Shown here: positions 1 to 64,000 of the stretch, in pieces
How positions within the stretch are numbered: position 1 is the stretch's first letter
Layout of the letters: the number at the start of each line of letters is the position of its first letter
IMG/VR virus record: IMGVR_UViG_3300043444_000502
Location: 103,600-167,599 of that record
Origin: a virus
Direction: 5' to 3' (one strand)
DNA: 64,000 nt
Made by a program: the position numbers and the translations under genes
Notes under the pieces: model-generated
Told to the model about the DNA's origin: nothing
What the model saw: the letters and a program-made list of their open reading frames with translations, nothing else
Databases searched by the model: none

Positions 1-1
1 T

Positions 2-775
2 AAAGCAAAATCATTAACAAGTATTTTAGAAAAAATGACAGATTGTCCATATCGCTTTGGTATGACAGGCACATTAGATGGTACATTAACTCATAAACTC
101 GTTTTAGAAGGTTTATTTGGTACAGTATATCAAGTTACAACTACTAAAGCTTTGATGGATGCAGAACAACTTGCTAAATTAAATATCAATTGTTTAGTTT
201 TAAAATATTCTGATGAAGAATGCCAATATGTAAAAGATAAAACATATTCTGAAGAAATTGATTTTATAATTGCACATGAAAAACGCAATAGATTTGTACG
301 CAATTTAGCAGTTGCACAAGAAGGTAATACTCTTGTATTGTTTAATCGTGTTGAAAAACATGGTAAACCATTATTTAATATGATTAGAGAAAAAGCAGCA
401 GATACAAGAAAAGTATTTTATGTATCTGGAGAAACTGCAGTAGATGACAGAGAGTCTATTCGTGCTATCACCGAAAAAGAAAAGAATGCAATTATCGTAG
501 CATCGCTTGGCACTTTTTCAACTGGTATTAACATACGTAATTTGCATAATATCATTTTCGCATCTCCATCAAAATCTCAAGTTAAAGTGCTCCAATCAAT
601 TGGTCGTGGTTTAAGAAAATCAGATGATGGTAGAGATACTGTGCTTTATGATATTTGTGATGATTTACATTGGAAGACTAAAAAGAACTTCACTTTGGTC
701 CATGCTGGTATCAGAGTACAAATATATACTAAAGAGCAATTTGATTATAAAATTCACGAGGTAAAAATAACATGA
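2..775 (+). CDS. uvsW: UvsW-like DNA/RNA helicase, C-terminal part (5' end outside window)
   Basis: Superfamily 2 helicase of T4-like phages that unwinds R-loops and branched recombination intermediates and helps switch from origin-dependent to recombination-dependent replication. The reading frame is open from base 2, so the first visible ATG (base 35) is internal and the N-terminal ATPase lobe lies outside the window. Visible are the MTGTLDG motif near the end of lobe 1 and the second RecA lobe with a QSIGRGLRK motif VI. The stop overlaps the next ATG by 4 bases. T4 family assignment is firm; only the C-terminal half can be seen. Confidence 0.9.
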   Translation, partial: KAKSLTSILEKMTDCPYRFGMTGTLDGTLTHKLVLEGLFGTVYQVTTTKALMDAEQLAKLNINCLVLKYSDEECQYVKDKTYSEEIDFIIAHEKRNRFVRNLAVAQEGNTLVLFNRVEKHGKPLFNMIREKAADTRKVFYVSGETAVDDRESIRAITEKEKNAIIVASLGTFSTGINIRNLHNIIFASPSKSQVKVLQSIGRGLRKSDDGRDTVLYDICDDLHWKTKKNFTLVHAGIRVQIYTKEQFDYKIHEVKIT

Positions 776-1182
776 TTAATTATTTGCCACGCGACATTAG
801 ACAAATAAAACTTGTTAATGGTGAAGAACTATTAACAGAAGTAGTTGGTGAAGATTCTGCAGAATTGTTGATTCGTAATCCACTAAAAGTACATAGAGAG
901 CGTATGCAAATAAATGATATTGCCCGCGAAGCAAATATGTTTACTAGATGGATGGGGTTTTCTGATAATGATGAGCATATTCTTAAGAAAGAATTTGTTA
1001 TCATTCAAGATATTGTTAATGATGCGGTAGCGTTGTATTATAATAAAATGACAGCTAATATTCTAGAAGATCAAGTTAATCCAATATCAAGCGCTGATGA
1101 AGCTTCTGATCCAGATTTAGTAAAGAGCACAATTAATTATGTTGAACCAGATGATACTGATGAAGGTCCAACTTATCACTAG
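772..1182 (+). CDS. Conserved phage protein, possible Sm-like fold
   Basis: 136 aa, start overlapping the uvsW stop. Residues about 10-40 (IKLVNGEELLTEVVGED, then NPLKV) have the look of a small Sm-like beta barrel: a strand, a G-E turn, a second strand, then NPL. The C-terminal 30 residues are acidic and probably disordered. A protein at 15154-15438 opens with a similar IQLVNGHDIIGDI segment, so the two may be distant paralogues. Function is unknown; translational coupling to uvsW is inferred from the overlap. Confidence 0.6.
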   Translation: MINYLPRDIRQIKLVNGEELLTEVVGEDSAELLIRNPLKVHRERMQINDIAREANMFTRWMGFSDNDEHILKKEFVIIQDIVNDAVALYYNKMTANILEDQVNPISSADEASDPDLVKSTINYVEPDDTDEGPTYH

Positions 1183-1191
1183 GATTATATT

Positions 1192-1821
1192 ATGGAATTT
1201 GAACATTATTTTCACGAATTAAAATCACCTGGATATATCACGGCTAAAGTGCCTGCAGAAATTATGCGAGTATTTGATAATGCAGTGAATGATGTAAAGC
1301 TAAACGGCGGTCAAGATATGGCACATAGATTAGCTGGTCATCTCGATAATCAAATCAATTTGATGAATAGAAAAGATTGTGTTGACGCTATCACGCCATT
1401 TGTATATGACTTAGCTCGTTTATATGATATGCGCTTTGATTATATGCGTAGATTTCAAACGCGTGAAGATGATCAATTGCTATATCTACAAGCGCTATGG
1501 TTAAATTTGCAAAAGAAACATGAATTCAATCCATTGCATAAACATGGTGGTGTATATTCATTTGCTATATGGCATACTATTCCATATGATATTAATGATG
1601 AAATAAATATGTTTAAGACAAAACATAGTAAAGCATCTTGCTTTGAATTTGGATATGTTGATGCGTTAGGTTTGCAACAATTTGAAACTATACCAGTCAA
1701 TAAATCGTATGAAGGTGTAATATGTTTCTTTCCAGCAGTACTTCATCACGGCGTATATCCATTCTTTACTAGTGATGACTATAGAATAAGTATTGCTGGT
1801 AACTTATACTTTAAATCATAA
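1192..1821 (+). CDS. Putative 2OG-Fe(II) oxygenase
   Basis: 209 aa. The core looks like the 2-oxoglutarate/Fe(II) dioxygenase fold common in T4-like aquatic phages: an NPLHKHGG segment near residue 113 that could supply the first metal His, and HHGVYPF followed by an Arg (DDYRIS) near residues 184-200 as the distal His and the 2OG-binding Arg. The substrate cannot be read from the sequence; phage members have been suggested to modify DNA bases, proteins or small molecules. A second, unrelated-looking 2OG enzyme is at 30759-31346. Last gene before a divergent promoter region. Confidence 0.65.
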   Translation: MEFEHYFHELKSPGYITAKVPAEIMRVFDNAVNDVKLNGGQDMAHRLAGHLDNQINLMNRKDCVDAITPFVYDLARLYDMRFDYMRRFQTREDDQLLYLQALWLNLQKKHEFNPLHKHGGVYSFAIWHTIPYDINDEINMFKTKHSKASCFEFGYVDALGLQQFETIPVNKSYEGVICFFPAVLHHGVYPFFTSDDYRISIAGNLYFKS

Positions 1822-1855
1822 TAAAGGTTATACCTCTGGCCCTGGGGGTAGATAA

Positions 1856-1885
1856 ATTATATCATAAAAATATCCTGTTGTACAT
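1856..1885 (-). promoter_or_regulatory. Minus-strand promoter-like element
   Basis: Read on the - strand this has the window-wide promoter layout: GGGGGCCT immediately upstream, -35 ATGTAC at 1885-1880, exactly 18 bases, then -10 TATAAT at 1861-1856. It points leftward into the 3' end of the 2OG gene, where no - strand gene is visible. It faces away from the + strand promoter at 1906-1935. Confidence 0.55.
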
Positions 1886-1905
1886 AGGCCCCCCGTAAAA
1901 AAATA

Positions 1906-1935
1906 TTGTACTTTTGTTAAAAAATATGTTATAAT
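1906..1935 (+). promoter_or_regulatory. Promoter for gp55-gp47-gp46-def
   Basis: -35 TTGTAC (1906-1911), 18-base spacer, -10 TATAAT (1930-1935) with an upstream ATGT. Leader of about 35 bases to the gp55 ATG at 1978. Confidence 0.8.
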
Positions 1936-1977
1936 ACATTATGTGTCCTAATTTTTTAGTTGGAGTGAAATGATAAG

Positions 1978-2580
1978 ATGTCTGAACCTAAGGCTCGTCC
2001 CCATTATGTGGACAACAAGAAGTTTGGCAAAGCATTAGAAGAATACGCAATCGTAGTTAATAAAGCTAAAGCTGACAACAAACCAATCCCTACAGTACCA
2101 AACTATATCGCAGAATGCTTTCTGAAAATTGCAGAAGGTTTATCACATAAAGTCAACTTCATTCGATACACATATCGAGAAGAGATGGTTATGGACGCGG
2201 TTGAGAACTGTTTACGTGCTATCACAAACTATAATCCAAATGCTGAAACTAGAACTGGTACACAAAATGCCTTTTCTTATTTTACACAAATTTGTTTCTT
2301 TGCCTTTTTAAGGAGAATCGAAAAAGAAAAGAAACAACAAGACATTAAATTCAAATTCATTGAACAGTGTGGTGTTGAAGAGTTTATTGCAAATATTGAA
2401 GGTGATGATACTCATAGCGAACAAGCATTCATAGATTCTTTAAGAGAACGTATTTCAAAAGTTAGAGAAAAAGATGGTGCTATTAAAGAATTCAGTAAAA
2501 AAGAAAAACAAAATAAAGCTTTAGAATTGTTTATGACAGATGAGTTAGTGGAATTTATTAATGAAAATTGCAATTCTTAA
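1978..2580 (+). CDS. 55: Late-transcription sigma factor gp55
   Basis: 200 aa, close to T4 gp55 in length. This divergent sigma-70 relative directs host RNA polymerase to late promoters (TATAAATA) with help from the sliding clamp. The sigma-2-like helix-rich part is visible around residues 60-115 (region ending NAFSYFTQICFFAFLRRIEKEKKQQ), followed by a basic and acidic tail. Matching TATAAATA elements exist in this window at 33013 and 36209, in front of virion genes, which supports the role. Preceded by its own promoter. The 3' end overlaps gp47 by 20 bases. Confidence 0.9.
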   Translation: MSEPKARPHYVDNKKFGKALEEYAIVVNKAKADNKPIPTVPNYIAECFLKIAEGLSHKVNFIRYTYREEMVMDAVENCLRAITNYNPNAETRTGTQNAFSYFTQICFFAFLRRIEKEKKQQDIKFKFIEQCGVEEFIANIEGDDTHSEQAFIDSLRERISKVREKDGAIKEFSKKEKQNKALELFMTDELVEFINENCNS

Positions 2581-3622
2581 CGATACACATTGTGGTGCTC
2601 GTAATTCATCTGATATCTTTATGGATTATCAGGAAAAATTTTATACAGATGTTTTCTTTCCATATTTGATAGAAAATCATATCACTGAAATTATTCATTT
2701 GGGTGATTATTATGAACATCGTAAATATGTAAACTTTAAAGCATTAGAACACAATCGTAAAGTTTTCTTGGAAAAATTACGTGAACATAAAATTCATATG
2801 AGAATTATTCCAGGCAATCATGATGTATTTTATAAAAATACGAATGAATTATGTTCATTAAAAGAACTAATGGGTTATTATGTTGATTGTGTTACAATTG
2901 AAATGGAACCAATTGTTGTTGAAGAATATGATATACCAATTGCATTAGTGCCATGGATCAATGCAGAAAATTATGCTAATACGATGGAGTTTATTAAAAA
3001 CTGTAAAGCATCGATTATTGGAGGACACTTTGAATTTTCTGGATTCGAAATGTATAAGGGGATTCCTAATCCTCATGGTATGGATACATCTAACTTTGCT
3101 AGATTTGAAACCGTATTATCTGGCCATTTTCACACTAAGTCTTCTCGCGACAACATTCATTATCTTGGTTCTCAAATGGAATTTACTTGGGGTGATTGCG
3201 ATGATCCAAAATATTTTCATATTTTAGATACACAAACACGTGAAATTGTTGCAGTTAATAATCCATATACACTTCATAAAAAAGTAGTGTACAATGATGA
3301 AAAAATGGATTATAATAATTATGATGTAACAAAATTAGATAATCAATTTGTAAAAGTCATCGTTGAAAAGAAAAGTGATTTTTTTGCATTTGATCGTTTT
3401 ATTGATCGTATTCAACAACGTCCAATTTATGAATTAAAAATAGCTGAATCTTTTACAGAATATTTGGGTGATAATGTAGAAGATGATGAAATTGAGTTGG
3501 ATGATACACAAGTTTTATTAGATTCTTATGTTGAAGCAGTTGACACAGAAGCTGATAAAGAAAAATTAAAAACTCTACTAAGAGGTTTATACGTAGAGGC
3601 TCAAACCGCAGAAGTTATATAA
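2561..3622 (+). CDS. 47: Recombination endonuclease subunit gp47 (Mre11-like)
   Basis: 353 aa calcineurin-fold phosphoesterase, the nuclease half of the SbcCD/Mre11-Rad50-type complex that resects DNA ends for phage recombination-dependent replication. Metal-binding motifs are in order: NDTHCGA (near residue 6), GDYYEHRK (about 49), GNHD (about 85), GGHFE (about 154) and SGHFHT (about 187). Starts inside the end of gp55 and shares its last base with the start of gp46, so expression is coupled to both. Confidence 0.95.
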   Translation: MKIAILNDTHCGARNSSDIFMDYQEKFYTDVFFPYLIENHITEIIHLGDYYEHRKYVNFKALEHNRKVFLEKLREHKIHMRIIPGNHDVFYKNTNELCSLKELMGYYVDCVTIEMEPIVVEEYDIPIALVPWINAENYANTMEFIKNCKASIIGGHFEFSGFEMYKGIPNPHGMDTSNFARFETVLSGHFHTKSSRDNIHYLGSQMEFTWGDCDDPKYFHILDTQTREIVAVNNPYTLHKKVVYNDEKMDYNNYDVTKLDNQFVKVIVEKKSDFFAFDRFIDRIQQRPIYELKIAESFTEYLGDNVEDDEIELDDTQVLLDSYVEAVDTEADKEKLKTLLRGLYVEAQTAEVI

Positions 3623-5340
3623 TGGCATCTATTATCTTTAAAACTGTACGATGGAAAAATTTCTTAAGTACAGGAGATCAATTTACAGAAATTCAATTGG
3701 ATCGCAACGATAGTACTCTTATCGTCGGTCAAAACGGCGCAGGTAAGAGTACGTTGCTTGATGCGTTATCATTTGGTTTATTTGGAAAACCATATCGTAA
3801 TATTCTTAAACCACAATTAGTTAATTCTATCAATGGAAAACAGTGTGTGGTTGAAGTTGAATTTAGTGTTGGTGCAGCAGAATTTAAAATTATTCGTGGT
3901 ATTAAACCAAACACTTTTGAGATTTATCAAAATGGTAAAATGATAAATCAAGATTCTAATACACGTGACTATCAAGCATTCCTCGAACAAAATGTTTTGA
4001 AGTTAAATCATAAATCGTTCCATCAAATTGTTGTCATTGGATCTGCTTCTTTTACTCCTTTTATGCAGCTTCCAACTGGACAACGTAGAACTATTATTGA
4101 GGAATTGCTTGATATTCAAGTGTTTTCTAGAATGAACCAAATTCTCAAAGAGAAAATGGCAAGACTGAAGGAACAAATTGCAGATGTTAATACACAACTC
4201 GAGCTTATTGGTGAAAAGATTAGATTACAAAACAAGTATATTTCCGATGTCGAATCACTTGCAAAAGACCAGATTCTTGATAAGCAGAATTCCATCGCAG
4301 ACTACCAGAATAGCATACGGAATTTACAAGACCAAAACTCTGAACTTTCGCAAAAGTTGGAGTTACTTATTCAACGACAAAAAGATCTCAAAGCAGTTAC
4401 AAATAAGAAACAAAAAATGGTCGGATTTGGAAGTAAGTTTGAATCTACCCTCAAGACATTGCAAGACGACAGAGCTTTTTTTGTGGAAAATACTTCTTGC
4501 CCAACCTGTTCTCAAGAAATATCTGCCGAAACACGGGAAAGCCACGTGCATCGATGCGATAATAAGATCGGGGAAATTACTCAAGGTATTGAGAAGCTCA
4601 AGGAAGAATTAGAAGTTGTTCTTAACCAAGAAACTTCATTAATGTCAGACATCGAATCATTTCAACAGTCTCAAATGGATATTGTTGCAAATAATGCTTC
4701 AATTTCTGCGCTGCAAAAAGCCATTGATAAATTAGAAAAAGAAATTTTAAATATTGAAGGTACTGATGGAGATGTTAGTGCAGCTCATGGTGATTTAAAA
4801 ATATTGCATGAACAAAAAGAAAAATTAGCTGAATTGAAGTTATCGCAAATCGATCAACAAAATTACAATCATATTGTAAATGAAATGTTGAAAGATACAG
4901 GTATAAAAACAAAGATTGTTAAACAATATCTACCAGTAATTAATAAATTAGTAAATCAATATTTACAAATCTTAGACTTTTTTGTATTATTCAACTTAGA
5001 TGAATCTTTCAATGAAACAATTAAATCTCGTCATCGCGATGATTTTTCTTATGCAAGTTTCTCTGAGGGCGAGAAACAGCGTATTGATTTAAGTCTACTC
5101 TTCACATGGCGTCAAATTGCCAAAATGAAGAATTCTGCTAATACAAACCTTCTAATCTTAGATGAAACATTTGATTCATCACTAGATAATGATGGTATTG
5201 ATAATCTAATGAAAATTTTAAACACAGTTACTGTTGATACAAATGTGTTTATTATTTCTCATAAAGGTGATGTGCTAGATTCTAAATTTAGACACAAAAT
5301 TGAATTTATTAAAGAACGAAACTTTTCAAGGATTAAATAA
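3622..5340 (+). CDS. 46: Recombination endonuclease subunit gp46 (Rad50/SbcC-like)
   Basis: 572 aa ABC-type ATPase that pairs with gp47. Walker A GQNGAGKST near residue 37; coiled-coil arms from about 165 to 450, interrupted by a zinc hook CPTC near residue 293; signature FSEGEKQRIDLSL and Walker B LLILDETFDSS in the last 100 residues. Codon use changes inside the coiled coil (about 4140-4600), with more C-ending codons than the flanks. Last base overlaps the start of the deformylase. Confidence 0.95.
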   Translation: MASIIFKTVRWKNFLSTGDQFTEIQLDRNDSTLIVGQNGAGKSTLLDALSFGLFGKPYRNILKPQLVNSINGKQCVVEVEFSVGAAEFKIIRGIKPNTFEIYQNGKMINQDSNTRDYQAFLEQNVLKLNHKSFHQIVVIGSASFTPFMQLPTGQRRTIIEELLDIQVFSRMNQILKEKMARLKEQIADVNTQLELIGEKIRLQNKYISDVESLAKDQILDKQNSIADYQNSIRNLQDQNSELSQKLELLIQRQKDLKAVTNKKQKMVGFGSKFESTLKTLQDDRAFFVENTSCPTCSQEISAETRESHVHRCDNKIGEITQGIEKLKEELEVVLNQETSLMSDIESFQQSQMDIVANNASISALQKAIDKLEKEILNIEGTDGDVSAAHGDLKILHEQKEKLAELKLSQIDQQNYNHIVNEMLKDTGIKTKIVKQYLPVINKLVNQYLQILDFFVLFNLDESFNETIKSRHRDDFSYASFSEGEKQRIDLSLLFTWRQIAKMKNSANTNLLILDETFDSSLDNDGIDNLMKILNTVTVDTNVFIISHKGDVLDSKFRHKIEFIKERNFSRIK

Positions 5341-5831
5341 TGGATTTACAATATAAACTTATTCCTTTTGATGATGCAATGTTATCATCTCCAGTACAAT
5401 ATATTGATATTGAAAATAAACAAGAATTTGCAGAACGTTTAGAAAATGCTTGTAAATTTTTTAAAGGTATTGGATTATCAGCCAATCAAGTGGGTATTAA
5501 TAATAGAGTTTTTTGTGTAGCGTATGAAGGGTTTAATGAAACGTTCTTCGATCCAAAAATCGTTGAATATTCTAAAGAAGAAACTTTATTTGAAGAAGGT
5601 TGTTTGTCACAACCTGGTGTATTCATCAATTTAAAACGTCCTAAGGCAATTAGAATTGAATATACGAATAAAAACAATGAACGCGTTACTACTGATTTTG
5701 GTGGTATCACTGCAAGAATTATTCAACATGAATATGATCATATGGAAGGCACAAATTTTATAAAACGTGCTTCTCCTTTAAAACAAGCATTGGCACTTAA
5801 GAAAGCTAATGCAAAGAAAAGACGTTATTAA
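5340..5831 (+). CDS. def: Peptide deformylase
   Basis: 163 aa metalloenzyme that removes the N-formyl group from new proteins. All three family motifs are present: GIGLSANQVG near residue 41, EEGCLS near 86 (metal-binding Cys) and QHEYDH near 130 (two metal-binding His and the catalytic Glu). Phage versions are short, lack a long C-terminal helix and are frequent in aquatic T4-like phages. Directly coupled to gp46 by a one-base overlap. Confidence 0.93.
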   Translation: MDLQYKLIPFDDAMLSSPVQYIDIENKQEFAERLENACKFFKGIGLSANQVGINNRVFCVAYEGFNETFFDPKIVEYSKEETLFEEGCLSQPGVFINLKRPKAIRIEYTNKNNERVTTDFGGITARIIQHEYDHMEGTNFIKRASPLKQALALKKANAKKRRY

Positions 5832-5852
5832 TCATATACTTGCATAGGGCCT

Positions 5853-5882
5853 ATGTACAGCATGTTATTTCTATGGTATAAT
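5853..5882 (+). promoter_or_regulatory. Promoter for the CobT-like gene
   Basis: GGGCCT then ATGTAC (5853-5858), 18 bases, TATAAT (5877-5882) preceded by ATGG. Confidence 0.8.
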
Positions 5883-5908
5883 ATATACATATCAAATGAG
5901 GAAATAAC

Positions 5909-8197
5909 ATGCAAGGTGTCCAACTCGATGCAATCTCAATCAACTTAGATCAGCAGTCTACTTTAGCACGTTTGTTAGCTAGAGAAAATATCACTGTTAT
6001 TCACGGTGCTTATAAGACTGCATGGTTCGATCCCACAAAACGTGTACTCGCTTTGCCTATTTGGAAGAATAAGGGTAAAGCAGTCTACGATCTTTTAACA
6101 GGCCATGAAGTCGGTCATGCATTATACACTCCAGCACAAGGATGGCATGATGCAGTTGATGATATTAATGGCGCACCTAAAGCATATCTCAATATTTTAG
6201 AAGACGTACGAATCGAACGTAAAGTTCAAGATTTGTATCCTGGTCTTCGCTTTCAATTTCGCAAAGCTTATAAACAATTGGCTGAAGAAGACTTTTTCGG
6301 TATCGTAAAAAGTGGAGCAGATGTTAATTTGTTGAAAGTTATTGATAAGATTAATCTATTAGCAAAACTTGGTGATCATATTACTATTGCTTTAGATCCA
6401 ATTGAAATGAATTATTTTACTCGTGCTTATTGTACGGAAACATTTGAAGATGTGATAGCTTTAGCTAAAGAAATTTATGCATATCAAAAATCATTAGAAA
6501 AAGATATTCCACAATCTACAGAAGAAGTTCCAACTATTAATGTGTCTTCGAATGAAATAGAAGAAAGTGAAGACGATAATAGCAGTGATTATGAAAAGCA
6601 AGAGTCTTCTACAGAAGAACCATCATCAGTAGATGAAACACAAGAAGAAGACACAACTGAAGAAGAACCACAATCTGGAAAATCTGGTCGTGGAACTCGC
6701 GACGTCGAACAAAAAGAACTTGCTAAAGATGATGTAAAAACTGAATCTGATAAAGACAAGCACAAAACTAAAGACATTGATGAAGAAGACATCGTTGATC
6801 AAGAAGCAATGACTGATAAGGCATTTCGCGAAAGAGAAAGTGAATTGGTTGCTGACTCTGAGTTGAATAAGCATATGATTTACACAATCAACAAAGTTCG
6901 TCAACCTGAAATCATCATTGACTATAAAGAATATTACGCTGAATGGCATAAACATTTAAATGCTATCACATCATCAGATGCATGGTATAAAGATCGTATT
7001 ACTGAAAATTTAGTAGAGCTTGAAGACACATTTAAGAAATTTAAATCTGATACAGATCTTGCTGCAGCATATATGGCAAAAGAATTTGAATTGCGTAAAG
7101 CCGCATATCAATATTCTCGCTCGACGTTACAAAAAACTGGTGTTATTAATACCAATCGTTTGCATGCATATAAAACTAGTGAAGATATTTTCTTAAAGTC
7201 TACTAAACTTGCAAATTATAAGAACCATGGTATGATGTTGTTTATTGACTTCTCAGGTTCTATGTCAGAAAATATTGGTCCTACAATTCGTCAAACATTA
7301 AATCTTGCAGCATTTTGTCGCATGATTAATATTCCATATGAAGTGTATGCGTTTACAACTCGTGTACGTGATGAAGTTTCTGATGAAATTGATTTATCGT
7401 CATATAGTGACTGTGAAGTTGTCATGCAAAAGTTCAACTTAATGAACCTAATGTCTTCGCGTATGTCACGTCGCGAATATAATGAAAGTTTCCGTATGCT
7501 TTGGAATTTATCAATGGCATGGGATAATAAACTTCATAACAGTTACATTAATCCGTGGAATCATTTACATAGTACACCATTGAATACATGCATTGTATAT
7601 GCTCATGATCTTATTGCTCAATATAAGATTAAACATAATGTCGAAAAAATGACTACAATGTTTTTGACTGATGGAGATTCTGATAGTTTCCAGATTAGAG
7701 TTACTGATGAAGGAAAATCAAATAGCATTTATGCAAACGATGGTTATGGTTATAGAGGACGTAAAGCTATTATTCGTTGTGCAGGCAAAAGCTTCACTGT
7801 GAATAATATTGTTGGTTCAGATATGACAAAGAACTTATTGCTTTCACTTAAGAAAACAACTAATACTAATGTACTTGGTTTTTTCATTAGCGAATATCGT
7901 AATCAAGCTATTGCTAAAGCAGTTGATCAAGCTCCTGTTGGTCAATGGACTAAGTACAAAGAAAAGTATACTGAGCATATGAATAAAAATCGTTGCTTGA
8001 TTGAAGATAACATTTTTGGTTATGATCGCTATTTTGGTCTATGCACAAAATATATGGATATTGTAGAAGATGAATTTGGTGAAATGGTTGAAGATGGAGC
8101 CAGTAAAGGTAAAATTAAAACAGCATTTGCAAAAATGACTAAGGCAAAGCGAGTAAATCGTATCTTGCTAAATGCATTTGTTGATGCAATTGCATGA
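5909..8197 (+). CDS. cobT: CobT-like VWA protein with HExxH motif
   Basis: 762 aa. The N-terminal region has a zinc-peptidase-like HEVGHALYTP (about residues 66-75) followed by an EDVRIERK helix that could give the third ligand. Residues about 205-310 are very acidic and repetitive, likely disordered. A VWA domain begins near residue 447 with the MIDAS motif DFSGSMS. The layout matches the CobT subunit of cobaltochelatase and the VWA partners of MoxR-type AAA+ ATPases. The next gene is the matching AAA+ partner. No CobN-type chelatase subunit is visible here, so cobalt insertion is doubtful and a remodelling or protease role is equally possible. Confidence 0.75.
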   Translation: MQGVQLDAISINLDQQSTLARLLARENITVIHGAYKTAWFDPTKRVLALPIWKNKGKAVYDLLTGHEVGHALYTPAQGWHDAVDDINGAPKAYLNILEDVRIERKVQDLYPGLRFQFRKAYKQLAEEDFFGIVKSGADVNLLKVIDKINLLAKLGDHITIALDPIEMNYFTRAYCTETFEDVIALAKEIYAYQKSLEKDIPQSTEEVPTINVSSNEIEESEDDNSSDYEKQESSTEEPSSVDETQEEDTTEEEPQSGKSGRGTRDVEQKELAKDDVKTESDKDKHKTKDIDEEDIVDQEAMTDKAFRERESELVADSELNKHMIYTINKVRQPEIIIDYKEYYAEWHKHLNAITSSDAWYKDRITENLVELEDTFKKFKSDTDLAAAYMAKEFELRKAAYQYSRSTLQKTGVINTNRLHAYKTSEDIFLKSTKLANYKNHGMMLFIDFSGSMSENIGPTIRQTLNLAAFCRMINIPYEVYAFTTRVRDEVSDEIDLSSYSDCEVVMQKFNLMNLMSSRMSRREYNESFRMLWNLSMAWDNKLHNSYINPWNHLHSTPLNTCIVYAHDLIAQYKIKHNVEKMTTMFLTDGDSDSFQIRVTDEGKSNSIYANDGYGYRGRKAIIRCAGKSFTVNNIVGSDMTKNLLLSLKKTTNTNVLGFFISEYRNQAIAKAVDQAPVGQWTKYKEKYTEHMNKNRCLIEDNIFGYDRYFGLCTKYMDIVEDEFGEMVEDGASKGKIKTAFAKMTKAKRVNRILLNAFVDAIA

Positions 8198-8217
8198 TGG
8201 GCATGCATCTAGGGTCT

Positions 8218-8247
8218 ATGTACAACATGTTAAAAATGTGGTATAAT
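8218..8247 (+). promoter_or_regulatory. Promoter for the CobS-like gene
   Basis: ATGTAC (8218-8223), 18 bases, TATAAT (8242-8247) with TGTGG just upstream. Confidence 0.8.
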
Positions 8248-8300
8248 ATAACCTGGATGTATGATTAAATTGTAATGTAAATGTGAAAGGTGTCCAAACC

Positions 8301-9452
8301 ATGAAGCAAGAAATTAAAACAGCATTCGTCAAAACTCTTGGCGATAAATATCCTGGTCGATCAGTATTCGATGTAAAAGAACTCGTCGATCATGCTGAAG
8401 AAATGGGTCTAGGTTACCCGAACTTTATCACTAAACCAGAAAATCGAGTTGGTCGTGGTAAATACCAAATTCAAATGTTGGCAGCAGTTGTGCCACTTAA
8501 AAAGCCTGTTGCAGAAACGTCTGCACAGAATCAAGTTATTCAAACGGTATTTGATCAAGTGAAAATTGAAGTTCCAGAAAAAGATAAAACTTACGTATCG
8601 TGGGGATTCTTTCGAGACGTAAAGCAAATCATTGAATCAATGGCATTCTATCCTGTGTTTATTGCAGGTTTGTCAGGTAATGGTAAGACAATGATGGTTG
8701 AACAGGCTTGTGCTCAATCACAGCGCAAATATGTACGCGTTAACATTACAGAAGAAACTGATGAAGATGATCTTATCGGTGGTTTCCGTCTAGTGAACGG
8801 TGAAACTGTTTGGTGTGATGGTCCTGTACCTCAAGCCATGAAGCAAGGCGCAATTTGTCTAATCGACGAGATCGATCGTGGTTCTAATAAGCTTATGTGT
8901 TTGCAAGCTGTACTTGAAGGCAAACCACTATATATTAAAAAGACTGGCGCGGTTGTTCGACCAGAAACGGGTTTCAATGTGATTGCAACTGCCAACACTA
9001 AAGGTCGTGGCTCTGAAGATGGTCGCTTTACAGGTGCACGCATCCTTGATGAAGCTTTCCTAGAACGTTTTGTTGCAACTATGGATCAACCATATCCTAC
9101 TACTGCAGTAGAAAAGAAAATTGTTCTAAACGCTATGGAATCTTATGGCAAATTGGATGGTGAATTTGCAGATAACTTAGTTACATGGTCAGATATTATC
9201 CGTACTACATACAAAGATGGCGGTGTAGATGATTTAATCTCTACACGTCGTCTAGTTCATATCGCTCGTACGTATGGTATTTTTGGTGATCGCAAGAAAG
9301 CGATTGAGCTTTGCATCTCTCGCTTTGATGAAGATACACGTACAGCATTTTTAGATCTGTACACAAAGGTGGATAGTAAAGCTGTACAACCAGTTTCAGA
9401 AAAAGAATTTGTTGAAGCACCAATTCAGAACGATACTGTAACACCATTTTAA
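8301..9452 (+). CDS. cobS: CobS-like AAA+ ATPase (MoxR type)
   Basis: 383 aa from the ATG at 8301. A GTG at 8283 is in frame, but the AAAGGTG ribosome site overlaps it and is spaced better for 8301. Walker A GLSGNGKTMM near residue 121, Walker B CLIDEID near 185, sensor-type segment IATANTKGRG near 227. Partner of the VWA protein encoded upstream; each has its own promoter, so the two can be made in different amounts. CobS-like genes are frequent in marine T4-like phages, but their role during infection is not settled. Confidence 0.8.
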   Translation: MKQEIKTAFVKTLGDKYPGRSVFDVKELVDHAEEMGLGYPNFITKPENRVGRGKYQIQMLAAVVPLKKPVAETSAQNQVIQTVFDQVKIEVPEKDKTYVSWGFFRDVKQIIESMAFYPVFIAGLSGNGKTMMVEQACAQSQRKYVRVNITEETDEDDLIGGFRLVNGETVWCDGPVPQAMKQGAICLIDEIDRGSNKLMCLQAVLEGKPLYIKKTGAVVRPETGFNVIATANTKGRGSEDGRFTGARILDEAFLERFVATMDQPYPTTAVEKKIVLNAMESYGKLDGEFADNLVTWSDIIRTTYKDGGVDDLISTRRLVHIARTYGIFGDRKKAIELCISRFDEDTRTAFLDLYTKVDSKAVQPVSEKEFVEAPIQNDTVTPF

Positions 9453-9463
9453 TTTTTACACCT

Positions 9464-9488
9464 AAGAGGAGTTTTCGCCCCTCCTCTT
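9464..9488 (+). terminator. Hairpin after cobS
   Basis: AAGAGGAG (9464-9471) pairs with CTCCTCTT (9481-9488) around a 9-base loop. There is no T-run after it, so it may act as an mRNA 3'-end stabiliser or a weak terminator. Confidence 0.6.
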
Positions 9489-9530
9489 ATTCAAGGTGAT
9501 AATTGGGCGTTTTATTATGGAGCATAAACA

Positions 9531-9794
9531 ATGACAAAGCAAGCAAAACTTTTGGCGTCTTTCGAACAAGGTAATTCACTTACGGCTAAACAAATTAGCT
9601 CAATGTTCGGCTTAAAAGATCCAGCAGCATCAGTTCGCAATCTTCGCGAACAAGGTCATTGCATCTACGCTAATAGCGTTAAGTTGCATGATGGCACTGA
9701 ATCTACTAAGTATCGCCTTGGCAAACCAACACGCCGCATGGTTGCACTAGCTGCACGAATTGCTGGCGCAGGTGCGTTCACACGTAACGTTTAA
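9531..9794 (+). CDS. Small helix-turn-helix protein
   Basis: 87 aa. The N-terminal half (LTAKQISSMFGLKDPAASVRNLREQGHCIY, about residues 17-46) reads as a winged helix-turn-helix with a typical recognition helix and a wing ending before the basic tail. Probably a DNA-binding regulator; the target is unknown. Stands alone between two hairpins, with more G/C in codon third positions than its neighbours. Confidence 0.65.
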   Translation: MTKQAKLLASFEQGNSLTAKQISSMFGLKDPAASVRNLREQGHCIYANSVKLHDGTESTKYRLGKPTRRMVALAARIAGAGAFTRNV

Positions 9795-9805
9795 TCACGT
9801 GTACT

Positions 9806-9853
9806 GAAGAAGGGCAGAGGGACTGGACACCTACTCTGCCCATTCTTCTTTTT
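9806..9853 (+). terminator. Rho-independent terminator
   Basis: GAAGAAGGGCAGAG (9806-9819) pairs with CTCTGCCC-A-TTCTTC (9834-9848; one bulged A) around a 14-base loop and is followed by five T. Ends the HTH transcript. Confidence 0.85.
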
Positions 9854-9868
9854 GTTTAAGGAATAATG

Positions 9869-10210
9869 ATGGCAAAAAAAGATAATATTGATGTTGTAAA
9901 AGCATCGCAAACTGCCACCACCGGCGGCAGAAAATTTGATGGTAATAAAACAGAATATGGTCTTTTGCCTCCTCTTGCGTTAGAGGAGATTGCAAAAGTT
10001 TTGACATTTGGTGCACAAAAATATGAGCGTGATAATTGGAAACGAGTTCCAGATTCTAAGCGAAGATATTTTGATGCATTGCAACGACATATTTGGGCAT
10101 ATAAACGCGGCGAAAAATTAGATCCAGAAACCGGTTTGCATCATTTAGCCCATGCAGGTTGTTGTTTAATGTTCTTATATGAGCATGATGTCGAATATTC
10201 GAAAGAATAA
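9869..10210 (+). CDS. Probable dATP/dGTP diphosphohydrolase (DUF5664 type)
   Basis: 113 aa from the ATG at 9869, with AAGGA six bases upstream; an ATG at 9866 is an alternative. GGRKFDGNKTEYGLLPP at about residues 20-36, the FGAQKY segment and the ETGLHHLAHAGCCLMFL helix match the phage family annotated as the N-terminal domain of dATP/dGTP diphosphohydrolases. It would trim purine dNTPs. It may link to the base-modification genes at 21-27 kb, but that is inference. Confidence 0.6.
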   Translation: MAKKDNIDVVKASQTATTGGRKFDGNKTEYGLLPPLALEEIAKVLTFGAQKYERDNWKRVPDSKRRYFDALQRHIWAYKRGEKLDPETGLHHLAHAGCCLMFLYEHDVEYSKE

Positions 10211-10240
10211 TTGTACAAATTATTTGATTTATGGTATAAT
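10211..10240 (+). promoter_or_regulatory. Promoter for the sliding-clamp operon
   Basis: TTGTAC (10211-10216), 18 bases, TATAAT (10235-10240) preceded by ATGG. Drives gp45 and the replication genes that follow. Confidence 0.8.
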
Positions 10241-10267
10241 GTTATTATACAACGTTAAGGATATATT

Positions 10268-10942
10268 ATGAAACTTTCCCAAGAAACAATTGCAATTTTG
10301 AAAAATTTTGCATCTATTCAACCAAATCTAATGTTTAGAGCTGGTTCAGAATTAAAAACAATTGCAGAAGCAAAAAATATTGTTGCTAAAGCAACGATTA
10401 CTGAAACAATTCCACAAGACTTTGGCATTTATGACGTCAATGATTTCTTATCTTCATTGAGTTTGTTTAGTCAACCATCTATGACTTTCTCAGAAGATGG
10501 GAAAAATGTCTTTTTACAAGAAGGTAAATCTTCTCTAAAATATTTCTTTTCAGATGAAGCTTCATTGACATATCCTCAAAAAGATATTACAATGCCAGCA
10601 ACAGATGCATCATTTGAATTGACGGCTGAAGTTCTAAAAAATCTTCAGCGTGCTACATCGCTTTTATCAGTTTCAACAGTTGCAGTTGAAAGCGTTGGTA
10701 GTGGTATTGTTATTCGTGTACAAGATGCAAAAAATTCAACTTCTAATTCATACGGTACAGAAGTAGAAGGTAATAATAATGGCCATAATTTCAAATTCCA
10801 TTTTGATATCTCAAATTTTAAAATTCTTCCGGGAGACTATGACGTATCAATCTCTGGTAAACTCATCTCCCATTTTAAACACAAGACTCTCCCAATTGAA
10901 TATTGGATTGCTCTTGAAAAATCATCAACATATGAGGCATAA
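10268..10942 (+). CDS. 45: DNA polymerase sliding clamp gp45
   Basis: 224 aa, the usual length of T4 gp45. The N-terminus (MKLSQETIAILKNFASIQPN) matches the T4 clamp start, and a central YDVNDFLSSLSLFSQP segment corresponds to the T4 YDLNGFLGILSLV stretch. The trimeric ring holds the polymerase on DNA and, with gp55, activates late promoters. First gene of a cluster that also encodes the clamp loader and RegA, the T4 order. Confidence 0.92.
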   Translation: MKLSQETIAILKNFASIQPNLMFRAGSELKTIAEAKNIVAKATITETIPQDFGIYDVNDFLSSLSLFSQPSMTFSEDGKNVFLQEGKSSLKYFFSDEASLTYPQKDITMPATDASFELTAEVLKNLQRATSLLSVSTVAVESVGSGIVIRVQDAKNSTSNSYGTEVEGNNNGHNFKFHFDISNFKILPGDYDVSISGKLISHFKHKTLPIEYWIALEKSSTYEA

Positions 10943-10944
10943 TA

Positions 10945-11130
10945 ATGAAACTATCTGATCTACAAATCGTTGTTCAAATTATTGATCTTGCAGCAGAACG
11001 AGGCATTTATAAAGGTGCTGATCTAAAAACTGTTGGAGAAGTACGTGAACGTGTAATTGAATTTATTAAAGTTAACACACCAAAGGAAGAAGGAGTTAAT
11101 ACAAATGAGTCTAGCCAAACAACTGAGTAA
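10945..11130 (+). CDS. Small hypothetical protein
   Basis: 61 aa starting 2 bases after the gp45 stop. MKLSDLQIVVQIIDLAAERGIYKGADLKTVGEVRERV reads as two amphipathic helices followed by a polar tail. Small proteins of this kind occur downstream of the clamp in other T4-like phages. The last 26 bases overlap the next gene. Function unknown. Confidence 0.6.
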   Translation: MKLSDLQIVVQIIDLAAERGIYKGADLKTVGEVRERVIEFIKVNTPKEEGVNTNESSQTTE

Positions 11131-11365
11131 TCCAGCAGATCGTAAAGCTGTATATGATGCTATTGTAGAAATTTCAAATTCTATGACTCGCATGGATGCT
11201 GAGCGTGATCTTATTAAAGAAACCTTAAATATGGTTAAAGATAAGTATGAACTTCCATCAAAATATACACGCACCCTTGCAAAGATTTATCATAAACAAA
11301 ACTTTACTCAACTTAAAGCTGAACAAGAAGAAGTAGAAGATTTGTATGAATCCCTCACGTCGTAA
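11105..11365 (+). CDS. DsbA-like dsDNA-binding late-transcription protein
   Basis: 86 aa from the ATG at 11105, which has AAGGAAGGAG just upstream; an earlier in-frame ATG at 11057 is less likely. The pattern of a DAIVEI helix, RDLIKETLNMVKDKYELP, then an ARTLAKIYHKQNF-like helix and a Glu-rich end resembles phage DsbA, a small protein that binds late-promoter DNA. No relation to bacterial disulfide DsbA. Family assignment is by sequence pattern and location. Confidence 0.6.
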   Translation: MSLAKQLSNPADRKAVYDAIVEISNSMTRMDAERDLIKETLNMVKDKYELPSKYTRTLAKIYHKQNFTQLKAEQEEVEDLYESLTS

Positions 11366-11678
11366 ATTCTTTAAAGGATTTGGTGTATTAGGTGCGGTGG
11401 TTGCAGGCGCAACTGCCGTAAAAGTTACGGTTGAAGAAACTAAAAAAACAACTGAGGACATTTCTCACCTAGCCCCAGAACCAAATACAACATTAATGTT
11501 GACTGGTGATAATAGAACGCCAGAAGAAAAACAAGCAATGATGTCACCACCATCAAATGGATTCATGCTTTACCAACAACCTCAAGTTACTAATCAAGTT
11601 TCATTGGCCGTTGGTAAAGACAACAGGTTGTGGATTAAAATTGATGAGCAATGGAAACGAGTTTCTGTTGACGCTTAA
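11346..11678 (+). CDS. Protein with twin-arginine (Tat) signal
   Basis: 110 aa. Residues 4-10 are SRRKFFK, a near-consensus Tat motif, followed by a weakly hydrophobic stretch (GFGVLGAVVAGATAV) and a polar mature part ending in a WIKIDEQWKRV strand pattern. This predicts export of a folded protein by the host Tat pathway, or retention as a membrane-anchored protein. Unusual between sliding clamp and clamp loader. Function unknown; it overlaps the gene before it by 20 bases. Confidence 0.65.
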   Translation: MNPSRRKFFKGFGVLGAVVAGATAVKVTVEETKKTTEDISHLAPEPNTTLMLTGDNRTPEEKQAMMSPPSNGFMLYQQPQVTNQVSLAVGKDNRLWIKIDEQWKRVSVDA

Positions 11679-11694
11679 TATTATGGAGTTATGA

Positions 11695-12633
11695 ATGCAA
11701 GACCAATTTTTGTGGGTAGAAAAATATCGTCCTAAAACTATCGAAGAATGTATTCTTCCAAAACAATTGAAAGATACATTCCAACAAATTATTGATAGCG
11801 GCGAATTACCTAATTTGATGTTTACAGGTACTGCTGGTCTTGGCAAGACTACAGTTGCTCGAGCTCTATGTGAGCAACTTGGAATTGATTACATTGTAAT
11901 TAACGGATCTGAAGAAGGTAATATCGATACGCTTCGTACAAAGATTCGTCAATTCGCTTCAACAGTTTCACTTACTGGTGGATACAAATGTGTTATCCTT
12001 GATGAGGCTGATTATCTAAATCCACAATCAACTCAACCAGCTTTACGCGGTTTCATTGAAGAATTTGCAAATAACTGCCGATTCATTCTAACATGTAACT
12101 TTAAGAATCGTATTATTGAACCACTTCATTCTCGTTGTGGTGTGATTGACTTCAAGTTTGATAAGAAGATTCTTGCAAACTTGTGCGGTCAGTTTATGAA
12201 TCGTTTAAAGTTTATTCTTACAGAAGAAAATATTTCTTTCCAAGAACCAGTACTTGCAGAGCTCATCATGAAACATGCACCAGATTGGCGCCGTGTTTTA
12301 AATGAAGCCCAACGTTATAGTATTACAGGTTCTATTGATGAAGGTGTATTAGTTACTCTTAATGATAAATCTATTAAAGATCTAATGACAGCTCTTAAAG
12401 CTAAAAATTTTAAGAGTATGCGTGAATGGGTTGTCAATAATATTGACACAGAACCGCATGCAATCTTTAGAAAGATCTATGATAATTTAAACGAGCATTT
12501 GCAACCACAATCTATTCCACAAATTATCATTATCTTAGCTGATTATCAATATAAGAATGCATTTGTCGCAGACCACGAATTAAATGTGGTTGCATGTATG
12601 ACTGAAGTTATGGCAAATGCGGAGTTTAAATGA
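11695..12633 (+). CDS. 44: Clamp loader large subunit gp44
   Basis: 312 aa AAA+ ATPase that opens and loads the gp45 ring. N-terminal WVEKYRPKTIEEC box, Walker A GTAGLGKTT near residue 43, Walker B VILDEADY near 101 and an HSRC sensor near 145. Same family and nearly the same length as T4 gp44. The stop overlaps the next ATG (ATGA). Confidence 0.95.
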   Translation: MQDQFLWVEKYRPKTIEECILPKQLKDTFQQIIDSGELPNLMFTGTAGLGKTTVARALCEQLGIDYIVINGSEEGNIDTLRTKIRQFASTVSLTGGYKCVILDEADYLNPQSTQPALRGFIEEFANNCRFILTCNFKNRIIEPLHSRCGVIDFKFDKKILANLCGQFMNRLKFILTEENISFQEPVLAELIMKHAPDWRRVLNEAQRYSITGSIDEGVLVTLNDKSIKDLMTALKAKNFKSMREWVVNNIDTEPHAIFRKIYDNLNEHLQPQSIPQIIIILADYQYKNAFVADHELNVVACMTEVMANAEFK

Positions 12634-12812
12634 CACGCGCTAATATATACTCTAAAGAAAATTTTTGGTGTGTAGACTATATTGATTCGAATTATGAAAT
12701 GTTACCAGCAGTTGGTATGTTCACAGAATTAGAAGCTGCACGCCAATCTGCATTAGAGTGGTGTGAAGGAGTATTAGAAAATGTGGCGATTGTGGGCAAA
12801 GGCTCTTGGTGA
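12630..12812 (+). CDS. Small hypothetical protein
   Basis: 60 aa, ATGA-coupled to gp44. Aromatic-rich start (YSKENFWCVDYIDSN), then an amphipathic helix with WCEGV. No recognised family. Its last 32 bases overlap the start of the next small gene in another frame, which fits the compact clamp-loader cluster. Confidence 0.5.
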   Translation: MTRANIYSKENFWCVDYIDSNYEMLPAVGMFTELEAARQSALEWCEGVLENVAIVGKGSW

Positions 12813-12930
12813 AAAGGCAAGTGCGTGTGATAATGAATCTGATAAAGTTGCTCTAATTCGCACGTGCATTGTCCTTTGTTATATAATTACTAACCTGTTC
12901 ATTGTAGCAGGTGTTATTAGGCATTGGTGA
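12781..12930 (+). CDS. Small membrane protein upstream of gp62
   Basis: 49 aa, MWRLWAKALGEKASAC... ending in VAGVIRHW. It has an amphipathic Trp-rich N-terminus and one transmembrane helix at about residues 25-46 (ALIRTCIVLCYIITNLFIV). Proteins starting MWRLWAKALGEK sit at this place in many exo-T4-like phages, which is the main support for calling so short a gene. It starts inside the previous gene and stops 2 bases before gp62. Role unknown; a membrane tether for replication is speculation. Confidence 0.65.
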   Translation: MWRLWAKALGEKASACDNESDKVALIRTCIVLCYIITNLFIVAGVIRHW

Positions 12931-12931
12931 T

Positions 12932-13306
12932 ATGAATCCATTTGATTATGTAAATGCAATATGTGACACTAAACAAAACTTAATTGTAGATGAAGTTTCT
13001 GAAAAAGCTTATAATCCATTTATGATTAATAGATCTTTGTCATACCATTATGACACTGTTTTGCTAGCCAATGAGATGAACACTAGACATCATCTCGATA
13101 AAAAGCTTCAAAACGATTTTCTTATAAATACAGTTAGGAAGAAAAAAAGGTTCTCCAAATGGATCAAACCTTTATCTTCTAGTGATTTGGAAATCGTCAA
13201 AGAGTATTATGGCTACAGCAATGAAAAAGCTCGACAAGTCTTATCCTTACTCAATGACGAACAAATGGGACAATTGAGACAAAGGATTTTCAAAGGTGGA
13301 AAATAA
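12932..13306 (+). CDS. 62: Clamp loader small subunit gp62
   Basis: 124 aa from the ATG at 12932 (MNPFDYVNAI). An in-frame GTG at 12911 would add seven residues and overlap the previous gene. It contains the gp62 landmarks KRFSKWIKP and VKEYYGYSNEKARQVLSLL. Non-ATPase partner of gp44 in the 4:1 loader. Its stop overlaps regA by 11 bases. Confidence 0.88.
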   Translation: MNPFDYVNAICDTKQNLIVDEVSEKAYNPFMINRSLSYHYDTVLLANEMNTRHHLDKKLQNDFLINTVRKKKRFSKWIKPLSSSDLEIVKEYYGYSNEKARQVLSLLNDEQMGQLRQRIFKGGK

Positions 13307-13721
13307 CGAAAAGAGCGTCGAGTGGACTCCAGCAAGTATGTTGGAAGTTACCCTAAACGAGCCAGATGATTTCTTAAAAGTGAGAGAAACACTTACACGA
13401 ATTGGTGTAGCATCACGTAAAGATAGAAAACTGTATCAGTCATGTCATATCTTGCATAAACAAGGCAGATATTTCATTGTACATTTTAAAGAATTATTTG
13501 TATTAGATGGAAAACCATCCACTATTACTGAGAATGATATTCAACGTCGCAATACTATTGCAATTTTGTTATCTGACTGGGGATTAGTAACTATAAATAA
13601 TGGCGAACAAGCCAAAGATCGTGCTCCTCTAAGACAGATCAAAGTATTGTCATTTAGAGAACGCGATGAATGGGAATTGTGTCCTAAATATAATATCGGT
13701 AATACGCGTAAAGATTTCTAA
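13296..13721 (+). CDS. regA: RegA translational repressor
   Basis: 141 aa if the GTG at 13296 is used; T4 RegA begins at the position of the internal ATG at 13338 (MLEVTLNEPDDFLKVRETLT), so the shorter form is possible. Core features are FLKVRETLTRIGVA, YQSCHILHKQGRYFIVHFKE and DWGLV. It binds early mRNAs near their start codons and blocks ribosomes; in T4 it represses the clamp and clamp-loader genes, its neighbours here. Confidence 0.9.
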   Translation: MENNEKSVEWTPASMLEVTLNEPDDFLKVRETLTRIGVASRKDRKLYQSCHILHKQGRYFIVHFKELFVLDGKPSTITENDIQRRNTIAILLSDWGLVTINNGEQAKDRAPLRQIKVLSFRERDEWELCPKYNIGNTRKDF

Positions 13722-13796
13722 ATCCCTTCGGGATGGGAACTGGCTTTGAGGGTGTGCCAGTTAAGAAACACCTCACTATACGCCTTATGGGTATAG
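13722..13796 (+). ncRNA. Structured RNA between regA and hsp20 (predicted pseudoknot)
   Basis: Three consecutive structures: ATCCC-TTC-GGGAT (13722-13734); AACTGGC (13738-13744) with GCCAGTT (13756-13762); and CTATAC-G-CC / GG-GTATAG (13776-13796). The loop of the second holds GGTGT (13751-13755), which can pair with ACACC (13768-13772), giving an H-type pseudoknot with a 5-base AAGAA linker. No T-run follows, so this looks like a leader or processing element for hsp20 more than a plain terminator. Confidence 0.5.
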
Positions 13797-13838
13797 GACA
13801 ATTTATAACTTTTTAACTCGCTTAATAGGAGCAAAAAT

Positions 13839-14348
13839 ATGAACACATTAGTAAAAGACTTTTTTCAGAAGCCATTTGAAGTTTTAAACGTTTCATCTAA
13901 GGACTTCGACAAATTCTTCGTTGGTTTCGACGAGCAATTCGATCGTATGGCAAAAACTGCCCAAGAACTAACTAAGAACATTCCAGCATATCCTCCATTC
14001 AATATCAAAAAAGAATCTGATAACAAATACTCTATCGAGATGGCTGTTGCAGGATTCTCTCAATCTGATATTGATATTACTCTTGACGGCAATAAACTTA
14101 CTATTACAGGTAAGACAACTGATGATGCTGAAGGTGGTGAATTCTTATTTAAAGGAATTGCTAATCGCGCATTCACACGCACATTTGCACTAGCTGATAA
14201 GATTGAAGTTCAATCTGCAGAAATCGTAAATGGTATGTTGAAGGTTGCTCTTGACAAGTTGGCAGAAGTGTCTACTGTTAAGAAGATTGAGGTTAAAGGC
14301 GCTAAAAAGTCTAAGAAAGAATTCTTAGCTGAAGAAGCTGCTGAGTAA
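13839..14348 (+). CDS. hsp20: Hsp20-family small heat-shock protein
   Basis: 169 aa. An alpha-crystallin domain spans about residues 48-145: FNIKKESDNKYSIEMAVAGFS, LTITGK, then the GIANRAFTRTFALAD strand; a Lys/Ala/Glu-rich tail follows. Small heat-shock proteins hold unfolding proteins and are common in cyanophages and relatives, where they may help capsid assembly. Good ribosome site (AGGAG) 8 bases before the ATG. Preceded by the structured leader and followed by a strong hairpin, so probably its own small unit. Confidence 0.93.
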   Translation: MNTLVKDFFQKPFEVLNVSSKDFDKFFVGFDEQFDRMAKTAQELTKNIPAYPPFNIKKESDNKYSIEMAVAGFSQSDIDITLDGNKLTITGKTTDDAEGGEFLFKGIANRAFTRTFALADKIEVQSAEIVNGMLKVALDKLAEVSTVKKIEVKGAKKSKKEFLAEEAAE

Positions 14349-14365
14349 TAATCTTCATCAGAGGT

Positions 14366-14394
14366 AAGGGCGGGCAACCGCCCTTTGTGGTTTT
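14366..14394 (+). terminator. Terminator after hsp20
   Basis: AAGGGCGG-GCAA-CCGCCCTT (14366-14385), an 8-bp GC-rich stem with a GNRA loop, then TGTGGTTTT. The last T is followed at once by the ATG of the next gene. Confidence 0.8.
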
Positions 14395-14976
14395 ATGATC
14401 GTAAGAAAATTAAAAAGCACTAAAGATAAAGAATTAGTTAAACTACATTTATATAGTTTAACTGGTGAAGATCGTCGCCTTAGATTTGGATCTATGGTTA
14501 GTGATACGTATATTAGAGATTATGTTGATTTATCTTGGAATGATGAAAAAAACCAATGGTTTGGTTGTATTGTAAATGGTGCATTAGTTTCCGCATGCCA
14601 CGTAGCCATATATAATAATGAGGGCGAACTCGGATGTTCAGTCGATAAAAACTATCGAGGACATGGATTAGCTCAAGAAATGTTTGATAGAGCTGTTACA
14701 TATCTACGTACGCAAAATATTAAAGAAGTCTATATGCATTGTTTGACAGAAAATCAGGCAATGAGACACATTGCAAAAAAGCATGACATGGTAGTTGTTA
14801 GTTGTGATGGAGAAACAGACGCTAAAGTCAAGGTTGAACCACCCACTCCGCTTACCATTTATAAAGATGCATACTTAGATCGTGTAGCAATCTACGACAT
14901 GGTTATCAGAACACATTCTGAAATCTATGAAAGATGGCTAAACGCGTTTAGGTATGAGCGGAAAAAAGAAATATAA
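14395..14976 (+). CDS. GNAT-family acetyltransferase
   Basis: 193 aa. Acetyl-CoA-binding motif A is clear (CSVDKNYRGHGLAQEMFDRA, about residues 82-101), preceded by beta strands and followed by a VYMHCLTENQAMRHIAKKHDM segment typical of GNATs. Substrate unknown. The ATG lies directly behind a terminator stem, with no visible ribosome site, so translation may rely on the hairpin positioning the ribosome or on a transcript not obvious here. The gene ends inside the start of the next. Confidence 0.85.
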   Translation: MIVRKLKSTKDKELVKLHLYSLTGEDRRLRFGSMVSDTYIRDYVDLSWNDEKNQWFGCIVNGALVSACHVAIYNNEGELGCSVDKNYRGHGLAQEMFDRAVTYLRTQNIKEVYMHCLTENQAMRHIAKKHDMVVVSCDGETDAKVKVEPPTPLTIYKDAYLDRVAIYDMVIRTHSEIYERWLNAFRYERKKEI

Positions 14977-15157
14977 AATAGTCTCTATGGACACTGTCTT
15001 GCTAGGTGAATGGCAAATAAAAGCTAGTCAAATGGCAGGACAAATATTATTGCTGATGTATAATCAGCATACCCATGAATTTGTTATTCAATATGTCGAT
15101 GACATAAAGAAAGCAAATATTATAGTTGAATATGTGATTGAAAAAGGAACATTATGA
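14954..15157 (+). CDS. Small hypothetical protein
   Basis: 67 aa, overlapping the acetyltransferase 3' end by 23 bases and the next gene by 4. Basic start (MSGKKKYKIV), then alternating hydrophobic strands (ILLLMYNQHTHEFVIQYV). No family recognised. Likely co-translated with its neighbours. Confidence 0.5.
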   Translation: MSGKKKYKIVSMDTVLLGEWQIKASQMAGQILLLMYNQHTHEFVIQYVDDIKKANIIVEYVIEKGTL

Positions 15158-15438
15158 TTAAATGCATTCAGTTAGTAAATGGCCACGATATTATTGGTGA
15201 TATTGAAGAACATGGTCCTCACTACATTGTAAAAGAACCTGCAGCAATTCATTTAGTACCGCAACAAGGTACATCATTTGGAGTAGGTTTAATTCCATTT
15301 ATGCCATACAGCGAAAGCAATAAAATCGCAGTCGTTAAAGATAAAGTTGTGATTGAATTTGAACCTTCGATTGAGATGCGCAATAATTACAGCAAATTAT
15401 TTGGTGCAGGAATCCAAATCGCTAATGTTATGCCTTAA
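15154..15438 (+). CDS. Conserved phage protein, Sm-like fold suspected
   Basis: 94 aa. IQLVNGHDIIGDIEEHGPHYIVKEPAAIHLVP (about residues 5-36) is a compact all-beta pattern resembling the Sm-like small proteins near polymerase genes in exo-T4-like phages. The opening echoes the protein at 772-1182. An RNA-related role is possible but not shown. It is the last gene before the polymerase promoter. Confidence 0.55.
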   Translation: MIKCIQLVNGHDIIGDIEEHGPHYIVKEPAAIHLVPQQGTSFGVGLIPFMPYSESNKIAVVKDKVVIEFEPSIEMRNNYSKLFGAGIQIANVMP

Positions 15439-15444
15439 AAACTA

Positions 15445-15474
15445 GTTTACTTTTTAATCTAGTTGTGGTATAAT
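15445..15474 (+). promoter_or_regulatory. Promoter for DNA polymerase, leaderless start
   Basis: GTTTAC (15445-15450), 18 bases, TATAAT (15469-15474) with TTGTGG upstream. Only 6 bases separate the -10 box from the polymerase ATG, so the transcript would begin at or next to the start codon. Confidence 0.75.
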
Positions 15475-15480
15475 ATAGCT

Positions 15481-17997
15481 ATGGAATTCTATACTAATAT
15501 ATCTCGTTACGGCAATCAACTCCTTTATCGTGGATACAAGGATGGTCGCCGTATCCAAACAAAAATCCCCTTTTCTCCAACACTTTTTGTCCCAGTAGAA
15601 AAACCTACGGGATGGATAGCTGTCGATGGAAAACATGTTGAACCATACCGTTGCGAAACTATGCGCGACGCAAAAGAATTTATGGAACGTTATAAAGATG
15701 TTTCTAATTTCGAAATCTATGGTAACACTAATTATATTGCACAATTCGTTACTGAAAAATTTCCAGGAATAATTAAATTTGATCCTACAATTGTCAATAT
15801 TACTTCAATCGATATCGAAGTAGCTTCTAATGAAGGTTTCCCAGAACCAGAAGAAGCAAAATATCCAATCATTTCTATCGCAATTAAGAATAATATTGAT
15901 AACACATATTATGTGTGGGGTCTTGGACCTTATGATGTAAGTAAATCTATTATGCAAAATAATAGAGTTGTGTATGTTCAATGCAAAGATGAACAAGAAT
16001 TGTTAGTTCGATTTATAAATCATTGGGGTTCAGCTACACATATTCCAGATATTGTTACAGGTTGGAATATTCGTAATTTTGATATTCCATATATCGTCAA
16101 TCGTTGCGCTCGTATCCTTGATGGTGATACTATTAGAAAATTATCTCCATGGGGTAGAGTCGAAGAAAAACTTGTTACAATGCAAAAGAAACAAGTTCAA
16201 ATGTATGATATCATCGGTATTGCACAACTTGACTGGATGGATTTATTTAAAAAGTTTGGTCACACTTATGGTCCACAAGAAAATTATCGTCTAGATACGA
16301 TTGCTAATACTGTGCTTGGTGAACATAAGCTTGATTATGATGGCACACTACACACATTGTACATGACTGATCATCAGAAGTTTATCGACTATAACATTCG
16401 AGATGTTGATCTTGTTGTTCGTATGGAAGAAAAAGTTGGATTGATCGTTCTATGTTTGACTATGGCTTATAAAGCTGGTGTTAACTATAACGATACATTT
16501 GGTACTACTTCTATTTGGGATACATTAATCTATCGTTATCTTACTCCACAAAATATTGCGGTACCTCCAAATAGAGAATCATTCAAAGAAGCTTATGATG
16601 GTGGTTATGTTAAGGAACCGCAATGTGGTGTGCATGATTGGGTTGCATCATTCGACGTAAACTCTCTGTATCCAAACATCATTGTACAATGGAACATGTC
16701 ACCTGAAACTATCGTTAAAGGTCGTCATGATCATCGTGTAAGTCCTGATTCTATTCTCGAAGGTTATGTACCTGAGAAGACTGAATATGGTGTATGTGGT
16801 TCTGGTCAAATGTTCTCTAATGAGAAACAGGGTTTCATGCCTAAGATTATTGAAGAACTATATGATGAGCGTGTTAAAGTTAAGAAGATGATGCTAGCTT
16901 CTAAACGAGAACTTGAATCATGTGATAAAACAAATAAGCAAGAAGTGTATAGAATTGAACGTGATATTGTTCGTTATGAAAATGAACAAACAGCTATTAA
17001 ACTTTTGCTTAACTCACTTTATGGTGCACTTGGTAATAAGTACTTCCGTTACTTTACGATGGAGATTGCAGAAGGCATCACATTATCTGGCCAATCGATC
17101 ATTCGTTGGGCTGAAAAAGCAGTTAATGATTATCTAAATAAAGCACTAAGAAACCAAAAGTACAAAGACTATGTCATCGCTATTGATACTGATTCTGTTT
17201 ATGTTAATCTTGGTGAGGTTGTTAAGGCGTCGAAATTAACAGACAAAACTAAGATCACTAACTTCCTTGATAAGTTGTGCAGTGAAGCATTAGAATCTGT
17301 ATTGGATAAAGCATTCATTCAGATTACAGAAAATATGAATTGCTTTAAGAAGCGTCTAACTATGAAGCGTGAAGCTATTGCAGATCGTGCCATTTGGACT
17401 GCTAAGAAACGTTATATCTTAAATGTACTAGATAACGAAGGTGTACGATATGCAAAACCGAAGCTTAAGATCATGGGAATCGAGGCGATCAAGTCCTCAA
17501 CACCGGGCACGTGTCGCGAGGCTTTTGAAGAATTGTTTAAAGTGCTCATCTCAGGTACGGAAACTGAAACTCAAACTTTTATTCAATCTTATAGAGAAAA
17601 ATTTGAGTCACTTCCGCCCGAAGATAAAGCGTTCCCGCGCGGGGTTTCACAAGTTAAGGAATACCAATCGCGTGATACGATCTACAAGAAAGGTACGCCG
17701 ATAAATTCACGTGCTGCTATCTTGTATAATCATATGCTTGATAAAAACGGATTGAAGACTTATACACCAATCCGTGGTGGTGACAAGATTAAGTACATTT
17801 ATTTGTATCCAAACAATCCAACAAAAGAAGATGTAATTGGATTTGTAGATATTTTACCACCTGAATTTAAACTAGATAAGTATATCGATAACGATAAACA
17901 ATTTGAAAAGGCTTTTCTTGAACCAGCTAAATTAATTTTAGATGCTATCGGTTGGAAAGCTGAACCAGTTGCAACATTAGAGGACTTTTTTGGATGA
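15481..17997 (+). CDS. 43: DNA polymerase gp43 (family B)
   Basis: 838 aa from the ATG at 15481. The exonuclease domain has DIE at residues 111-113 (exo I), TGWNIRNFDIPY (exo II) and YNIRDVDL (exo III). The polymerase has SFDVNSLYPNI (motif A), a KLLLNSLYGALGNKYFRY helix (motif B) and AIDTDSVYV (motif C). Replicates the phage genome with gp45 and gp44/62. The start lies 6 bases from a -10 box and has no ribosome site. Codon use shifts to GC-rich codons between about 17440 and 17720. Confidence 0.97.
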   Translation: MEFYTNISRYGNQLLYRGYKDGRRIQTKIPFSPTLFVPVEKPTGWIAVDGKHVEPYRCETMRDAKEFMERYKDVSNFEIYGNTNYIAQFVTEKFPGIIKFDPTIVNITSIDIEVASNEGFPEPEEAKYPIISIAIKNNIDNTYYVWGLGPYDVSKSIMQNNRVVYVQCKDEQELLVRFINHWGSATHIPDIVTGWNIRNFDIPYIVNRCARILDGDTIRKLSPWGRVEEKLVTMQKKQVQMYDIIGIAQLDWMDLFKKFGHTYGPQENYRLDTIANTVLGEHKLDYDGTLHTLYMTDHQKFIDYNIRDVDLVVRMEEKVGLIVLCLTMAYKAGVNYNDTFGTTSIWDTLIYRYLTPQNIAVPPNRESFKEAYDGGYVKEPQCGVHDWVASFDVNSLYPNIIVQWNMSPETIVKGRHDHRVSPDSILEGYVPEKTEYGVCGSGQMFSNEKQGFMPKIIEELYDERVKVKKMMLASKRELESCDKTNKQEVYRIERDIVRYENEQTAIKLLLNSLYGALGNKYFRYFTMEIAEGITLSGQSIIRWAEKAVNDYLNKALRNQKYKDYVIAIDTDSVYVNLGEVVKASKLTDKTKITNFLDKLCSEALESVLDKAFIQITENMNCFKKRLTMKREAIADRAIWTAKKRYILNVLDNEGVRYAKPKLKIMGIEAIKSSTPGTCREAFEELFKVLISGTETETQTFIQSYREKFESLPPEDKAFPRGVSQVKEYQSRDTIYKKGTPINSRAAILYNHMLDKNGLKTYTPIRGGDKIKYIYLYPNNPTKEDVIGFVDILPPEFKLDKYIDNDKQFEKAFLEPAKLILDAIGWKAEPVATLEDFFG

Positions 17998-19472
17998 ACA
18001 CTAGAATTAAAAAAATGATTATTGTAGGAGGCGGTACAGCTGGTTTAGTTGCTGCCATTATTCACAAACGCCTAAATCCCACTATTGAGATTCAAGTTTT
18101 AGAATCATCAGAGATTGGAATTATCGGCGTTGGAGAAGGTAGCACAGAACATTGGAATATGTTTATTGACCAATGCAATCTAAGTCGTGCAGAAGTGATG
18201 AAAGAATGTGCTGCTACCATTAAAACTGGCATTAAGTTTGTAAATTGGAATGGCAAAGGTGATGACGACGTGTATTTTCATTCAGTGATTGGACCATATG
18301 ATTCAGTGTTCATCAATGGAGTGTTTTCATATTGGACTAATGCATTAGTTACAGGTAAGTCATCAGTTGAAATGACATCGCCTAGAATTCCTGTAAGTAT
18401 GTTCCAAAAGGGTGATGGTCCAGGAACTAATCAATATCATTTCGATACCTTTAAACTTAATCAATATTTGCATAAAGTAGCAAAGGAACGTGGTGTTATA
18501 TTTACCGATGCAATAGTCAATGAAGTAAAATTAAAAGAAAACGGTTATGTAAAATCTTTAATTGATAATGCTGGAAATGAATACGTAGCAGATTTTTTCA
18601 TCGATGCTAGTGGATTTAATAGAGTTATCATGAATAAACTAGGAGCAAAATGGATTGATTGCAAAAAGTATTTGCCAATGAATCATGCAATTGCTTTCCC
18701 TACAGAATATCAAGAAGATATTGACGCATTTACGACTGCACACGCTAGAAATGCAGGTTGGTCATGGCGTATTCCAACTCAAGAACGATTTGGTAATGGA
18801 TACGTTTTCTGTGATGATTATATCACAAAAGAACAAGCACACGCAGAAATGGAACAAATCTTTGGTAGATCTATTGAAATCGGCCGAGATATTAAATTTG
18901 GTGCAGGTCATGTGGATAGACCGATGATTAATAACTGTACTGCTATTGGTTTAGCTGGCGTTTTCGTTGAACCACTTGAAGCTTCTAGTATTGGTGCAAC
19001 TATTCAACAGTGTTTTGCGTTATCAACATCATTGCAAATGTATGAAGAAGGTAATAAAACATTAGAGAATATTCATAACAAGCAAATGCTTAAAATGTTC
19101 TCAAATATTATTGACTACATTCAAATTCATTATTTTACAAAGCGTGATGATACAGCATTTTGGAAAGATAAACCGTTTGAAATTACAGAATTTAATAAAG
19201 AAACTATTGATACAATGAAACGTTCATTGCCTTCTATTCATTATTTCCAAGATCCATATCTTATGTTTAGACATGTAAATTGGTTTATGACTATGGAAGG
19301 ATTAAAGTTATTTGACATTGAAGAAATTAAGCGTATTCACGCTGAACAACCACCACAGGCTTGGGAAGAAGTGAATACATTTTTTGATAACGCAACTATC
19401 GCATTTAGAGAAGGTGCAAAAAACAAACACCGCGATCAATTGCAAGATATCATGAGCGGTATGTACAATTAA
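17994..19472 (+). CDS. Flavin-dependent tryptophan-halogenase-like enzyme
   Basis: 492 aa. FAD-binding GGGTAGL near residue 12; the conserved Lys is kept (K77 in ATIKTGIKFVNW, aligning with the catalytic lysine of PrnA-type halogenases), and the family WxWxIP motif is present as GWSWRIP near residue 257. Such enzymes use FADH2, O2 and halide to halogenate an aromatic ring. Its ATGA overlap with polymerase means it is made with gp43. The substrate in a phage is unknown, and a free flavin reductase is not visible here. Confidence 0.88.
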   Translation: MNTRIKKMIIVGGGTAGLVAAIIHKRLNPTIEIQVLESSEIGIIGVGEGSTEHWNMFIDQCNLSRAEVMKECAATIKTGIKFVNWNGKGDDDVYFHSVIGPYDSVFINGVFSYWTNALVTGKSSVEMTSPRIPVSMFQKGDGPGTNQYHFDTFKLNQYLHKVAKERGVIFTDAIVNEVKLKENGYVKSLIDNAGNEYVADFFIDASGFNRVIMNKLGAKWIDCKKYLPMNHAIAFPTEYQEDIDAFTTAHARNAGWSWRIPTQERFGNGYVFCDDYITKEQAHAEMEQIFGRSIEIGRDIKFGAGHVDRPMINNCTAIGLAGVFVEPLEASSIGATIQQCFALSTSLQMYEEGNKTLENIHNKQMLKMFSNIIDYIQIHYFTKRDDTAFWKDKPFEITEFNKETIDTMKRSLPSIHYFQDPYLMFRHVNWFMTMEGLKLFDIEEIKRIHAEQPPQAWEEVNTFFDNATIAFREGAKNKHRDQLQDIMSGMYN

Positions 19473-19474
19473 TA

Positions 19475-19504
19475 ATGTACAACAAAGAAAAAATGTGGTA
19501 TAAT
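19475..19504 (+). promoter_or_regulatory. Promoter for the MazG-like/primase-like operon
   Basis: ATGTAC (19475-19480), 18 bases, TATAAT (19499-19504) with TGTGG upstream. Overlaps the region just after the halogenase stop. Confidence 0.8.
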
Positions 19505-19524
19505 ATTATTTTAGGAATTATGAA

Positions 19525-19974
19525 ATGAGTGAATTTATGAACAGTAAATGGGTTGGTGATATTGCAGCAATGCATACAAAATTTGGCGTTAATAAAGTAT
19601 TGCGTCAACTTGATCGTGATAAGCTTGAGGCATTCCTTAAGTTTCGAATTGACTTCTTGCAAGAAGAACTTGACGAGATGCGTAAAGCTGTAGTTGATCG
19701 TCAAACTGGCAAGATTGATGCAACTACTGCAGCAGATGATACAGTCGATGCATTGATTGATCTTTGTGTTGTTGCTATTGGTACATTGAATGCTTTCGAC
19801 GTAAATGCAGATGAAGCATGGAATCGCGTACATCGTGCAAATATGACTAAGGAAGTTGGTATCAAAGAATCTCGACCAAATCCGCTTGGTCTTCCAGATC
19901 TAATTAAACCTGAAGGTTGGACAGCACCAACTCATGCTGATAACATAGGTATGTTGAACAAAGTATTTGAGTAA
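19525..19974 (+). CDS. MazG-like nucleotide pyrophosphohydrolase
   Basis: 149 aa all-alpha NTP pyrophosphohydrolase: RIDFLQEELDEM (about residues 42-53) supplies the EExxE-type metal ligands and ADDTVDALIDL (about 70-80) the second acidic helix. This fold hydrolyses (d)NTPs to monophosphates. In phages it may trim specific dNTPs or lower host alarmones. The stop overlaps the next start by one base. Confidence 0.7.
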   Translation: MSEFMNSKWVGDIAAMHTKFGVNKVLRQLDRDKLEAFLKFRIDFLQEELDEMRKAVVDRQTGKIDATTAADDTVDALIDLCVVAIGTLNAFDVNADEAWNRVHRANMTKEVGIKESRPNPLGLPDLIKPEGWTAPTHADNIGMLNKVFE

Positions 19975-20318
19975 TGGCAATCTCAACACCTATCGGTCAG
20001 ATTAGGTACAACCCAAATACTCTATTTCAAGAGATTTGGGATGGAAAAACTTGGGTAGAAGTGGATGATACAGGCTTTACACAAATGCCTATTCATACCA
20101 TTTCTGCTAATACTATATCTACAACCGCAGCTTCTAATATTGTTAATACTAATTTGACTGACAACGCTAAAGAAGATTTATATCAATTTTTAAAATCAAA
20201 TCTAAGAGTTGGCGAATACTTAGATGAAAATGGTAAAATTGAATATGTTCAATTAGAACTGCGAGAAGGCGAAGGTTGCACTTGGGAAACAATTCAACGT
20301 GTAAGAATTAAACAATGA
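19974..20318 (+). CDS. Hypothetical protein
   Basis: 114 aa. The N-terminus (TPIGQIRYNPNTLFQEIWDGKTWVEV) looks like a small beta module seen near the ends of phage structural or replication proteins; the centre is Thr/Ser/Asn-rich, then an acidic helix. No enzyme motif. Overlaps both neighbours by a few bases. Confidence 0.5.
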   Translation: MAISTPIGQIRYNPNTLFQEIWDGKTWVEVDDTGFTQMPIHTISANTISTTAASNIVNTNLTDNAKEDLYQFLKSNLRVGEYLDENGKIEYVQLELREGEGCTWETIQRVRIKQ

Positions 20319-21304
20319 AATATTCTTTGACAGCGTTTGAGTCTATTTTTGATAATAAGACTCATCGGCAAATACATCATGAAACTTGGGAAGCATTCGA
20401 AGCTATGCTTTATAAGATGGCTTCTATTCCTGGATATAAATTAAAAAAGGGCGAACGTCGTGCACCGAAAGGTCTAAAGGCTTCGCCTTTAATTACTCCT
20501 GCAGTTTATGCAGAAAATAAAACACGAGCTAATGATAACGTAATTGAATGGGCTGGTTGGGCTGCTATTGACGTAGATGATCATAAGTTCGAAGGAAATT
20601 TAAAGGACGAACTTCATGCTAAGTATGGCAATTATTATTACGTTTGTTATTCTACTAGCTCTAGTACGAGCGATCATCCTAAGTTTCGGCTTGTCTTCCC
20701 ACTTACGAATGGTGTTAGACAGTCATCGATCAAGCATTTCTGGTATGCACTCAACCGGGAATTCGATGGCATCGGAGATCAACAGACTAAGGACTTATCT
20801 AGAATGTACTATGTCCCTGCGACATATCCTAATGCTAATAACTTCATTTTCACTAATGTTGGTAGTTTTATTAATCCAAATGATTTGATGAATAAACATC
20901 CATTTGTTGTAACGCAATCAAACGTTGCAACATTTATGGATAGACTTCCGCCAGAAGTGCAAAAGAAAGTTACTGCACATCGTGAAGAACTTTTAAAATC
21001 ACTTGCTAATTATGATTTTGAATGGTCATCATATCAAGATTGTCCATTTGTTAATAAAAAATTAGTCAGTGATTATGCATCAATTGCACATGCAGATGGT
21101 TCTGGTCGTTATGCTATGATTTATAAGATCATGTCATCTATTGCATGCAATGCAATAAAGAAAAAATATCCAATTACTGCTGCACAAATTGCAGAATTAA
21201 TTAGACAACTTGATAGAGATACATCTCGTAGATACCAAAAACGTCCTCTTCAAACAGAAGCAGAACGTGCATTAGAATATGCATATAAAACAGTTGAAAT
21301 CTAG
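20315..21304 (+). CDS. Primase-like (AEP fold) protein
   Basis: 329 aa. WAAIDVDDHKF (about residues 75-85) and YVCYSTSSSTSDHPKFRLVFPL (about 109-130), then DLSRMYYVPATY, match the acidic pair, the S-x-H-type motif and the R-containing strand of archaeo-eukaryotic primase-like replication proteins encoded by plasmids and phages. The C-terminal 130 residues are helical. It may prime DNA or RNA synthesis; the standard T4 primase gp61 was not seen in this window. Ends exactly at the next promoter. Confidence 0.55.
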   Translation: MKYSLTAFESIFDNKTHRQIHHETWEAFEAMLYKMASIPGYKLKKGERRAPKGLKASPLITPAVYAENKTRANDNVIEWAGWAAIDVDDHKFEGNLKDELHAKYGNYYYVCYSTSSSTSDHPKFRLVFPLTNGVRQSSIKHFWYALNREFDGIGDQQTKDLSRMYYVPATYPNANNFIFTNVGSFINPNDLMNKHPFVVTQSNVATFMDRLPPEVQKKVTAHREELLKSLANYDFEWSSYQDCPFVNKKLVSDYASIAHADGSGRYAMIYKIMSSIACNAIKKKYPITAAQIAELIRQLDRDTSRRYQKRPLQTEAERALEYAYKTVEI

Positions 21305-21333
21305 TGTACAGCAAGAAATAAATGTGGTATAAT
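21304..21333 (+). promoter_or_regulatory. Promoter for the base-modification operon
   Basis: GTGTAC (21304-21309), 18 bases, TATAAT (21328-21333) with TGTGG upstream. The next promoter is at 26893, so seven genes appear to share this one. Confidence 0.8.
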
Positions 21334-21358
21334 ATTATTATACAATTAAGGAAATAAC

Positions 21359-21733
21359 ATGCAAAAACAATATTCACGTCCATCAGCAAATATTTTGCTA
21401 GAAGCAGCCGAAATTCAAGAGAAAAAGGGTCAAGATTATAATAATGCCGTATCAAGTGTTGAACAAGCAGACTATTACCCGCGCGGTGTAACTTCTATTC
21501 TTGATATCATTAACGCAAAATATCTTCGTATGGTATCTGTACTTGAGACTATGCAAGCTGGTGGAAAGGTTAACTTCGAATCAGTCGAAGATTCAGCACT
21601 CGACATGATCAATTATGCGTCATTTGTAGTAGCTTATATGCGTGGTCAAGTACCCGGTCAAAAACCTGGTTATGATATCTTTAATCGTAAATCTGACGGC
21701 AATCCTGCATTACTTCCATCTTCTAAGGAATAA
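21359..21733 (+). CDS. DUF1599 / nucleotide-modification-associated protein
   Basis: 124 aa. KGQDYNNAVSSVEQADYYPRG (about residues 24-44), then DIINAKYLRM and NFESVEDSALDMINYASFVVAYMRG, are the hallmarks of the DUF1599 (Nmad1) family. Its members sit beside base-modification genes in phages and bacteria. It stands directly before a thymidylate-synthase-family enzyme, as expected for that association. Biochemical activity is unknown; it may be a nucleotide-binding helper. Confidence 0.75.
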   Translation: MQKQYSRPSANILLEAAEIQEKKGQDYNNAVSSVEQADYYPRGVTSILDIINAKYLRMVSVLETMQAGGKVNFESVEDSALDMINYASFVVAYMRGQVPGQKPGYDIFNRKSDGNPALLPSSKE

Positions 21734-21734
21734 T

Positions 21735-22442
21735 ATGATTCGTAATTACGTATATGATATTCAACAAGAATTTGCACGTAAACTTGTTGAACAAGAATTT
21801 GTCACTGATAAAGGTGGTGCAAAAACAATTGAAATTATTAATGCATCTTTTATTGCTGATGAGAAATCTATTTTTGGCGAAGTTAATGAAGACTATGTAA
21901 AACGTGAACTTGAATGGTATCGTTCAATGTCATTAAATGTTAACGACATTCCAGGTGGTACACCTGCAATTTGGAAACAAGTTGCTGATAAAAATGGCAT
22001 CATTAATTCGAATTATGGTTGGTGCATTTATTCTGAAGAGAATCATCATCAGTTTACAAAAGTTGTTGATGAATTAGTTAAGTCACCATTGTCACGTCGT
22101 GCTACAATGATTTACATTCGTCCAACAATGCATGAAGATTATAAGGCGAATGGTATGTCAGACTTCATGTGTACTTACTCAACTCAATATTATATCCGTG
22201 ATGGTCAACTTCATGCTTCAGTTTTTATGAGATCTAACGATGCAGTTTATGGATACAAAAATGATTATGCATGGCAACGATACGTACAAAAAGAAGTGCT
22301 TCAAGCAATCAACGGTAAGTGTAATACTGTATATGCTCTTGGTGATCTTCACTGGAATGCTGGTAGTCTTCATGTCTATGAGCGGCACTTTGAACTAGTT
22401 GATAAATGGGCTATTAATGATGGAGACTTCATTGTCAGATAA
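21735..22442 (+). CDS. 42: Thymidylate-synthase-family enzyme, predicted dCMP hydroxymethylase
   Basis: 235 aa. Active-site residues line up with E. coli ThyA, even by number: C146 (in MCTYSTQYY), R166-S167-x-D169 (RSND) and the DLHW pair that matches DTHL. At position 177, where dTMP synthases have Asn, this protein has Asp (GYKNDYA). An Asp there marks dCMP hydroxymethylase in T4. The product would be 5-hydroxymethyl-dCMP. The phage also has ThyX (30080) for dTMP, so a second plain thymidylate synthase would be redundant. Start chosen 1 base after the previous stop. Confidence 0.75.
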   Translation: MIRNYVYDIQQEFARKLVEQEFVTDKGGAKTIEIINASFIADEKSIFGEVNEDYVKRELEWYRSMSLNVNDIPGGTPAIWKQVADKNGIINSNYGWCIYSEENHHQFTKVVDELVKSPLSRRATMIYIRPTMHEDYKANGMSDFMCTYSTQYYIRDGQLHASVFMRSNDAVYGYKNDYAWQRYVQKEVLQAINGKCNTVYALGDLHWNAGSLHVYERHFELVDKWAINDGDFIVR

Positions 22443-22878
22443 TAAATGGAATGATCGTTATATGGCTATGGCCAAAGAAGTTTCTCTTTGGTCTAAAGAT
22501 CCTAATACTAAAGTTGGTGCAGTTGCAGTTGGAGAGAAAGGACAGATTCTATCTCAAGGATATAATGGTTTTCCCCGCGGAATTTTGGATTCTCCTCAAC
22601 GCTTAAATGATAGAGAAACTAAATATCGTTTTGTAGTTCATGCAGAAATGAACGTAATTTACAATGCTACATATTCAGGAGTTTCTCTTGATAATGCAAA
22701 ATTATTTGTTTATGGATTACCTGTTTGTAGCGAATGCGCTAAAGGTATTATTCAAGTAGGTATTAAAGAAGTATATGTTGCAAAAGAATGCATTGATTTG
22801 AGACCACATTGGTTTGAATCATTTCAAAAAACTATGGATATGTTTGAAGAAGTTGGAATTAAAGTGTTTGCCGTATGA
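22420..22878 (+). CDS. cd: dCMP deaminase
   Basis: 152 aa from the ATG at 22420; upstream in-frame ATGs at 22399 and 22417 lie deeper in the previous gene. The zinc motifs are VHAEMN (about residues 75-80) and PVCSEC (about 102-107), with a DPNTKVGAV start typical of the family. It converts dCMP to dUMP and so competes for dCMP with the hydroxymethylase encoded just upstream. Confidence 0.92.
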   Translation: METSLSDNKWNDRYMAMAKEVSLWSKDPNTKVGAVAVGEKGQILSQGYNGFPRGILDSPQRLNDRETKYRFVVHAEMNVIYNATYSGVSLDNAKLFVYGLPVCSECAKGIIQVGIKEVYVAKECIDLRPHWFESFQKTMDMFEEVGIKVFAV

Positions 22879-24026
22879 CAATTGAAACCACTAAATATTA
22901 TGATGAGTACTTGAGATACTTTGCTCTTGCTACTAAACAGCAAGAGCTTTGTAACTTTGGAACTACGTTACATACTGAATCAAATATAGATGATGATCTT
23001 ATGCATCATGTAGAATTATATGATGTAGTTGAACGTAAGTATGCCGGTTTCTCACAAATCGTTAATGATGCATTTTATGGATGGACAGATAAACATCCGT
23101 ATTGGGACAAGATGCAATCAGGTCATATCACACTTCAACGTGAAGTAGTAGCAAAAGATTGGACAGGTAAACATGCAGACTTTAAACTCGCTGAATGGTT
23201 GTATATCTTTATTCTGCATAGAGTTTGTGGTTCCGCGATTAATTATGCTACTAAGCCAAGCGGTTATTACAATACGTTACTCTTCAACTTGCACAAAGCC
23301 AAGACGATTGAAGGAATGGTTGAGATCGTAAACAAACATCCTAAACCATTCTACACTTCAGTTGGTTATCAGTTCCCATCATTCCCTAAACCACCAGCTG
23401 ACTCTTCATATAAGCGTAGTGGCGATTACTACTTAAGCGAATATGCACCACGTTTAGCTAGAGAGATGGCTGAATGGTTAGAAAAAGGCGGTAAGCGAGA
23501 TCTTCGCGAAATTGGTAGTTTCATGTTAGATTGGAATGAAAAGAATGGATTACGAAAGTATCATTTCCAATATGCAGCTGTTGTTGCAGACGTTGCTGAT
23601 TGGTATCCGCAGTATGTTAATAGAGAATCACACTTCTATTATGGTACAAACGCTCGTGAATGTATTTCTTACTTAGCAAAACCAACAAAGAAAATGAAGG
23701 AAGATGAGTTCTTAGATGCAGTAATGACTAAGATCTATGAAGATACAGGCGCAGTACCATATAATGCTGAGGACGTATGTTGTGACTTTATTCGTTGGGT
23801 AGAAAACTATATTCGACCAGGCGCAGATTATAATCACTTAGACTTTGATTCTGTATGGTCATCATGTACGATTAAAGACCATCCATTTGGTAGACAAGAG
23901 AATATGTTGAAGCTTGGATTGGTAAAGACATTTAATAATATTACTGCTCATCCATCAGATGATACAATTATTAAAGCAGCTGGTTTAACAGTAGAACAAT
24001 ATAAAGAAAAATGCAAAACGATTTGA
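22875..24026 (+). CDS. Unrecognised enzyme of the base-modification operon (A)
   Basis: 383 aa, mostly alpha-helical, rich in Trp, Tyr and His. Notable stretches are HRVCGSAINYATKPSGYYN (about residues 117-135) and VCCDFIRWVENYIRPG near 310. Length, helix content and place resemble the large helical DNA-acting families of phage thymine-hypermodification loci (amino-acid:DNA transferase, alpha-glutamyl/putrescinyl-thymine pyrophosphorylase), but no diagnostic motif was found, so this is only a neighbourhood guess. Coupled by ATGA to dCMP deaminase. Confidence 0.45.
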   Translation: MTIETTKYYDEYLRYFALATKQQELCNFGTTLHTESNIDDDLMHHVELYDVVERKYAGFSQIVNDAFYGWTDKHPYWDKMQSGHITLQREVVAKDWTGKHADFKLAEWLYIFILHRVCGSAINYATKPSGYYNTLLFNLHKAKTIEGMVEIVNKHPKPFYTSVGYQFPSFPKPPADSSYKRSGDYYLSEYAPRLAREMAEWLEKGGKRDLREIGSFMLDWNEKNGLRKYHFQYAAVVADVADWYPQYVNRESHFYYGTNARECISYLAKPTKKMKEDEFLDAVMTKIYEDTGAVPYNAEDVCCDFIRWVENYIRPGADYNHLDFDSVWSSCTIKDHPFGRQENMLKLGLVKTFNNITAHPSDDTIIKAAGLTVEQYKEKCKTI

Positions 24027-24994
24027 TGGAATTTATCAGTGAACCATATGTGAACATCACATATGAAGGCACATCTCCAGTTACCTTAAAAAACGGTAAA
24101 CCAACTGAAAGTTGGATGAAAGACTGGACACAAGAACAACGATTCGAAAAGTTCTTTGAGTGGTGCCATGCATTTGATAAACGCGAAGATAAATTATTGC
24201 GAGAAGACTATCAAATCTTCTCGCATCGTCTACATTGGCATGAACATCCATTTGTAGATGTTATGAAGCCAATCACAGATAATAAACTGCGTTTATTCTA
24301 TACGTTAGTATTCTCATTTAGTAATGAACATTGGGGTACGCTCATGTCATTAATGAATGATGGTATTATAACGACACGCGAACGTTTTAAAACTCAACGA
24401 CACGCTAGAAATGATCTATTTCAAATCTATTATCCAAAAGGTACGAACGTAAAAGAATGGTTAATCGATGGTCCTATGAAAGCGGCTGAAGACATTCATA
24501 CGATCTTAGATGAACCTAAAAAGATGGGTCGTCCATTTACGATGATGGAGTTTGCTAAACGTTTAGAAGCATACTTCAAAGAACATCAGGGTTTTAGAAG
24601 TCCATTATATCCATGTAAGAACACTGCTCGTTACATGGCATTTGCATATCCGCACTTAGTTGATCCTGAGTCTGTATTGTTTGGTGGTACAGGTCACTTC
24701 GATGGTATGCAACAGATCTTTGGCGGACAGAACTTAAATGGTAAAGTTAAGTATCACATTGGTCCAAAAGGAGAATTCATCGCTGATAATAAACAAGGTG
24801 AATTGTGGATAGAACAGATGCATACGTTATGTAATGATCCACGTAATCCAATGAAAGAACAAAAGATGTTAAACGTAGAAGATAAGACTTGCTTCTTCTA
24901 TAAACATATAGCTATTAGTCATGGTGTTAAATCACCAACTAAACGTATCCCATATACATGGATTTTCCCACAAGAATTTAGTCTTAAAAAATGA
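24011..24994 (+). CDS. Unrecognised enzyme of the base-modification operon (B)
   Basis: 327 aa (an ATG at 24026 that overlaps the previous stop is an alternative start). Helical and aromatic-rich like the protein before it. Distinctive parts are HRLHWHEHPFVDV (about residues 72-84), FRSPLYPCKNTARYMAFAYPHLVDPE (about 196-220) and GGTGHFDGMQQIFGG. Possibly partner or paralogue of protein A; candidate transferase or pyrophosphorylase acting on hydroxymethylated bases. Function not established. Coupled to the SGNH-like gene by ATGA. Confidence 0.45.
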   Translation: MQNDLMEFISEPYVNITYEGTSPVTLKNGKPTESWMKDWTQEQRFEKFFEWCHAFDKREDKLLREDYQIFSHRLHWHEHPFVDVMKPITDNKLRLFYTLVFSFSNEHWGTLMSLMNDGIITTRERFKTQRHARNDLFQIYYPKGTNVKEWLIDGPMKAAEDIHTILDEPKKMGRPFTMMEFAKRLEAYFKEHQGFRSPLYPCKNTARYMAFAYPHLVDPESVLFGGTGHFDGMQQIFGGQNLNGKVKYHIGPKGEFIADNKQGELWIEQMHTLCNDPRNPMKEQKMLNVEDKTCFFYKHIAISHGVKSPTKRIPYTWIFPQEFSLKK

Positions 24995-25971
24995 GAGTAC
25001 TTACAAATCCTATTAGTAACATCCCTAAACTAAAGAACTCACATGTTCTTGGTTGGTCACTTGTATGGGCAGATCAACTGAATGCTCGTATAGATCATAC
25101 ATGTTCACCTGCAATTGGTCTTGATACTACATGTTACATTGAACATGGTGTAAACTTTGGTGGTACACTAAACTTATTTGGAGGTGCAACTAAAGAGATC
25201 TTTGATAGAATCAATCGAGTAGCTGCACATCCACAAATTGTATCACTCGATATTGATATGCCAGATTGGGGAGCACAACTAAAGAAACGTATCGGTGCAC
25301 CAACAACCTATACAGGAATTACTGAACAATGGTGCGATGCGTTAAGTAATAGACTAAAGGGTGTTCCATCATTAAAGCAAGAAGAACTCAGAAAGTTTTC
25401 TAAGAAATTTGATGGTGTATCTGTTGGAGATTCACACACTCCTGCATATTCTCGTATGACTGATATTGTACTTAGAGAAAACGGCAAGACATTATTTGGC
25501 ACACTACGCAGAGGTTTAATATCAGAGTTTAGAGGCATGGATCCATTTGGAGAAGTTACATTCTCATATGGTTCAATTGATATTCGTCATCATCTATTAC
25601 GTCACGAAGACAAGTTAGATGAATTATTAGATGAGTATGTAAAACAAGGTAACGCAATTGCAGCTGAATATGATTGTAATGTTTCATATACAGCACCAGT
25701 ACCAGTTGAATATGAAGAACGTAGGTTACCAAAAACGGGTTATTTTAAAGGTACACCATTCTTTGGATCACGTAAAGAAAGGTTAGATCTTACCTATCGA
25801 TTTATCGAAGGACTAAATAAAAGAAAGGTATCAGTGGTTCAACCACCACAAGAATGGTACTCTATGGATGGTGAGAAGTATGCTAAGACTTATATGGAAA
25901 ATAGTTCAAGTGTACACATCTCTCCACAATATTACAGAAGAATTGATTGGGGTCAAACTTGTTTAGCATAA
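24991..25971 (+). CDS. SGNH-hydrolase-like protein
   Basis: 326 aa. GVSVGDSHTPAYSR (about residues 147-160) resembles SGNH block I, FSYGSIDIRHH (about 191-201) resembles the block III strand seen in GEIDxR variants, and HISPQYY near the C-terminus could carry the catalytic His. SGNH enzymes are esterases, or act on sugars and acyl groups. Within a base-modification operon it could trim or transfer an acyl group, but that is inference. Confidence 0.45.
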   Translation: MRVLTNPISNIPKLKNSHVLGWSLVWADQLNARIDHTCSPAIGLDTTCYIEHGVNFGGTLNLFGGATKEIFDRINRVAAHPQIVSLDIDMPDWGAQLKKRIGAPTTYTGITEQWCDALSNRLKGVPSLKQEELRKFSKKFDGVSVGDSHTPAYSRMTDIVLRENGKTLFGTLRRGLISEFRGMDPFGEVTFSYGSIDIRHHLLRHEDKLDELLDEYVKQGNAIAAEYDCNVSYTAPVPVEYEERRLPKTGYFKGTPFFGSRKERLDLTYRFIEGLNKRKVSVVQPPQEWYSMDGEKYAKTYMENSSSVHISPQYYRRIDWGQTCLA

Positions 25972-26000
25972 CAGAAGATAAAGGAAACAAAGACATTCCT

Positions 26001-26909
26001 ATGGGAATGGATAGGAAAGAAGCAAATGATTATTACATGGAAATGTGGGGAACATTTGAGTCTAAGGTCGCAGATCCAGTAGTAGAAAAATTTGGTGATA
26101 AGTATATCTTAAGAGCTGATCTTGCACCAGGTGGATTGAAATCATTTGGCGGTGAACGTGTAATTGCAGAAACTAAACATGACACACTAACGTATTGTGC
26201 ACCTCGACAAGGACATGCTATGGATGCAATCTCTATGCTTGCTGCCATGTACAATAAGAAGGTTGTATTCTTTTGTCCATCGTCTAAGCGAGTATCTGAC
26301 CATCAAGGTGCATTATTCTCGTATCCTCATGTTGATATGAGGTTCGTTCGAATTGCTGCTATGCCAGTTTTAAATCAATACGCGAAGAAGTGGGCAAAAG
26401 AAAATAATGCGCAGTATCTTCCACTTGGTTTGAAAGATGTACCAATCGTTACAGCAGGTCTCGTTAATATGGCTAACAAGATTACTAAACAACTTGGTAA
26501 AGAACCAACTGAAATTTGGTGTGCAGTCTCTACAGGTACAATGATTCGAGCATTACAAATCGGTTGGCCTTCAGCAGATGCATATGGTATCGCAGTAGCA
26601 CGTAATATCCATAAAGGAGAAATTGGAGATGCAAAGGTCGTATCAGCAACAATGCCTTTCCTTAAGGCTCACCCAACGGCGAAGACTATGCCATTTCCAT
26701 CAACAGCAGCATATGATGCAAAAGCATGGGACGCATTCGTCGCAAACGGAAAACCAGGATCAATCTTCATTAACGTCGGATCAGACGAACATATTAACCG
26801 AAACTTGTCAAATGTAGATATTGACAACATTAATAGCTATAGAGAATGGCATGATATGGAAGATTTAAAACGTAACAGAGCATTTAAAAACAGTGTACAA
26901 ACAGTGTAA
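26001..26909 (+). CDS. PLP-dependent fold-type II-like enzyme
   Basis: 302 aa from the ATG at 26001; a TTG at 25947 would add 18 residues and overlap the previous gene. GGLKSFGGER (about residues 42-51) resembles the Lys-containing start of fold-type II PLP enzymes (ACC deaminase, cysteine synthase types), followed by YCAPRQGHAMDAISMLAAMYNKKVVFF, a phosphate/substrate loop and helix, and later WCAVSTGTMIRAL as a glycine/Thr-rich PLP-phosphate site. PLP enzymes occur in phage thymine-hypermodification pathways. Last gene of the operon; its end holds the next promoter. Confidence 0.45.
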   Translation: MGMDRKEANDYYMEMWGTFESKVADPVVEKFGDKYILRADLAPGGLKSFGGERVIAETKHDTLTYCAPRQGHAMDAISMLAAMYNKKVVFFCPSSKRVSDHQGALFSYPHVDMRFVRIAAMPVLNQYAKKWAKENNAQYLPLGLKDVPIVTAGLVNMANKITKQLGKEPTEIWCAVSTGTMIRALQIGWPSADAYGIAVARNIHKGEIGDAKVVSATMPFLKAHPTAKTMPFPSTAAYDAKAWDAFVANGKPGSIFINVGSDEHINRNLSNVDIDNINSYREWHDMEDLKRNRAFKNSVQTV

Positions 26910-26922
26910 AATATGGTATAAT
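26893..26922 (+). promoter_or_regulatory. Promoter for uvsX-gp41 operon
   Basis: GTGTAC (26893-26898), 18 bases, TATAAT (26917-26922) with ATGG upstream; overlaps the end of the PLP-like gene. Confidence 0.8.
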
Positions 26923-26944
26923 AATACTTTAGCTAGGAGCAACT

Positions 26945-28000
26945 ATGAGTTTAATGAATAAATTAAAGAAGAATTCTAAAATCGAATTTACTTCGGCATT
27001 AGAAGATTCTAAATTCTTTGGCGAGAAGGATGTAATTACTACTCCAGTGCCAATGATTAACGTGGCATTAAGTGGAAAATTGGATGGAGGTTTAACTCCA
27101 GGTTTAACTGTTCTTGCTGGTCCATCTAAGCATTTTAAAACAGCATTCTCTTTGCTTATGGCAAAAGCATATATGGACAAATATCCAGAAGCAGTTATGC
27201 TATTTTATGATTCTGAATTTGGTACACCACAAGCATACTTCGATTCATTTGGAATTGATAAGTCACGTGTTCTTCATACACCTATTACAGACGTAGAACA
27301 ACTTAAGTTTGATGTTGTATCACAACTAAATAACTTAGAACGCGGTGAAAAGGTTATCATTGTTATTGACTCAGTTGGTAACTTAGCTTCTAAGAAAGAA
27401 TTAGAAGATGCATTGAATGAAAAATCTGTGGCAGATATGTCACGTGCTAAAGCACTTAAAGGTTTATTCCGCATGATTACACCATATTTGACCATGAAAG
27501 ATGTGCCAATGGTTGTAGTTAATCATACGTATATGGAAATTGGCATGTTCCCTAAAGCAGTTGTTTCAGGCGGTACAGGCATTTATTATTCAGCTGATAC
27601 TATTTGGATTTTAGGACGTCAACAAGACAAAGATGGTACTGAAATTAAAGGTTACCATTTTATTATCAATGTGGAGAAATCTCGTTATGTTAAAGAAAAG
27701 TCTAAGATTCCTGTATCTGTTAGCTTTGAAGGCGGTATTCAGCGTTACTCTGGTTTGCTTGATATTGCTTTGGTTGGTAACTTCGTTGCTAAACCTTCTA
27801 ACGGGTGGTATCAAAAAGTGGACAGAACAACGGGTGAGCTCGTCGGTACAAGAGTACGAGAGAAAGATACGCTTACTGAAGAATTCTGGTCAGACATTTT
27901 AAAGAGCAAAGAGTTCCAACAATATGTGATTGATTCATATCAAGTTGGTAGTGGCAAGATGTTTAAAGAAGACGACGAAACAGATGAAGATAACGAATAA
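26945..28000 (+). CDS. uvsX: UvsX RecA-like recombinase
   Basis: 351 aa, with strong likeness to T4 UvsX: FFGEKDVITTPVPMINVALSG near the start, Walker A GPSKHFKTAF near residue 60, Walker B IIVIDSVGNLASKKE near 137, and VNHTYMEIG. Catalyses strand exchange in recombination-dependent replication and repair with gp46/47 and UvsW, all in this window. Good ribosome site (AGGAG). Acidic tail; stop overlaps the next gene. Confidence 0.96.
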   Translation: MSLMNKLKKNSKIEFTSALEDSKFFGEKDVITTPVPMINVALSGKLDGGLTPGLTVLAGPSKHFKTAFSLLMAKAYMDKYPEAVMLFYDSEFGTPQAYFDSFGIDKSRVLHTPITDVEQLKFDVVSQLNNLERGEKVIIVIDSVGNLASKKELEDALNEKSVADMSRAKALKGLFRMITPYLTMKDVPMVVVNHTYMEIGMFPKAVVSGGTGIYYSADTIWILGRQQDKDGTEIKGYHFIINVEKSRYVKEKSKIPVSVSFEGGIQRYSGLLDIALVGNFVAKPSNGWYQKVDRTTGELVGTRVREKDTLTEEFWSDILKSKEFQQYVIDSYQVGSGKMFKEDDETDEDNE

Positions 28001-28334
28001 TAGTTATACATTTGTCGAAAATGCCACTGAACAAGATTCGTGGCATGTTAAAATCAAAGAAGGTGATTATGCTGGTATCATCTACCAATATGGTAGAATT
28101 CAAGTAAAAGAAGACTTTGACACTGAAAGCGCAAAATTACAATTTCAGTTTAATATCAAGAAAATTCCTGATGAACTTGGAATGGAATCAGAAGATTTAC
28201 TTGAAGACGAGACGTTTATGAACTTGTTGGGTGATATCTTAACACATATCATCGAAGATGCGATGGATAACGGAAATTATAAAATAGGTAATAATGATAA
28301 GTCAACTGATTCTGAATCAACTGTGCACGAATGA
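27984..28334 (+). CDS. Hypothetical acidic protein between uvsX and gp41
   Basis: 116 aa from the ATG at 27984, 17 bases inside the uvsX end. An all-beta N-terminus (SYTFVENATEQDSWHVKIKEGDYAGIIYQYGRIQV) and an acidic helical C-terminal part. A protein of this type lies between UvsX and the helicase in other exo-T4-like phages. The 3' end overlaps gp41 by 41 bases, so its last residues share DNA with the helicase N-terminus. Confidence 0.6.
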   Translation: MKITNNSYTFVENATEQDSWHVKIKEGDYAGIIYQYGRIQVKEDFDTESAKLQFQFNIKKIPDELGMESEDLLEDETFMNLLGDILTHIIEDAMDNGNYKIGNNDKSTDSESTVHE

Positions 28335-29676
28335 AGAATATACTCGAAGAGCACTTCCATTTCTCAAAGATGAATATTTCGAGAGAGGTGAGAAACTGCT
28401 CTTTGCAGTTGTATCACGCTTCATTAATAAGTACAACACAATTCCTACAGAAGCCGCATTAAAACTTGAATTACAAAAAATCCCAAACATTTCAAATGAT
28501 GTTTTTGATTTAGTTACTCAAGCATATCGTGCACAACCTGTTGATAATAAATGGATCTTAGATGAGACTGAAAAGTATTGTCAAGATAGAGCTGTGTATT
28601 TGGCCATTATGAAGTCAATTCAAATTATTGATGGCAAAGATAAAGAGTTAACAAATAATGCAATTCCCGATATATTATCTAAGGCCCTTGCTGTTAGTTT
28701 TGATACAAATATTGGTCATGATTACATTGATAATTCAGATCAACGATATGATTTTTATCACAAAGTCGAAGGACGATTGCCATTCGACTTGGAATTCTTC
28801 AACAAAATCACTAAAGGCGGATTGCCAAATAAAACCCTCAATATAATTTTGGCAGGTACTGGTGTTGGTAAGTCATTATTCATGTGTCATATGGCAGGTT
28901 CTTCTTTATTACAGGGTAAGAACGTATTGTATATCACTATGGAAATGGCTGAAGAACGTATCGCTGAACGTATCGATGCGAATCTAATGAACATCCCAGT
29001 AGATCAATTAGAAGCATTACCAAAACAGGTATATGATCAAAAGATTCAAAAGATTGGTCAAAAGAATATTGGTAAATTAATCATTAAAGAATATCCAACT
29101 GGAGCAGCACACGTTGGCCACTTCAGAGCGTTATTAAATGAACTTAAACTTAAAAAGAATTTTAAACCAGATATTATCTTTATTGACTATCTTAATATTT
29201 GTGCCAGTTCACGTGTTAAAGGATTGGGTGGATCAGTTAATACTTACTCGTACGTTAAAGCGATCGCAGAAGAAATGCGTGGACTCGCAGTCGAAGCTAA
29301 TGTTCCACTCGTATCCGCGACTCAGACGACTCGTTCTGGTTATTCAAATACGGATGTTGGTTTGGAAGATACATCGGAAAGTTTCGGTTTGCCTGCGACA
29401 GCGGACTTCATGTTCGCAGTTATCTCAACAGAAGAACTTGAAAAACTTGGACAAGTGATGGTCAAACAATTAAAGAATCGTTATAATGATCCAACATCTA
29501 ATAAACGATTTATTATTGGCATTGATAGAGCACGTATGAAATTGTATGATGTAGAAGCATCAGCACAAACATTAATTGATGATGCTGCTCATGTTGCAAC
29601 AAAACAAGATGATAAGCCATTAAACACATTTGGTACACGTGAGAAATCAGATTTTGGAGGATTTAGTTATGAGTAA
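28294..29676 (+). CDS. 41: Replicative DNA helicase gp41 (DnaB-like)
   Basis: 460 aa. N-terminal helical domain (about residues 1-140), then the RecA-type core with Walker A AGTGVGKSLF near residue 187 and the DnaB-family segment YITMEMAEERIAERID. IIFIDYLNI near 295 is Walker B, and QTTRSG and DTSESFGLP are the later DnaB motifs. Hexameric 5'-3' helicase at the phage fork. Codon use is more GC-rich at about 29270-29420. Confidence 0.95.
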   Translation: MISQLILNQLCTNEEYTRRALPFLKDEYFERGEKLLFAVVSRFINKYNTIPTEAALKLELQKIPNISNDVFDLVTQAYRAQPVDNKWILDETEKYCQDRAVYLAIMKSIQIIDGKDKELTNNAIPDILSKALAVSFDTNIGHDYIDNSDQRYDFYHKVEGRLPFDLEFFNKITKGGLPNKTLNIILAGTGVGKSLFMCHMAGSSLLQGKNVLYITMEMAEERIAERIDANLMNIPVDQLEALPKQVYDQKIQKIGQKNIGKLIIKEYPTGAAHVGHFRALLNELKLKKNFKPDIIFIDYLNICASSRVKGLGGSVNTYSYVKAIAEEMRGLAVEANVPLVSATQTTRSGYSNTDVGLEDTSESFGLPATADFMFAVISTEELEKLGQVMVKQLKNRYNDPTSNKRFIIGIDRARMKLYDVEASAQTLIDDAAHVATKQDDKPLNTFGTREKSDFGGFSYE

Positions 29677-29878
29677 TGTGATTGCTGAAGCTTATGGTAT
29701 TGATACTAAAAAAGTTAAAGAATGGATTAAAAAGAATGTAATTACTGTAGTGATTGCATTAGTAGTTGGTTTAACAATAGGTTATACAAAAGCACAAGCT
29801 GATATAGAAATGGATTGTAAATATGCAAAAGCTGTTAGAATTGGTACAAGCGCTTTTGAATGTAGGAGAATCCTATGA
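29669..29878 (+). CDS. Small membrane protein
   Basis: 69 aa from the ATG at 29669, with GGAGG 9 bases upstream, inside the gp41 end. A basic amphipathic start, then one transmembrane helix (VITVVIALVVGLTIGY, about residues 24-40) and a periplasm-facing tail with two Cys. Probably N-in. Function unknown. Confidence 0.6.
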   Translation: MSNVIAEAYGIDTKKVKEWIKKNVITVVIALVVGLTIGYTKAQADIEMDCKYAKAVRIGTSAFECRRIL

Positions 29879-30090
29879 CGCATGATATTCCAATTTTAGA
29901 AGGCGAAGAAATGTGGGCTCAAGAATCCATTGATCGTCCTAAAGGAAAATATAAAGTTAGTTATTACTTAGGCGGAGGAATGAGAGCAGCTTTTAAGTGG
30001 TTTGATACTTTTCATGAAGCAACAGAGTTTTCTATGAAAGTTAGAACTGGTGATGTAATCGAAATTAAATGGTATCCAAATGAAAGTTAA
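29875..30090 (+). CDS. Small hypothetical protein
   Basis: 71 aa, ATGA-coupled to the membrane protein and overlapping thyX by 11 bases. KGKYKVSYYLGGGMRAAFKWFDTFHEATEFSMKV suggests a small beta-hairpin-helix fold. No family recognised. Confidence 0.5.
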   Translation: MTHDIPILEGEEMWAQESIDRPKGKYKVSYYLGGGMRAAFKWFDTFHEATEFSMKVRTGDVIEIKWYPNES

Positions 30091-30769
30091 ATTAGTATCT
30101 TATAGTAAACCATCCAGAGAATATTATAATGAAGGATTAATGGATGTTCAAGACCTTATCGCTTTTTGCGCGCGTGTCTCCAATCCAAGCAATCAGCTTA
30201 ATGCGGGAACGTCAGAAAAGCTCATCAAATATCTCATCAAACATCAACATTGGTCACCGCTCGAAATGGTGTCAGCATGCATGGAGATTACAACAACACG
30301 AGATATCGCTAGACAGATATTACGTCACCGATCATTCTCTTTCCAAGAATTTTCCCAACGATATGCTGATCCAACCCAAGATCTCGGTTTTGTTGTACGA
30401 GAAGCGAGGTTACAAGATACTGTCAATCGACAGAACAGTATCCCTCTGGACATGATCAATAATGATGAGCATCGTCAGATCGCTTATCAGTGGGAGAACT
30501 TGCAACGTGACATCATCAAGCGAACGCAAGATGTATATGCATGGGCAATTGCAAAAGGTATCGCTAAAGAGCAAGCGCGTGCTGTGTTACCAGAAGGTAT
30601 GATGGAAAGTCGTTTATACATGAATGGCACATTACGATCATGGATTCACTTCATTGAGTTACGATCTGCAAATGGTACTCAGAAAGAACACCAAGAAGTA
30701 GCGCTTGAATGTGCAAAAGTTATTTCTGAAATTTTCCCTTTAGCAAAAGACATTGCTAATGTCCAATAA
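30080..30769 (+). CDS. thyX: Flavin-dependent thymidylate synthase ThyX
   Basis: 229 aa. The signature RHRSFSFQEFSQRY (about residues 81-94; RHRxxSxxxxSxRY form) identifies ThyX, which makes dTMP from dUMP with FAD and NADPH. SRLYMNGTLRSWIHFIELR near 175-193 is the second conserved block. Provides dTMP independently of the TS-family enzyme at 21735. GC-rich codon patch at about 30150-30520. Confidence 0.95.
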   Translation: MKVKLVSYSKPSREYYNEGLMDVQDLIAFCARVSNPSNQLNAGTSEKLIKYLIKHQHWSPLEMVSACMEITTTRDIARQILRHRSFSFQEFSQRYADPTQDLGFVVREARLQDTVNRQNSIPLDMINNDEHRQIAYQWENLQRDIIKRTQDVYAWAIAKGIAKEQARAVLPEGMMESRLYMNGTLRSWIHFIELRSANGTQKEHQEVALECAKVISEIFPLAKDIANVQ

Positions 30770-31346
30770 TATTGTTACTGCCAAACTTGGTTTAGATACC
30801 GCGATTATAAAAAATAGTTGCGGTATCATGTACGACTATATCAAGGAAAAATTTAGCGAAAACAAGAAAGATTACAATGGTCAATCTACAATGACTACTC
30901 AACTGTTTTCTTCATATAATCTTTTGATGTATCCATTACCAGGATTTCATGAATTATTCTTTGGCATTAGAGATACGTTTTTAAAAAATTATCCTGAATG
31001 CAATGATCATTATTATTTACAATCATGGGTAAACTTCTATCAAAAAGGTGACTTCATCGATTGGCATTGGCATTGGCCTGATGATGCCAATGCATATCAT
31101 GGATTTTATTGTGTAGACACTGAACCGTCTCACACATCATATGTACATGAAGATCATGACATTCAGTTTGACATACCAAGTAAAGATGATCAAGTCGTTA
31201 TGTCTAAAAGTTATAGAGAACGTCATCGCACATGGCCATGGACAGAAGATAGACCACGTATTACTATTGCTTTTGATATAGTGCCCAGAAGTGCCATAAA
31301 ACCTTTGGAATGGGCAAATCATTGGATTCCGCTCAGTTCGACCTAG
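30759..31346 (+). CDS. Putative 2OG-Fe(II) oxygenase
   Basis: 195 aa from the ATG at 30759, overlapping thyX by 11 bases. SWVNFYQKGDFIDWHWHWPDD (about residues 89-109) holds the first metal ligands, and HRTWPWTEDRPRITIAFDI (about 158-176) the distal His and the 2OG-binding Arg, the layout of phage P4H-like dioxygenases. Substrate unknown. Followed by a GGGCCC terminator. Confidence 0.7.
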   Translation: MSNNIVTAKLGLDTAIIKNSCGIMYDYIKEKFSENKKDYNGQSTMTTQLFSSYNLLMYPLPGFHELFFGIRDTFLKNYPECNDHYYLQSWVNFYQKGDFIDWHWHWPDDANAYHGFYCVDTEPSHTSYVHEDHDIQFDIPSKDDQVVMSKSYRERHRTWPWTEDRPRITIAFDIVPRSAIKPLEWANHWIPLSST

Positions 31347-31388
31347 AGCTTCTGGTGAGTTCTGGACTGTAATAAAAAAGTATTCAAA

Positions 31389-31496
31389 ATCAATAACTTG
31401 CAACGGGCCCTTTTAAGGGCCCTAATTTTTTCACAGGATGAAATGCTCTTAGATGACGAGTCGTCCGTGCAAGTTATTGATATCATTGGACTTTTT
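31389..31496 (+). repeat. Inverted-repeat structured intergenic region
   Basis: ATCAATAACTTGCA (31389-31402) pairs perfectly with TGCAAGTTATTGAT (31468-31481), enclosing a GGGCCC terminator and a GACGA-G-TCGTC palindrome. The 30 bases 31467-31496, read in reverse complement, recur at 51484-51513 with one mismatch. No gene is seen from 31347 to 31581. Confidence 0.7.
31405..31431 (+). terminator. Rho-independent terminator
   Basis: GGGCCCT-TTTA-AGGGCCC (31405-31422) followed by TAATTTTTT. Confidence 0.8.
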
Positions 31497-31523
31497 TTCA
31501 GCGAATTATTTTTAGGGGCCCCT

Positions 31524-31553
31524 ATGTACAAACAGCATGTTTTAGGGTATAAT
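31524..31553 (+). promoter_or_regulatory. Promoter for a small-gene cluster
   Basis: GGGGCCCCT then ATGTAC (31524-31529), 18 bases, TATAAT (31548-31553). The region from here to the ribosome site of the next gene closely matches the promoter cassette at 51537. Confidence 0.82.
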
Positions 31554-31581
31554 ATCTCTATAAATTGAAAAAAGGACATAT

Positions 31582-31872
31582 ATGAAAAAGCTAAAGTTTG
31601 AAGGTTTTGCAGATTGTGGAGATACAATTCGTGGATATGATTTTAAACCAATGGCTGGTCGAAATGACTGTTATATTGAAGGCGTTGTAGAACGTGTTAC
31701 TGATGAAATGGGTTATAAAGCTTTCAAAGTGACTTGTACTAAAGACGTTTTCGATGGCGTTGAAAACAAAAAAGGCGATAAAGGTTCTCGAGTTGGTAAA
31801 ATTGTTTTTATTCCAATGGAAGTTAGTTTCATGGAATATGATGCTCGTATTATTAATTTATCAAAGGTTTAA
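31582..31872 (+). CDS. Conserved small phage protein
   Basis: 96 aa. MKKLKFEGFADCGDTIRGYDF opens a beta-rich protein (VEGVVERV-type strands, GSRVGKIVFIPMEVSF) with no catalytic motif. Good ribosome site (AAAGGA). First of five small early-type genes ending at a terminator. Function unknown. Confidence 0.6.
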   Translation: MKKLKFEGFADCGDTIRGYDFKPMAGRNDCYIEGVVERVTDEMGYKAFKVTCTKDVFDGVENKKGDKGSRVGKIVFIPMEVSFMEYDARIINLSKV

Positions 31873-31874
31873 TT

Positions 31875-32201
31875 ATGACTAAGCGTAATCGTTCTGATTC
31901 TTACATTTTTACTGCAGATCCATTGTCTGCCTTTGATATGGAAAAGATTGCTATCATTAAGAAGACTGTTAGCGCTATGAATAAAGAAGCAAAAACTGCC
32001 CATGGTTATGCAGTTCGTCGTGCAGAATATTATGGAGAACCAATACCTAAAGCACCTATGCGTAAACGTGTCCGTTTGATGGGACGTGGACCACGCAAAC
32101 AAGCTGCATTAAATGATTATGGACGTAGTCGTGCATATGATTCATATTTGCCGCAATGTCACGCAGTTCGTTTTGATGTTTATATTGCAGATGTTCGATA
32201 A
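31875..32201 (+). CDS. Basic conserved phage protein
   Basis: 108 aa, strongly basic centre (KAPMRKRVRLMGRGPRKQAA, about residues 60-79), then DYGRSRAYDSYLP. A nucleic-acid-binding role is plausible from charge alone. Starts 2 bases after the previous stop. Family not recognised beyond recurrence in related phages. Confidence 0.55.
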   Translation: MTKRNRSDSYIFTADPLSAFDMEKIAIIKKTVSAMNKEAKTAHGYAVRRAEYYGEPIPKAPMRKRVRLMGRGPRKQAALNDYGRSRAYDSYLPQCHAVRFDVYIADVR

Positions 32202-32211
32202 GGAGAAAAAC

Positions 32212-32391
32212 GTGGCTAAAAAATATAATGATGTGACTTCAATTGTGAATGGTATTAAAGTGACACAATGTGCATATCGTGGACCTCGTGGCACAGAACG
32301 TACGTTTCCCATGACTAAAGGATCTGTTGCAACAATGGGAGCTAAGAATGTTTCATTAATGAATCAAGGTTTTAAGAAAGGAAAAGCATGA
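32212..32391 (+). CDS. Small basic hypothetical protein
   Basis: 59 aa from the GTG at 32212, chosen for the AAGGAGAAAA ribosome site just upstream; an in-frame ATG at 32113 would lie deep in the previous gene. Lys/Arg-rich (CAYRGPRGTERTFPMTKGSV). ATGA overlap with the next gene. Confidence 0.55.
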   Translation: MAKKYNDVTSIVNGIKVTQCAYRGPRGTERTFPMTKGSVATMGAKNVSLMNQGFKKGKA

Positions 32392-32561
32392 GTAAGATGG
32401 CAGAACTTGCCTTTGAAATCGAGGATCTTCTTAGACAAGGTTATAAACCTTTGACTATAGCAGCAATGCTTAATGTTCCAGTCAAATGGGTAGATGATGT
32501 AGAAGAAGATTTGATGCAATTGGCAAATCCAAGGTTTTATGGTCCTGATTACGGAGAATAA
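32388..32561 (+). CDS. Small HTH-like protein
   Basis: 57 aa, MSKMAELAFEIEDLLRQGY...; LLRQGYKPLTIAAMLNVPVKWVDDV (about residues 14-38) fits a short helix-turn-helix as in resolvase or sigma-type modules. Coupled by ATGA to the previous gene and followed at once by the metallopeptidase. Possible small regulator; function not proven. Confidence 0.55.
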   Translation: MSKMAELAFEIEDLLRQGYKPLTIAAMLNVPVKWVDDVEEDLMQLANPRFYGPDYGE

Positions 32562-32562
32562 T

Positions 32563-32979
32563 GTGGTGGTTTATGTTCGTCCTTCTCGATATATGACTAG
32601 CGCTAAACGCGAAGAAGTTTATAAAGCTGCATGTTTATTTTTGAATGAACTCTTAGATGGTAAAGAAAGAAAGGTTGAAGTTGTAATTTCTGTTAGAGGA
32701 GCAGGTTTGGCAGAACATGTCGATGGATATTGTCTATGCACTGAAGAATATGACAATGGAAAACCTAAAGAAATATTTGTTGAAGTTAGAGGTGATAAAG
32801 GCTTAGATTTTCTAATTAAATGTTTAGCACATGAATTGACACACGTTTGGCAAATGATGACTGGTAGAATTGATGAGAAGACTTATCGAAATACTAATGA
32901 TCATTATAATAGTCCATGGGAAATAGAAGCACGAGAATTAGAAATGCCATTATATGAAATGTATTTAAAAAATAGTTAA
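32563..32979 (+). CDS. SprT-like zinc metallopeptidase domain
   Basis: 138 aa from the GTG at 32563, with CGGAG 8 bases upstream; an in-frame ATG at 32539 lies inside the previous gene. LAHELTHVWQ (about residues 90-99) is an HExxH motif, followed by NSPWEIEARELE, giving a downstream Glu as likely third ligand. SprT-like proteases cut DNA-protein crosslinks in cells; the phage role is unknown. Followed by a terminator and the first late promoter. Confidence 0.7.
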   Translation: MVVYVRPSRYMTSAKREEVYKAACLFLNELLDGKERKVEVVISVRGAGLAEHVDGYCLCTEEYDNGKPKEIFVEVRGDKGLDFLIKCLAHELTHVWQMMTGRIDEKTYRNTNDHYNSPWEIEARELEMPLYEMYLKNS

Positions 32980-32982
32980 TCA

Positions 32983-33010
32983 AAGGGGGCAAAATATGCC
33001 CCTTCTTTTT
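32983..33010 (+). terminator. Rho-independent terminator at the early/late border
   Basis: AAGGGGGC (32983-32990) with GCCCCTT (32998-33004) around a 7-base loop, then CTTTTT. Confidence 0.85.
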
Positions 33011-33012
33011 AT

Positions 33013-33020
33013 TATAAATA
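33013..33020 (+). promoter_or_regulatory. Late promoter TATAAATA
   Basis: Exact T4-type late -10 element recognised by gp55-RNA polymerase, placed directly after a terminator and 46 bases before the first virion-region gene. Confidence 0.8.
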
Positions 33021-33065
33021 GATCCATGTCAGTTGCTTTACGCAACAGTAACATGGAGAAATTTA

Positions 33066-34028
33066 GTGGCCGAATATAAGAAATTGACTCCTAGTGAATT
33101 GTTGAAACCAGGCAGAGAAGGTAGAGGCGAAACTCTATGTAAGAAGCTTGAAAATAAAGAAGAATTTGTATTGTACACAGGAGAAACTATTAAGTTTAAG
33201 TACAATCCAGACACCGTTGCAGCAATTCGTTATGGGTTAGCAGAAAAGAATAATACATTATTGAATGAAGTTAGATTGACTTCAGGCAATAAACAATATA
33301 AAATATCAGAACTAGCAAAAACTCCTGAATTTGGAGGAAAGGGCGCTGGTTCTGGTACACGTGCTGAAGATGCAGCATTAACTGATATTATCGAAAAGCT
33401 TCAAAAGCTTTTATTGAAAGAAAAAAAACCATATATTAATTTGGATATAAATGGTAAAGTAGTACAATGTGCAGGATTTGAATCTACATTTGGTACACCA
33501 AAAAGTGACTTTCATATTTTAGATCCTAAAGGAAATATGGTTGCATGGATATCACATAAAAAAGGTACACGTGCAAAAGATTTCCAACAATACGGCGGTA
33601 TGGTAGAATTGGCAGGAGCAAAAGAATTAGAAGCTTTTGTTGCTGATGTAAAGGCTGATTTAAAAAGAAATGGAAGCGAAGGTAAACTTCCAATGAAAAC
33701 AGCTTATGCTAGAAAAGTTAATGATAAAACTCTTAAGATGAAAACTCTATTTGGAAAAGATTATAAGACAAGTGGACCAGATAGCGTACAAAATATTAAT
33801 GTTTTATATCAAGGAGTTTTAGATTTTAAAAAAACTCCGAATGGAAAAGCATATACTATAACTGCTAGTCATACAGTATTTCATGGAGAAATACCGGATG
33901 GAGATTATGCACCATATTATTATGTAAGACCTGAACAAGCTAAGACACAATTTGGAATTCAAGGCGGTCGTTTCTTTATTGTTTCTAAATTAACTGCATT
34001 AGGTAATAGAAATACGAGAGAAATTTAA
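33066..34028 (+). CDS. Late protein with PD-(D/E)XK-like segment
   Basis: 320 aa from the GTG at 33066, with GGAGA 6 bases upstream; a TTG at 33033 is also in frame. FGTPKSDFHILDPKGNMVAWISHKKG (about residues 142-167) fits the D...xxK core of restriction-endonuclease-like folds, and FGGKGAGSGTRAEDAAL precedes it. Homologues recur in T4-like phage late regions as hypothetical proteins. Probably a virion-associated nuclease or a dead relative. Shares TAATG with the next gene. Confidence 0.55.
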   Translation: MAEYKKLTPSELLKPGREGRGETLCKKLENKEEFVLYTGETIKFKYNPDTVAAIRYGLAEKNNTLLNEVRLTSGNKQYKISELAKTPEFGGKGAGSGTRAEDAALTDIIEKLQKLLLKEKKPYINLDINGKVVQCAGFESTFGTPKSDFHILDPKGNMVAWISHKKGTRAKDFQQYGGMVELAGAKELEAFVADVKADLKRNGSEGKLPMKTAYARKVNDKTLKMKTLFGKDYKTSGPDSVQNINVLYQGVLDFKKTPNGKAYTITASHTVFHGEIPDGDYAPYYYVRPEQAKTQFGIQGGRFFIVSKLTALGNRNTREI

Positions 34029-34174
34029 TGTTAAGTTTTAAAGAATACTTATCGGAAGAACACGGCGCAGGTGAATGGGGAACTCCAGAACTTGTTAAGA
34101 ATTATAAGCATGATACACCAGGCGAAAGTTGTGGTTGTTCAGAATGTAAAAAGAAGAAAGATAAAGTAGAATGA
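34028..34174 (+). CDS. Small late protein with capsid-targeting-like N-terminus
   Basis: 48 aa, MLSFKEYLSE-EHGAGEWG... ending with a CGCSECKKKKDK cluster that could bind zinc. Residues 1-10 match the decamer pattern shared with five further proteins downstream and resemble the T4 internal-protein targeting sequence. Start and stop overlap both neighbours. Confidence 0.6.
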   Translation: MLSFKEYLSEEHGAGEWGTPELVKNYKHDTPGESCGCSECKKKKDKVE

Positions 34175-35325
34175 AAAAGTTTGTAGAATTTTTATCTGAA
34201 GCAACATCTGTTGATGATGAGATGTTAGGTCATCTTACACATACAAAAGATTTGCCACATGAAGCTCCACAACACGGTCATGCTGCAATAGACTTAATTC
34301 ATCAATTTCACAAACAACGCATGGGTCAAAGTAGTACAGTAGGTGCATCTTTAAAAACCGATGGCGGTTCATCAGTACACGTTATTCATGATGCTAAAGG
34401 TATTGGTGTTTCTGATAAACATCGTATAGCGCGCGGAGTTGTTGCACGAACACCAGAAGAAATCGATCAACACTTTGGACATCAACCTCAATATGCTGCA
34501 TCTTTAAAACATTTATTAGCTCATGGCCACGAATTTGTTGGTAAAGGACATCATATACAAGGAGACTTGATGCATACTCCTGGTGATTCTACTACAAAAC
34601 AAACTAAAGGCACTACATCTACAACGCCTAATAGAATTACATATAAATCAAATACAACAGCACCAGTTGGTTTCGCTGTACACACAGAAGTAACAAACGG
34701 TATTGCTCATGCACCAACAGCAGGTGCATTAAAGAAAAGTAAGAATGTATTCGTTCCAGAACCAAAATATAAAGCTGATCCATCTACATATACAGCAGAA
34801 GATAGAGCACATGTTGAACATCATCTTAATGCTGCACGTACTTTAATGGATAAACATACAACAGATCATCTAACTGCTGAACATATTGATCCTAAAAAAG
34901 GCGGTCACTTTACTACATACTTAAATAGAACCACACGTCGTGGTGAAGAAGCTTCAATTGATGGTTATAAAGCACATCTCCAAAGCGAAGGAGAAAAAGC
35001 TGCAAGTAAATTAAAGACAGAAGCAGGCAAGCAAAAGGCTACTGCTAAGTTTGCTGCATTATCTGCACACGTTGACCAACATAGAGAACACTTCCAACGT
35101 TCATTAGATATTCGTCATCATTTAGGTCAAGCAACAGAACACGTATTACACGGCGTAGAACATCCTGATATGGAAACAAGTATCGACGGCAAGAAATCGC
35201 AAGGCGAAGGTATTGTACTTCAAAAGAAAGATAAAGCGGGTAAGATGAGACCAGTTTCGAAACTGGTTCCTGTTAAAGTTTCTAATGCGATCTTAAACAA
35301 TCCTAGATTTGCAAAGGACAAATAA
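34171..35325 (+). CDS. Ligase/nucleotidyltransferase-fold internal protein
   Basis: 384 aa. Residues 1-10 (MKKFVEFLSE, then A) match a capsid-targeting sequence with an LxE|A prohead-protease site. Further in are motifs of the covalent nucleotidyltransferase (DNA/RNA ligase) fold: KTDGG near residue 63 (motif I, KxDG), QGDLMH near 130 (motif III-like), EGIVLQK near 350 (motif IV) and KLVPVKVS near 366 (motif V). The substrate is unknown, and it could be a packaged ligase or capping-type enzyme. Many His residues. Confidence 0.6.
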   Translation: MKKFVEFLSEATSVDDEMLGHLTHTKDLPHEAPQHGHAAIDLIHQFHKQRMGQSSTVGASLKTDGGSSVHVIHDAKGIGVSDKHRIARGVVARTPEEIDQHFGHQPQYAASLKHLLAHGHEFVGKGHHIQGDLMHTPGDSTTKQTKGTTSTTPNRITYKSNTTAPVGFAVHTEVTNGIAHAPTAGALKKSKNVFVPEPKYKADPSTYTAEDRAHVEHHLNAARTLMDKHTTDHLTAEHIDPKKGGHFTTYLNRTTRRGEEASIDGYKAHLQSEGEKAASKLKTEAGKQKATAKFAALSAHVDQHREHFQRSLDIRHHLGQATEHVLHGVEHPDMETSIDGKKSQGEGIVLQKKDKAGKMRPVSKLVPVKVSNAILNNPRFAKDK

Positions 35326-35945
35326 TGCAATCATTCATAGATTTTTTATTAGAAGCTGCAGAAGCTAAGCATGCAGTATTGGCATACGGTCGTATGAATC
35401 CACCGACAACTGGACATTTAAAAGTAATTGATAAAGTACAAGAAGTTGCTAAGTCAGTAGGTGGAGATCATCACATGGTTGTATCTCATTCTAATGATCC
35501 TAAAAAGAACCCATTAAGTAGTGATCAAAAGGTTAAACATCTTCGTCGCTATGCACCTAATGCAAATATTAAAGCTGCATCTAAAGAGAATCCAACAATC
35601 TTTAGTCACGCAGCAGAACTTCATAAATCTGGTGTAACACATCTTCATATTGTTGCGGGTTCAGATAGAGTTGCAGAATATAAAGAACGATTCAAAGCTT
35701 TAAATGGTAAACCAGATAAAAATGGAAATGTGCCATTTAATTTTAAAAAGATTACTGTACATTCTTCAGGTGAAAGAGATCCTGATGCTGAAGGAGATGC
35801 AGGTATGTCAGGTACAAAGATGAGAGAACATGCTAAAAATAAAAACTTTGCAGAGTTCAGAAAGGGTGTACCAGCTCATGTGTCAGATGAACATGCACAT
35901 GAATTAATGAATGACGTTCGTAAAGGTATGGGACACACTGATTAA
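35325..35945 (+). CDS. Cytidylyltransferase-like (HxGH) internal protein
   Basis: 206 aa. MQSFIDFLLE, then AAE, matches the capsid-targeting decamer with an LxE|A cleavage site. The mature part starts VLAYGRMNPPTTGH (about residues 19-32), the (H/T)xGH nucleotide-binding motif, and SGTKMREH near 163 is the ISSTxxR-type motif. These enzymes transfer NMP to a phospho-acceptor. One base overlaps the ligase-like gene. Confidence 0.75.
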   Translation: MQSFIDFLLEAAEAKHAVLAYGRMNPPTTGHLKVIDKVQEVAKSVGGDHHMVVSHSNDPKKNPLSSDQKVKHLRRYAPNANIKAASKENPTIFSHAAELHKSGVTHLHIVAGSDRVAEYKERFKALNGKPDKNGNVPFNFKKITVHSSGERDPDAEGDAGMSGTKMREHAKNKNFAEFRKGVPAHVSDEHAHELMNDVRKGMGHTD

Positions 35946-35957
35946 CTGGACTCTCTC

Positions 35958-36203
35958 ATGAATAAGAGAAAAAAACCGCAACGCAGCGGCATTTTTAGTA
36001 TAGAAGAAGATGAATATATTGATTTAGTACTTCCTCCTAAAAGGGGTGTTGGAAGAAAATATTATCCGATGTCTGTACAATCTATTAGCATGAGAGAAGT
36101 AGAGTATATAGAAATAAATATGGAACTTGCAACTCGTTCCAGTGATGGCGTAACTATATTAATTGGTGATGATAGAGAAAGTTTTGAAGCTGAAGAAGAA
36201 TAA
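35958..36203 (+). CDS. Small late hypothetical protein
   Basis: 81 aa. Basic start (MNKRKKPQRSG), then acidic and aromatic stretches (YIDLVLPPKRGVGRKYYP) and an acidic end. It lacks the decamer N-terminus of its neighbours. No family recognised. Confidence 0.5.
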   Translation: MNKRKKPQRSGIFSIEEDEYIDLVLPPKRGVGRKYYPMSVQSISMREVEYIEINMELATRSSDGVTILIGDDRESFEAEEE

Positions 36204-36208
36204 AAGTA

Positions 36209-36216
36209 TATAAATA
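36209..36216 (+). promoter_or_regulatory. Late promoter TATAAATA
   Basis: Exact late element 88 bases before the ATG at 36304; the leader holds a short GCTGT-TGCTGG-ACAGC hairpin at about 36240-36255. Confidence 0.8.
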
Positions 36217-36303
36217 AGAATACAACCAGAATAAATTGAGCTGTTGCTGGACAGCATTATTACATATCATCAGCGTCATCAGACACCGGTTAATGGGAAA
36301 AAT

Positions 36304-36741
36304 ATGCTAGGTTTTAAAGAATATTCTATAGAGTTTGATACTGTCTCTGAAACAATTATACTTTCAGAGGAAGAGTTGTCATTAATTAATGAAGTGTTGG
36401 ATACAGCAGCTCGCATTCAAAGAAAACAAGCCTTTGTTCGTAGAAAATCAAAACTTCAACTAGCTAAAAAAATCCAAGCCCGTAGATTTGCTTCTACTGA
36501 TCGCTTAAAGACACGTGCAAAACTTCGTGCACGTAATATCTTAATTAGACGCCTTTATCAAGGACGCTCTAAAGCGGATATCCCTCTCCCACAAAGAAAA
36601 GCCGTTGACCAAAAAATGGTCAAGTTACGTGGTGCTGTGAATAGAATTTCTAACAAATTGTTAAAGCGCGTTCGCCAAGAAGATATAGCTAGGAAGACAC
36701 ACAGAAAACTTCCGAAGTTTAATCAAATGGGCACTATGTAA
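36304..36741 (+). CDS. Highly basic internal head protein
   Basis: 145 aa from the ATG at 36304; an in-frame ATG at 36244 is less likely because it would hide the decamer start MLGFKEYSIE. The body is strongly basic and helical (RIQRKQAFVRRKSKLQLAKKIQARRF and similar), as expected for a DNA-condensing or scaffold-core protein. Similar basic proteins accompany prohead genes in other T4-like phages. Confidence 0.65.
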   Translation: MLGFKEYSIEFDTVSETIILSEEELSLINEVLDTAARIQRKQAFVRRKSKLQLAKKIQARRFASTDRLKTRAKLRARNILIRRLYQGRSKADIPLPQRKAVDQKMVKLRGAVNRISNKLLKRVRQEDIARKTHRKLPKFNQMGTM

Positions 36742-36743
36742 TT

Positions 36744-37634
36744 ATGAAAAATTTTAAAGAATATCTTAAAGAAACTAGTGGTACTATTAGTATCACCTTT
36801 GGTAATTTTAATCCACCAACAATTGAACATGAAAAGCTATTAAAGCGATTACAAGAAACTGCAAGCGGCGGAGCTTTAAGAGTTTATACATCACAGGAAT
36901 GTAATGAGCATTTCCCTCTAGACTATGATAATAAAATCAAGTTTATGCGCAAAGCTTTTCCAAGATATGCGCGCAATATTATTAGTGATGCAAAAATTAC
37001 AGATTTATATTCAGCGTTAACATCTTTATATGAACAAGGTTATAAACATGTTAATATTGTAATGCCAAACATAACTGACATTCTTAAAGAGTGTGTTATA
37101 AAAGAGAATGGTATATTAAACGAAAATAAAAAATTATATAACTTTAAAAATATTAATTTTATTTCTGTTGATATTCATGAAAATACATTAGAAGAAAAAA
37201 TGATTGAAGCTGCTAAGAATAATAGTTTTGATGTTTTTTCTAAAAATTTACCACAAGCTTCTTTAAAAGAAAGCCACAAATTATTTAATGCGATTCGCAC
37301 AGCTTATGGTTTAAAAGAATCATTTAATTTCAGACAGCATATTCAATTGCCAACTCTTTCGAAAGAAAGAGAAGCATATATCAACGGTGATTTATTTAAA
37401 ATTGGCGATGTCATTGAAATTAAAGAAACAAAAGAAATCGGTCAAGTAAAACGTTTAGGTTCTAATTATGTTATTATTGAAACATATGAAGGACATAAAC
37501 AACGTAAATGGCTTAAAGATGTTATTAAGGTTGAAGAAGCAGTCGTTAATAAATTATTAGGCGAAAAAACTTGTCAACCTAAAAAGAAAATTAAAGCCTT
37601 TAAAGAAGGTATGTCAACATTCGATGGGAAATAA
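36744..37634 (+). CDS. Divergent nucleotidyltransferase-like internal protein
   Basis: 296 aa. Decamer MKNFKEYLKE, then ITFGNFNPPTIEHEKLL, a HxGH-like site in which Gly is replaced by Glu (TIEH), so activity is uncertain. A clear SSTxxR motif was not found. The C-terminal segment (FKIGDVIEIKETKEIGQVKRLGSNYVII, about 219-250) is an SH3/KOW-like beta barrel common at the ends of phage internal proteins. Probable paralogue of the enzyme at 35325. Confidence 0.6.
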   Translation: MKNFKEYLKETSGTISITFGNFNPPTIEHEKLLKRLQETASGGALRVYTSQECNEHFPLDYDNKIKFMRKAFPRYARNIISDAKITDLYSALTSLYEQGYKHVNIVMPNITDILKECVIKENGILNENKKLYNFKNINFISVDIHENTLEEKMIEAAKNNSFDVFSKNLPQASLKESHKLFNAIRTAYGLKESFNFRQHIQLPTLSKEREAYINGDLFKIGDVIEIKETKEIGQVKRLGSNYVIIETYEGHKQRKWLKDVIKVEEAVVNKLLGEKTCQPKKKIKAFKEGMSTFDGK

Positions 37635-37635
37635 G

Positions 37636-38718
37636 ATGGCGAAAACGTTAAAACAATTCTTAGAAGCTAAGTATATAACAACAGCTGATTATAGAATTTC
37701 TGCTTCAGGTAGAAAAGTTCACGGTCGTAAAAAGATTGCTGATACAAAATATAATGACGAAGATGGTGACGGAGATATTGATAAAGATGATATTAAAATT
37801 GCTGCTCGTCGCGATGTGAAAGAAGAGACTATTGAAGAAGCTGTATCTGTTAAAAAGCAAGATTATTCTTGGGGTAAAATGGTAACAGTTCATCATGGTT
37901 CTGACACATCATATCCTTTACATCCAGAACATCAAGAAGCAATTAAAAAATTAAAAGATGGTGAGCATACATCTTTTACTGATGAAACTAATCGTAAAGT
38001 AACTGCTCATCGCGAAGGTGATAGCGTACATCTTTCTAGTAAAGGTACAAGTAAAAAAACTACTATTGCACATAGCCATTTCAATGAATCAGTTAATAAG
38101 TCTGATATTCCAGCATATCTTCGCAAGAAAACTGGAGATCAATTAACAACTAAAGATTTAGAAAAAGAACGTACAAAGAATCGTTCACATCCAGAAACTC
38201 TTAAGAAAATTAATGGCACAGAAGTTAAAGAAGAAACTGAGCAATTATCAGAAGTTTCTGGCAATATGTTAAAGACTAAAGAAGATGCTCGTCTTTTACA
38301 ACTTGCTCGTTTAGGTTTATTAGATAAAGACAGCATGGCTTTATTCAGAGTTTCAATGCAAAATTTAAAAGCTGATAAACAATTGTCGATTAATCAACGT
38401 GAACTTTTATTATCAGTCTACACAGATTTGGTAAATATTGTTACAGGTGATGATAGCGTATTTCAAAAAGTAAAGATTGACGTTCAACGTGAATCTGTAG
38501 AAGATACACATGAAATTGCTATTAATCACGCTGATAAACCAAAAAATGTTGATGCAACAAAAGCATTATTAAAACAACATAATGCTGTTCACTCTGATAC
38601 GAGTGATAAATCAACATACTTTAAAGTGCATTCATCACAAGTTAATTCTTTGAAGAAACATTTAAAAGCTCAAGGTTTAAATGTTGATCATTATGTTAAT
38701 GGCGAATATCGTGGATAA
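37636..38718 (+). CDS. Late virion protein with EF-hand-like loop
   Basis: 360 aa from the ATG at 37636, 2 bases after the previous stop; an ATG at 37624 is in frame but would move the MAKTLKQFLE decamer inward. DEDGDGDIDKDD (about residues 39-50) is an EF-hand-like Ca2+ loop. Middle part disordered; the helical block LFRVSMQNLKADKQLSINQRELLLSVYTDLVNIVTGD (about 235-271) recurs in T4-like head-region proteins. Internal or scaffold role inferred. Confidence 0.6.
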   Translation: MAKTLKQFLEAKYITTADYRISASGRKVHGRKKIADTKYNDEDGDGDIDKDDIKIAARRDVKEETIEEAVSVKKQDYSWGKMVTVHHGSDTSYPLHPEHQEAIKKLKDGEHTSFTDETNRKVTAHREGDSVHLSSKGTSKKTTIAHSHFNESVNKSDIPAYLRKKTGDQLTTKDLEKERTKNRSHPETLKKINGTEVKEETEQLSEVSGNMLKTKEDARLLQLARLGLLDKDSMALFRVSMQNLKADKQLSINQRELLLSVYTDLVNIVTGDDSVFQKVKIDVQRESVEDTHEIAINHADKPKNVDATKALLKQHNAVHSDTSDKSTYFKVHSSQVNSLKKHLKAQGLNVDHYVNGEYRG

Positions 38719-38737
38719 TTCTTCGGAAGAAATTTGT

Positions 38738-39139
38738 ATGTCTGTTATCGAAAATGTAAATCTAGAGAGAATTGCGAAATTGGAAACGCAAGTAGAAACC
38801 ATTAAAGAAGATGTACGAGAAGTGAAGGATGATATTAAAGAACTTCATTCGCGTATTACCACAGGCAATCGAGAAATTATAGAAAAAATCGATGCTATGG
38901 AAACACGTTTAGATGAAAAGAGTACAGCAGCAGCTAAAAATGCTAAAGATCAGCATGACTCTATAAAAAAAGATGTGTTAGAAGAAATGAAAACAATGAC
39001 AAAAACATTAGATAATGATATTAATAAAGTATCATCAAGAGTTGATATTTTGGAAAGATGGCGTTGGATGATTGTTGGTGGCGCTATTGTATTAGGTTAC
39101 GTTTTAGGTAACACCAACATTCTCAATTATTTTAAATAA
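38738..39139 (+). CDS. Coiled-coil protein with C-terminal membrane anchor (XhlA-like)
   Basis: 133 aa from the ATG at 38738. Heptad-rich from residue 8 to about 105 (LERIAKLETQVETIKEDVREVKDDIKEL and so on), then RWRWMIVGGAIVLGYVLG as a single transmembrane helix. This layout matches the haemolysin XhlA family found near phage lysis genes. Could act at the membrane during assembly or lysis; not tested. Confidence 0.65.
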   Translation: MSVIENVNLERIAKLETQVETIKEDVREVKDDIKELHSRITTGNREIIEKIDAMETRLDEKSTAAAKNAKDQHDSIKKDVLEEMKTMTKTLDNDINKVSSRVDILERWRWMIVGGAIVLGYVLGNTNILNYFK

Positions 39140-39149
39140 GGAAACTAAT

Positions 39150-40979
39150 ATGGTTTGGGGTATTTTTAAGAAAGATACAATTTCTGATGCGTATCTAAAA
39201 ATGAAAGCTAAAAAAGCTGACACAGTAAATGAAGAAACAGAACAACTTGATGAGCTTAGTATTGGCGCTTTGAAGTCTTATATTAAAGGTGCTAAGGCTA
39301 GTAAGAAATTTGAAACTGATGTGCACAGCACAGCAGCCCGCAAAAATGATTGGGTGATGGCGTCTGACGCTCATCAAACATTGAACAAGCGCAAAGAAGG
39401 CATTAAAGCTGCAAAGGCTAAGTTAAATAAAGAAGAAACTGAAACTGAGGCTGAACTATCTGAAAAGATTATTGTTGACAAAGATGGTAATAAGATTGGT
39501 GGCGGTACAGTCTTTGATAAATTAAAGAATAAACCAATTAGTTTCAAACCAAAGGCAGATGACAAAGAAGAAAAGTCTGAAGTTAAAGAAGCTGCTGAAG
39601 ATTTAGTTGAATATGAATCTAAAGACGGTGTATATAGACATCAGGCAAAAGCTGGTCGTTATGGCGGTTCAGAAAAAGAAAATGATTATGTAAAAGGTCC
39701 TTCTAATAAAGATCTAGAAAAGATTGAAAAAGAAAAAAAGAAAGAAAAAGTTGAAGAAGCTAAAGCAGTTAATACGCAATCTGCTCGTGATGAATTGAGC
39801 AAACGCCCACGCAAAGAACTTACTGGTAAAGATGCTGAAGATAAGAAGAAAGAATCTGATGATGCTTGGGAACGTTTAATGGCTCACGCAGCAGCACAAG
39901 GCAAACCAGTTAAAGAAGAAGCTGCATACAAACCAACTGGTTCTAAATCAGATTCTCCAGGTTTCCAAGCTTATTTAGCTGCACGTCGTAAAGCTAAAGA
40001 ACAAAAAGTTGTTAAAGAAGAATTAGAAGAACTTGAAGACGGTACATTGTATGATGGTTCAGATATGTTAGGTGAAGCACAAGCTCGTTATAGTTCTTCA
40101 TATCAATTCACTCACAAACCAGGTGATGCAGAATCAGAGAAGAAATTATCTGATCTAAAGGCACAACATAAAGGTACTGGTAAGCGTGTTGTTCTACAGG
40201 GTCGTTTAGGTAAAGATAATCCAAACGCACACAAGTATTCTAAAGCAAACTGGGGAAAACCAGGTAGCGCATCATCAGGTGCACATACACATCAACGTAT
40301 TAAGAAAGCAGATGCTGCACACCATGACGTTTATGTTTATGACAAAGCTGATACACAATATGAATATGATTCTATTATTAGCGAAGTGCTATCTAAAGAT
40401 GCAAGCGCTGGTCAATGGATTTCTGATTTTATTAAATCAGATAATCCTAAATTCGCTGGTGATTCAAATGAAAAGCGCAAAGAGCGTGCTTTAGCTGCTT
40501 ACTATGCAGCGCAGAAGAATGAGTCTCGTGACTTTGATTTTTATGCAGAATATAGTGAATATATACAAGAGGTAGCACAACCAGAGATTGTTAAAGGCGG
40601 TGCTAAAGAAATTAAACATGCTAACATGAAGGATAAACAACAACATGCAGAAATTATGGAACCTCATTCAAAAGGTGAAGCAGATTTTCTCGATCAACAC
40701 TCAGTCAAAGTTACAGACGACCCAACCCAAGGAAAACTTGACGCAGGAAAAACTCCAAGCGCCACAAAGCCAACAGGTAAAGGTGCAGGTAAGTACGACG
40801 GAGACTCAAAGCTTTCCAGTAAAGACAAAGCAGACGTCAAAGAAGAAATCATCAAAGGCGGTAAAACAGCCACAGGTGGAGACTGCGAAGAAATCGACAC
40901 AACCCCGCAAGACCCAACAGACCAAAAAGCCAACGCAAAGAAAAAATTCAAAAGCTTCAGCTTAAGTCTTGGTAAGTAA
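39150..40979 (+). CDS. Large disordered internal/scaffold-type protein
   Basis: 609 aa, rich in Lys, Glu, Ala and Asp and low in hydrophobics. It contains recognisable phage modules: LDELSIGALKSYIKGAKAS (about residues 29-47), FQAYLAARRKAKEQ, and VLSKDASAGQWISDFIKSDNPKFAG with RALAAYYAAQ (about 415-455), the last found in many virion-internal proteins. Several LxE-type sites could be cut by the prohead protease. Codon use changes after about 40690. Confidence 0.65.
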   Translation: MVWGIFKKDTISDAYLKMKAKKADTVNEETEQLDELSIGALKSYIKGAKASKKFETDVHSTAARKNDWVMASDAHQTLNKRKEGIKAAKAKLNKEETETEAELSEKIIVDKDGNKIGGGTVFDKLKNKPISFKPKADDKEEKSEVKEAAEDLVEYESKDGVYRHQAKAGRYGGSEKENDYVKGPSNKDLEKIEKEKKKEKVEEAKAVNTQSARDELSKRPRKELTGKDAEDKKKESDDAWERLMAHAAAQGKPVKEEAAYKPTGSKSDSPGFQAYLAARRKAKEQKVVKEELEELEDGTLYDGSDMLGEAQARYSSSYQFTHKPGDAESEKKLSDLKAQHKGTGKRVVLQGRLGKDNPNAHKYSKANWGKPGSASSGAHTHQRIKKADAAHHDVYVYDKADTQYEYDSIISEVLSKDASAGQWISDFIKSDNPKFAGDSNEKRKERALAAYYAAQKNESRDFDFYAEYSEYIQEVAQPEIVKGGAKEIKHANMKDKQQHAEIMEPHSKGEADFLDQHSVKVTDDPTQGKLDAGKTPSATKPTGKGAGKYDGDSKLSSKDKADVKEEIIKGGKTATGGDCEEIDTTPQDPTDQKANAKKKFKSFSLSLGK

Positions 40980-40982
40980 TAG

Positions 40983-41010
40983 GTAGGGAGGAAACTCCCT
41001 ACTTTCTTTT
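40983..41010 (+). terminator. Rho-independent terminator
   Basis: GTAGGGAG-GAAA-CTCCCTAC (40983-41002) with a GNRA loop, followed by TTTCTTTT. Confidence 0.85.
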
Positions 41011-41024
41011 GATGATGGAATATC

Positions 41025-41393
41025 ATGCACACAATTGAAAAATTGTCTTCTAAAAATTTTACACTATTTGCTGCAAAAAATTATAATAATTTACAGTGTA
41101 TGACAACTGAAGAATTTGAAGAAGATCTTCAGAAATTTAAATATGTAAAACGATTATTCAATCGTTATGAAACTTCAGGCGAATTAAATGAACGTCTGAT
41201 TTTAAATCATTTGATTGTGATTTACAATGTGTTCGGCATTAAAGCCGCAAATCATATGATGTTCTATAAAATTGAAGAAAAGAACTGGCCTTTATTAAAG
41301 ACATTTTTAGTCTATTTGAATTATTTGCCAGAAGATCAATATGTTGAAATACCTTTAGATCAAAAAGTTGTAGAGGTATTGAGGAAAATTTAA
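41025..41393 (+). CDS. Widely conserved T4-like protein of unknown function
   Basis: 122 aa. FTLFAAKNYNNLQC, EDLQKFKYVKRLFNRYETSGELNERLILNHLIVIYNVFG and a C-terminal VVEVLRKI form a compact helical protein seen in many exo-T4-like phages near tail and head genes. No active-site motif. First gene after a terminator; no consensus promoter was found in the 14-base gap. Confidence 0.65.
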   Translation: MHTIEKLSSKNFTLFAAKNYNNLQCMTTEEFEEDLQKFKYVKRLFNRYETSGELNERLILNHLIVIYNVFGIKAANHMMFYKIEEKNWPLLKTFLVYLNYLPEDQYVEIPLDQKVVEVLRKI

Positions 41394-41394
41394 A

Positions 41395-41988
41395 ATGGGA
41401 ATGGTTCAACGAGCAGTAGACATTTACTACACGTTTAGATTTCTCAGACAATTAGTTACTCCTTGGAAAGATACCCAAGCATTCAAACTAGGTTTAGTTG
41501 ATGAGAATGGTAAGAAACTAAAAAGTCCTAGTACATCAGAAGAAAAAGATGCATATACATTGTTTTTCAGATTGGTGTATAATCTAAAACGTTTATTAAA
41601 TAAAGTACCGTTAGGTAAAACAAAACTAGCTTCATATGTTGCTGCATTATGGCTCATAAAAGAAAATACTAATATGAGTACTAATGCAATTTATGAAGGC
41701 TTTAAAAAATATATTAGTCAACAAGGTGTAGAGTTAGATTTAACAATCAATGAATCAAAATCTTGGATGACTAAAGGCAATAATCTTTTGCCTGGAAAAT
41801 ACAAATTATCAGAACATTGTACTTCACCAATCACTGGTGAATTTGTTGCATTTAAAGGTTCAGTTGTTTTAGTTAATGAAATGAACAGCGTACCATGTGG
41901 TAATATTGGCGGAGTGAATGTATATTCTGTATATCATCTGTCAAGTAAGCAACATATATACATATCTTTAGAAGACATTTATCGTTAA
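41395..41988 (+). CDS. Conserved phage protein, probable virion component
   Basis: 197 aa. Aromatic, basic N-terminus (RAVDIYYTFRFLRQLVTPWKDTQAFKLGLVDENGKKL) typical of a family found in cyanophage and relative late regions; a helical centre (LFFRLVYNLKRLLNKVP) and a beta-rich C-terminal third. Starts 1 base after the previous stop. Role in assembly inferred from place only. Confidence 0.6.
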   Translation: MGMVQRAVDIYYTFRFLRQLVTPWKDTQAFKLGLVDENGKKLKSPSTSEEKDAYTLFFRLVYNLKRLLNKVPLGKTKLASYVAALWLIKENTNMSTNAIYEGFKKYISQQGVELDLTINESKSWMTKGNNLLPGKYKLSEHCTSPITGEFVAFKGSVVLVNEMNSVPCGNIGGVNVYSVYHLSSKQHIYISLEDIYR

Positions 41989-41997
41989 GAGAAAAAA

Positions 41998-44250
41998 ATG
42001 CCAGTAGATCCATCAATTCAACGTAAAGTTGATTCACTAAGTTCTGAAGCAGAAAAGCTTCGTGCTCAACATCAAGCTACGCAATCTGCACAATCAGATA
42101 AACTTAAGAATGATTTAGAAATGCTTAAGAATAAAAAAGAACAAATGCTTGATGCTGAGAAAAAAAGATCTGCTAATTTGGCAAATCAATCAGAAAATTC
42201 TGTATATGATGTTACAGAACTGATTGATGCTATGCTAAATGAAAAGGCTGCAACTGGTGGATTTGATTATGAAAAGCAAGTAAATGATACTCTTAAGAAA
42301 ATGGGTAAAGCACATCCAGATTCTGGTACTGCTGGATCTTCAGCTGATGCGCCTGATGCTAAGTTCACACACAATGGTGAAGAACATAATTTAGAGATTA
42401 AACAGAACAGCAAAGCTATGTATGGTCAAATCGAGCTTAAACATAATGGTAAAGAATGGGATATTTCAGAACGTTCTAAAAAGAAATATCCAGAAACATA
42501 TAAAGCTATTCATGGTTCTGGTTTCTTAAAGAAAGTTAACAAACAATGGGAAGCACCAACTGGAGATTATGATGAAGACCTAAAAATGGGTAACGTTTAT
42601 CATGATCATCCGGATGCAGAACCAATTAAAGCACATTATGGTAAAGATCGCAAAACCAATTACATTCAAATTGGAGGAGGTCATGGTTTTTATCACACTG
42701 GTAATGATGCTGCAGGATTAGGATCTCCAGAATTAGACGGTAAAACTCAATTTAGAGCACGTATGAAATATCGTGGAACTGATAAAAAAACCGGTAAGAA
42801 AAAATATGGTGCATTAATTGTTATGGGTTTAAAAGATGCATCTAAATCTCATCATAATTTAGATGATCCAAATCAAAAAGAATGGATTAATTATTTAATG
42901 AATGGTTCACAAGTCATTTCTGAAACAGCATTAAATTCTAAAGATCCTCATGGCGATTATCAAGCTAAGCGTAAAGCATTACATGATCTATCTTTAAATA
43001 AAGATGTCGATCAAAAAGAAGTACAACAAAGACGTTTAGATCTAGACAAAGAATATTCAAAATATAAGAAAGAAAACACTATGTATGATTTAGATTCTCT
43101 TAATGAGAATTTTACGCTTGGTTTCCAACATGGACAAGCAGAAGAAATAAAAAAGAATCCATACGAAAAAGGTAGTGATGAATATAATCGTTATGAAGAT
43201 GGGTTTTGGCAAGGTTTAAATCATCGCAGAGTTACACAAGTGCACTTAGAATCAAAAGCACCTGTAGCACCAGCACCTTTCATTCATAGAATTGCTGTTA
43301 CTGTTTCTGAACCAGATCATCCAGCTGTAACAAAGCGCAATGAAACTCAACAAAAATTTGTTAGAGTGCATCATCATACAGACAACAAAGAAGATGCAGT
43401 TGCACGCGGCAAAAAACATTTTGCCAAAAAAGGTTATAAAGTACATGACGCACATCATGTTAGCATGAATGAAGCTACTAGTACAGTGAAAACGGATAAA
43501 GATGGAAAAGTAGTTTCGTGGTCTCATGAAGGCGATTGGAAAAAAACAAATCCTAAAAAAAATCCAGAAGGTAAAGTACATAATTTAACAGGTCAAGCGT
43601 TAAAACAATCTCAGAAATTAAATAAAGAAGAAGTAGAATTAGAAGAAGCGAGAAGTGTCGCTGATAGATTAGCAGCTGCAAAAGAAATGTATGATAGCGC
43701 AATGAGATCTGCACGTAGTCCTGCTGAACGCGCTCAAGCAAAAGAAACTTATGATAACGTTGTTAAACGCTTAAAAGAAGAAGTTGCTGCTAATAATGTT
43801 GGTGGCGGAGCAATTGCTGGTACACAAGGTGACGCTGGTAAAAAGGTTGTAATGACTAAACAACCATTAAAACGCAAACTTGTTTCTTTTAAAGAAGCGT
43901 GTGATTGTTGGAAAGGTTATAAGCGTAAACCTGGAACTAAACCATGTGAAAAGGATTCATGCGTAAAAGAAGACTCTGAACTGGATGAAGCCGCAATCGA
44001 TGCTAAAGGTCATAAATCTTCTACCGGTGGATTGACACAAAAAGGTGTTGACGCATATCGTAGAGAAAATCCAGGTAGTAAATTACAAACTGCAGTAACA
44101 ACTAAACCATCTAAACTAGATCCGGATAGTAAAGACGCTAAACGTCGTAAATCATTTTGTGCACGTATGAGTGGTGTAGAAGGACCAATGAAAGATGAAA
44201 ATGGTAAACCAACTCGTAAAGCACTTGCTTTAAGAAAGTGGAATTGTTAA
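41998..44250 (+). CDS. PD-(D/E)XK nuclease-DUF6321 multidomain late protein
   Basis: 750 aa. Residues about 95-210 carry a nuclease-like core: FDYEKQVNDTLKKMG, then DAPDAKF and EHNLEIKQ (D...ExK), and GQIELKHNG. A further block, NYIQIGGGHGFYHTGNDAAGLGSP, belongs to the same phage nuclease family. The middle is disordered with LxE-rich linkers. The last 75 residues (GLTQKGVDAYRRENPGSK..., KRRKSFCARMSG, ending LRKWNC) are a clear DUF6321 domain. It could be packaged and degrade or process DNA on entry; inference. Confidence 0.7.
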   Translation: MPVDPSIQRKVDSLSSEAEKLRAQHQATQSAQSDKLKNDLEMLKNKKEQMLDAEKKRSANLANQSENSVYDVTELIDAMLNEKAATGGFDYEKQVNDTLKKMGKAHPDSGTAGSSADAPDAKFTHNGEEHNLEIKQNSKAMYGQIELKHNGKEWDISERSKKKYPETYKAIHGSGFLKKVNKQWEAPTGDYDEDLKMGNVYHDHPDAEPIKAHYGKDRKTNYIQIGGGHGFYHTGNDAAGLGSPELDGKTQFRARMKYRGTDKKTGKKKYGALIVMGLKDASKSHHNLDDPNQKEWINYLMNGSQVISETALNSKDPHGDYQAKRKALHDLSLNKDVDQKEVQQRRLDLDKEYSKYKKENTMYDLDSLNENFTLGFQHGQAEEIKKNPYEKGSDEYNRYEDGFWQGLNHRRVTQVHLESKAPVAPAPFIHRIAVTVSEPDHPAVTKRNETQQKFVRVHHHTDNKEDAVARGKKHFAKKGYKVHDAHHVSMNEATSTVKTDKDGKVVSWSHEGDWKKTNPKKNPEGKVHNLTGQALKQSQKLNKEEVELEEARSVADRLAAAKEMYDSAMRSARSPAERAQAKETYDNVVKRLKEEVAANNVGGGAIAGTQGDAGKKVVMTKQPLKRKLVSFKEACDCWKGYKRKPGTKPCEKDSCVKEDSELDEAAIDAKGHKSSTGGLTQKGVDAYRRENPGSKLQTAVTTKPSKLDPDSKDAKRRKSFCARMSGVEGPMKDENGKPTRKALALRKWNC

Positions 44251-44251
44251 A

Positions 44252-44827
44252 ATGTTTCTATTATCTTTTTTACCAGATTGGATTTTTTATGCGTTATTGC
44301 TTTTGAGCGTAATTGGTGTTTTCGTTAGTATGTTCTTAAGTAATCTCCCATTCATTTCATCATATACTAAACCAATTCAATATGGTTCTATTGCTGTATT
44401 ATTATTCTCTGTGTATATGTGCGGCGGTATTTCTAATGAAGAAGGTTGGCAAAAGAAAGTATTACAACAACAAGCTGAGATTGCTCAATTAAAACAAAAA
44501 GAAGCGGAAGTTAGCACAAAAGTTGTAACGAAGTATATAGATAAAATTACAGTCGTTAAGGAAAAGAATAATGAAATTGCAAAATATATCAATAAAGACG
44601 CTGATGCTAAGTGCGAGTTGCCTATTTCTTTCGGCGTGCTCCACGATGCTGCCGCAAAAAACGAGCTTCCCGACTCCGCCAGAGCTACTGATGCGAGAGC
44701 CTCAGACGTTAAACTCTCTGAAGCAACAAGTACCATCGTCAACAACTACGGTGCCTGCAACCAAAACACAGAGCAATTAAAAGCTCTGCAAGAATGGATT
44801 CGCGAGCAACAAAAGCTCAACCCATAA
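44252..44827 (+). CDS. Rz-like inner-membrane spanin
   Basis: 191 aa. Two transmembrane helices at the N-terminus (about residues 7-30 and 42-58), then a periplasmic coiled coil (VLQQQAEIAQLKQKEAEVSTKVV, about 70-115) and a polar C-terminal region with two Cys. Length, topology and the nested lipoprotein gene identify the i-spanin, which with its partner fuses inner and outer membranes at lysis. Read in the frame one base behind the nested gene. Confidence 0.75.
   Translation: MFLLSFLPDWIFYALLLLSVIGVFVSMFLSNLPFISSYTKPIQYGSIAVLLFSVYMCGGISNEEGWQKKVLQQQAEIAQLKQKEAEVSTKVVTKYIDKITVVKEKNNEIAKYINKDADAKCELPISFGVLHDAAAKNELPDSARATDARASDVKLSEATSTIVNNYGACNQNTEQLKALQEWIREQQKLNP
44571..44780 (+). CDS. Rz1-like outer-membrane spanin lipoprotein, nested in Rz
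   Basis: 69 aa, wholly inside the Rz-like gene in the +1 frame, as for lambda Rz1. A signal peptide (KLQNISIKTLMLSASCLF) with lipobox LSAC gives a mature lipoprotein starting at Cys23; the mature part is short and Pro-rich (TSFPTPPELL). Own ribosome site AAGGAAAAG before the ATG. Anchored in the outer membrane, it would bind the Rz coiled coil. Confidence 0.8.
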   Translation: MKLQNISIKTLMLSASCLFLSACSTMLPQKTSFPTPPELLMREPQTLNSLKQQVPSSTTTVPATKTQSN

Positions 44828-44856
44828 AAATATTTCAATTTGTATGCCAATCCGCT

Positions 44857-44886
44857 ATGTACAATCATATGCGGATGTGGTATAAT
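44857..44886 (+). promoter_or_regulatory. Promoter for the ribonucleotide reductase operon
   Basis: ATGTAC (44857-44862), 18 bases, TATAAT (44881-44886) with TGTGG upstream. Confidence 0.8.
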
Positions 44887-44915
44887 ATACTTCTGTTATT
44901 TGGAGTCTTATAATA

Positions 44916-47216
44916 ATGCATAATATTAATGTTGTAAAAAGAAATGGTCAACAAGAACCATTCAATGTGAATAAAATCCATAAAGTGTTGGAATGGGCAA
45001 CAGAAGAAATTAATGGTATCTCTATTAGCGAGATCGAACTTAAAGCTAATATTCAAATTCATAATGGCATGAATACAAATGATATTCATGAATTGTTGAT
45101 CAAATCTGCTGCAGAACTTATTTCTGAACAAACTCCTAATTATCAGTATGTTGCAGCACGTCTTGTAAATTACAAACTCCGCAAACAAGTTTATGGTGAA
45201 TATACACCATGGTCGTTAATAACAATTACGACTCAAAATGTCATGCGTGGTGTATATGACGGCCAAGTTTTAAATGAATATACGGAATATGAATTTGATC
45301 AACTAGACAAATATATTAAACATGAACGAGATAACGAATTTACCTATGTTGGTATGGAACAATTTCGTGGTAAGTACTTAGTTCAAGATAGAGTTACAAA
45401 AACTCCATTTGAAACTCCGCAAGTTTTATACATGCTTATTGCGATGAATCTCTTTATGAAATATCCTAGAGAGACACGTTTAAAATATGTAAAGGAGTAT
45501 TACGATGCTATTTCTCAGTTCTATATTAGCCTTCCTACCCCAATCATGGCCGGTCTTCGTACTCCTACTCGCCAGTTTAGCTCTTGTGTGCTTATTGAGT
45601 CTGATGATTCTTTGGACTCCATCAATTCGACATCAACTTCGATTGTCCGTTACATTTCTAAAAAAGCTGGCATTGGTATCGGTGCTGGTTCTATTCGTGC
45701 TATCGGTAGTCGTATCGGTGATGGTTCCGTTGTTCACACCGGTCTCATTCCTTTCTTAAAATATTTCCAAGCTGCAGTAAAATCATGTTCACAAGGCGGT
45801 GTTCGTGGCGGCGCAGCAACTGTTTATCTTCCAGTGTGGCACTTAGAATATGAGAATCTTATTGTACTAAAGAACAATAAAGGTACGGAAGAAACTCGTG
45901 TTCGCCACATGGATTATTGCTTCCAATTCAATAAGACAATGTATGAACGTCTATTGACTGGCGGTAATATTACTCTATTTTCTCCAGCTGATGTACCTGG
46001 TTTATATGAAGCATTCTTTGAAGATCAAGATAAATTCAAAGAACTATATCTTAAATATGAAGCAGATGATAGCATCCGTAAAAAGGTTTTACCTGCAATT
46101 GAAGTATTCTCACAGTTCTTAACTGAACGTAAAGATACAGGTCGCATTTACTTAATGAACGTTGATCATGCAAATAGTCATGGCGCATTCATTGAAGAAA
46201 AAGCACCTATTCGTATGTCTAATTTATGTTGTGAAATCGATTTACCAACTACACCATTAAAATCAGCGGAGGATGAAAATGGAGAAATCAGTTTGTGCAC
46301 TTTGTCGGCCACCAATTGGGGACTCATCAATGAACCAAGAGAATTCGAAAAATATTGCGATCTCCAAGTCAGAGCTCTCGATGAATTGCTCGACTACCAA
46401 TGGTATCCAGTACCAGCGGCAGAACGCGGAACGAAAAATCGCCGCCCTCTTGGTAACGGCATCATCAATCTCGCCTACTTTTTGGCCAAGCGAGGACTGC
46501 GATATGACGACTCCGCACTTCCAGTAATTGATGAATATGCAGAAGCGTGGTCATATTATTTGATCAAATCATCTGTACAATTGGCTAAAGAAAAAGGTGC
46601 ATGTCCTAAGAGTTATGAAACTAAGTATTCACTTGGAAAAACACCAAATGATACATATAAGCGTGAAGTTGATGAATTAGTTCCTCATCAAGAACGCATG
46701 GATTGGTTCGATCTACGTCAAGACTTAATTCATTATGGCATTCGTAACTCTACACTAATGGCATTAATGCCTGCAGAAACATCTGCACAAATTAGTAACT
46801 CAACAAATGGTATTGAACCACCGCGCGCTTTAGTTTCATTTAAACAATCTAAAGACGGAGTGATGGCTCAAGTAGTTCCAGGTTATCATAAACTTAAAAA
46901 AGAATATGACTTATTGTGGGATCAAAAATCTCCTGAAGGTTATTTAAAGATTTGTGCTGTATTGCAAAAGTATATCGATCAAGGTATCTCAGTTAATACA
47001 TCATATAATCCAGAAAACTACGAAGATCATAAAATTCCAATGTCAGAAATGATTAAGCATCTAGTAATGTTTTATAAGTATGGTGGTAAACAACTATATT
47101 ATTTCAATACACATGACGGTGCTGGTGAGCTTCATGAAAAAGAATTTAAAGCAATTGAAGAACAGTTAGCTCAACCAGTTGATGGTGAGGATGACTGTGA
47201 ATCATGCAAGATTTAA
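44916..47216 (+). CDS. nrdA: Ribonucleotide reductase large subunit NrdA
   Basis: 766 aa class Ia alpha subunit that reduces ribonucleoside diphosphates. An ATP-cone domain occupies about residues 1-90 (NINVVKRNGQQEPFNVNKIHKVL), the substrate site starts TPIMAGLRTPTRQFSSCVLIE (about 206-226), and the catalytic barrel has NLCCEIDLPT and GIINLAYFLA. The tail ends DCESCKI, with the Cys pair that accepts electrons from glutaredoxin. GC-rich codon patches at about 45520-45720 and 46290-46510. Confidence 0.96.
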   Translation: MHNINVVKRNGQQEPFNVNKIHKVLEWATEEINGISISEIELKANIQIHNGMNTNDIHELLIKSAAELISEQTPNYQYVAARLVNYKLRKQVYGEYTPWSLITITTQNVMRGVYDGQVLNEYTEYEFDQLDKYIKHERDNEFTYVGMEQFRGKYLVQDRVTKTPFETPQVLYMLIAMNLFMKYPRETRLKYVKEYYDAISQFYISLPTPIMAGLRTPTRQFSSCVLIESDDSLDSINSTSTSIVRYISKKAGIGIGAGSIRAIGSRIGDGSVVHTGLIPFLKYFQAAVKSCSQGGVRGGAATVYLPVWHLEYENLIVLKNNKGTEETRVRHMDYCFQFNKTMYERLLTGGNITLFSPADVPGLYEAFFEDQDKFKELYLKYEADDSIRKKVLPAIEVFSQFLTERKDTGRIYLMNVDHANSHGAFIEEKAPIRMSNLCCEIDLPTTPLKSAEDENGEISLCTLSATNWGLINEPREFEKYCDLQVRALDELLDYQWYPVPAAERGTKNRRPLGNGIINLAYFLAKRGLRYDDSALPVIDEYAEAWSYYLIKSSVQLAKEKGACPKSYETKYSLGKTPNDTYKREVDELVPHQERMDWFDLRQDLIHYGIRNSTLMALMPAETSAQISNSTNGIEPPRALVSFKQSKDGVMAQVVPGYHKLKKEYDLLWDQKSPEGYLKICAVLQKYIDQGISVNTSYNPENYEDHKIPMSEMIKHLVMFYKYGGKQLYYFNTHDGAGELHEKEFKAIEEQLAQPVDGEDDCESCKI

Positions 47217-47365
47217 AAAAGTTAGCATTAGAACGATATGAAGAATGTAAGATCTGTCCAAAAAAGACAGATCTTTTAAAAATTGAAAGATGTAAAGAAT
47301 GCGGTTGCATATTATTTTTTAAAGTAATCGCACCTAATGAAAAATGTCCACTAGGAAAATGGTAG
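47204..47365 (+). CDS. Small Cys-rich DUF6171-like protein
   Basis: 53 aa, MQDLKKLALERYEECKIC...; four Cys (CKIC, CKECGC) and a C-terminal KCPLGKW, the signature of a small family found across phages. Likely binds zinc. Overlaps the NrdA end by 13 bases and touches NrdB, so it is made with the reductase. Confidence 0.7.
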   Translation: MQDLKKLALERYEECKICPKKTDLLKIERCKECGCILFFKVIAPNEKCPLGKW

Positions 47366-48487
47366 ATGTCAGTATTTAAATTAAAAAATAAAAGTCATTT
47401 AGAATCACCAATGTTTTTTGGTGAATCAGTAGATATAGCAAGATATGATACAGTTCGTTATAGTCAATTTGAAAAGATTACAGATAAACAGTTAGGATTT
47501 TTTTGGCGACCTGAAGAAGTAGATCTTTCAAAAGATCGTAAAGATTTTAATGACTTAAACGAATTCGAACAACATATCTTTACATCAAATCTTAAACGTC
47601 AAATTTTATTAGACTCAGTGCAAGGTCGTTCACCGAACCTTGCATTTTTGCCTATGGCTTCTGTTCCTGAATTAGAAGTGATGGTAGAAACTTGGGCATT
47701 CTTTGAAACTATTCACTCTCGTTCATACACTCATATTATTCGAAATGTTTACCCTAATCCTTCAAAAGTCTTTGACGAAATTAAAACTATTCAACCAATT
47801 CTTGATTGTGCTCACGATATTAGTGTGTACTATGACGATTTTATTTCTTATTCTCGATATTTCGAATTACTTGGCGTTGGAGATCATACAATTAATGGGG
47901 AAACTATTAGGATTGATCTTTACGAACTAAAGAAAAAATTATTTTTATGCCTATTAAGCGTATACATACTTGAAGGTATTCGCTTCTACGTTTCATTTGC
48001 TTGTTCATGGGCATTTGCTGAACTTAAGAAAATGGAAGGTAATGCCAAAGTAATTAAGTTTATTGCGCGTGATGAGAATACTCACCTTGCTGCAAGTACT
48101 TCTATCATTAAACATCTTATTAAAGATGATAAAGATTTTGCACAGATTCGTCAAGAAACTGAAAAGCAAGTTGAAGATATGTTTAAAGCAGCTATTGAAC
48201 AAGAAAAAGAATGGGCGAAATACTTATTCAAAGATGGTTCGATGATTGGATTAAATGAAAAATTACTTGGCGATTATGTCGAATGGATTGGTTGTCGTCG
48301 TATGAGAGCATTGTCATATCACTGTCCATATACGGTATCTCAATCAAATCCATTGCCATGGACTGAGAAATGGATTGGTGGAGGTAATGTACAAGTTGCT
48401 CCACAAGAAACTGAAATTACAAGTTATATTACTGGAGGCGTTAAACAAGATGTCTCTGCTGATACGTTAAAAGGATTATCTCTATGA
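47366..48487 (+). CDS. nrdB: Ribonucleotide reductase small subunit NrdB
   Basis: 373 aa. Di-iron ligands are visible: EFEQHI region, VETWAFFETIHSRSY (ExxH), EGIRFYVSF and ARDENTHL (ENxH). It holds the tyrosyl radical for NrdA. Coupled to glutaredoxin by ATGATG. Confidence 0.95.
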   Translation: MSVFKLKNKSHLESPMFFGESVDIARYDTVRYSQFEKITDKQLGFFWRPEEVDLSKDRKDFNDLNEFEQHIFTSNLKRQILLDSVQGRSPNLAFLPMASVPELEVMVETWAFFETIHSRSYTHIIRNVYPNPSKVFDEIKTIQPILDCAHDISVYYDDFISYSRYFELLGVGDHTINGETIRIDLYELKKKLFLCLLSVYILEGIRFYVSFACSWAFAELKKMEGNAKVIKFIARDENTHLAASTSIIKHLIKDDKDFAQIRQETEKQVEDMFKAAIEQEKEWAKYLFKDGSMIGLNEKLLGDYVEWIGCRRMRALSYHCPYTVSQSNPLPWTEKWIGGGNVQVAPQETEITSYITGGVKQDVSADTLKGLSL

Positions 48488-48717
48488 TGTTAGTATATTC
48501 TCGGAATGTGTGTCCATATTGTACACAAGCTAAAGCATTATTAGAATCAAAGGGTATCAAATATACCGAAATTAATATTGATACTAATGCTGCTGGTAGA
48601 GATGTTTTATTAGAACAAGGTCTTCGATCAGTTCCTCAGATTTTTGATGGATCTGAATTGATCGGAGGATTTGATAAATTAAAAGTTTGGTTAGAATTAA
48701 AAGAACAAACGTTATGA
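48484..48717 (+). CDS. nrdC: Glutaredoxin
   Basis: 77 aa thioredoxin-fold protein with active site CPYC (residues 10-13), a cis-Pro segment RSVPQIF near 49 and GGFDKL near 60. Supplies electrons to the reductase. A second ATG 3 bases on is an alternative start. Confidence 0.92.
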   Translation: MMLVYSRNVCPYCTQAKALLESKGIKYTEINIDTNAAGRDVLLEQGLRSVPQIFDGSELIGGFDKLKVWLELKEQTL

Positions 48718-48896
48718 CAAAGAAAACATTAGAATGTAATAATTGTAGTATTGAATCTACAATTGAGTATGACTATGATAGTACAGGTGAAGAACCTATC
48801 TATTGTCCTTTCTGCGGATCATCATATATACAAGAGGAATTAGAAGATTTTGACCTCTTAAAGGATGATTTTGATGACATGGATGCACAATGGTAA
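48714..48896 (+). CDS. Small zinc-ribbon protein
   Basis: 60 aa from the ATG at 48714, overlapping the glutaredoxin stop (ATGA). CNNC near residue 8 and CPFC near 31 form a zinc ribbon; the tail is very acidic (EELEDFDLLKDDFDDMD). Function unknown. Confidence 0.6.
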   Translation: MTKKTLECNNCSIESTIEYDYDSTGEEPIYCPFCGSSYIQEELEDFDLLKDDFDDMDAQW

Positions 48897-49302
48897 ACCA
48901 TATGAATTAGGTGAACAAACACATAAAGAAGTTTATGGTTTTGTTTATTTGATTACTGATGTTGAAACCAATAAGCAATACGTAGGTAAAAAACTATTTT
49001 GGTCTAGTAAAACTAAACAAGTAAAAGGTAAAAAGAAACGACTAAAAGTTGAATCTGATTGGAAGACATATTTTGGGTCTAACAAAGTTTTACTTGAAGA
49101 AGTAGCAAAGAATGGTGAAGCAAGATATAAACGAGAAATCTTGCATTTATGTGCCGGTAAAGGTGAATGTAATTACTTAGAAGCCTATGAACAATTTACT
49201 CGCAATGTATTAACTAGCGATCATTTTTATAATGATTGGATTATGGTTAAAGTGCATAGAGCTCACATAAAGGGTTTACAACAAGTAAAAACTGTGGTAT
49301 AA
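48874..49302 (+). CDS. GIY-YIG-like endonuclease
   Basis: 142 aa; the ATG at 48874 is 9 bases from AAAGG, with 48865 and 48883 as alternatives. GFVYLITDVETNKQYVGKK (about residues 22-40) is a GIY-YIG-type start (Y-L-I ... Y-V-G), followed by LKVESDWKTYFGS and an EAYEQF helix giving a possible metal Glu. Related phage proteins near RNase H or nrd genes are annotated as putative endonucleases. Its end overlaps the RNase H promoter. Confidence 0.65.
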   Translation: MTWMHNGKPYELGEQTHKEVYGFVYLITDVETNKQYVGKKLFWSSKTKQVKGKKKRLKVESDWKTYFGSNKVLLEEVAKNGEARYKREILHLCAGKGECNYLEAYEQFTRNVLTSDHFYNDWIMVKVHRAHIKGLQQVKTVV

Positions 49303-49303
49303 T
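49274..49303 (+). promoter_or_regulatory. Promoter for RNase H, leaderless start
   Basis: GTTTAC (49274-49279), 18 bases, TATAAT (49298-49303) with TGTGG upstream. Seven bases separate the -10 box from the ATG at 49311. Confidence 0.72.
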
Positions 49304-49310
49304 ATACATT

Positions 49311-50162
49311 ATGATTATTATTGATTACTCTCAAATTTCCATCGCAGCCTTTTATGCTCAACCTAATGCTGAGTTGACAGAAGGTTTTTTGCGTCATTTA
49401 ATTTTAAATACAATTCGAATGTATTCTAAGAAATACAAAGCAGAATACGGAGAGATTGTATTAGCATGTGACGGCGGTAATTCTTGGCGCAAAGGATTTT
49501 TTCCACAATATAAAGCTCATCGCAAAAAAGCAAGAGAAGAATCTAAGATGGATTGGAAACTTTTCTTTGAATTGCTAAACATGATTCGCGAAGAAATTAA
49601 AGAACACTTTCCGTATAAAGTGATTCACATCGATCGTGTTGAAGCTGATGATGTTATTGCAGTATTGGCTGAACAAACTCAAGAATTTGGCAAAAATGAA
49701 CCTGTGATGATCATCTCTTCTGATGGAGACTTTATTCAATTACAGAAGTTTAAAAATGTTAAACAATTCTCGCCAATCCAAAAGAAAGTGGTTACCGACT
49801 CCAACCCTCATCTCTACTTGTTCGAACATATTATTCGTGGTGATAAAGGTGATGGTATTCCTAATATTCTTTCTTCCGACAATTGCATTGTTGATGGTAC
49901 ACGTCAAACTCCAATCAGTCAGAAAAAAATAGATGAATGGTTAAAGCACGCTGAAGATCTTAAATCTATTATGAATGAAGAAACATATAGAAATTTTCAA
50001 CGTAATCAACTATTAATTGATCTAAATAAAATTCCAGAAGGCATTAAAGAAACAATCATAAATACATATGATGAACAAAAAGTTGCACCTCGCGGACGTA
50101 TTCTTGATTATCTAATTAAGAAGCGTTGTAAAATGTTAGTAGATTCTGTACAAGAGTTTTAA
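49311..50162 (+). CDS. rnh: T4 RNase H-like 5' nuclease (FEN/PIN family)
   Basis: 283 aa. Catalytic acids are placed as in 5' nucleases: MIIIDYSQ (Asp5), LACDGGNSWRKGFFPQYKAHR (about residues 51-71), VEADDVIAVLAE (about 110) and SSDGDFIQL (about 137), then RGDKGDGIPNI. Removes RNA primers on the lagging strand. No room for a ribosome site if transcription starts at the promoter directly upstream. Confidence 0.93.
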   Translation: MIIIDYSQISIAAFYAQPNAELTEGFLRHLILNTIRMYSKKYKAEYGEIVLACDGGNSWRKGFFPQYKAHRKKAREESKMDWKLFFELLNMIREEIKEHFPYKVIHIDRVEADDVIAVLAEQTQEFGKNEPVMIISSDGDFIQLQKFKNVKQFSPIQKKVVTDSNPHLYLFEHIIRGDKGDGIPNILSSDNCIVDGTRQTPISQKKIDEWLKHAEDLKSIMNEETYRNFQRNQLLIDLNKIPEGIKETIINTYDEQKVAPRGRILDYLIKKRCKMLVDSVQEF

Positions 50163-50165
50163 AAA

Positions 50166-50600
50166 ATGGCTAAACAATTACTTATTTCTGAAGTTTTAGA
50201 ACTTGTTTCGAAAACTGATTCACGTAAAGAAAAAATTAAAATCTTGCGTGATCACAATACACTTGCATTAAGAGATGTACTAAAAGGTGCATTAGACGAT
50301 TCTGTAGAATTCATTTTACCAGAAGGTCAACCTCCAATTGACGAAGAAGAAAAAGAAAAGTATGACAAAGTTAAACTTGTCAGTGAAACTAAAAAGTTTC
50401 GTTATTTTGTAAAGGGTGGACCAGGAGAACAAGTCAATAGAGTGCGTAGAGAGAAAATGTTTATTGACATTCTATATCGCATCGATAATAAAGAAGTACC
50501 AATGCTTTGTGCTATGAAAGATAAAAAAATAGGAGAACTTTATAAAGGTTTGACTAAAAAACTAGTTCAAGAAGCTTTCCCAGGACTCATTATTGCATAA
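50166..50600 (+). CDS. DUF6433-like conserved phage protein
   Basis: 144 aa. TDSRKEKIKILRDHNTLALRDVLKGA (about residues 17-42) and PPIDEEEKEKYDKVKLVSETKKF, then RREKMFIDILYRI, match a family found next to RNase H in T4-like phages. Helical; function unknown. Starts 3 bases after rnh. Confidence 0.65.
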   Translation: MAKQLLISEVLELVSKTDSRKEKIKILRDHNTLALRDVLKGALDDSVEFILPEGQPPIDEEEKEKYDKVKLVSETKKFRYFVKGGPGEQVNRVRREKMFIDILYRIDNKEVPMLCAMKDKKIGELYKGLTKKLVQEAFPGLIIA

Positions 50601-50634
50601 ATAAAAGTATGATTGTATCATACATTCAACACGG

Positions 50635-50672
50635 CGGACCAAGTCTTAATTGACTCTGGTCCGTTTTTCTTT
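50635..50672 (+). terminator. Rho-independent terminator
   Basis: CGGACCAAGTC (50635-50645) pairs with GACT-C-TGGTCCG (50652-50663), followed by TTTTTCTTTT. A GTATGAT-TGT-ATCATAC hairpin lies just before it (50608-50624). Confidence 0.85.
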
Positions 50673-50750
50673 TCCACAAAGGAGATCTTTAGGCAAATAA
50701 TTTATATTATGTGATTTCAACTTCAACTTCTTAAACCATTAGGAGAGAGT

Positions 50751-50918
50751 ATGGTTCCTTCCCAATTAGAAAAATTAAAAAAAGATGCACGCGAACTAGA
50801 ACATCATATTGCTAGAATGAAAAAGGAGGGTCGAAGCGACAAAGTAAGTCAGCTTCAGATTAAAAAAATGACAATCGATAAATTTATCGGTGAAATCACA
50901 CACAATTATTACTACTAA
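50751..50918 (+). CDS. Small coiled-coil protein
   Basis: 55 aa, MVPSQLEKLKKDARELEHHIARMKKEG..., ending NYYY. One long amphipathic helix with a Lys-rich second half. Strong ribosome site AGGAGAGAG 3 bases upstream region supports translation. Lies between two hairpins, with no close consensus promoter. Function unknown. Confidence 0.6.
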   Translation: MVPSQLEKLKKDARELEHHIARMKKEGRSDKVSQLQIKKMTIDKFIGEITHNYYY

Positions 50919-50968
50919 AGGCGGTGATCAATATCTCGGCGGGGAACTTCGGTTCCCCGTTCGCCTTT
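50917..50968 (+). terminator. Two-tier hairpin after the small gene
   Basis: Inner GGGGAAC-TTCG-GTTCCCC (50941-50958) and outer AAAGGCG/CGCCTTT (50917-50923 with 50962-50968). No T-run beyond CTTTCT. Confidence 0.6.
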
Positions 50969-50996
50969 CTGCAAGAAAAATATTTTCAGGGGGCCT

Positions 50997-51026
50997 ATGT
51001 ACAACGAGAAAAAGTCGTAGTATAAT
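50997..51026 (+). promoter_or_regulatory. Promoter with leaderless start
   Basis: GGGGGCCT, then ATGTAC (50997-51002), 18 bases, TATAAT (51021-51026); the ATG of the next gene is 6 bases further. Confidence 0.78.
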
Positions 51027-51032
51027 AGATCT

Positions 51033-51371
51033 ATGCTGATCTATACTAATCAATCATCCAAGCGACGTAAACGTAAACCTACTGCTAAGCAGCGAGAATT
51101 GCAAGCTTCGTGGGAAGCACTTCTTAAGAAGTATGAGCCTAAGAAACCACTTCCTAAAAGCGTTAAACCAAGCAAAATAGTTAAGCCATACGTACGCGAA
51201 ACACCGCACTATCCTTCACTGAATAGCGGTTATCACGATTGTACGAAGAAGCAGCAACATCAATACACCGGTGACAAGATGCTTGGTATCGGTACACTTC
51301 ACAAGTCAAACGCAGTGCCTGTATTCAGTAGCGATGATGCTAAGGAAATCAGTAGAATGCGAAGAGGCTAA
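51033..51371 (+). CDS. Conserved basic phage protein
   Basis: 112 aa. Lys/Arg/Pro-rich first half (SSKRRKRKPTAKQRELQ, KPLPKSVKPSKIVKP), then a conserved block RETPHYPSLNSGYHDCTKKQQHQYTGDKMLGIGTLHKSNAVPVF that recurs in many unrelated tailed phages. No enzyme motif. Start lies 6 bases from the -10 box. Confidence 0.65.
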   Translation: MLIYTNQSSKRRKRKPTAKQRELQASWEALLKKYEPKKPLPKSVKPSKIVKPYVRETPHYPSLNSGYHDCTKKQQHQYTGDKMLGIGTLHKSNAVPVFSSDDAKEISRMRRG

Positions 51372-51536
51372 TTCTCCAGTTTTTTTCCAAGATGAAATAG
51401 CGTGGGGGTCACCCCGGGCCCCCTAAGCTTCCCCAGATTGAGGGCCCCTTCATTTCACCAGGTGATAAAAAGTTCTAATTTTTAAAAAGTCCAATGGTAT
51501 CAATAACTTGCACAGCGAAATATTTTTCTCCGGCCT
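51372..51536 (+). repeat. GC-rich intergenic structure and repeat copy
   Basis: Contains GGGG-TCA-CCCC, a GGGCCCCC/GGGCCCC pair (about 51416-51447) and, at 51484-51513, a 30-base copy (one mismatch) of the reverse complement of 31467-31496. No gene is seen. The base composition (runs of G and C) is unlike the rest of the window. Confidence 0.65.
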
Positions 51537-51566
51537 ATGTACAAACAGCATGAAATAGGGTATAAT
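51537..51566 (+). promoter_or_regulatory. Promoter for the 51.6-54.7 kb cluster
   Basis: CCGGCCT, ATGTAC (51537-51542), 18 bases, TATAAT (51561-51566). Same cassette as 31524-31553, including AAACAGCATG and the downstream TGAAAAAAGGA. Confidence 0.82.
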
Positions 51567-51598
51567 ATTCCTATACAGTGAAAAAAGGAACAAATTAT

Positions 51599-51982
51599 AT
51601 GATGATCGTTATCGCTACACAGGACTATGAAAATTACGCAGCACATCAAGGTTTTGATGGCACTTTCCGATGGAAAGCTAAAGGTGGTTCAGAGTTCAAG
51701 ATTGTTGACGTTCCACAAAATGTTGACATTGACGAAGTAGTGGAAATGGTTCGTGATGAGATCGAACGCAATGATGAATACTTTCAAACTACCATCATTG
51801 GTTATGGTCCAAAATCAGATGACTATTTGAGTTGGTTCGAAAAGTCTCAACTTGAATATGACGGAGAAATTGCTCATCGCGAACCCGTGATCGAATATAG
51901 CGACTTAGTTGCTCGTTATACAGATCCAATGGAATATGCTGAGATGTGTGCAGATAACGATGCAATAGCTTATGGAGAATAA
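51599..51982 (+). CDS. Hypothetical protein
   Basis: 127 aa from the ATG at 51599 (AAGGA 9 bases upstream; ATG at 51602 and GTG at 51578 are alternatives). IVIATQDYENYAAHQGFDGTFRWKAKGGSEFKIV reads as a beta-rich start, with an acidic middle. The family recurs in phages without known function. TAATG junction with the next gene region. Confidence 0.55.
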   Translation: MMIVIATQDYENYAAHQGFDGTFRWKAKGGSEFKIVDVPQNVDIDEVVEMVRDEIERNDEYFQTTIIGYGPKSDDYLSWFEKSQLEYDGEIAHREPVIEYSDLVARYTDPMEYAEMCADNDAIAYGE

Positions 51983-51983
51983 T

Positions 51984-52211
51984 ATGAGAACATACAATGG
52001 AGTTGAATACAATGATCGTCATGGTGGTCCATTCGATCGTGGTTCTGCTGATAGTTGGTATGGTCGTCCAACTGATCCACATTATTATGTTGGAGACACA
52101 CATACAACAATTAGAATCGATTTAGTTGATATGAGCAAAAAAGAGATTGAAGACTATTTTGCTGGTTATAATTGGAATGAAGAATTCGGCGGAAAAAAGG
52201 AGTATGACTAA
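51984..52211 (+). CDS. Hypothetical protein
   Basis: 75 aa from the ATG at 51984 (GGAG 9 bases upstream). Polar, rich in Gly/Asp/Tyr (NDRHGGPFDRGSADSWYGRPTDPHYYVGD) with a short acidic helix at the end. Shares its last base with the next start. Confidence 0.55.
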   Translation: MRTYNGVEYNDRHGGPFDRGSADSWYGRPTDPHYYVGDTHTTIRIDLVDMSKKEIEDYFAGYNWNEEFGGKKEYD

Positions 52212-52414
52212 TGTTAGCATTTTGTGATTATATTGCATTTCGTACACAGAAGTTTTTTGGCGAAATCACTAAACAAGGCGATACGTATCTGAAAGACGTA
52301 TCTAGAGTTGAATATGATCTTAGTGAAACTGGTTCATTTATGTCAACGAAAAAAACAATGATTGTGACTGATCATAGCGGCAAAAAATATCGTTTAACTG
52401 TGGAAGAAGTATGA
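52211..52414 (+). CDS. Hypothetical protein
   Basis: 67 aa, beta-rich (TYLKDVSRVEYDLSETG, KKTMIVTDHSGKKYRLTVEEV). One-base overlap with the gene before and ATGA with the gene after. No family recognised. Confidence 0.5.
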   Translation: MLAFCDYIAFRTQKFFGEITKQGDTYLKDVSRVEYDLSETGSFMSTKKTMIVTDHSGKKYRLTVEEV

Positions 52415-52533
52415 CAAAATACGTCTTGATGCGTGAAGATGGCAAATATGACGTATTTTCTGTAAAAGCTTGTGCTGAGATTTATCAATTAAGTCGAGGC
52501 GGTAAAATTCTTGAAATTTTTGTAGGAGATTAA
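52411..52533 (+). CDS. Very small hypothetical protein
   Basis: 40 aa, MTKYVLMREDGKYDVFSVKAC...; ATGA-coupled to the gene before and ending 2 bases before the next ATG, with GGAG inside its end serving the next gene. The frame fills the gap exactly, which supports it. Confidence 0.5.
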   Translation: MTKYVLMREDGKYDVFSVKACAEIYQLSRGGKILEIFVGD

Positions 52534-52535
52534 TT

Positions 52536-52916
52536 ATGGGTTTAGATATGTACGCATACCGCGTTAAGAAAGAATATGTTGTGAACGATTTTGAGTTTAA
52601 CTCAGATCAAAATCCTGCAGAAGACTTGGCCTATTGGCGTAAGTTTAATGCTCTTCACGCTTGGATGGAAAATCTGTACAAAGATCGTGGAGGTCCAAAG
52701 GAATCATTTAACTGTGCACCTATTCGGTTGCATCTTGAAGATCTTGATCAACTGCAGCGTGACATTGGTGAAAATAAACTAACGCCAGCAGAAGGATTTT
52801 TCTGGGGTTCACAGACGATTTATCCTGAAGACATTGCATCAGCAATGAAGTTTATCTTCGAAGCACGCCAAGCAATCAAAGAAGGCGATGCGGTTTACTA
52901 CGATTCATGGTGGTAA
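52536..52916 (+). CDS. Conserved phage/bacterial protein (MGLDMY family)
   Basis: 126 aa. MGLDMYAYRVKKEYV, AYWRKFNALHAWMENLY and GFFWGSQTIYPED are hallmarks of a small family widespread in phages and some bacteria, with no assigned function. Good ribosome site (AGGAG). Preserved Trp and His suggest a real binding pocket. Confidence 0.65.
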   Translation: MGLDMYAYRVKKEYVVNDFEFNSDQNPAEDLAYWRKFNALHAWMENLYKDRGGPKESFNCAPIRLHLEDLDQLQRDIGENKLTPAEGFFWGSQTIYPEDIASAMKFIFEARQAIKEGDAVYYDSWW

Positions 52917-52917
52917 T

Positions 52918-53136
52918 ATGGTAATTAGAGCGAAACAACTTGATCGCGAATATGTGATCGATCTTACTGGTCCAGAAGGCAATGCATTTTGTTTAATGGG
53001 ATATGCAAAGCGATTTGCAAAACAACTTGGACTTGATAGTAAAGTTATCATCGAAGAAATGATGAGCGGAGATTATGAAAATCTATTGCAAGTCTTTGAT
53101 GGTTATTTTGGTGATTATGTAGTATTGGAACGATAA
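52918..53136 (+). CDS. Small hypothetical protein
   Basis: 72 aa from the ATG at 52918, directly after the previous stop. LDREYVIDLTGPEGNAFCLMGYAKRFAKQLGL suggests a small alpha/beta fold. One-base overlap with the phosphatase gene. Function unknown. Confidence 0.55.
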   Translation: MVIRAKQLDREYVIDLTGPEGNAFCLMGYAKRFAKQLGLDSKVIIEEMMSGDYENLLQVFDGYFGDYVVLER

Positions 53137-53639
53137 TGATTCGTTGGATTGAAAACGTAGCGTGGGATGATGTTAAGAATGGTTGGCATTCTGACATGGG
53201 TCCAAATGCAATGCTGATTCAGATCATGGATCCGCCTGGCAATTTCCCTACTCCTAAGCATACATTCAAGGAAGTTCATCAGTTTGATTTCCTTGATATC
53301 GAGGATGGTGATTGCAAAAACGATCCTAACATGGCAGAATTTGCAATCAATGATGAGCAAGCTGCTGAGATTGCTCGTCTGTTGCAGCACGCTATAGATA
53401 ATAGCATGAATGTATTGGTACACTGCTTTGCAGGTATCTGTCGTAGTGGTGCAGTATGCGAAGTTGGTACTATGCTTGGCTTTACTGCAACTGATCGCTA
53501 TCGTCAACCTAACTTGCGTGTGAAGCACAAGATCATGCGTGCATTAGGAATGTATTACGACGAGGATGAGGTGTCTAAAGGTACCGGTGGCAGTATCAGC
53601 GCTGGTGGTATCCTCGTCCCATATAAGGATGAAGAATGA
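53136..53639 (+). CDS. Protein-tyrosine/dual-specificity-phosphatase-like protein
   Basis: 167 aa. VLVHCFAGICRSG (about residues 94-106) is a Cx5R phosphatase loop (Cys97, Arg103) after a beta strand, as in PTP/DSP enzymes; FLDIEDGD near 52 could provide the general acid. Could dephosphorylate host or phage proteins or nucleotides. ATGA coupling to a membrane protein. Confidence 0.75.
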   Translation: MIRWIENVAWDDVKNGWHSDMGPNAMLIQIMDPPGNFPTPKHTFKEVHQFDFLDIEDGDCKNDPNMAEFAINDEQAAEIARLLQHAIDNSMNVLVHCFAGICRSGAVCEVGTMLGFTATDRYRQPNLRVKHKIMRALGMYYDEDEVSKGTGGSISAGGILVPYKDEE

Positions 53640-53920
53640 TTGAATATTTTAAACCTACATTGGAGTGGATTCGTGAAGATTGGCAAAGTCATAGAACGCG
53701 TTTTTTGGTTGAACTCATTGCTTGGGCTATTAGCATTGGTTGTAGTCTCACTATGGCTATCACCGTTCCCAACCCCCCACTTCTTATCTTATACCCTGTT
53801 TGGATATCCGGTTGCGCTATGTATGCTTGGGCTGCCTATACTAGGAAATCTTTTGGCATGCTTGCTAACTACATTCTACTCACCACAATCGACACTGTCG
53901 GATTGATCAGAATGCTATGA
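53636..53920 (+). CDS. Membrane protein (three helices)
   Basis: 94 aa. Hydrophobic helices at about residues 24-42 (VELIAWAISIGCSLTMAI), 47-67 (PPLLILYPVWISGCAMYAWAA) and 72-92. Part of a conserved phage membrane family. Sits with the phosphatase in one translational chain. Confidence 0.65.
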   Translation: MIEYFKPTLEWIREDWQSHRTRFLVELIAWAISIGCSLTMAITVPNPPLLILYPVWISGCAMYAWAAYTRKSFGMLANYILLTTIDTVGLIRML

Positions 53921-54129
53921 CATTGTTTAAAGCTATTTTGCAAATACTAAAATACATTCTACTTGTTGGTGGTTTGATATTTTGGTTTACTGTAGCAGTT
54001 GGTCTTGGTTTAAGCGTAGAAGAACATGTGTATGATTGTAGTTTAGCAGAAATATCACCAGATTTTCCAATAGAAGCTAGAAATGAGTGTAGGAGAATTA
54101 ACAGTGTCAAACGAAGAACAGAAGCTTAA
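53917..54129 (+). CDS. Small membrane protein
   Basis: 70 aa with one transmembrane helix (ILKYILLVGGLIFWFTVAVGLGL, about residues 10-32) and a soluble tail with two Cys. ATGA junction with the gene before. Its tail resembles the Cys/Arg ending of the small protein at 29669 (both end CRRI-like), perhaps a shared module. Confidence 0.55.
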   Translation: MTLFKAILQILKYILLVGGLIFWFTVAVGLGLSVEEHVYDCSLAEISPDFPIEARNECRRINSVKRRTEA

Positions 54130-54358
54130 ACATAGTGAACGTTTACATCAAAAAGAAACTAAACTTGAAAAGAAGATGAGACTTGCTAAAGAGTACCATC
54201 ATGAGCATGCGTTAAAGAATCCACACAAATATCATAAAGCATCTTTGTTTAATTGTGGAAATCCGGATTGTGTTATGTGTATGAATCCGCGCAAAGCCTT
54301 TGGCGAGAAGACAATGCAAGAGCGTAAGTTTGATCAGAAAGAAATGTATGATGAATGA
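54104..54358 (+). CDS. Conserved small phage protein with Cys motif
   Basis: 84 aa from the GTG at 54104, chosen for TAGGAG upstream; an ATG at 54083 precedes that site. A coiled, basic first half, then FNCGNPDCVMCMNPRKAFGEKT, a CxxxxCxxC cluster found in many phages, likely zinc-binding. ATGATG junction with the next gene. Confidence 0.6.
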   Translation: MSNEEQKLKHSERLHQKETKLEKKMRLAKEYHHEHALKNPHKYHKASLFNCGNPDCVMCMNPRKAFGEKTMQERKFDQKEMYDE

Positions 54359-54509
54359 AGAACGAAAAATGGTAATGCAATCTGTATTAGAAGGTAAACT
54401 ACCTGCTGATGCTGTAACTATGGAAGAACTTCATGAAGTAGAAGCCATTCTATTTGAATTAATTGCAGATCGTAAAACACCGTTTCAAACATGGGAAACA
54501 CTACAATGA
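54351..54509 (+). CDS. Small hypothetical protein
   Basis: 52 aa from the ATG at 54351 (54348 also possible), mostly helical (ERKMVMQSVLEGKLPADAVTMEELHEVEAILFELI). Overlaps both neighbours by a few bases. Confidence 0.5.
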   Translation: MNEERKMVMQSVLEGKLPADAVTMEELHEVEAILFELIADRKTPFQTWETLQ

Positions 54510-54685
54510 TGAATTATCATGAATTAGATGTTCTATGCGGTAATTTGCAAGAAGAAATTAATCTTATGAAAAAACGCATGGATAATTTAGAATTAATGAA
54601 TCAGATGCTTAACGAAGAATGTAATGCACTTCGTCAGCAATTAAAATATGCTGAACAACAGGTGTACAATGGCTCAACAATGTGA
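54506..54685 (+). CDS. Small coiled-coil protein
   Basis: 59 aa from the ATG at 54506. Continuous heptad pattern (ELDVLCGNLQEEINLMKKRMDNLELMNQMLNEECNALRQQL). Its 3' end contains the next promoter. Function unknown. Confidence 0.5.
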   Translation: MMNYHELDVLCGNLQEEINLMKKRMDNLELMNQMLNEECNALRQQLKYAEQQVYNGSTM

Positions 54686-54691
54686 TATAAT
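54662..54691 (+). promoter_or_regulatory. Promoter with leaderless start
   Basis: GTGTAC (54662-54667), 18 bases, TATAAT (54686-54691); the next ATG (54697) follows after 5 bases. Confidence 0.75.
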
Positions 54692-54696
54692 ATATC

Positions 54697-55038
54697 ATGA
54701 GTTTAGAAAGTTTCTTTGTAGCAAGTAATGACGATGAAATTAAATCAAAAATTAGGCAACGTAGAGCGCAAATGCTTATTCACTCTTGCATATATTATGA
54801 ACTTAATGACAACATCATTAGCGACCATCGTTGGCAAACTTGGGCAGATGAACTTGAAAAACTTCAACGTGAAAACCCTAATTGCTGTAGTATTGGGTTT
54901 TTTGATCGTGAATTCGCTAATTGGACTGGCGCAACAGGTAATCACTTACCGCATCGCCATCCATGGGTTTTAGCAAAATCACAATATATTATGATGTTAC
55001 ATAGGAAAAATTATGGACAAGATCACATTGTACCTTGA
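54697..55038 (+). CDS. LigA Ia-domain-like protein
   Basis: 113 aa. QRRAQMLIHSCIYYELNDNIISDHRWQTWADELEKLQ (about residues 21-57) resembles the NAD-binding Ia domain of bacterial DNA ligase (YYxxxxxIISDxxxDxLxxEL). No adenylation or OB domain follows, so it cannot ligate alone; it might modulate host ligase or NAD. Overlaps the HAD gene by 26 bases. Confidence 0.55.
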   Translation: MSLESFFVASNDDEIKSKIRQRRAQMLIHSCIYYELNDNIISDHRWQTWADELEKLQRENPNCCSIGFFDREFANWTGATGNHLPHRHPWVLAKSQYIMMLHRKNYGQDHIVP

Positions 55039-55528
55039 TATGGATGGAGTTCTTACGAACTTTGAAAAAGCATACCGCGCGATGTGGCATGAATTTACAT
55101 TTGATCGCGAACGTTTCCGTGAAGCTGTTATGGAACGTAAGATCTTTCGCGAGCTTGAATGGATGCCTAATGGTGAAATGTTTATTGAAGGTATTCGCAA
55201 ACTTGAAAAAGATTATAATCTAAATGTTGAAATGCTTACGTCAACTGGTACTCATCGTACTGATATGAAAGCTGAAGGCATTGTCCAAAAGACTGCATGG
55301 TTAAAAGAACATGGGATCATTTGGAAACCTAACTTTGTTTGCTCTAAGCCTGAAAAATCGCAATATGCAGTTGAAGGTAAAACCATTTTGATTGATGATC
55401 ACGAAGGTTGTACAAAACCTTTCATTGAAAAAGGTGGTATTGCATTCTTGCATAAAGATTCAGATTATAGACTTACATTAGATAAACTTGATTGGTGTTT
55501 AGACGAACTTACTCGTGAGATTGTATGA
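55013..55528 (+). CDS. HAD-family 5'(3')-deoxyribonucleotidase
   Basis: 171 aa. YLDMDGVLTNFEKAY (about residues 7-21) holds the two catalytic Asp (DxDG); MLTSTG near 76 is motif II; ILIDDHEGC near 125 carries the acidic motif IV. Such enzymes dephosphorylate deoxynucleotides and occur in many phages. Translational overlaps on both sides. Confidence 0.8.
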   Translation: MDKITLYLDMDGVLTNFEKAYRAMWHEFTFDRERFREAVMERKIFRELEWMPNGEMFIEGIRKLEKDYNLNVEMLTSTGTHRTDMKAEGIVQKTAWLKEHGIIWKPNFVCSKPEKSQYAVEGKTILIDDHEGCTKPFIEKGGIAFLHKDSDYRLTLDKLDWCLDELTREIV

Positions 55529-56187
55529 ATATCTTCTATCTAGATCGTAATCCTGTACAAGCTGCACGAGCACATCTCGATAAACATGTTGTTAAAATGA
55601 TTCTCGAATATGCTCAATTACTTTCAACTGCTCATCGTATTCTTGACGGGACTGAGCTTTCCATTATTTCTGAATCTGGTCGCAAAAAGAAAGTATGGCA
55701 ACTTCCTGATCATCGCGATAGTGTGTTGTATTCTGCTACTCACACCAATCATCCTTCCGCTATTTGGGCAAGACAAACCGACACAAACTACGATTACTTG
55801 TACGCTTTGTTCGTAGCAACATGTGACGAATATACACATCGTTACGGTAAAGTCCATTTGACTGATACTAAGCTTCGTGATGTATTGCATCAAATCCCAA
55901 AGAATATTGGTAGATCAAAAATCTGGGTACCGCCGACGCCTGCAATGCCAGATGAATGTAAAGTGATTGGTGATCATTTGGCTAGTTATCGTAAATACTA
56001 TATAGATAAAAAAGCTGATATGGCTATGTGGACTAACCGCGAGCCACCTGAATGGTTTATTAACGGAGTTAAGGAAAAAGATGCCTACGTATGCATACCG
56101 ATGCAACAAGTGCGAGAACGTTTTCGAAAGGTTCCTATCGTTAAGTCGACGCGAAGAACCTCTTCAAGAAGCGTGTCCAAATTGTAA
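55525..56187 (+). CDS. Conserved phage protein of unknown function
   Basis: 220 aa. NIFYLDRNPVQAARAHLDKHVVKMILEYAQLLSTAHRILDG (about residues 2-42) and HPSAIWARQTDTNYDYL define a family found in many T4-like phages. The last 35 residues, basic and low in complexity, are read from DNA that also encodes the start of the FmdB-like protein in another frame. That 107-base overlap is unusual and may mean the ancestral stop was lost. Confidence 0.6.
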   Translation: MNIFYLDRNPVQAARAHLDKHVVKMILEYAQLLSTAHRILDGTELSIISESGRKKKVWQLPDHRDSVLYSATHTNHPSAIWARQTDTNYDYLYALFVATCDEYTHRYGKVHLTDTKLRDVLHQIPKNIGRSKIWVPPTPAMPDECKVIGDHLASYRKYYIDKKADMAMWTNREPPEWFINGVKEKDAYVCIPMQQVRERFRKVPIVKSTRRTSSRSVSKL

Positions 56188-56341
56188 TGAAAAAAATTGT
56201 GTTGCACAAACATTAACAAAACCTCCAGCATTAGTGAGTGATAGTAGAGATATTCATTCACGTGCTGGTTCTGAATTTAATAATAGACTACAACAAATTA
56301 AAAAAGGTTCTGGTCGAAGAAATACAATTAAGCATATCTAA
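56081..56341 (+). CDS. FmdB-like zinc-ribbon protein
   Basis: 86 aa. MPTYAYRCNKCENVFERF, then CPNC near residue 33 (CxxC...CxxC), is the FmdB regulatory-protein zinc ribbon; the rest is basic and polar. Starts well inside the previous gene. One-base overlap with phoH. Confidence 0.8.
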   Translation: MPTYAYRCNKCENVFERFLSLSRREEPLQEACPNCNEKNCVAQTLTKPPALVSDSRDIHSRAGSEFNNRLQQIKKGSGRRNTIKHI

Positions 56342-57051
56342 TGACAAAACAATCTGAACAGCTAGTAACTAAAAAACTACCAAAATTAAAAATTGAACAT
56401 CTAGCTAAAATTGATCCGTTAACGGATAATCAATCTAAAGCATTTCATGCGTATCATAAAGATCGTAATTTAATTCTATCTGGATCTGCAGGTACTGGTA
56501 AAACATTTCTTTCTATGTTTTTGGCATTGCGCGAAGTACTAGAAGGAAAAGGACCATATAAAAAAGTAGTGATTGTACGATCTATCGTTCCTACACGTGA
56601 TATTGGATTTTTACCTGGCGATGAACAAGAAAAGAAGGAAGTGTATATGCTTCCTTATATCGATATCTGTCAAGAACTATTTGGAGTTAAAGATGCGTTT
56701 GAACGTTTATTTGAAAATGGTCAAATTGAATTTCTTACTACATCATTTATTCGAGGTACAACATTAAATAATTGTATCATTATTTTAGATGAAATGCAGA
56801 ACTGCGTATTTAGAGAACTCGATACAGTAATTACACGCGTTGGTAATCATGCAAAATTTATTATGTGCGGTGATTATTATCAATCAGATTTCGATAAAGA
56901 TAAAGATAAACAAGGTATCGTTAACTTTATGAAGATTGTAAATTCAATGAATAGTTTTACACACATTGAATTTCAGTGGCCTGACATTGTTCGTTCTGAC
57001 TTTGTTAGAGATTATATTGTAACTAAGGAATCTTTAAAGATCGTATCATGA
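56341..57051 (+). CDS. phoH: PhoH-like ATPase
   Basis: 236 aa. LTDNQSKAFHAYHKDRNLILSGSAGTGKTF (Walker A near residue 50), RSIVPTRDIGFLPGDEQEKK, and ILDEMQNC (Walker B near 148) are PhoH hallmarks. Widespread in aquatic phages; the role (RNA helicase-like or phosphate-linked) is unsettled. ATGA link to the next gene. Confidence 0.92.
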   Translation: MTKQSEQLVTKKLPKLKIEHLAKIDPLTDNQSKAFHAYHKDRNLILSGSAGTGKTFLSMFLALREVLEGKGPYKKVVIVRSIVPTRDIGFLPGDEQEKKEVYMLPYIDICQELFGVKDAFERLFENGQIEFLTTSFIRGTTLNNCIIILDEMQNCVFRELDTVITRVGNHAKFIMCGDYYQSDFDKDKDKQGIVNFMKIVNSMNSFTHIEFQWPDIVRSDFVRDYIVTKESLKIVS

Positions 57052-57236
57052 GTAGTTTTAGAAGACGTGATAGCGCTAAACAACAAAAGCGCAAGAGCAG
57101 TTCATCTGATAAATATGATAGAGAAAACAAATTGCATACAGAGCATTTTGTAAAGAAAATGGGTAAGCGAGATCGATTTGACAAATATAATGAAAAATAC
57201 AGAAAATACGATGATGAGGAAGATTTTTACTCATAA
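57048..57236 (+). CDS. Small basic protein
   Basis: 62 aa, composed almost only of charged and polar residues (SSFRRRDSAKQQKRKSSSSDK), likely disordered and nucleic-acid-binding. Overlaps the exonuclease start. Confidence 0.5.
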   Translation: MSSFRRRDSAKQQKRKSSSSDKYDRENKLHTEHFVKKMGKRDRFDKYNEKYRKYDDEEDFYS

Positions 57237-57900
57237 TCCTATTGACTTAGGTTATGAAGATCTACTTACCGAAAACACTGAACAAGGTAGAAGATACGTT
57301 ACACCGCAAGGTCGTAAATATCCATCGATCACTACAGTATTAGGTCATTTTTCCAAACATGAATTAATGGAATGGCGTAAGCGTGTAGGTGAAGAAGAAG
57401 CAAATCGTGTATCTGCACATGCTTCGAGTCGTGGTACATCGCTTCACACTATCTGTGAAAAATACATAGATAACGAGGAAGATTATTTTGGCAAAGCGAT
57501 GCCGCACGTGCGGGGAATGTTCAATTCAATCCAAAGCATCTTGGATGAGCGAATTGGAATGGTATACATGCAAGAAGTGCCGCTCTATTCAGACTACCTC
57601 AGGTTGGCAGGTAGGGTGGACCTTATCGCAGATTTCGATGGAGTGCCATCCATCATTGACTTCAAAACGTCAAGTAGACACAAAGAAGCCAGCGAAATCA
57701 CAAACTACTTCGAACAAGAAGCAGCATACGCAATCATGTTCGAAGAACGAACAAAAAAACCAGTAGTCAATTTGGTAACTATCATGGCAGTTGATGGTGG
57801 TGCACCATTGGTGTTTAAAGAACATCGCGACAACTATGCCCAATCACTAATATATAAGATAAGGTTATATGAAAATGAAAAAGGTCTTAAGTATGAGTAA
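57211..57900 (+). CDS. Cas4/RecB-like PD-(D/E)XK exonuclease
   Basis: 229 aa from the ATG at 57211 (57178 and 57214 also in frame). YVTPQGRKYPSITTVLG opens the domain; RGTSLHTICEKYI (about residues 78-90) gives the His; LAGRVDLIADFDG and IIDFKTS (about 140-160) supply the D...ExK-type core. Such nucleases process phage DNA ends. A GC-rich codon patch covers about 57480-57760. Confidence 0.75.
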   Translation: MMRKIFTHNPIDLGYEDLLTENTEQGRRYVTPQGRKYPSITTVLGHFSKHELMEWRKRVGEEEANRVSAHASSRGTSLHTICEKYIDNEEDYFGKAMPHVRGMFNSIQSILDERIGMVYMQEVPLYSDYLRLAGRVDLIADFDGVPSIIDFKTSSRHKEASEITNYFEQEAAYAIMFEERTKKPVVNLVTIMAVDGGAPLVFKEHRDNYAQSLIYKIRLYENEKGLKYE

Positions 57901-58555
57901 TACACCAACACCAACTACAACAGCTCAAAAAGCTTTTATTAATAAACCTATCAATCAACTACATACGTTTTATTTGAGCGGTACTATTGAAGATCCATCA
58001 GAATATATTGCATGGTTTGAAATTATGCGAAATGCTGGTGAACACGATGTAATTCAAATTCACATTAATTCTCCAGGTGGAGATTTATTCACAGCTATTC
58101 AATTCTTACGTGCTATCGCAGATACACAAGCTCATGTAATTTGTTCAGTTGAAGGCGCATGTATGTCTGCAGCTACAATGATCTTTTTAACAGCTGATTC
58201 ATTTGAAGTTAGCGAACATTCCATGTTTATGTTCCACAATTATTCTAGTATGACATTCGGTAAAGGTGGAGAAATGTATGATAATATTATCCACGAAAGA
58301 AAATGGTCAGAGCATTTGTTACGCAGAATCTATGATGGATTTTTGCATGAAAGTGAAATTAGTTCATTATTGCAAAATAAAGATATTTGGATGGACGGCG
58401 AAGAAGTGCTTAAGCGTTTGACTGAACGTCAAAAGAAATTTGAAAAAGATCTTAAGCAAAAAAATGAAAAATTACCTAGTAAAACTGCAACTACGAAACC
58501 AGCAAACAAATCAGCTGCAAGAAAAAAACCTACAACTAAAAAGCCAGTCAATTGA
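57893..58555 (+). CDS. ClpP-like serine protease
   Basis: 220 aa from the ATG at 57893 (57869 possible). IHINSPGGDLFTAIQF near residue 59, the nucleophile segment GACMSAATMIFL (Ser near 90) and MFMFHN (catalytic His near 116) match ClpP. A long Lys/Thr/Ala tail (about 195-220) is extra. Roles in host protein turnover or head maturation are possible. Confidence 0.85.
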   Translation: MSNTPTPTTTAQKAFINKPINQLHTFYLSGTIEDPSEYIAWFEIMRNAGEHDVIQIHINSPGGDLFTAIQFLRAIADTQAHVICSVEGACMSAATMIFLTADSFEVSEHSMFMFHNYSSMTFGKGGEMYDNIIHERKWSEHLLRRIYDGFLHESEISSLLQNKDIWMDGEEVLKRLTERQKKFEKDLKQKNEKLPSKTATTKPANKSAARKKPTTKKPVN

Positions 58556-58582
58556 TGATGTAGTTCAACAAATCGCAGGCCA

Positions 58583-58612
58583 GTTTACAAATGTCGAAAA
58601 ATGTAGTATAAT
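58583..58612 (+). promoter_or_regulatory. Promoter for the envelope-protein pair
   Basis: GTTTAC (58583-58588), 18 bases, TATAAT (58607-58612) preceded by TGTAG. Confidence 0.75.
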
Positions 58613-58644
58613 ATCTCCTATAACGGAAATATTTACTGCAGATC

Positions 58645-59391
58645 ATGAATGACACTATTAGTTTAGCAGGTTTACTTTTTAGCATATTATTTGTGCCAGC
58701 TACCAGCGCAACAACTGGTACTGGCACTTATTTTTATGGTCCTGAAACAAGCGATAATTATGCATGTAGTAGAGCAGAAATATCTGCAAGAATAGATGCA
58801 ATTAGATCAGTGATTGGAGAAAATTTATATGTTGATGAATTTAATCATTGCTCAGAAGATAAATCAAAAAACATAAAATGTTCAGCTGATAAAACAATTT
58901 ATTCAGTAACAGATTCTTATGTAAAAAGCGTTAAATCAATATCATCAGAAATTAAACCCATGATGGGTAAAAAAGCATGTACTGTCGACGTTGATGTGCG
59001 TGTTACGTCTGAACGACCAAAGATTGATGCATTTGTAGATGGAAAATTCATGTATCGTTCAGGCGATGAAATGAAATTTAGAATGGCAACAAATAAACCA
59101 ACAAAAGTTTATATGTTTCATATTGAAGGTTCTAAAGCAACTATGATGTGGCCATCGTATGTTGGTACTAATAATAAAGTGGAAAATGAATTGCATTTAC
59201 CCACTCCTGGTTATAAATTTATTGCTCGTGCTTCTAAAGATAGATTTGATGAGCAGATAGTGTTTGTATTCACGAATGAAGAAATTAACTTTATGCGTGA
59301 TTACGACGTGAATGATTTTAATAACAAATTAATGTCTATTAAAATCAGTGATAGACGAATCATTCGTCGCAACCTTGTTATTGAACAGTAA
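58645..59391 (+). CDS. Secreted DUF4384-like protein
   Basis: 248 aa. Signal peptide at residues 1-22 (LAGLLFSILFVPATSA). RSGDEMKFRMATNKPTKVYMFHIEGSKATMMWPS (about residues 137-170) matches DUF4384, a domain of periplasmic or outer-membrane proteins that accompany LPP20/FlgO-type lipoproteins in bacteria. The next gene encodes just such a lipoprotein. Probably changes the host envelope during infection. Confidence 0.7.
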   Translation: MNDTISLAGLLFSILFVPATSATTGTGTYFYGPETSDNYACSRAEISARIDAIRSVIGENLYVDEFNHCSEDKSKNIKCSADKTIYSVTDSYVKSVKSISSEIKPMMGKKACTVDVDVRVTSERPKIDAFVDGKFMYRSGDEMKFRMATNKPTKVYMFHIEGSKATMMWPSYVGTNNKVENELHLPTPGYKFIARASKDRFDEQIVFVFTNEEINFMRDYDVNDFNNKLMSIKISDRRIIRRNLVIEQ

Positions 59392-59400
59392 GGATATATT

Positions 59401-60105
59401 ATGAAAAAGGTTATTTTAGTTGGTATGATTGCTGCAGCATTGACAGGTTGTGGCACTACTTCTCTCGTTGAAAAGAAAGCTGAATGGGTTCAGGGTTCAG
59501 ACAAAGTAGATTTGTCTATGGCGCCTGAGTGGTTTACTATGCATCTAGCAAATGATGGTTCACATATCTTTGCAACAGCAACTGAGTATTCAGCAGATTA
59601 TCAGTTTGCAATTGATAAAGCAATGTTAGCAGCTAAAGCACAACTTGCTGCGCAAGTAAACAATCGAATCCAAATGGATACCGAAACATTCATCGCTGAA
59701 GAAGGCAATGGTACTGATATCGATGACGTAGAACGTAAGACGTCGCGCACAACATCATCTAAAGTTGATAGTACATTGATCGTTGGTTTCAAGCGTGATA
59801 AAATCGAAGTACGTCGCGAAGGTCGTGGCTATCGTGTATATGTTCGCTTAGTGTATGATTACACAGATAACAATAAATTAGTACAACAAGCACAACGCAT
59901 TGAAAAGCGTAAAGAAAAAGCAGCAGAGAAAAGGGCTGCTACCCAAACTCCTGTAATCGCTCCAGTACCAGAGGAAAGCAAGACACTTAGTCAGCGTGCA
60001 AACGAGCTTCCCCATAACACCATAAGTGATCCGGTCGTTAAAAAGCGTGTAGAAGATGCAATTGCACGTGGAGATGCAGTAATCATCTCCAAGACTCTCC
60101 AGTAA
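59401..60105 (+). CDS. LPP20-like outer-membrane lipoprotein
   Basis: 234 aa. Signal peptide with lipobox LTGC (mature Cys17). APEWF and the ATATEYSADYQFAIDKAMLAAKAQLAAQVNNRI helix, then strands ending VRREGRGYRVYVRLVYD, fit the LPP20 domain. A Lys/Ala/Glu helix and Pro-rich linker follow. Good ribosome site (AAGGA). Bacterial homologues act in surface-polymer or flagellar systems. Confidence 0.75.
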   Translation: MKKVILVGMIAAALTGCGTTSLVEKKAEWVQGSDKVDLSMAPEWFTMHLANDGSHIFATATEYSADYQFAIDKAMLAAKAQLAAQVNNRIQMDTETFIAEEGNGTDIDDVERKTSRTTSSKVDSTLIVGFKRDKIEVRREGRGYRVYVRLVYDYTDNNKLVQQAQRIEKRKEKAAEKRAATQTPVIAPVPEESKTLSQRANELPHNTISDPVVKKRVEDAIARGDAVIISKTLQ

Positions 60106-60135
60106 GTTCTGATCCCCATATGGGGGTTAGAACTT
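60104..60135 (+). terminator. Hairpin overlapping the lipoprotein stop
   Basis: AAGTTCT-G-ATCCCC-ATAT-GGGGGT-T-AGAACTT, 13 bp with two single mismatches, followed at once by the next promoter. Confidence 0.65.
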
Positions 60136-60142
60136 TAGGCCT

Positions 60143-60172
60143 ATGTACAACAAGCAAAAAATATGGTATAAT
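60143..60172 (+). promoter_or_regulatory. Promoter for the 60.2-61.6 kb cluster
   Basis: AGGCCT, ATGTAC (60143-60148), 18 bases, TATAAT (60167-60172). A short frame ATG AAA ATG ... (60179-60214, 11 codons) starts near the transcript 5' end and overlaps the first gene. Confidence 0.8.
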
Positions 60173-60203
60173 ATACCTATGAAAATGAAAAAAGTGAGTT
60201 GTC

Positions 60204-60455
60204 ATGGCTATTGAAATTGAACAAGTTAAAGAACAAGTCCAAGAGCAAATAGTAACAATTGCTGAAACTAAAGTCGAAGATGGATGGTCAAAGGCTTTTG
60301 ACGATATTATCGCGATGGATTTTAGCGGATTTAATACACTTATTGCTGTAATTATTTTTCTAGTTTTGTTGAAACCAATTTTGTTTATTGCACGTTTTGC
60401 AATTATTGGTTTCGTTCTTTTTTGGGCAGTTAAATACTTTTTATATTATGCATGA
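60204..60455 (+). CDS. Small membrane protein
   Basis: 83 aa. Acidic amphipathic helix (about residues 1-40), then two closely spaced hydrophobic helices (TLIAVIIFLVLLKPILFIARF and IIGFVLFWAVKYFLYY). Could form a membrane hairpin. ATGA overlap with the next gene. Confidence 0.6.
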   Translation: MAIEIEQVKEQVQEQIVTIAETKVEDGWSKAFDDIIAMDFSGFNTLIAVIIFLVLLKPILFIARFAIIGFVLFWAVKYFLYYA

Positions 60456-60999
60456 TCCTAATTCAAAATACATTTTAGAAAAACTTGGCGAAATTAACAT
60501 TAACACTGAATATCGAGTTGATGATGCATTTATTTCTTTGCGAGAAACTAAAGTAAATCAATATAGAGATAATAATGGAAAATCACGTAGCATTGATGAA
60601 CGTCGATTGGATATCGATTGTGAATTTGTTGATGAAATGGTTAAGCGTGCGGGCAAAGATTATATTCTTGAAGCTTCGCATAAGCTTAAACATGACTTTA
60701 GATTTAGAAAAGATCCAGAGGGTGTCGTTTGGTGTGTCGACAACAAAGTCATTCACGAAGATATTTTTTGGTTACATATAAACAAATATGTACAATATCT
60801 TGAATCGTATAATCAAGGGAAGTTACACTATTTTGCGTTTTGGAAATTTATTGATCGTCCAACAAAACCATTGAAAGTTGGAGATAAACCAGAATTTCTT
60901 TTATTGTCTGTCATTCCTGCAGGAACTCTTTTACATAAAATGTGTGATCCAAAAATGATGACTAAAAATAAAGATAAGTACAAAGTATGCGTGGTGTAA
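60448..60999 (+). CDS. Hypothetical protein
   Basis: 183 aa from the ATG at 60448. Charged alpha/beta protein (SIDERRLDIDCEFVDEMVKRAGKDYILEASHKL, HYFAFWKFIDRPTKPLKVGDKPEF). No recognised motif. Overlaps both neighbours. Confidence 0.55.
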   Translation: MHDPNSKYILEKLGEININTEYRVDDAFISLRETKVNQYRDNNGKSRSIDERRLDIDCEFVDEMVKRAGKDYILEASHKLKHDFRFRKDPEGVVWCVDNKVIHEDIFWLHINKYVQYLESYNQGKLHYFAFWKFIDRPTKPLKVGDKPEFLLLSVIPAGTLLHKMCDPKMMTKNKDKYKVCVV

Positions 61000-61283
61000 A
61001 TCGTTATTTACTTCGTAAAGATATGGCTGAAGAACTACACGATTGGGTATTCTTTAGCGGATCAAGCGATAAAGTATATGGATTTGGTAAAGTCACTGAT
61101 GGTAAGAACTCATATTATGAGATTCCATTCATCTCTAATTTTATAAAAGGTTTCATCACAGTAGATTCACCTCGTAGCATTAGTGTACTCGCTAAGCGAT
61201 GCGATGGTAAAGAATTCAACAAACATTTTCGTACCGTTGAAGATACGAAACAATTTTTAACATTTAATTGTATGGAAAGATAA
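60987..61283 (+). CDS. Hypothetical protein
   Basis: 98 aa. LLRKDMAEELHDWVFFSGSSDKVYGFGKVTDGKNSYYEI reads as mixed alpha/beta. Starts 13 bases inside the previous gene. No family recognised. Confidence 0.5.
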   Translation: MRGVNRYLLRKDMAEELHDWVFFSGSSDKVYGFGKVTDGKNSYYEIPFISNFIKGFITVDSPRSISVLAKRCDGKEFNKHFRTVEDTKQFLTFNCMER

Positions 61284-61284
61284 T

Positions 61285-61635
61285 ATGACGCTTGAACAAA
61301 TTTTATGGGCTATTTTAGCCTGGGCAGTTTTAACTGTGATTGCATATTCGCACAGCGGTTGGAAAAAAATTAAAGATTGTTATTATATGTGGTTCACACG
61401 AGAATATTGGACAAATTATAATATTGTTGAAGCTGCAAGTTGGTTGACTAAAGCTATTATTATTGTACCTGGATTAATTTTTGGTATTCAAATCTGGTAT
61501 CTGTATTTTTTAACACTTGCAACAAGTTTAACTCTCATTTGGGCTTCTAATAAAAAATTACTTCCAACATTAGTTGCATTTAATACATTATGGGCATTTA
61601 TCAGTTGTATGGTATTAGCACAGCATTTAATTTAA
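61285..61635 (+). CDS. Multi-pass membrane protein
   Basis: 116 aa with hydrophobic helices at about residues 4-22, 49-66 (WLTKAIIIVPGLIFGIQIWYLYF) and 68-112. A Trp-rich, charged loop lies between the first two. Function unknown. Followed by a 120-base AT-rich gap (61636-61757) with no clear signal. Confidence 0.55.
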   Translation: MTLEQILWAILAWAVLTVIAYSHSGWKKIKDCYYMWFTREYWTNYNIVEAASWLTKAIIIVPGLIFGIQIWYLYFLTLATSLTLIWASNKKLLPTLVAFNTLWAFISCMVLAQHLI

Positions 61636-61757
61636 CTTATTAATTTTCTTAATAATCCTTATTAAAATAATTATTTTCTCGTTTAGCGCTTTGTAGTATA
61701 CATAATTCTAGATTAATAAAATTAATCACTTACAAATAATCAATAAAGGAATTTAAC

Positions 61758-62294
61758 ATGAAAACAGTTGGAGATAAATTAGAGAAATTTGTTGTTACTG
61801 GTATCAATCCCGGCAGTGATCAGTTTTTTGACATTACAGAAGAATCATTTGAAGGTAAGTGGAAAGTTATCGTATACTATCCAAAGGACTTCACATTTGT
61901 TTGTCCTACAGAGATCGTAGCTTATGACAAACTATTCCAAGATTTTGCTGATCGTGATGCAGTTCTATTGACTGGTTCTACAGATAATGAATTCTGTAAG
62001 TTAGCATGGCAAAAACATCATGAAGATCTATCAAAGATCAAGCATATTCAATTTGCTGATACGCAAAGAGATTGGGATAAATCATTGATTGAGCAATTAG
62101 GCGTGTTCTATGCTCCTGCTGGTGCAGCGCTTCGAGCTACATTCATTATTGATCCAGACAATGTGATTCAACATGTTACCGTAAATAACTTAAATGTTGG
62201 TCGTTCACCAGAAGAAACTTTGCGTGTACTTGATGCTCTTCAAACAGGAGAATTATGTGCTTGTAATCGTACAGTCGGTGGAGAAACACTATAA
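61758..62294 (+). CDS. ahpC: Peroxiredoxin AhpC
   Basis: 178 aa 2-Cys peroxiredoxin. Peroxidatic Cys49 in DFTFVCPTE and a C-terminal LCACN pair (Cys167, Cys169) as in AhpC enzymes that are reduced by AhpD rather than AhpF. It reduces H2O2 and organic peroxides. Strong ribosome site (AAAGGA). One-base overlap with ahpD, so the two are made together. Confidence 0.93.
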   Translation: MKTVGDKLEKFVVTGINPGSDQFFDITEESFEGKWKVIVYYPKDFTFVCPTEIVAYDKLFQDFADRDAVLLTGSTDNEFCKLAWQKHHEDLSKIKHIQFADTQRDWDKSLIEQLGVFYAPAGAALRATFIIDPDNVIQHVTVNNLNVGRSPEETLRVLDALQTGELCACNRTVGGETL

Positions 62295-62830
62295 TGGAAT
62301 GGGTTGATCGTCTTAAAAGTAGTATTCCAGATTATGCGAAGGATACTAAATTAAACTTAGATGCTGCAATTAAACGCAGCACTCTTGGTGAAGATGCTCA
62401 ATATATTGCACTTGCTGCAGCTTTTGCAACAGGTAATGGAAAATTAATTTCTTGGATTGCACAAGAATTACATGGACCAGGCGAAGATGGATACGGTGGT
62501 CATAATTTAGAAGTTGATGCAGCTATGACTGCAGCGTCAATTATGGCACAAAATAATGTTTGGTATCCATATGTAGAAATGGTTAATGATCCTGCATTAA
62601 GCGGTTTACCTGCGCAATTGCGTATGAATGCAATTGCAACACACGGAGGTACAACTAAAGCAAAATTTGAAGCATACTCACTAGCCGCATCAATTGTTGG
62701 TAAATGCCATTTTTGTGTGAAGGCACATTATGAAACACTTAAGCAAGAAGGTTACAGTGTTGAACAGTTACGTGATATCGGTCGTATCGCTGCTGTTATA
62801 AATTCTGTAGCAAAAGTGTTAAATAGTTGA
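62294..62830 (+). CDS. ahpD: AhpD-like alkyl hydroperoxide reductase partner
   Basis: 178 aa. GKCHFCVKAH gives the CxxC-xxx-H active site (Cys138, Cys141, His145); the C-terminal GRIAAVINSVAKVL helix is typical. In actinobacteria AhpD passes electrons to AhpC. Here the one-base overlap with ahpC indicates a complete small peroxide-defence unit. Confidence 0.88.
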   Translation: MEWVDRLKSSIPDYAKDTKLNLDAAIKRSTLGEDAQYIALAAAFATGNGKLISWIAQELHGPGEDGYGGHNLEVDAAMTAASIMAQNNVWYPYVEMVNDPALSGLPAQLRMNAIATHGGTTKAKFEAYSLAASIVGKCHFCVKAHYETLKQEGYSVEQLRDIGRIAAVINSVAKVLNS

Positions 62831-62872
62831 AAAAAAATCTCATTTCAACAAAAGTTTTGTATATATAATTCT

Positions 62873-62998
62873 ATGAACAAATTTTCTATAACTTCCCCTA
62901 AAGCAAGAATGACTACATGCGGTCAGGCGAGCATTCGTCCTGAGACATCATGGTCATTAGGCTTTTATCACAATCTTGATGGAGGTCTAACGGGGTAA
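62873..62998 (+). other. Structured region / possible 41-aa ORF
   Basis: An ATG frame of 41 codons (MNKFSITSPKARMTTCGQ..., ending LDGGLTG) coincides with a nested RNA structure: ATGAC (62909-62913) with GTCAT (62953-62957), TCAGG-CGA (62923-62930) with TCG-T-CCTGA (62935-62943), and an outer CCCC/GGGG pair (62895-62898 with 62992-62995). No ribosome site precedes the ATG. It is either a stable RNA or a tiny gene; the strong terminator after it supports a discrete transcript. Confidence 0.4.
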
Positions 62999-63031
62999 GT
63001 AAGAAACAAAAGTTCTAAAGAATTTTTATAC

Positions 63032-63064
63032 AAGCCCCGGACCTACAAAATCCGGGGCTTTTTT
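63032..63064 (+). terminator. Strong rho-independent terminator
   Basis: AAGCCCCGGA (63032-63041) with TCCGGGGCTT (63051-63060), then TTTTTT. Separates the AhpCD region from the tRNA array. Confidence 0.92.
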
Positions 63065-63114
63065 CTTTATGGATCATAGACTTGCGCAATAGTTTACAAA
63101 AATAGTAGACTACT

Positions 63115-63144
63115 ATGTACAAAAAGAAAAAATTAGGGTATAAT
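63115..63144 (+). promoter_or_regulatory. Promoter of the tRNA-Gln transcript
   Basis: ATGTAC (63115-63120), 18 bases, TATAAT (63139-63144). The leader contains a CTGCAGC/GTTGCAG hairpin (63155-63177). Confidence 0.8.
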
Positions 63145-63183
63145 AACTCTTCTTCTGCAGCAGTACAAATGTTGCAGATCTGT

Positions 63184-63257
63184 AGGGCTATAGTGTAGCA
63201 GTAACACAGTTGACTTTGACTCAACTATCGTAGGTGCGAATCCTGCTAGCCCCGCCA
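63184..63257 (+). tRNA. tRNA-Gln (UUG)
   Basis: Cloverleaf with D stem GTGT/ACAC, anticodon stem GTTGA/TCAAC, loop CTTTGAC (anticodon TTG), T arm GTAGG/CCTGC and encoded CCA. The acceptor stem pairs GGGCTA with TAGCCC; position 1 is A opposite C72, a mismatch. Confidence 0.85.
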
Positions 63258-63285
63258 AAATATTTGTAAATAGTTCGAAAAAACT

Positions 63286-63315
63286 ATGTACAAGATTAAA
63301 AAGTTATGGTAGAAT
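63286..63315 (+). promoter_or_regulatory. Promoter of the main tRNA array
   Basis: ATGTAC (63286-63291), 18 bases, TAGAAT (63310-63315), a one-base variant of the usual -10. Confidence 0.65.
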
Positions 63316-63328
63316 CTATCTTAACAAC

Positions 63329-63356
63329 TGATCGAAAGATCAACTGCTCTTTAACA
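63329..63356 (+). promoter_or_regulatory. rrn-type boxB/boxA antitermination-like site
   Basis: TGATC-GAAA-GATCA hairpin (63329-63342) followed by TGCTCTTTAACA (63345-63356), identical to the E. coli rrn boxA core and in the rrn order boxB then boxA. Located between the promoter and the first tRNA-Ser. Confidence 0.65.
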
Positions 63357-63371
63357 ATTTGGATTCTCTTT

Positions 63372-63463
63372 GGAAGCGTGGCAGAGCCCGGTTTATTGCA
63401 CCTGTCTTGAAAACAGACGATCGTTAACGCGGTCCGTGAGTTCGAATCTCACCGCTTCCACCA
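63372..63463 (+). tRNA. tRNA-Ser (UGA)
   Basis: 92 bases, acceptor GGAAGCG/CGCTTCC, anticodon loop CTTGAAA (TGA), a long variable arm as in all Ser tRNAs, T loop TTCGAAT, encoded CCA. Confidence 0.93.
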
Positions 63464-63702
63464 TATTTAATTGCATTAGGTTAGTAGCACCATTAGGTTG
63501 CTATATTGGTTCGAAGATGTTCGACGGAACACGCTGATATAGTTACATGAAAGATGGAAACGAAACTTTAGCTTGCGCTAAGGCTGAGACGGTGGTCACG
63601 ATGGAGTATGCTACACTGTAATGTGGAAATGAACTTATCGATAGACGATATCGTGAGAAGTGCTAGAAGCAAACGTTCATGACATCCTAGTGTAATTAAA
63701 TA
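63464..63702 (+). ncRNA. Large structured spacer RNA between two tRNA-Ser genes
   Basis: The ends 63464-63480 and 63686-63702 pair over all 17 positions (15 Watson-Crick, 2 G-U), so the element fills the gap between the two tRNAs almost exactly. Inside: GTAGCA hairpin (63484-63504), TGTTC-GACG-GAACA (63518-63531), CTTTAGC-TTGC-GCTAAGG (63566-63583), TCACGAT with ATCGTGA (63596-63602/63650-63656) and ATGAAC with GTTCAT (63629-63634/63675-63680); the last two cross, suggesting a pseudoknot or alternative folds. No protein frame is plausible. Comparable in place to the stable RNAs of the T4 tRNA cluster, but not recognised. Confidence 0.6.
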
Positions 63703-63703
63703 T

Positions 63704-63793
63704 GGTGAATTGGCAGAGAGGCTTATTGCGTTTGTTTGCTAAACAAAAGATCCTTCACGGGGTCCATAGGTTCGAATCCTATATTCACCACCA
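63704..63793 (+). tRNA. tRNA-Ser (GCU)
   Basis: 90 bases, acceptor GGTGAAT/ATTCACC, anticodon stem TTTGT/ACAAA with loop TTGCTAA (GCT), long variable arm, encoded CCA. Confidence 0.93.
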
Positions 63794-63838
63794 AGGCAAA
63801 TAGAGATCTTGTGGGTTCATCCACGTTCTCTCAACGTT

Positions 63839-63871
63839 TGTTAGTTTCAATGGGTGGTATAGAAACTAACA
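63839..63871 (+). ncRNA. Hairpin in tRNA spacer
   Basis: TGTTAGTTTC (63839-63848) pairs perfectly with GAAACTAACA (63862-63871) around a 13-base loop; a second hairpin with GTGG/CCAC and AGAGA/TCTCT lies just before (about 63802-63831). Possibly a tRNA-processing signal. Confidence 0.55.
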
Positions 63872-63879
63872 CTAATTTT

Positions 63880-63954
63880 GGGCTGTTAGTGATAATGGGA
63901 GCACGTCGGCTTTGCACGTCGAAGGTAAGAGTTCGATTCTCTTACGGTCCACCA
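63880..63954 (+). tRNA. tRNA-Ala (UGC)
   Basis: 75 bases, acceptor GGGCTGT/ACGGTCC with two G-U pairs, anticodon stem TCGGC/GTCGA, loop TTTGCAC (TGC), T arm AAGAG/CTCTT, encoded CCA. The 8-mer GCACGTCG occurs twice around the anticodon. Confidence 0.88.
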
Positions 63955-63960
63955 AAATAT

Positions 63961-64000
63961 ATCTCAGTAGTGTAATGGCAGCATCACAGTCTCCAAAACT
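63961..64000 (+). tRNA. tRNA-Trp (CCA), cut by window end
   Basis: 5' part only: acceptor strand ATCTCAG (probable), D arm, and anticodon stem ACAGT followed by loop CTCCAAA (anticodon CCA). The 3' half lies beyond the window, so the exact 5' end is not certain. Confidence 0.65.

Follow-up and report, generated by a model that had tools for sequence, protein, structure and literature searches.

A ribosomal-RNA-type boxA at a phage tRNA-array promoter and its recurrence in tRNA arrays of other phages

The DNA analysed here, referred to as the window, comprises 64,000 nucleotides and forms the last 64 kb, and thus the 3′ end, of a linear viral record of 167,599 bp. Near its end, a copy of the boxA element of bacterial ribosomal RNA (rrn) operons lies between a promoter-like sequence and a tRNA gene, and elements of the same kind head tRNA arrays in related and unrelated phages. 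From sequence evidence alone, we put the probability at about 80% that this is a genuine rrn-type boxA which phages place at the promoters of their tRNA arrays, where host Nus factors would provide read-through. With slightly less confidence, we think it likely that phages of at least two bacterial groups, gamma/beta-proteobacteria and Bacteroidota, independently captured the rrn boxA of their hosts and set it ~25 nt 5′ of array tRNAs, making these arrays rRNA-like, Nus-dependent units. At the level of sequence, our comparisons establish the element, its conservation, its spacing, its recurrence, its match to rrn in two bacterial groups and its coupling to promoters.

The boxA leader in the window

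The tRNA array is truncated by the end of the contig after four tRNAs called by ARAGORN, all on the + strand. The true first of these is tRNA-Gln(ttg) (63184–63257), with a promoter of its own (TGTACA-17-TATAAT, 63116–63144) that lacks a boxA, lies upstream of the finding reported here and is also kept in four relatives (L025, L028, L031 and L037). The leader of interest follows on the same strand. Its promoter (63287–63315), recognised from its sequence and its homologues, consists of TGTACA (63287–63292) and TAGAAT (63310–63315) separated by 17 nt, with the TG of an extended −10 box before TAGAAT; the TACAA...TATGGTATAAT portion is invariant or nearly so among the homologues. From these hexamers a transcript start at ~63322 is inferred. 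Downstream lie a boxB-like hairpin, TGATC-GAAA-GATCA, with a 5-bp stem and a GAAA (GNRA) loop (63329–63342), and a boxA of the exact rrn type, TGCTCTTTAACA (63345–63356). The arrangement described by the first-pass annotation, a hairpin and then an exact boxA behind a promoter, is thus present at 63329–63356. That annotation had also set the leader between a promoter and the first tRNA of the array; a promoter and a tRNA do flank it, but the tRNA is not the first, since the tRNA-Gln with its own promoter precedes it, and the boxA leader serves the second tRNA and the rest of the array.

Positions 63346–63356 (GCTCTTTAACA) satisfy the boxA consensus GYTCTTTAANA (PMC5725501), and the ATTTGGA directly 3′ of boxA lengthens the match to rrn spacers. 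The 12-mer TGCTCTTTAACA has no other exact copy in the 167.6-kb record; under a first-order model 0.022 copies are expected in the whole window on both strands, and the 11-nt consensus is expected 0.0009 times per 200 nt leader. Only 15 nt (ATTTGGATTCTCTTT) separate boxA from tRNA-Ser(tga) (63372–63463), the first tRNA behind it, which is followed by a non-coding spacer RNA within the inferred boxA-led transcript (63464–63703), tRNA-Ser(gct) (63704–63793) and tRNA-Ala(tgc) (63880–63954). The spacer RNA between the two tRNA-Ser genes has conserved, complementary ends (TTTAATTGCATTAGG / CCTAGTGTAATTAAA) and is alike in L028; in L031, L037 and L114 short tRNA-like RNAs, not called by ARAGORN, take its place.

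No boxC (UCUGUGUGGG) is present 3′ of boxA, and there is no room for one before the tRNA. In an Rfam scan of 61500–64000 tRNA alone reached the gathering score; no family did so over the leader, and the 16S or 23S rRNA expected downstream of boxA in an rrn operon fragment was not found. The phage record contains no match to NusB or NusG, which fits the use of host factors and proves nothing.

Several other features surround the array. An inverted repeat at 63096–63130 (TAGTAGACTACTA) adjoins or overlaps the −35 region of the tRNA-Gln promoter and is a possible operator; the array starts of L028 and L031 carry a counterpart, TAGTCTACTAAAACGGTAGACTA. A small open reading frame, MNKFSITSPKARMTTCGQASIRPETSWSLGFYHNLDGGLTG (62873–62998), lies right behind a T4-late-like TATATAATTCT/TATAAATCT box and precedes a terminator-like hairpin at ~63035–63064. 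L025 and L037 conserve it, with changes at third positions, and part of it is identical even there; in L028 and L034 it has diverged. Neighbouring genes for an AhpC/TSA peroxiredoxin and a carboxymuconolactone decarboxylase (AhpD-like) occupy 61758–62827 and are possibly a peroxide-detoxifying pair.

Leaders of related and unrelated arrays

Relatives were gathered by a search with a ClpP-like protein (same array order) and by a tRNA-Ser pattern search. Six leaders were aligned, those of the window, L031, L114, L025, L028 and L037; L028 and L029 are near-duplicates and were counted once, giving five distinct related leaders besides the window. Two blocks of this alignment do not vary, the promoter and the boxA core, and the spacer between them ranges from ~7 to 29 nt. 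Absence of boxA conservation in related phages had been named beforehand as an observation that would refute the proposal; the element is kept in all six leaders. The hairpin is retained only in the window, L031 and L114 (two of the five relatives), with loops GAAA, GTAA and GCAA, respectively, all of the GNRA class, and is absent from L025, L028 and L037. With an energy of −5.4 kcal/mol and a z of −1.1 the window hairpin is unremarkable alone; only the relatives lend weight to its GNRA loop and its position. In L028 and L037 boxA starts ~7 nt past the −10 box, which, judged by the predicted promoter, would put it at the extreme 5′ end of the RNA, an awkward position for our model. The arrays of the relatives extend to 19–27 tRNAs; in Methylophilales phage Melnitz, distantly related through PhoH, the tRNAs are merely scattered.

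Scanning IMG/VR with TGYTCTTTAAMAATTTGSA returned 82 loci, over a dozen of which are tRNA arrays; in all of these boxA, in the form GYTCTTTAANA, is on the strand of the tRNA or array RNA that follows it, and TTGACA-TATAAT and a hairpin often precede it; in more than ten distinct loci it stands at the head of the array. In unrelated arrays the start of boxA is ~23–32 nt from the tRNA, a near-constant distance. Phage records of 349, 130, 104 and 58 kb contain boxA once or twice, solely at the array, and the array of the 349-kb phage opens with a promoter, the hairpin TCGGTT-AAACA-AACCGA and boxA. Shuffles, reversed and complement controls and the relatives together rule out chance occurrence of the element. 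A few gamma-type cores 12–17 nt from a tRNA (L511, L474, L216) look like chance and were set aside.

Of 28 gamma/beta-type leaders, 8 have, 1–4 nt upstream of boxA, a GNRA hairpin with a stem of ≥4 bp (500 shuffles: mean 0.09, maximum 2). The stems vary yet pair (GATC/GATC, ATCGGTT/AATCGAT, GATTGA/TCAATC, AGTTAA/TTAACT, GTTGA/TCAAC and TTACTAA/TTAGTAG); in other leaders the loop differs or a hairpin is lacking altogether. Hairpins of any kind exceed shuffles by only a modest margin, and Bacteroidota-type leaders show no hairpin enrichment, so the hairpin was rejected as a universal part. Only its GNRA form stands out, in gamma/beta-type leaders, and by these sequence counts the hairpin is facultative.

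Arrays were also picked without reference to boxA, by a triple T-loop pattern; the resulting frequencies are rough and refer to the matches listed. Among 135 listed arrays, relatives included, there were 20 forward matches at ≥15/17 and none in any of three controls. With relatives excluded, the 201 listed arrays held seven gamma/beta-type and nine TTGA-type cores 20–34 nt from a tRNA, 16 cores against 0–1 in each of the reversed and complemented controls for the same zone. TCTTTGA and TTTGACA were the top enriched 7-mers outside tRNA T-loop sequence in this set. Not all arrays have boxA: the element was present in 15 of the 201 unselected arrays, among the matches listed, and a Karamvirus tRNA array has none. 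Short-query BLAST of the leaders led to named phages (T7-like, T5-like and temperate Bacteroides phages) whose boxA lies elsewhere, and none of the matches inspected was a cultured phage with its tRNA array headed by boxA. Separately, records labelled "Acinetobacter phage MD-2021a", L654 among them, carry sdhABCD and gltA and so look like bacterial chromosome mislabelled as phage.

Host rrn counterparts and the Bacteroidota form

The exact boxA had been read as a hint of a proteobacterial host, and the bacterial records support this. Among those listed, the 19-mer TGCTCTTTAACAATTTGGA is found almost only in gamma- and beta-proteobacteria, mostly in rrn spacers (95 of 125 listed places precede 23S rRNA); the exceptions are a Pedobacter copy and some others outside rrn. 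Every copy of GYTCTTTAANAATTTG in the three genomes examined of Vibrio, Psychrosphaera and Shewanella (one each) belongs to an rrn operon, in a 16S leader or spacer. A Psychrosphaera rrn leader has the hairpin AGAGC-AGAAAG-GCTCT ~4 nt from boxA, a layout similar to that of the phage leaders. A 23-nt pattern sought in hosts gave no match. One gammaproteobacterial MAG locus (L360), which may be cellular or viral, has a boxA 24 nt before tRNA-Met.

The TTGA-type form seen in arrays pointed to Bacteroidota. The 17-mer of Bacteroidota rrn, GTTCTTTGACATATTGG, occurs at ≥120 viral loci, compared with 2 for the reversed 17-mer. In 71 of 126 listed places it lies ≤60 nt 5′ of a tRNA, nearly always at 23–30 nt, and a further 22 places are within 400 nt of one. 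In 41 genomes of the Pedobacter family, by comparison, the 17-mer occurs 24 times, always behind an rrn spacer tRNA (with a 23S start recognised in 21 cases) and never at the head of a tRNA operon. The signal that hosts use for rRNA is therefore used by the phages for tRNA arrays.

Promoters were compared after removal of near-duplicates, which left 47 Bacteroidota-type leaders. TAnnTTTG, known as the Bacteroidota −7 motif, is present in 12 of the 47 (against 1.5 on average and at most 5 in shuffles), and 4 have a sigma-70-like −10 box (shuffle mean 6.7), whereas the gamma/beta-type leaders have TAnnTTTG in 0 of 23 and a sigma-70-like −10 box in 16 of 23. Thus, boxA type and promoter type agree. 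The PhoH protein of one Bacteroidota-type contig is closest to those of Flavobacterium phages; another protein from such contigs had no match, and a Flavobacterium phage related to one contig contains no copy of TTCTTTGACATA. In many Bacteroidota-type arrays (L216, L506, L516, L562, L574, L600 and others) boxA is right behind an intrinsic terminator with no clear promoter in between, an arrangement that is unexplained.

Possible function and comparison with known boxA systems

In rrn operons, boxA binds NusB–S10 and the antitermination complex resists Rho (PMC10250234, PMC6614801); boxA is reported as necessary and sufficient for complex formation (PMC10250234, which cites earlier work), and what boxB does there is called puzzling (PMC10250234). 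An rrn boxA also stands ahead of CRISPR arrays in bacteria (Stringer et al., cited in PMC7862264), and addition of GTTCTTTAAAA to a synthetic CRISPR array raised RNA ~10-fold along its length and reduced polarity (PMC7862264). Since tRNA arrays share this length and lack of translation, loading of an rrn-type complex at the phage leaders is inferred from this known boxA biology. The boxA RNA would be bound by the host NusB–S10 (NusE) heterodimer, which with NusA, NusG and perhaps SuhB would turn RNA polymerase processive and Rho-resistant, as for rRNA. The modified polymerase could then cross kilobases of untranslated tRNA and structured RNA, so that distal tRNAs would be expressed evenly. Factor binding, antitermination, Rho resistance and read-through are all inferred here by analogy with the boxA biology of rrn, suhB and CRISPR arrays; there are no transcript or binding data.

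The same Nus complex might instead serve chiefly as an RNA chaperone or processing scaffold rather than to prevent termination, the leader being held near the RNA exit channel to aid folding and cutting of adjacent tRNAs and structured RNAs. The near-constant boxA-to-tRNA spacing would suit such a role, and the rrn complex has also been proposed to aid folding and processing (PMC6614801, PMC10250234), but an array of many tRNAs has only one or two boxA and most of its tRNAs lack one of their own, and we regard this reading as unlikely. The spacing weighs differently on the idea that abundant leader RNA is a decoy, titrating NusB–S10 from host rrn and helping to shut off ribosome synthesis: a decoy does not need it, and nothing points to a decoy RNA in many copies. 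Redirection of host transcription is common among phages, and the one or two copies do sit at strong-looking promoters; even so, we give a decoy very little credence.

Equally improbable to us is passive carry-over, in which a piece of host rrn spacer holding a tRNA and boxA was captured along with tRNA genes and is functionless in the phage. Host rrn spacers do contain both, but the order is reversed, with boxA before rather than after the tRNA, and the first tRNAs are mostly Gln, Ser, Glu and Leu, not the spacer tRNAs Ile and Ala. Conservation of boxA against a changing spacer, recurrence at a near-constant distance in unrelated arrays and the promoters set in front of boxA also count against it. 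Finally, the position of boxA at the predicted start site in some relatives and its AU-rich flank would suit a promoter or initial-transcribed-region element, or an RNase site, resembling boxA by chance. Two distinct versions, each matching rrn boxA exactly in a bacterial group of its own, and a distance that varies from 7 to 29 nt towards the −10 box and hardly at all towards the tRNA, leave that reading scarcely credible.

Compared with known systems, the preferred reading, a boxA for host Nus read-through, is closest to the boxB-boxA-boxC leader of gamma/beta rrn operons. The phage boxA is identical to rrn spacers over 19 nt and has a hairpin 5′ of it just past the predicted promoter, but boxC is missing and tRNAs follow instead of 16S or 23S. 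CRISPR leaders likewise reuse the rrn boxA before a long non-coding array to keep polymerase processive; they serve a cellular immune array, in contrast to viral tRNA arrays with near-constant boxA-to-tRNA spacing. The suhB 5′ UTR has a non-rrn boxA bound by Nus factors, with a consensus also met here, but there an mRNA is repressed, and the survey that described it left out non-coding RNAs (PMC5725501). Phage use of boxA, a hairpin and host Nus factors is shared with lambda nut, in which, however, boxA precedes boxB and the phage N protein is needed; in the phage leaders the hairpin comes first and is optional, and the lambda-type order was not met in the window, where the hairpin is 5′ of boxA. 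N proteins are short and very diverse.

We found no earlier report of boxA with phage tRNA genes or arrays in the open literature, which is not proof, as most subscription papers lie outside it. While the boxA element is known, what appears to be new is that phage tRNA arrays use it systematically and in a form matched to the host group. How long phage tRNA arrays come to be transcribed to their ends is, as far as we know, unsettled. Such arrays are kilobases of untranslated RNA that should be exposed to Rho, and boxA offers a concrete, host-matched cis element. The arrays would join a short list of non-rRNA boxA users (suhB, CRISPR arrays), and the recurrence suggests a common viral route to long untranslated RNA. 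If true, the boxA variant could mark the host group of uncultured large phages.

Phage boxA-like sites also occur away from tRNAs. The early leader of a T7-like phage (L684, Klebsiella phage vB_KpP_GP-2) resembles the array leaders in carrying rrn-type GCTCTTTAACA copies, with two boxA-like sites at positions 622 and 843, but it precedes a protein-coding early operon without tRNA. A boxA-like site at 3001–3021 of L650 (Bacteroides phage BI-TP1, temperate) is likewise in an early protein-coding leader. In L130 and L158/L694 boxA stands ahead of a shared non-tRNA structured RNA (TTAGGCTGATGACGGCAATCG...), for which ARAGORN gives only an unassigned tRNA, and the L158 record has a second boxA leader 435 nt later.

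Follow-up and report, generated by a model that had tools for sequence, protein, structure and literature searches.

The window that we analysed, 64 kb long, is the end portion of a virus record of 167,599 bp. Near its end, the gap between tRNA-Ser(UGA) (63372-63463, + strand) and tRNA-Ser(GCU) (63704-63793, + strand), which would be the next product of the same precursor, is filled by a structured RNA of ∼240 nt (63464-63702, + strand). The tRNA array crosses the junction of the record, with four tRNAs in the window and 24, with some overlap, in L003, the locus that carries the first bases of the same phage record. L003:1-276 overlaps the end of the window but is not identical to it: the two are strain variants that differ by point changes and by an indel of ∼80 nt between tRNA-Ser(GCU) and tRNA-Ala. 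The overlap implies a circularly permuted or terminally redundant genome. The ∼80 nt of the window (∼63796-63876) contain two hairpins and are missing from the strain variant at the opposite end of the record (L003:151-155). Just ahead of the array lies a 41-codon ORF (MNKFSITSPKARMTTCGQASIRPETSWSLGFYHNLDGGLTG, 62873-62998), followed by a terminator-like hairpin; it has a homologue in L084 (7406 onwards), may be related to a short ORF in L183 and is possibly a small peptide gene. In L003, a near-perfect 22-bp hairpin fills the gap between tRNA-Ile and tRNA-Cys (531-590), and a tRNA predicted by ARAGORN (5226-5300, labelled Pyl) has the anticodon CTA and may be an amber suppressor.

The original prediction, made from the sequence alone, had placed a 17-bp stem flush with the CCA of tRNA-Ser(UGA) and ending one base before tRNA-Ser(GCU). 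We found this stem as 17 unbroken pairs, two of them G-U (63464-63480/63686-63702), and it extends outward by pairing of CACCA with TGGTG (63459-63463/63703-63707) to give a closing helix of 22 pairs, P1 (63459-63480 with 63686-63707, + strand). The 3' CACCA of tRNA-Ser(UGA) is therefore part of outer P1, and the last four nucleotides of the 3' strand are the start of tRNA-Ser(GCU). The predicted folding energy of the window segment is −66.3 kcal/mol (z = −3.33), a value matched by 1 of 200 shuffles, and its homologue L084:7941-8151 folds with z = −5.75 (0 of 200). The covariance model R1, which takes in only the inner three pairs of P1, matches the window RNA at 63478-63688 with 133.3 bits (E 1e-32); this sequence is itself in the training set of R1.

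Homologues were found independently of R1, by pattern scans, in ∼43 other IMG/VR phage contigs, and clustering of the full-length copies at 90% identity gives 20 groups. A second phage, L084, was reached through a neighbouring gene and has the RNA between the same two tRNAs, and a pattern made from the P6 hairpin (described below) led to L094, which is 80% identical to L084 across 171 nt. A pattern of the conserved 3' half returned 32 stretches, 31 of them real (L086, L087 and L094 among them were already known), and a pattern of the 5' half, which did not demand the 3' motifs, added 13 loci. These loci are metagenomic and partly redundant, with Neff about 19, and the RNA is present once per record in the 12 records examined. 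Several candidates were rejected along the way. The pattern GTAATGTGGAAA...AACT by itself was too weak, giving 63 matches of which only the known L086 and L087 were real by blastn and tRNA checks, and a first P6 pattern had many matches inside apparent coding sequence. Two weak matches in INPHARED phages were dismissed as 30-nt chance matches; L201, the lone GTDB match with a looser pattern, is part of a radical-SAM-like gene and is not matched by the model. Apart from these, blastn gave no homologue in INPHARED phages or PLSDB plasmids, the strict pattern gave no match in GTDB genome contigs, and a model search gave no more copies in 28 further loci chosen for shared AhpD or tRNA genes (positives: the window, L003 and L084). 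Within the collections searched, the RNA is limited to phages, and we are nearly certain that it is a genuine conserved family.

The check for covariation among homologues, whose failure was to count against the original prediction, gave overwhelming support to the structure. In A3, a MAFFT alignment that was not fitted to any structure, 92.6% of the cells of the 65 proposed pairs are paired, compared with 34-40% in slid controls, and 46 of the pairs have changed on both sides. The covariation score is 0.381, against 0.157 when shuffled, and is not reached in any of 500 shuffles; an alignment fitted to the covariance model gives an agreeing result. De novo prediction by RNAalifold returns 57 pairs, 35 of them with double changes, mostly in the same helices, and adds a GUG/CAY pairing (P5a) and lower pairs of P3. 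Nearly all of the top-scoring covarying column pairs fall within the modelled structure, and none of them cross.

All elements of the conserved architecture are on the + strand. P1 has 21-22 of its 22 positions paired in 37 of 37 full-length array members, with double-sided change in 11 of 22 pairs, and the CCA of the tRNA is paired with UGG of P1 in nearly all copies. P1 encloses two arms. The first is based on P2, where GTAGCA-CCATT (63484-63494) pairs with GATGG-(AGTA)-TGCTAC (63600-63614) and 8 of 10 pairs show double-sided change in A3 (RNAalifold adds a U-G pair). It bears the long hairpin P3 (63497-63546; 63497-63508/63534-63546), whose tip stem (63518-63522/63527-63531, with a GACG tetraloop) contains the top covariation of the whole alignment, and the variable domain P4 (63547-63599). 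In most members P4 is a 3-bp hairpin with a 7-nt loop; four type II members (the window copy, L178, L179 and L183) have a larger domain in its place, which includes an additional hairpin (63566-63583 in the window). The second arm is based on P5b (63628-63634/63675-63681; double-sided change in 6 of 7 pairs), which spans 63628-63681 and encloses P6 and P7. P6 (CGATA-GACGA-TATCG, 63639-63653) covaries with 100% of cells paired, and P7 (GCT-AGA-AGC, 63662-63670), shortened in the window copy, has 5 bp in most members and double-sided change in 5 of 5 pairs. The arms are joined by the segment GUAAUGUG (63618-63625), which is invariant in all full-length members and whose GUG pairs with CAY at 63683-63685 to form P5a. 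As GUAAUGUG is also present in all seven full-length members that came from a pattern not demanding it, its conservation is not purely a product of the search.

The strong hairpins of the original prediction, at least four in number, are thus real and covarying. The same cannot be said of the two helices that it had proposed to cross. The one at 63629-63634/63675-63680 is supported as part of P5, but the other, 63596-63602/63650-63656, is not, so that a pseudoknot is not backed. The latter two segments are complementary in the window, yet they overlap the covarying P6 (63639-63643/63649-63653) and P2b (63600-63604); covariation support is lacking because the partner TCACG is confined to the four type II members and never varies there.

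Upstream of tRNA-Ser(UGA), the unit that starts with this tRNA is headed by a promoter-like site, TGTACA-17-TAGAAT (63287-63315, + strand), which is a consensus match only. The site is an instance of a phage-wide motif, CTATGTACAA-N∼13-GGTATAAT, which recurs some ten times elsewhere in the window. The motif was recorded at 5852, 8217, 31523, 44856, 50996, 51536, 60142, 63114 and 63285, and at 62115 on the − strand, and these repeats probably represent one regulon. Downstream of the promoter-like site, a boxB-like hairpin read from the sequence (TGATC-GAAA-GATCA, 63329-63342, + strand) stands immediately ahead of a boxA, TGCTCTTTAACA (63345-63356, + strand), which lies 28 nt ahead of the tRNA and fits the consensus GYTCTTTAANA (PMC5725501). 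Many other loci have a GAATTGAGAAATC / GATTGAGAAATCAATC hairpin at the equivalent place, and we verified the same boxA upstream of 16S in the sequence of the E. coli rrn leader.

A strict boxA within 45 nt upstream was found for 27 of the 38 tRNAs that precede the RNA and for 21 of 66 array-first tRNAs, but for only 1 of 414 other internal tRNAs (27/38 vs 1/414, Fisher p = 1.6e-33; the loci are partly redundant). Counted by independent cluster, boxA is present in 12 of 18, and a strict boxA is missing at the expected place in 6 of 18. Such boxA sites usually come with a sigma70-type promoter, and in many cases with a GAAA-loop hairpin, just upstream. In L171, which has no upstream tRNA, the boxA is directly ahead of the RNA itself. 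Two sequence features of an rrn-type unit are present, a boxA matching the consensus and a closing helix that, at 21-22 bp in the array members, exceeds the leader-trailer length of >17 bp required for 30S formation (PMC10250234). Taken together, the boxA, the promoter, the GAAA-loop hairpin and the match to E. coli rrn make the likeness to an rRNA unit specific at the level of sequence. By analogy, phages would seem to have taken over the rRNA antitermination leader for operons of tRNAs and structured RNAs; no report of this was found in the open-access literature searched.

Bacterial units for pre-16S and pre-23S likewise combine a boxB-like hairpin, boxA, a long closing helix and tRNAs in one transcript (PMC10250234), but the present unit is phage-encoded and its helix encloses an RNA of ∼200 nt unrelated to rRNA. 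That the RNA mimics host rRNA was considered and dismissed, as blastn gave no significant match to the E. coli rrn operon (16S/23S/5S), where none of the conserved motifs of the RNA occurs either. The fold had been called unrecognised, and this was borne out by comparison with the 4227 families of Rfam 15, none of which, including GOLLD, ROOL, HDV-like ribozymes, RNase P, group I intron and 6S, matches at the gathering threshold. With E up to 10, the matches in 63400-63760 were either of tRNA/tmRNA type, falling on the flanking tRNAs, or due to chance, and the copies in L084 and L094 gave nothing beyond tRNA-type matches. The RNA is undescribed in the open-access literature searched. The closest kinds are GOLLD/ROOL and the T4 RNAs rnaC and rnaD, which share its neighbourhood and not its sequence or fold. 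The likeness to the stable RNAs of T4 that had been proposed holds for placement only, as nothing in the T4 tRNA region matches the model above noise: the best match of R1 in T4 69500-73500 (cmsearch, filters off) has 4.9 bits (E 0.58) and is not at rnaC or rnaD. What the stable RNAs next to the T4 tRNA cluster do has, to our knowledge, yet to be established. T4 rnaC (species 1) and rnaD (species 2) are stable RNAs of ∼120-140 nt placed directly 3' of tRNA-Arg (AF158101), but both lack a long closing stem that abuts the tRNA. GOLLD and ROOL are structured phage RNAs of unknown function near tRNA islands, and GOLLD can be covalently joined to tRNAs (PMC12286853); the new RNA differs from both in sequence, fold and size, and has a 22-bp helix running straight onto the tRNA CCA together with a boxA leader. 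By every comparison made here the RNA family is new, as is its rrn-like unit within the open-access literature searched, while the wider class of structured phage RNAs near tRNAs is already known.

The position of the RNA relative to tRNAs varies. Its usual site is flush after the CCA of tRNA-Glu(UUC); other copies follow tRNA-Ser(UGA), as in the window, or tRNA-Gln, or lie ahead of tRNA-Glu or tRNA-Asp at the start of an array, and the gap between two serine tRNAs is an atypical site. Some copies (L171, L179, L183 and L094) have no upstream tRNA. The 86.6-kb record of L094 has no tRNA whatsoever, and there the RNA occurs by itself with a P1 that we read as ∼10 bp, compared with 21-22 bp in arrays. 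On this reading of the sequences, outer P1 is tied to the tRNA context, and the existence of a stand-alone copy in a tRNA-less record argues that the function of the core is not tRNA spacing only. P1-like stems also close other interiors in inter-tRNA hairpins (L175, L163, L178, L172, L176, L198, L191 and L185), and stems of at least 12 occur in 22 of 204 inter-tRNA gaps, compared with 0.6% in shuffles. These stems fit a common processing module, and the P1 sequence alone, being common to the shorter hairpins, could be a generic tRNA-spacer element.

We think it likely, though by no means settled, that this is a phage non-coding RNA of ∼180-240 nt, of a new family, that is produced in the manner of rRNA, excised from a tRNA precursor through P1 and active in trans; its excision, stability and function are inferred. 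The layout of promoter, boxA leader, tRNA and 22-bp closing helix fits processing from a tRNA precursor, although no RNA has been measured. The host NusB/S10 complex would load on boxA, and RNA polymerase so equipped could pass through the untranslated structured transcript as it does on rRNA; both recruitment and antitermination are inferred. P1, beginning within the CCA of the tRNA, would play the role of the pre-rRNA leader-trailer helix and nucleate folding. It would then be cut, with RNase III as the obvious candidate (no processing sites have been mapped), and cleavage would release both the tRNA, whose ends could then be trimmed, and the core, which would persist as a stable RNA of its own. 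The weakest inference is that the core acts in trans; if it does, it would most likely use the conserved joining segments to bind either a phage protein or part of the translation machinery, although no partner has been identified.

It is conceivable that the RNA is instead a purely cis-acting element of the tRNA precursor, in which P1 juxtaposes the 3' end of one tRNA with the start of the next and provides an RNase site, while the interior only aids folding and has no function once cut. The pairing of CCA with UGG in nearly all copies agrees with this explanation, as does the sharing of P1 with hairpins of unrelated interior (22 of 204 gaps, against 0.6% in shuffles). We nevertheless regard it as unlikely, since the interior is conserved far beyond the needs of a spacer, including the unpaired GUAAUGUG and loop residues, one copy resides in a record without tRNAs, and most adjacent tRNAs are just a few nucleotides apart and do without such an element.

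Kinship with the ornate RNAs GOLLD and ROOL, of which this would be a short relative assembling into an RNA-only complex, is brought to mind by their location near phage tRNA islands and their unknown function (PMC12286853), but is very improbable: the RNA is far shorter (many GOLLD members exceed 800 nt; PMC12286853), has no GOLLD or ROOL match with E up to 10, and its loops carry no obvious self-complementary kissing sequence. We give slightly less credence still to a ribozyme whose self-cleavage would trim the 3' ends of tRNAs in the way of theta ribozymes, which also abut tRNA 3' ends in phages (PMC10879173), although the RNA starts exactly at the CCA end as those associated with tRNAs do. 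Theta ribozymes have an HDV-like double pseudoknot and occur in gut phages, mostly with tRNAs lacking an encoded CCA. For the present RNA, we found no match to an HDV-like or other ribozyme family with E up to 10 and no supported double pseudoknot, and none of the top covarying pairs cross one another; the putative cleavage site would be buried within the 22-bp helix, and some copies have no upstream tRNA. The least credible reading is a small mobile element whose terminal inverted repeats form P1 by chance. A near-identical repeat does close different interiors, and the RNA is located after different tRNAs or alone, but each genome has a single copy, the compensatory changes in P1, including G-U pairs, preserve RNA pairing and not a DNA inverted repeat, and the interior covaries.

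Beyond the trans-acting RNA that we favour, one may speculate that large phages carry a "pseudo-ribosomal" set of unrelated structured RNAs that, together with tRNAs, use the host machinery for rRNA antitermination and folding (boxB-boxA and the leader-trailer helix). The present RNA would be the best conserved of the set and would form a stable RNP by which translation is retooled or protected in the infected cell. We hold this wider idea only tentatively and consider it more doubtful than otherwise. For testing, the family supplies a covariance model, ∼20 divergent clusters and a clear transcription unit.

Other structured RNAs were seen in the same arrays. A conserved inter-tRNA RNA of ∼150 nt (CATTGTTAAGTGTTATCAGGGTA...GATAACACTTAACAATG), with a closing stem of 17 bp, lies downstream of the main RNA in L161, L168, L175, L182 and L194. 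Another, RNA-B, is a structured RNA of ∼125 nt (CATTTGTTTTGCTGATGTAAGCC...GTCAGCAAAACAAATG) with a long closing stem of its own. Neither has an Rfam match, and RNA-B is a second new RNA family accompanying the main RNA. It is directly downstream of the main RNA in L160, L163, L166, L170, L177, L180, L181, L186, L190, L196 and L199. In the phage of the window it is found in the gap between tRNA-Glu and tRNA-Asp (L003:980-1099), where its closing stem has changed on both sides in a compensating manner. The motif CCCTGAGTAA is common to RNA-B and T4 rnaD.
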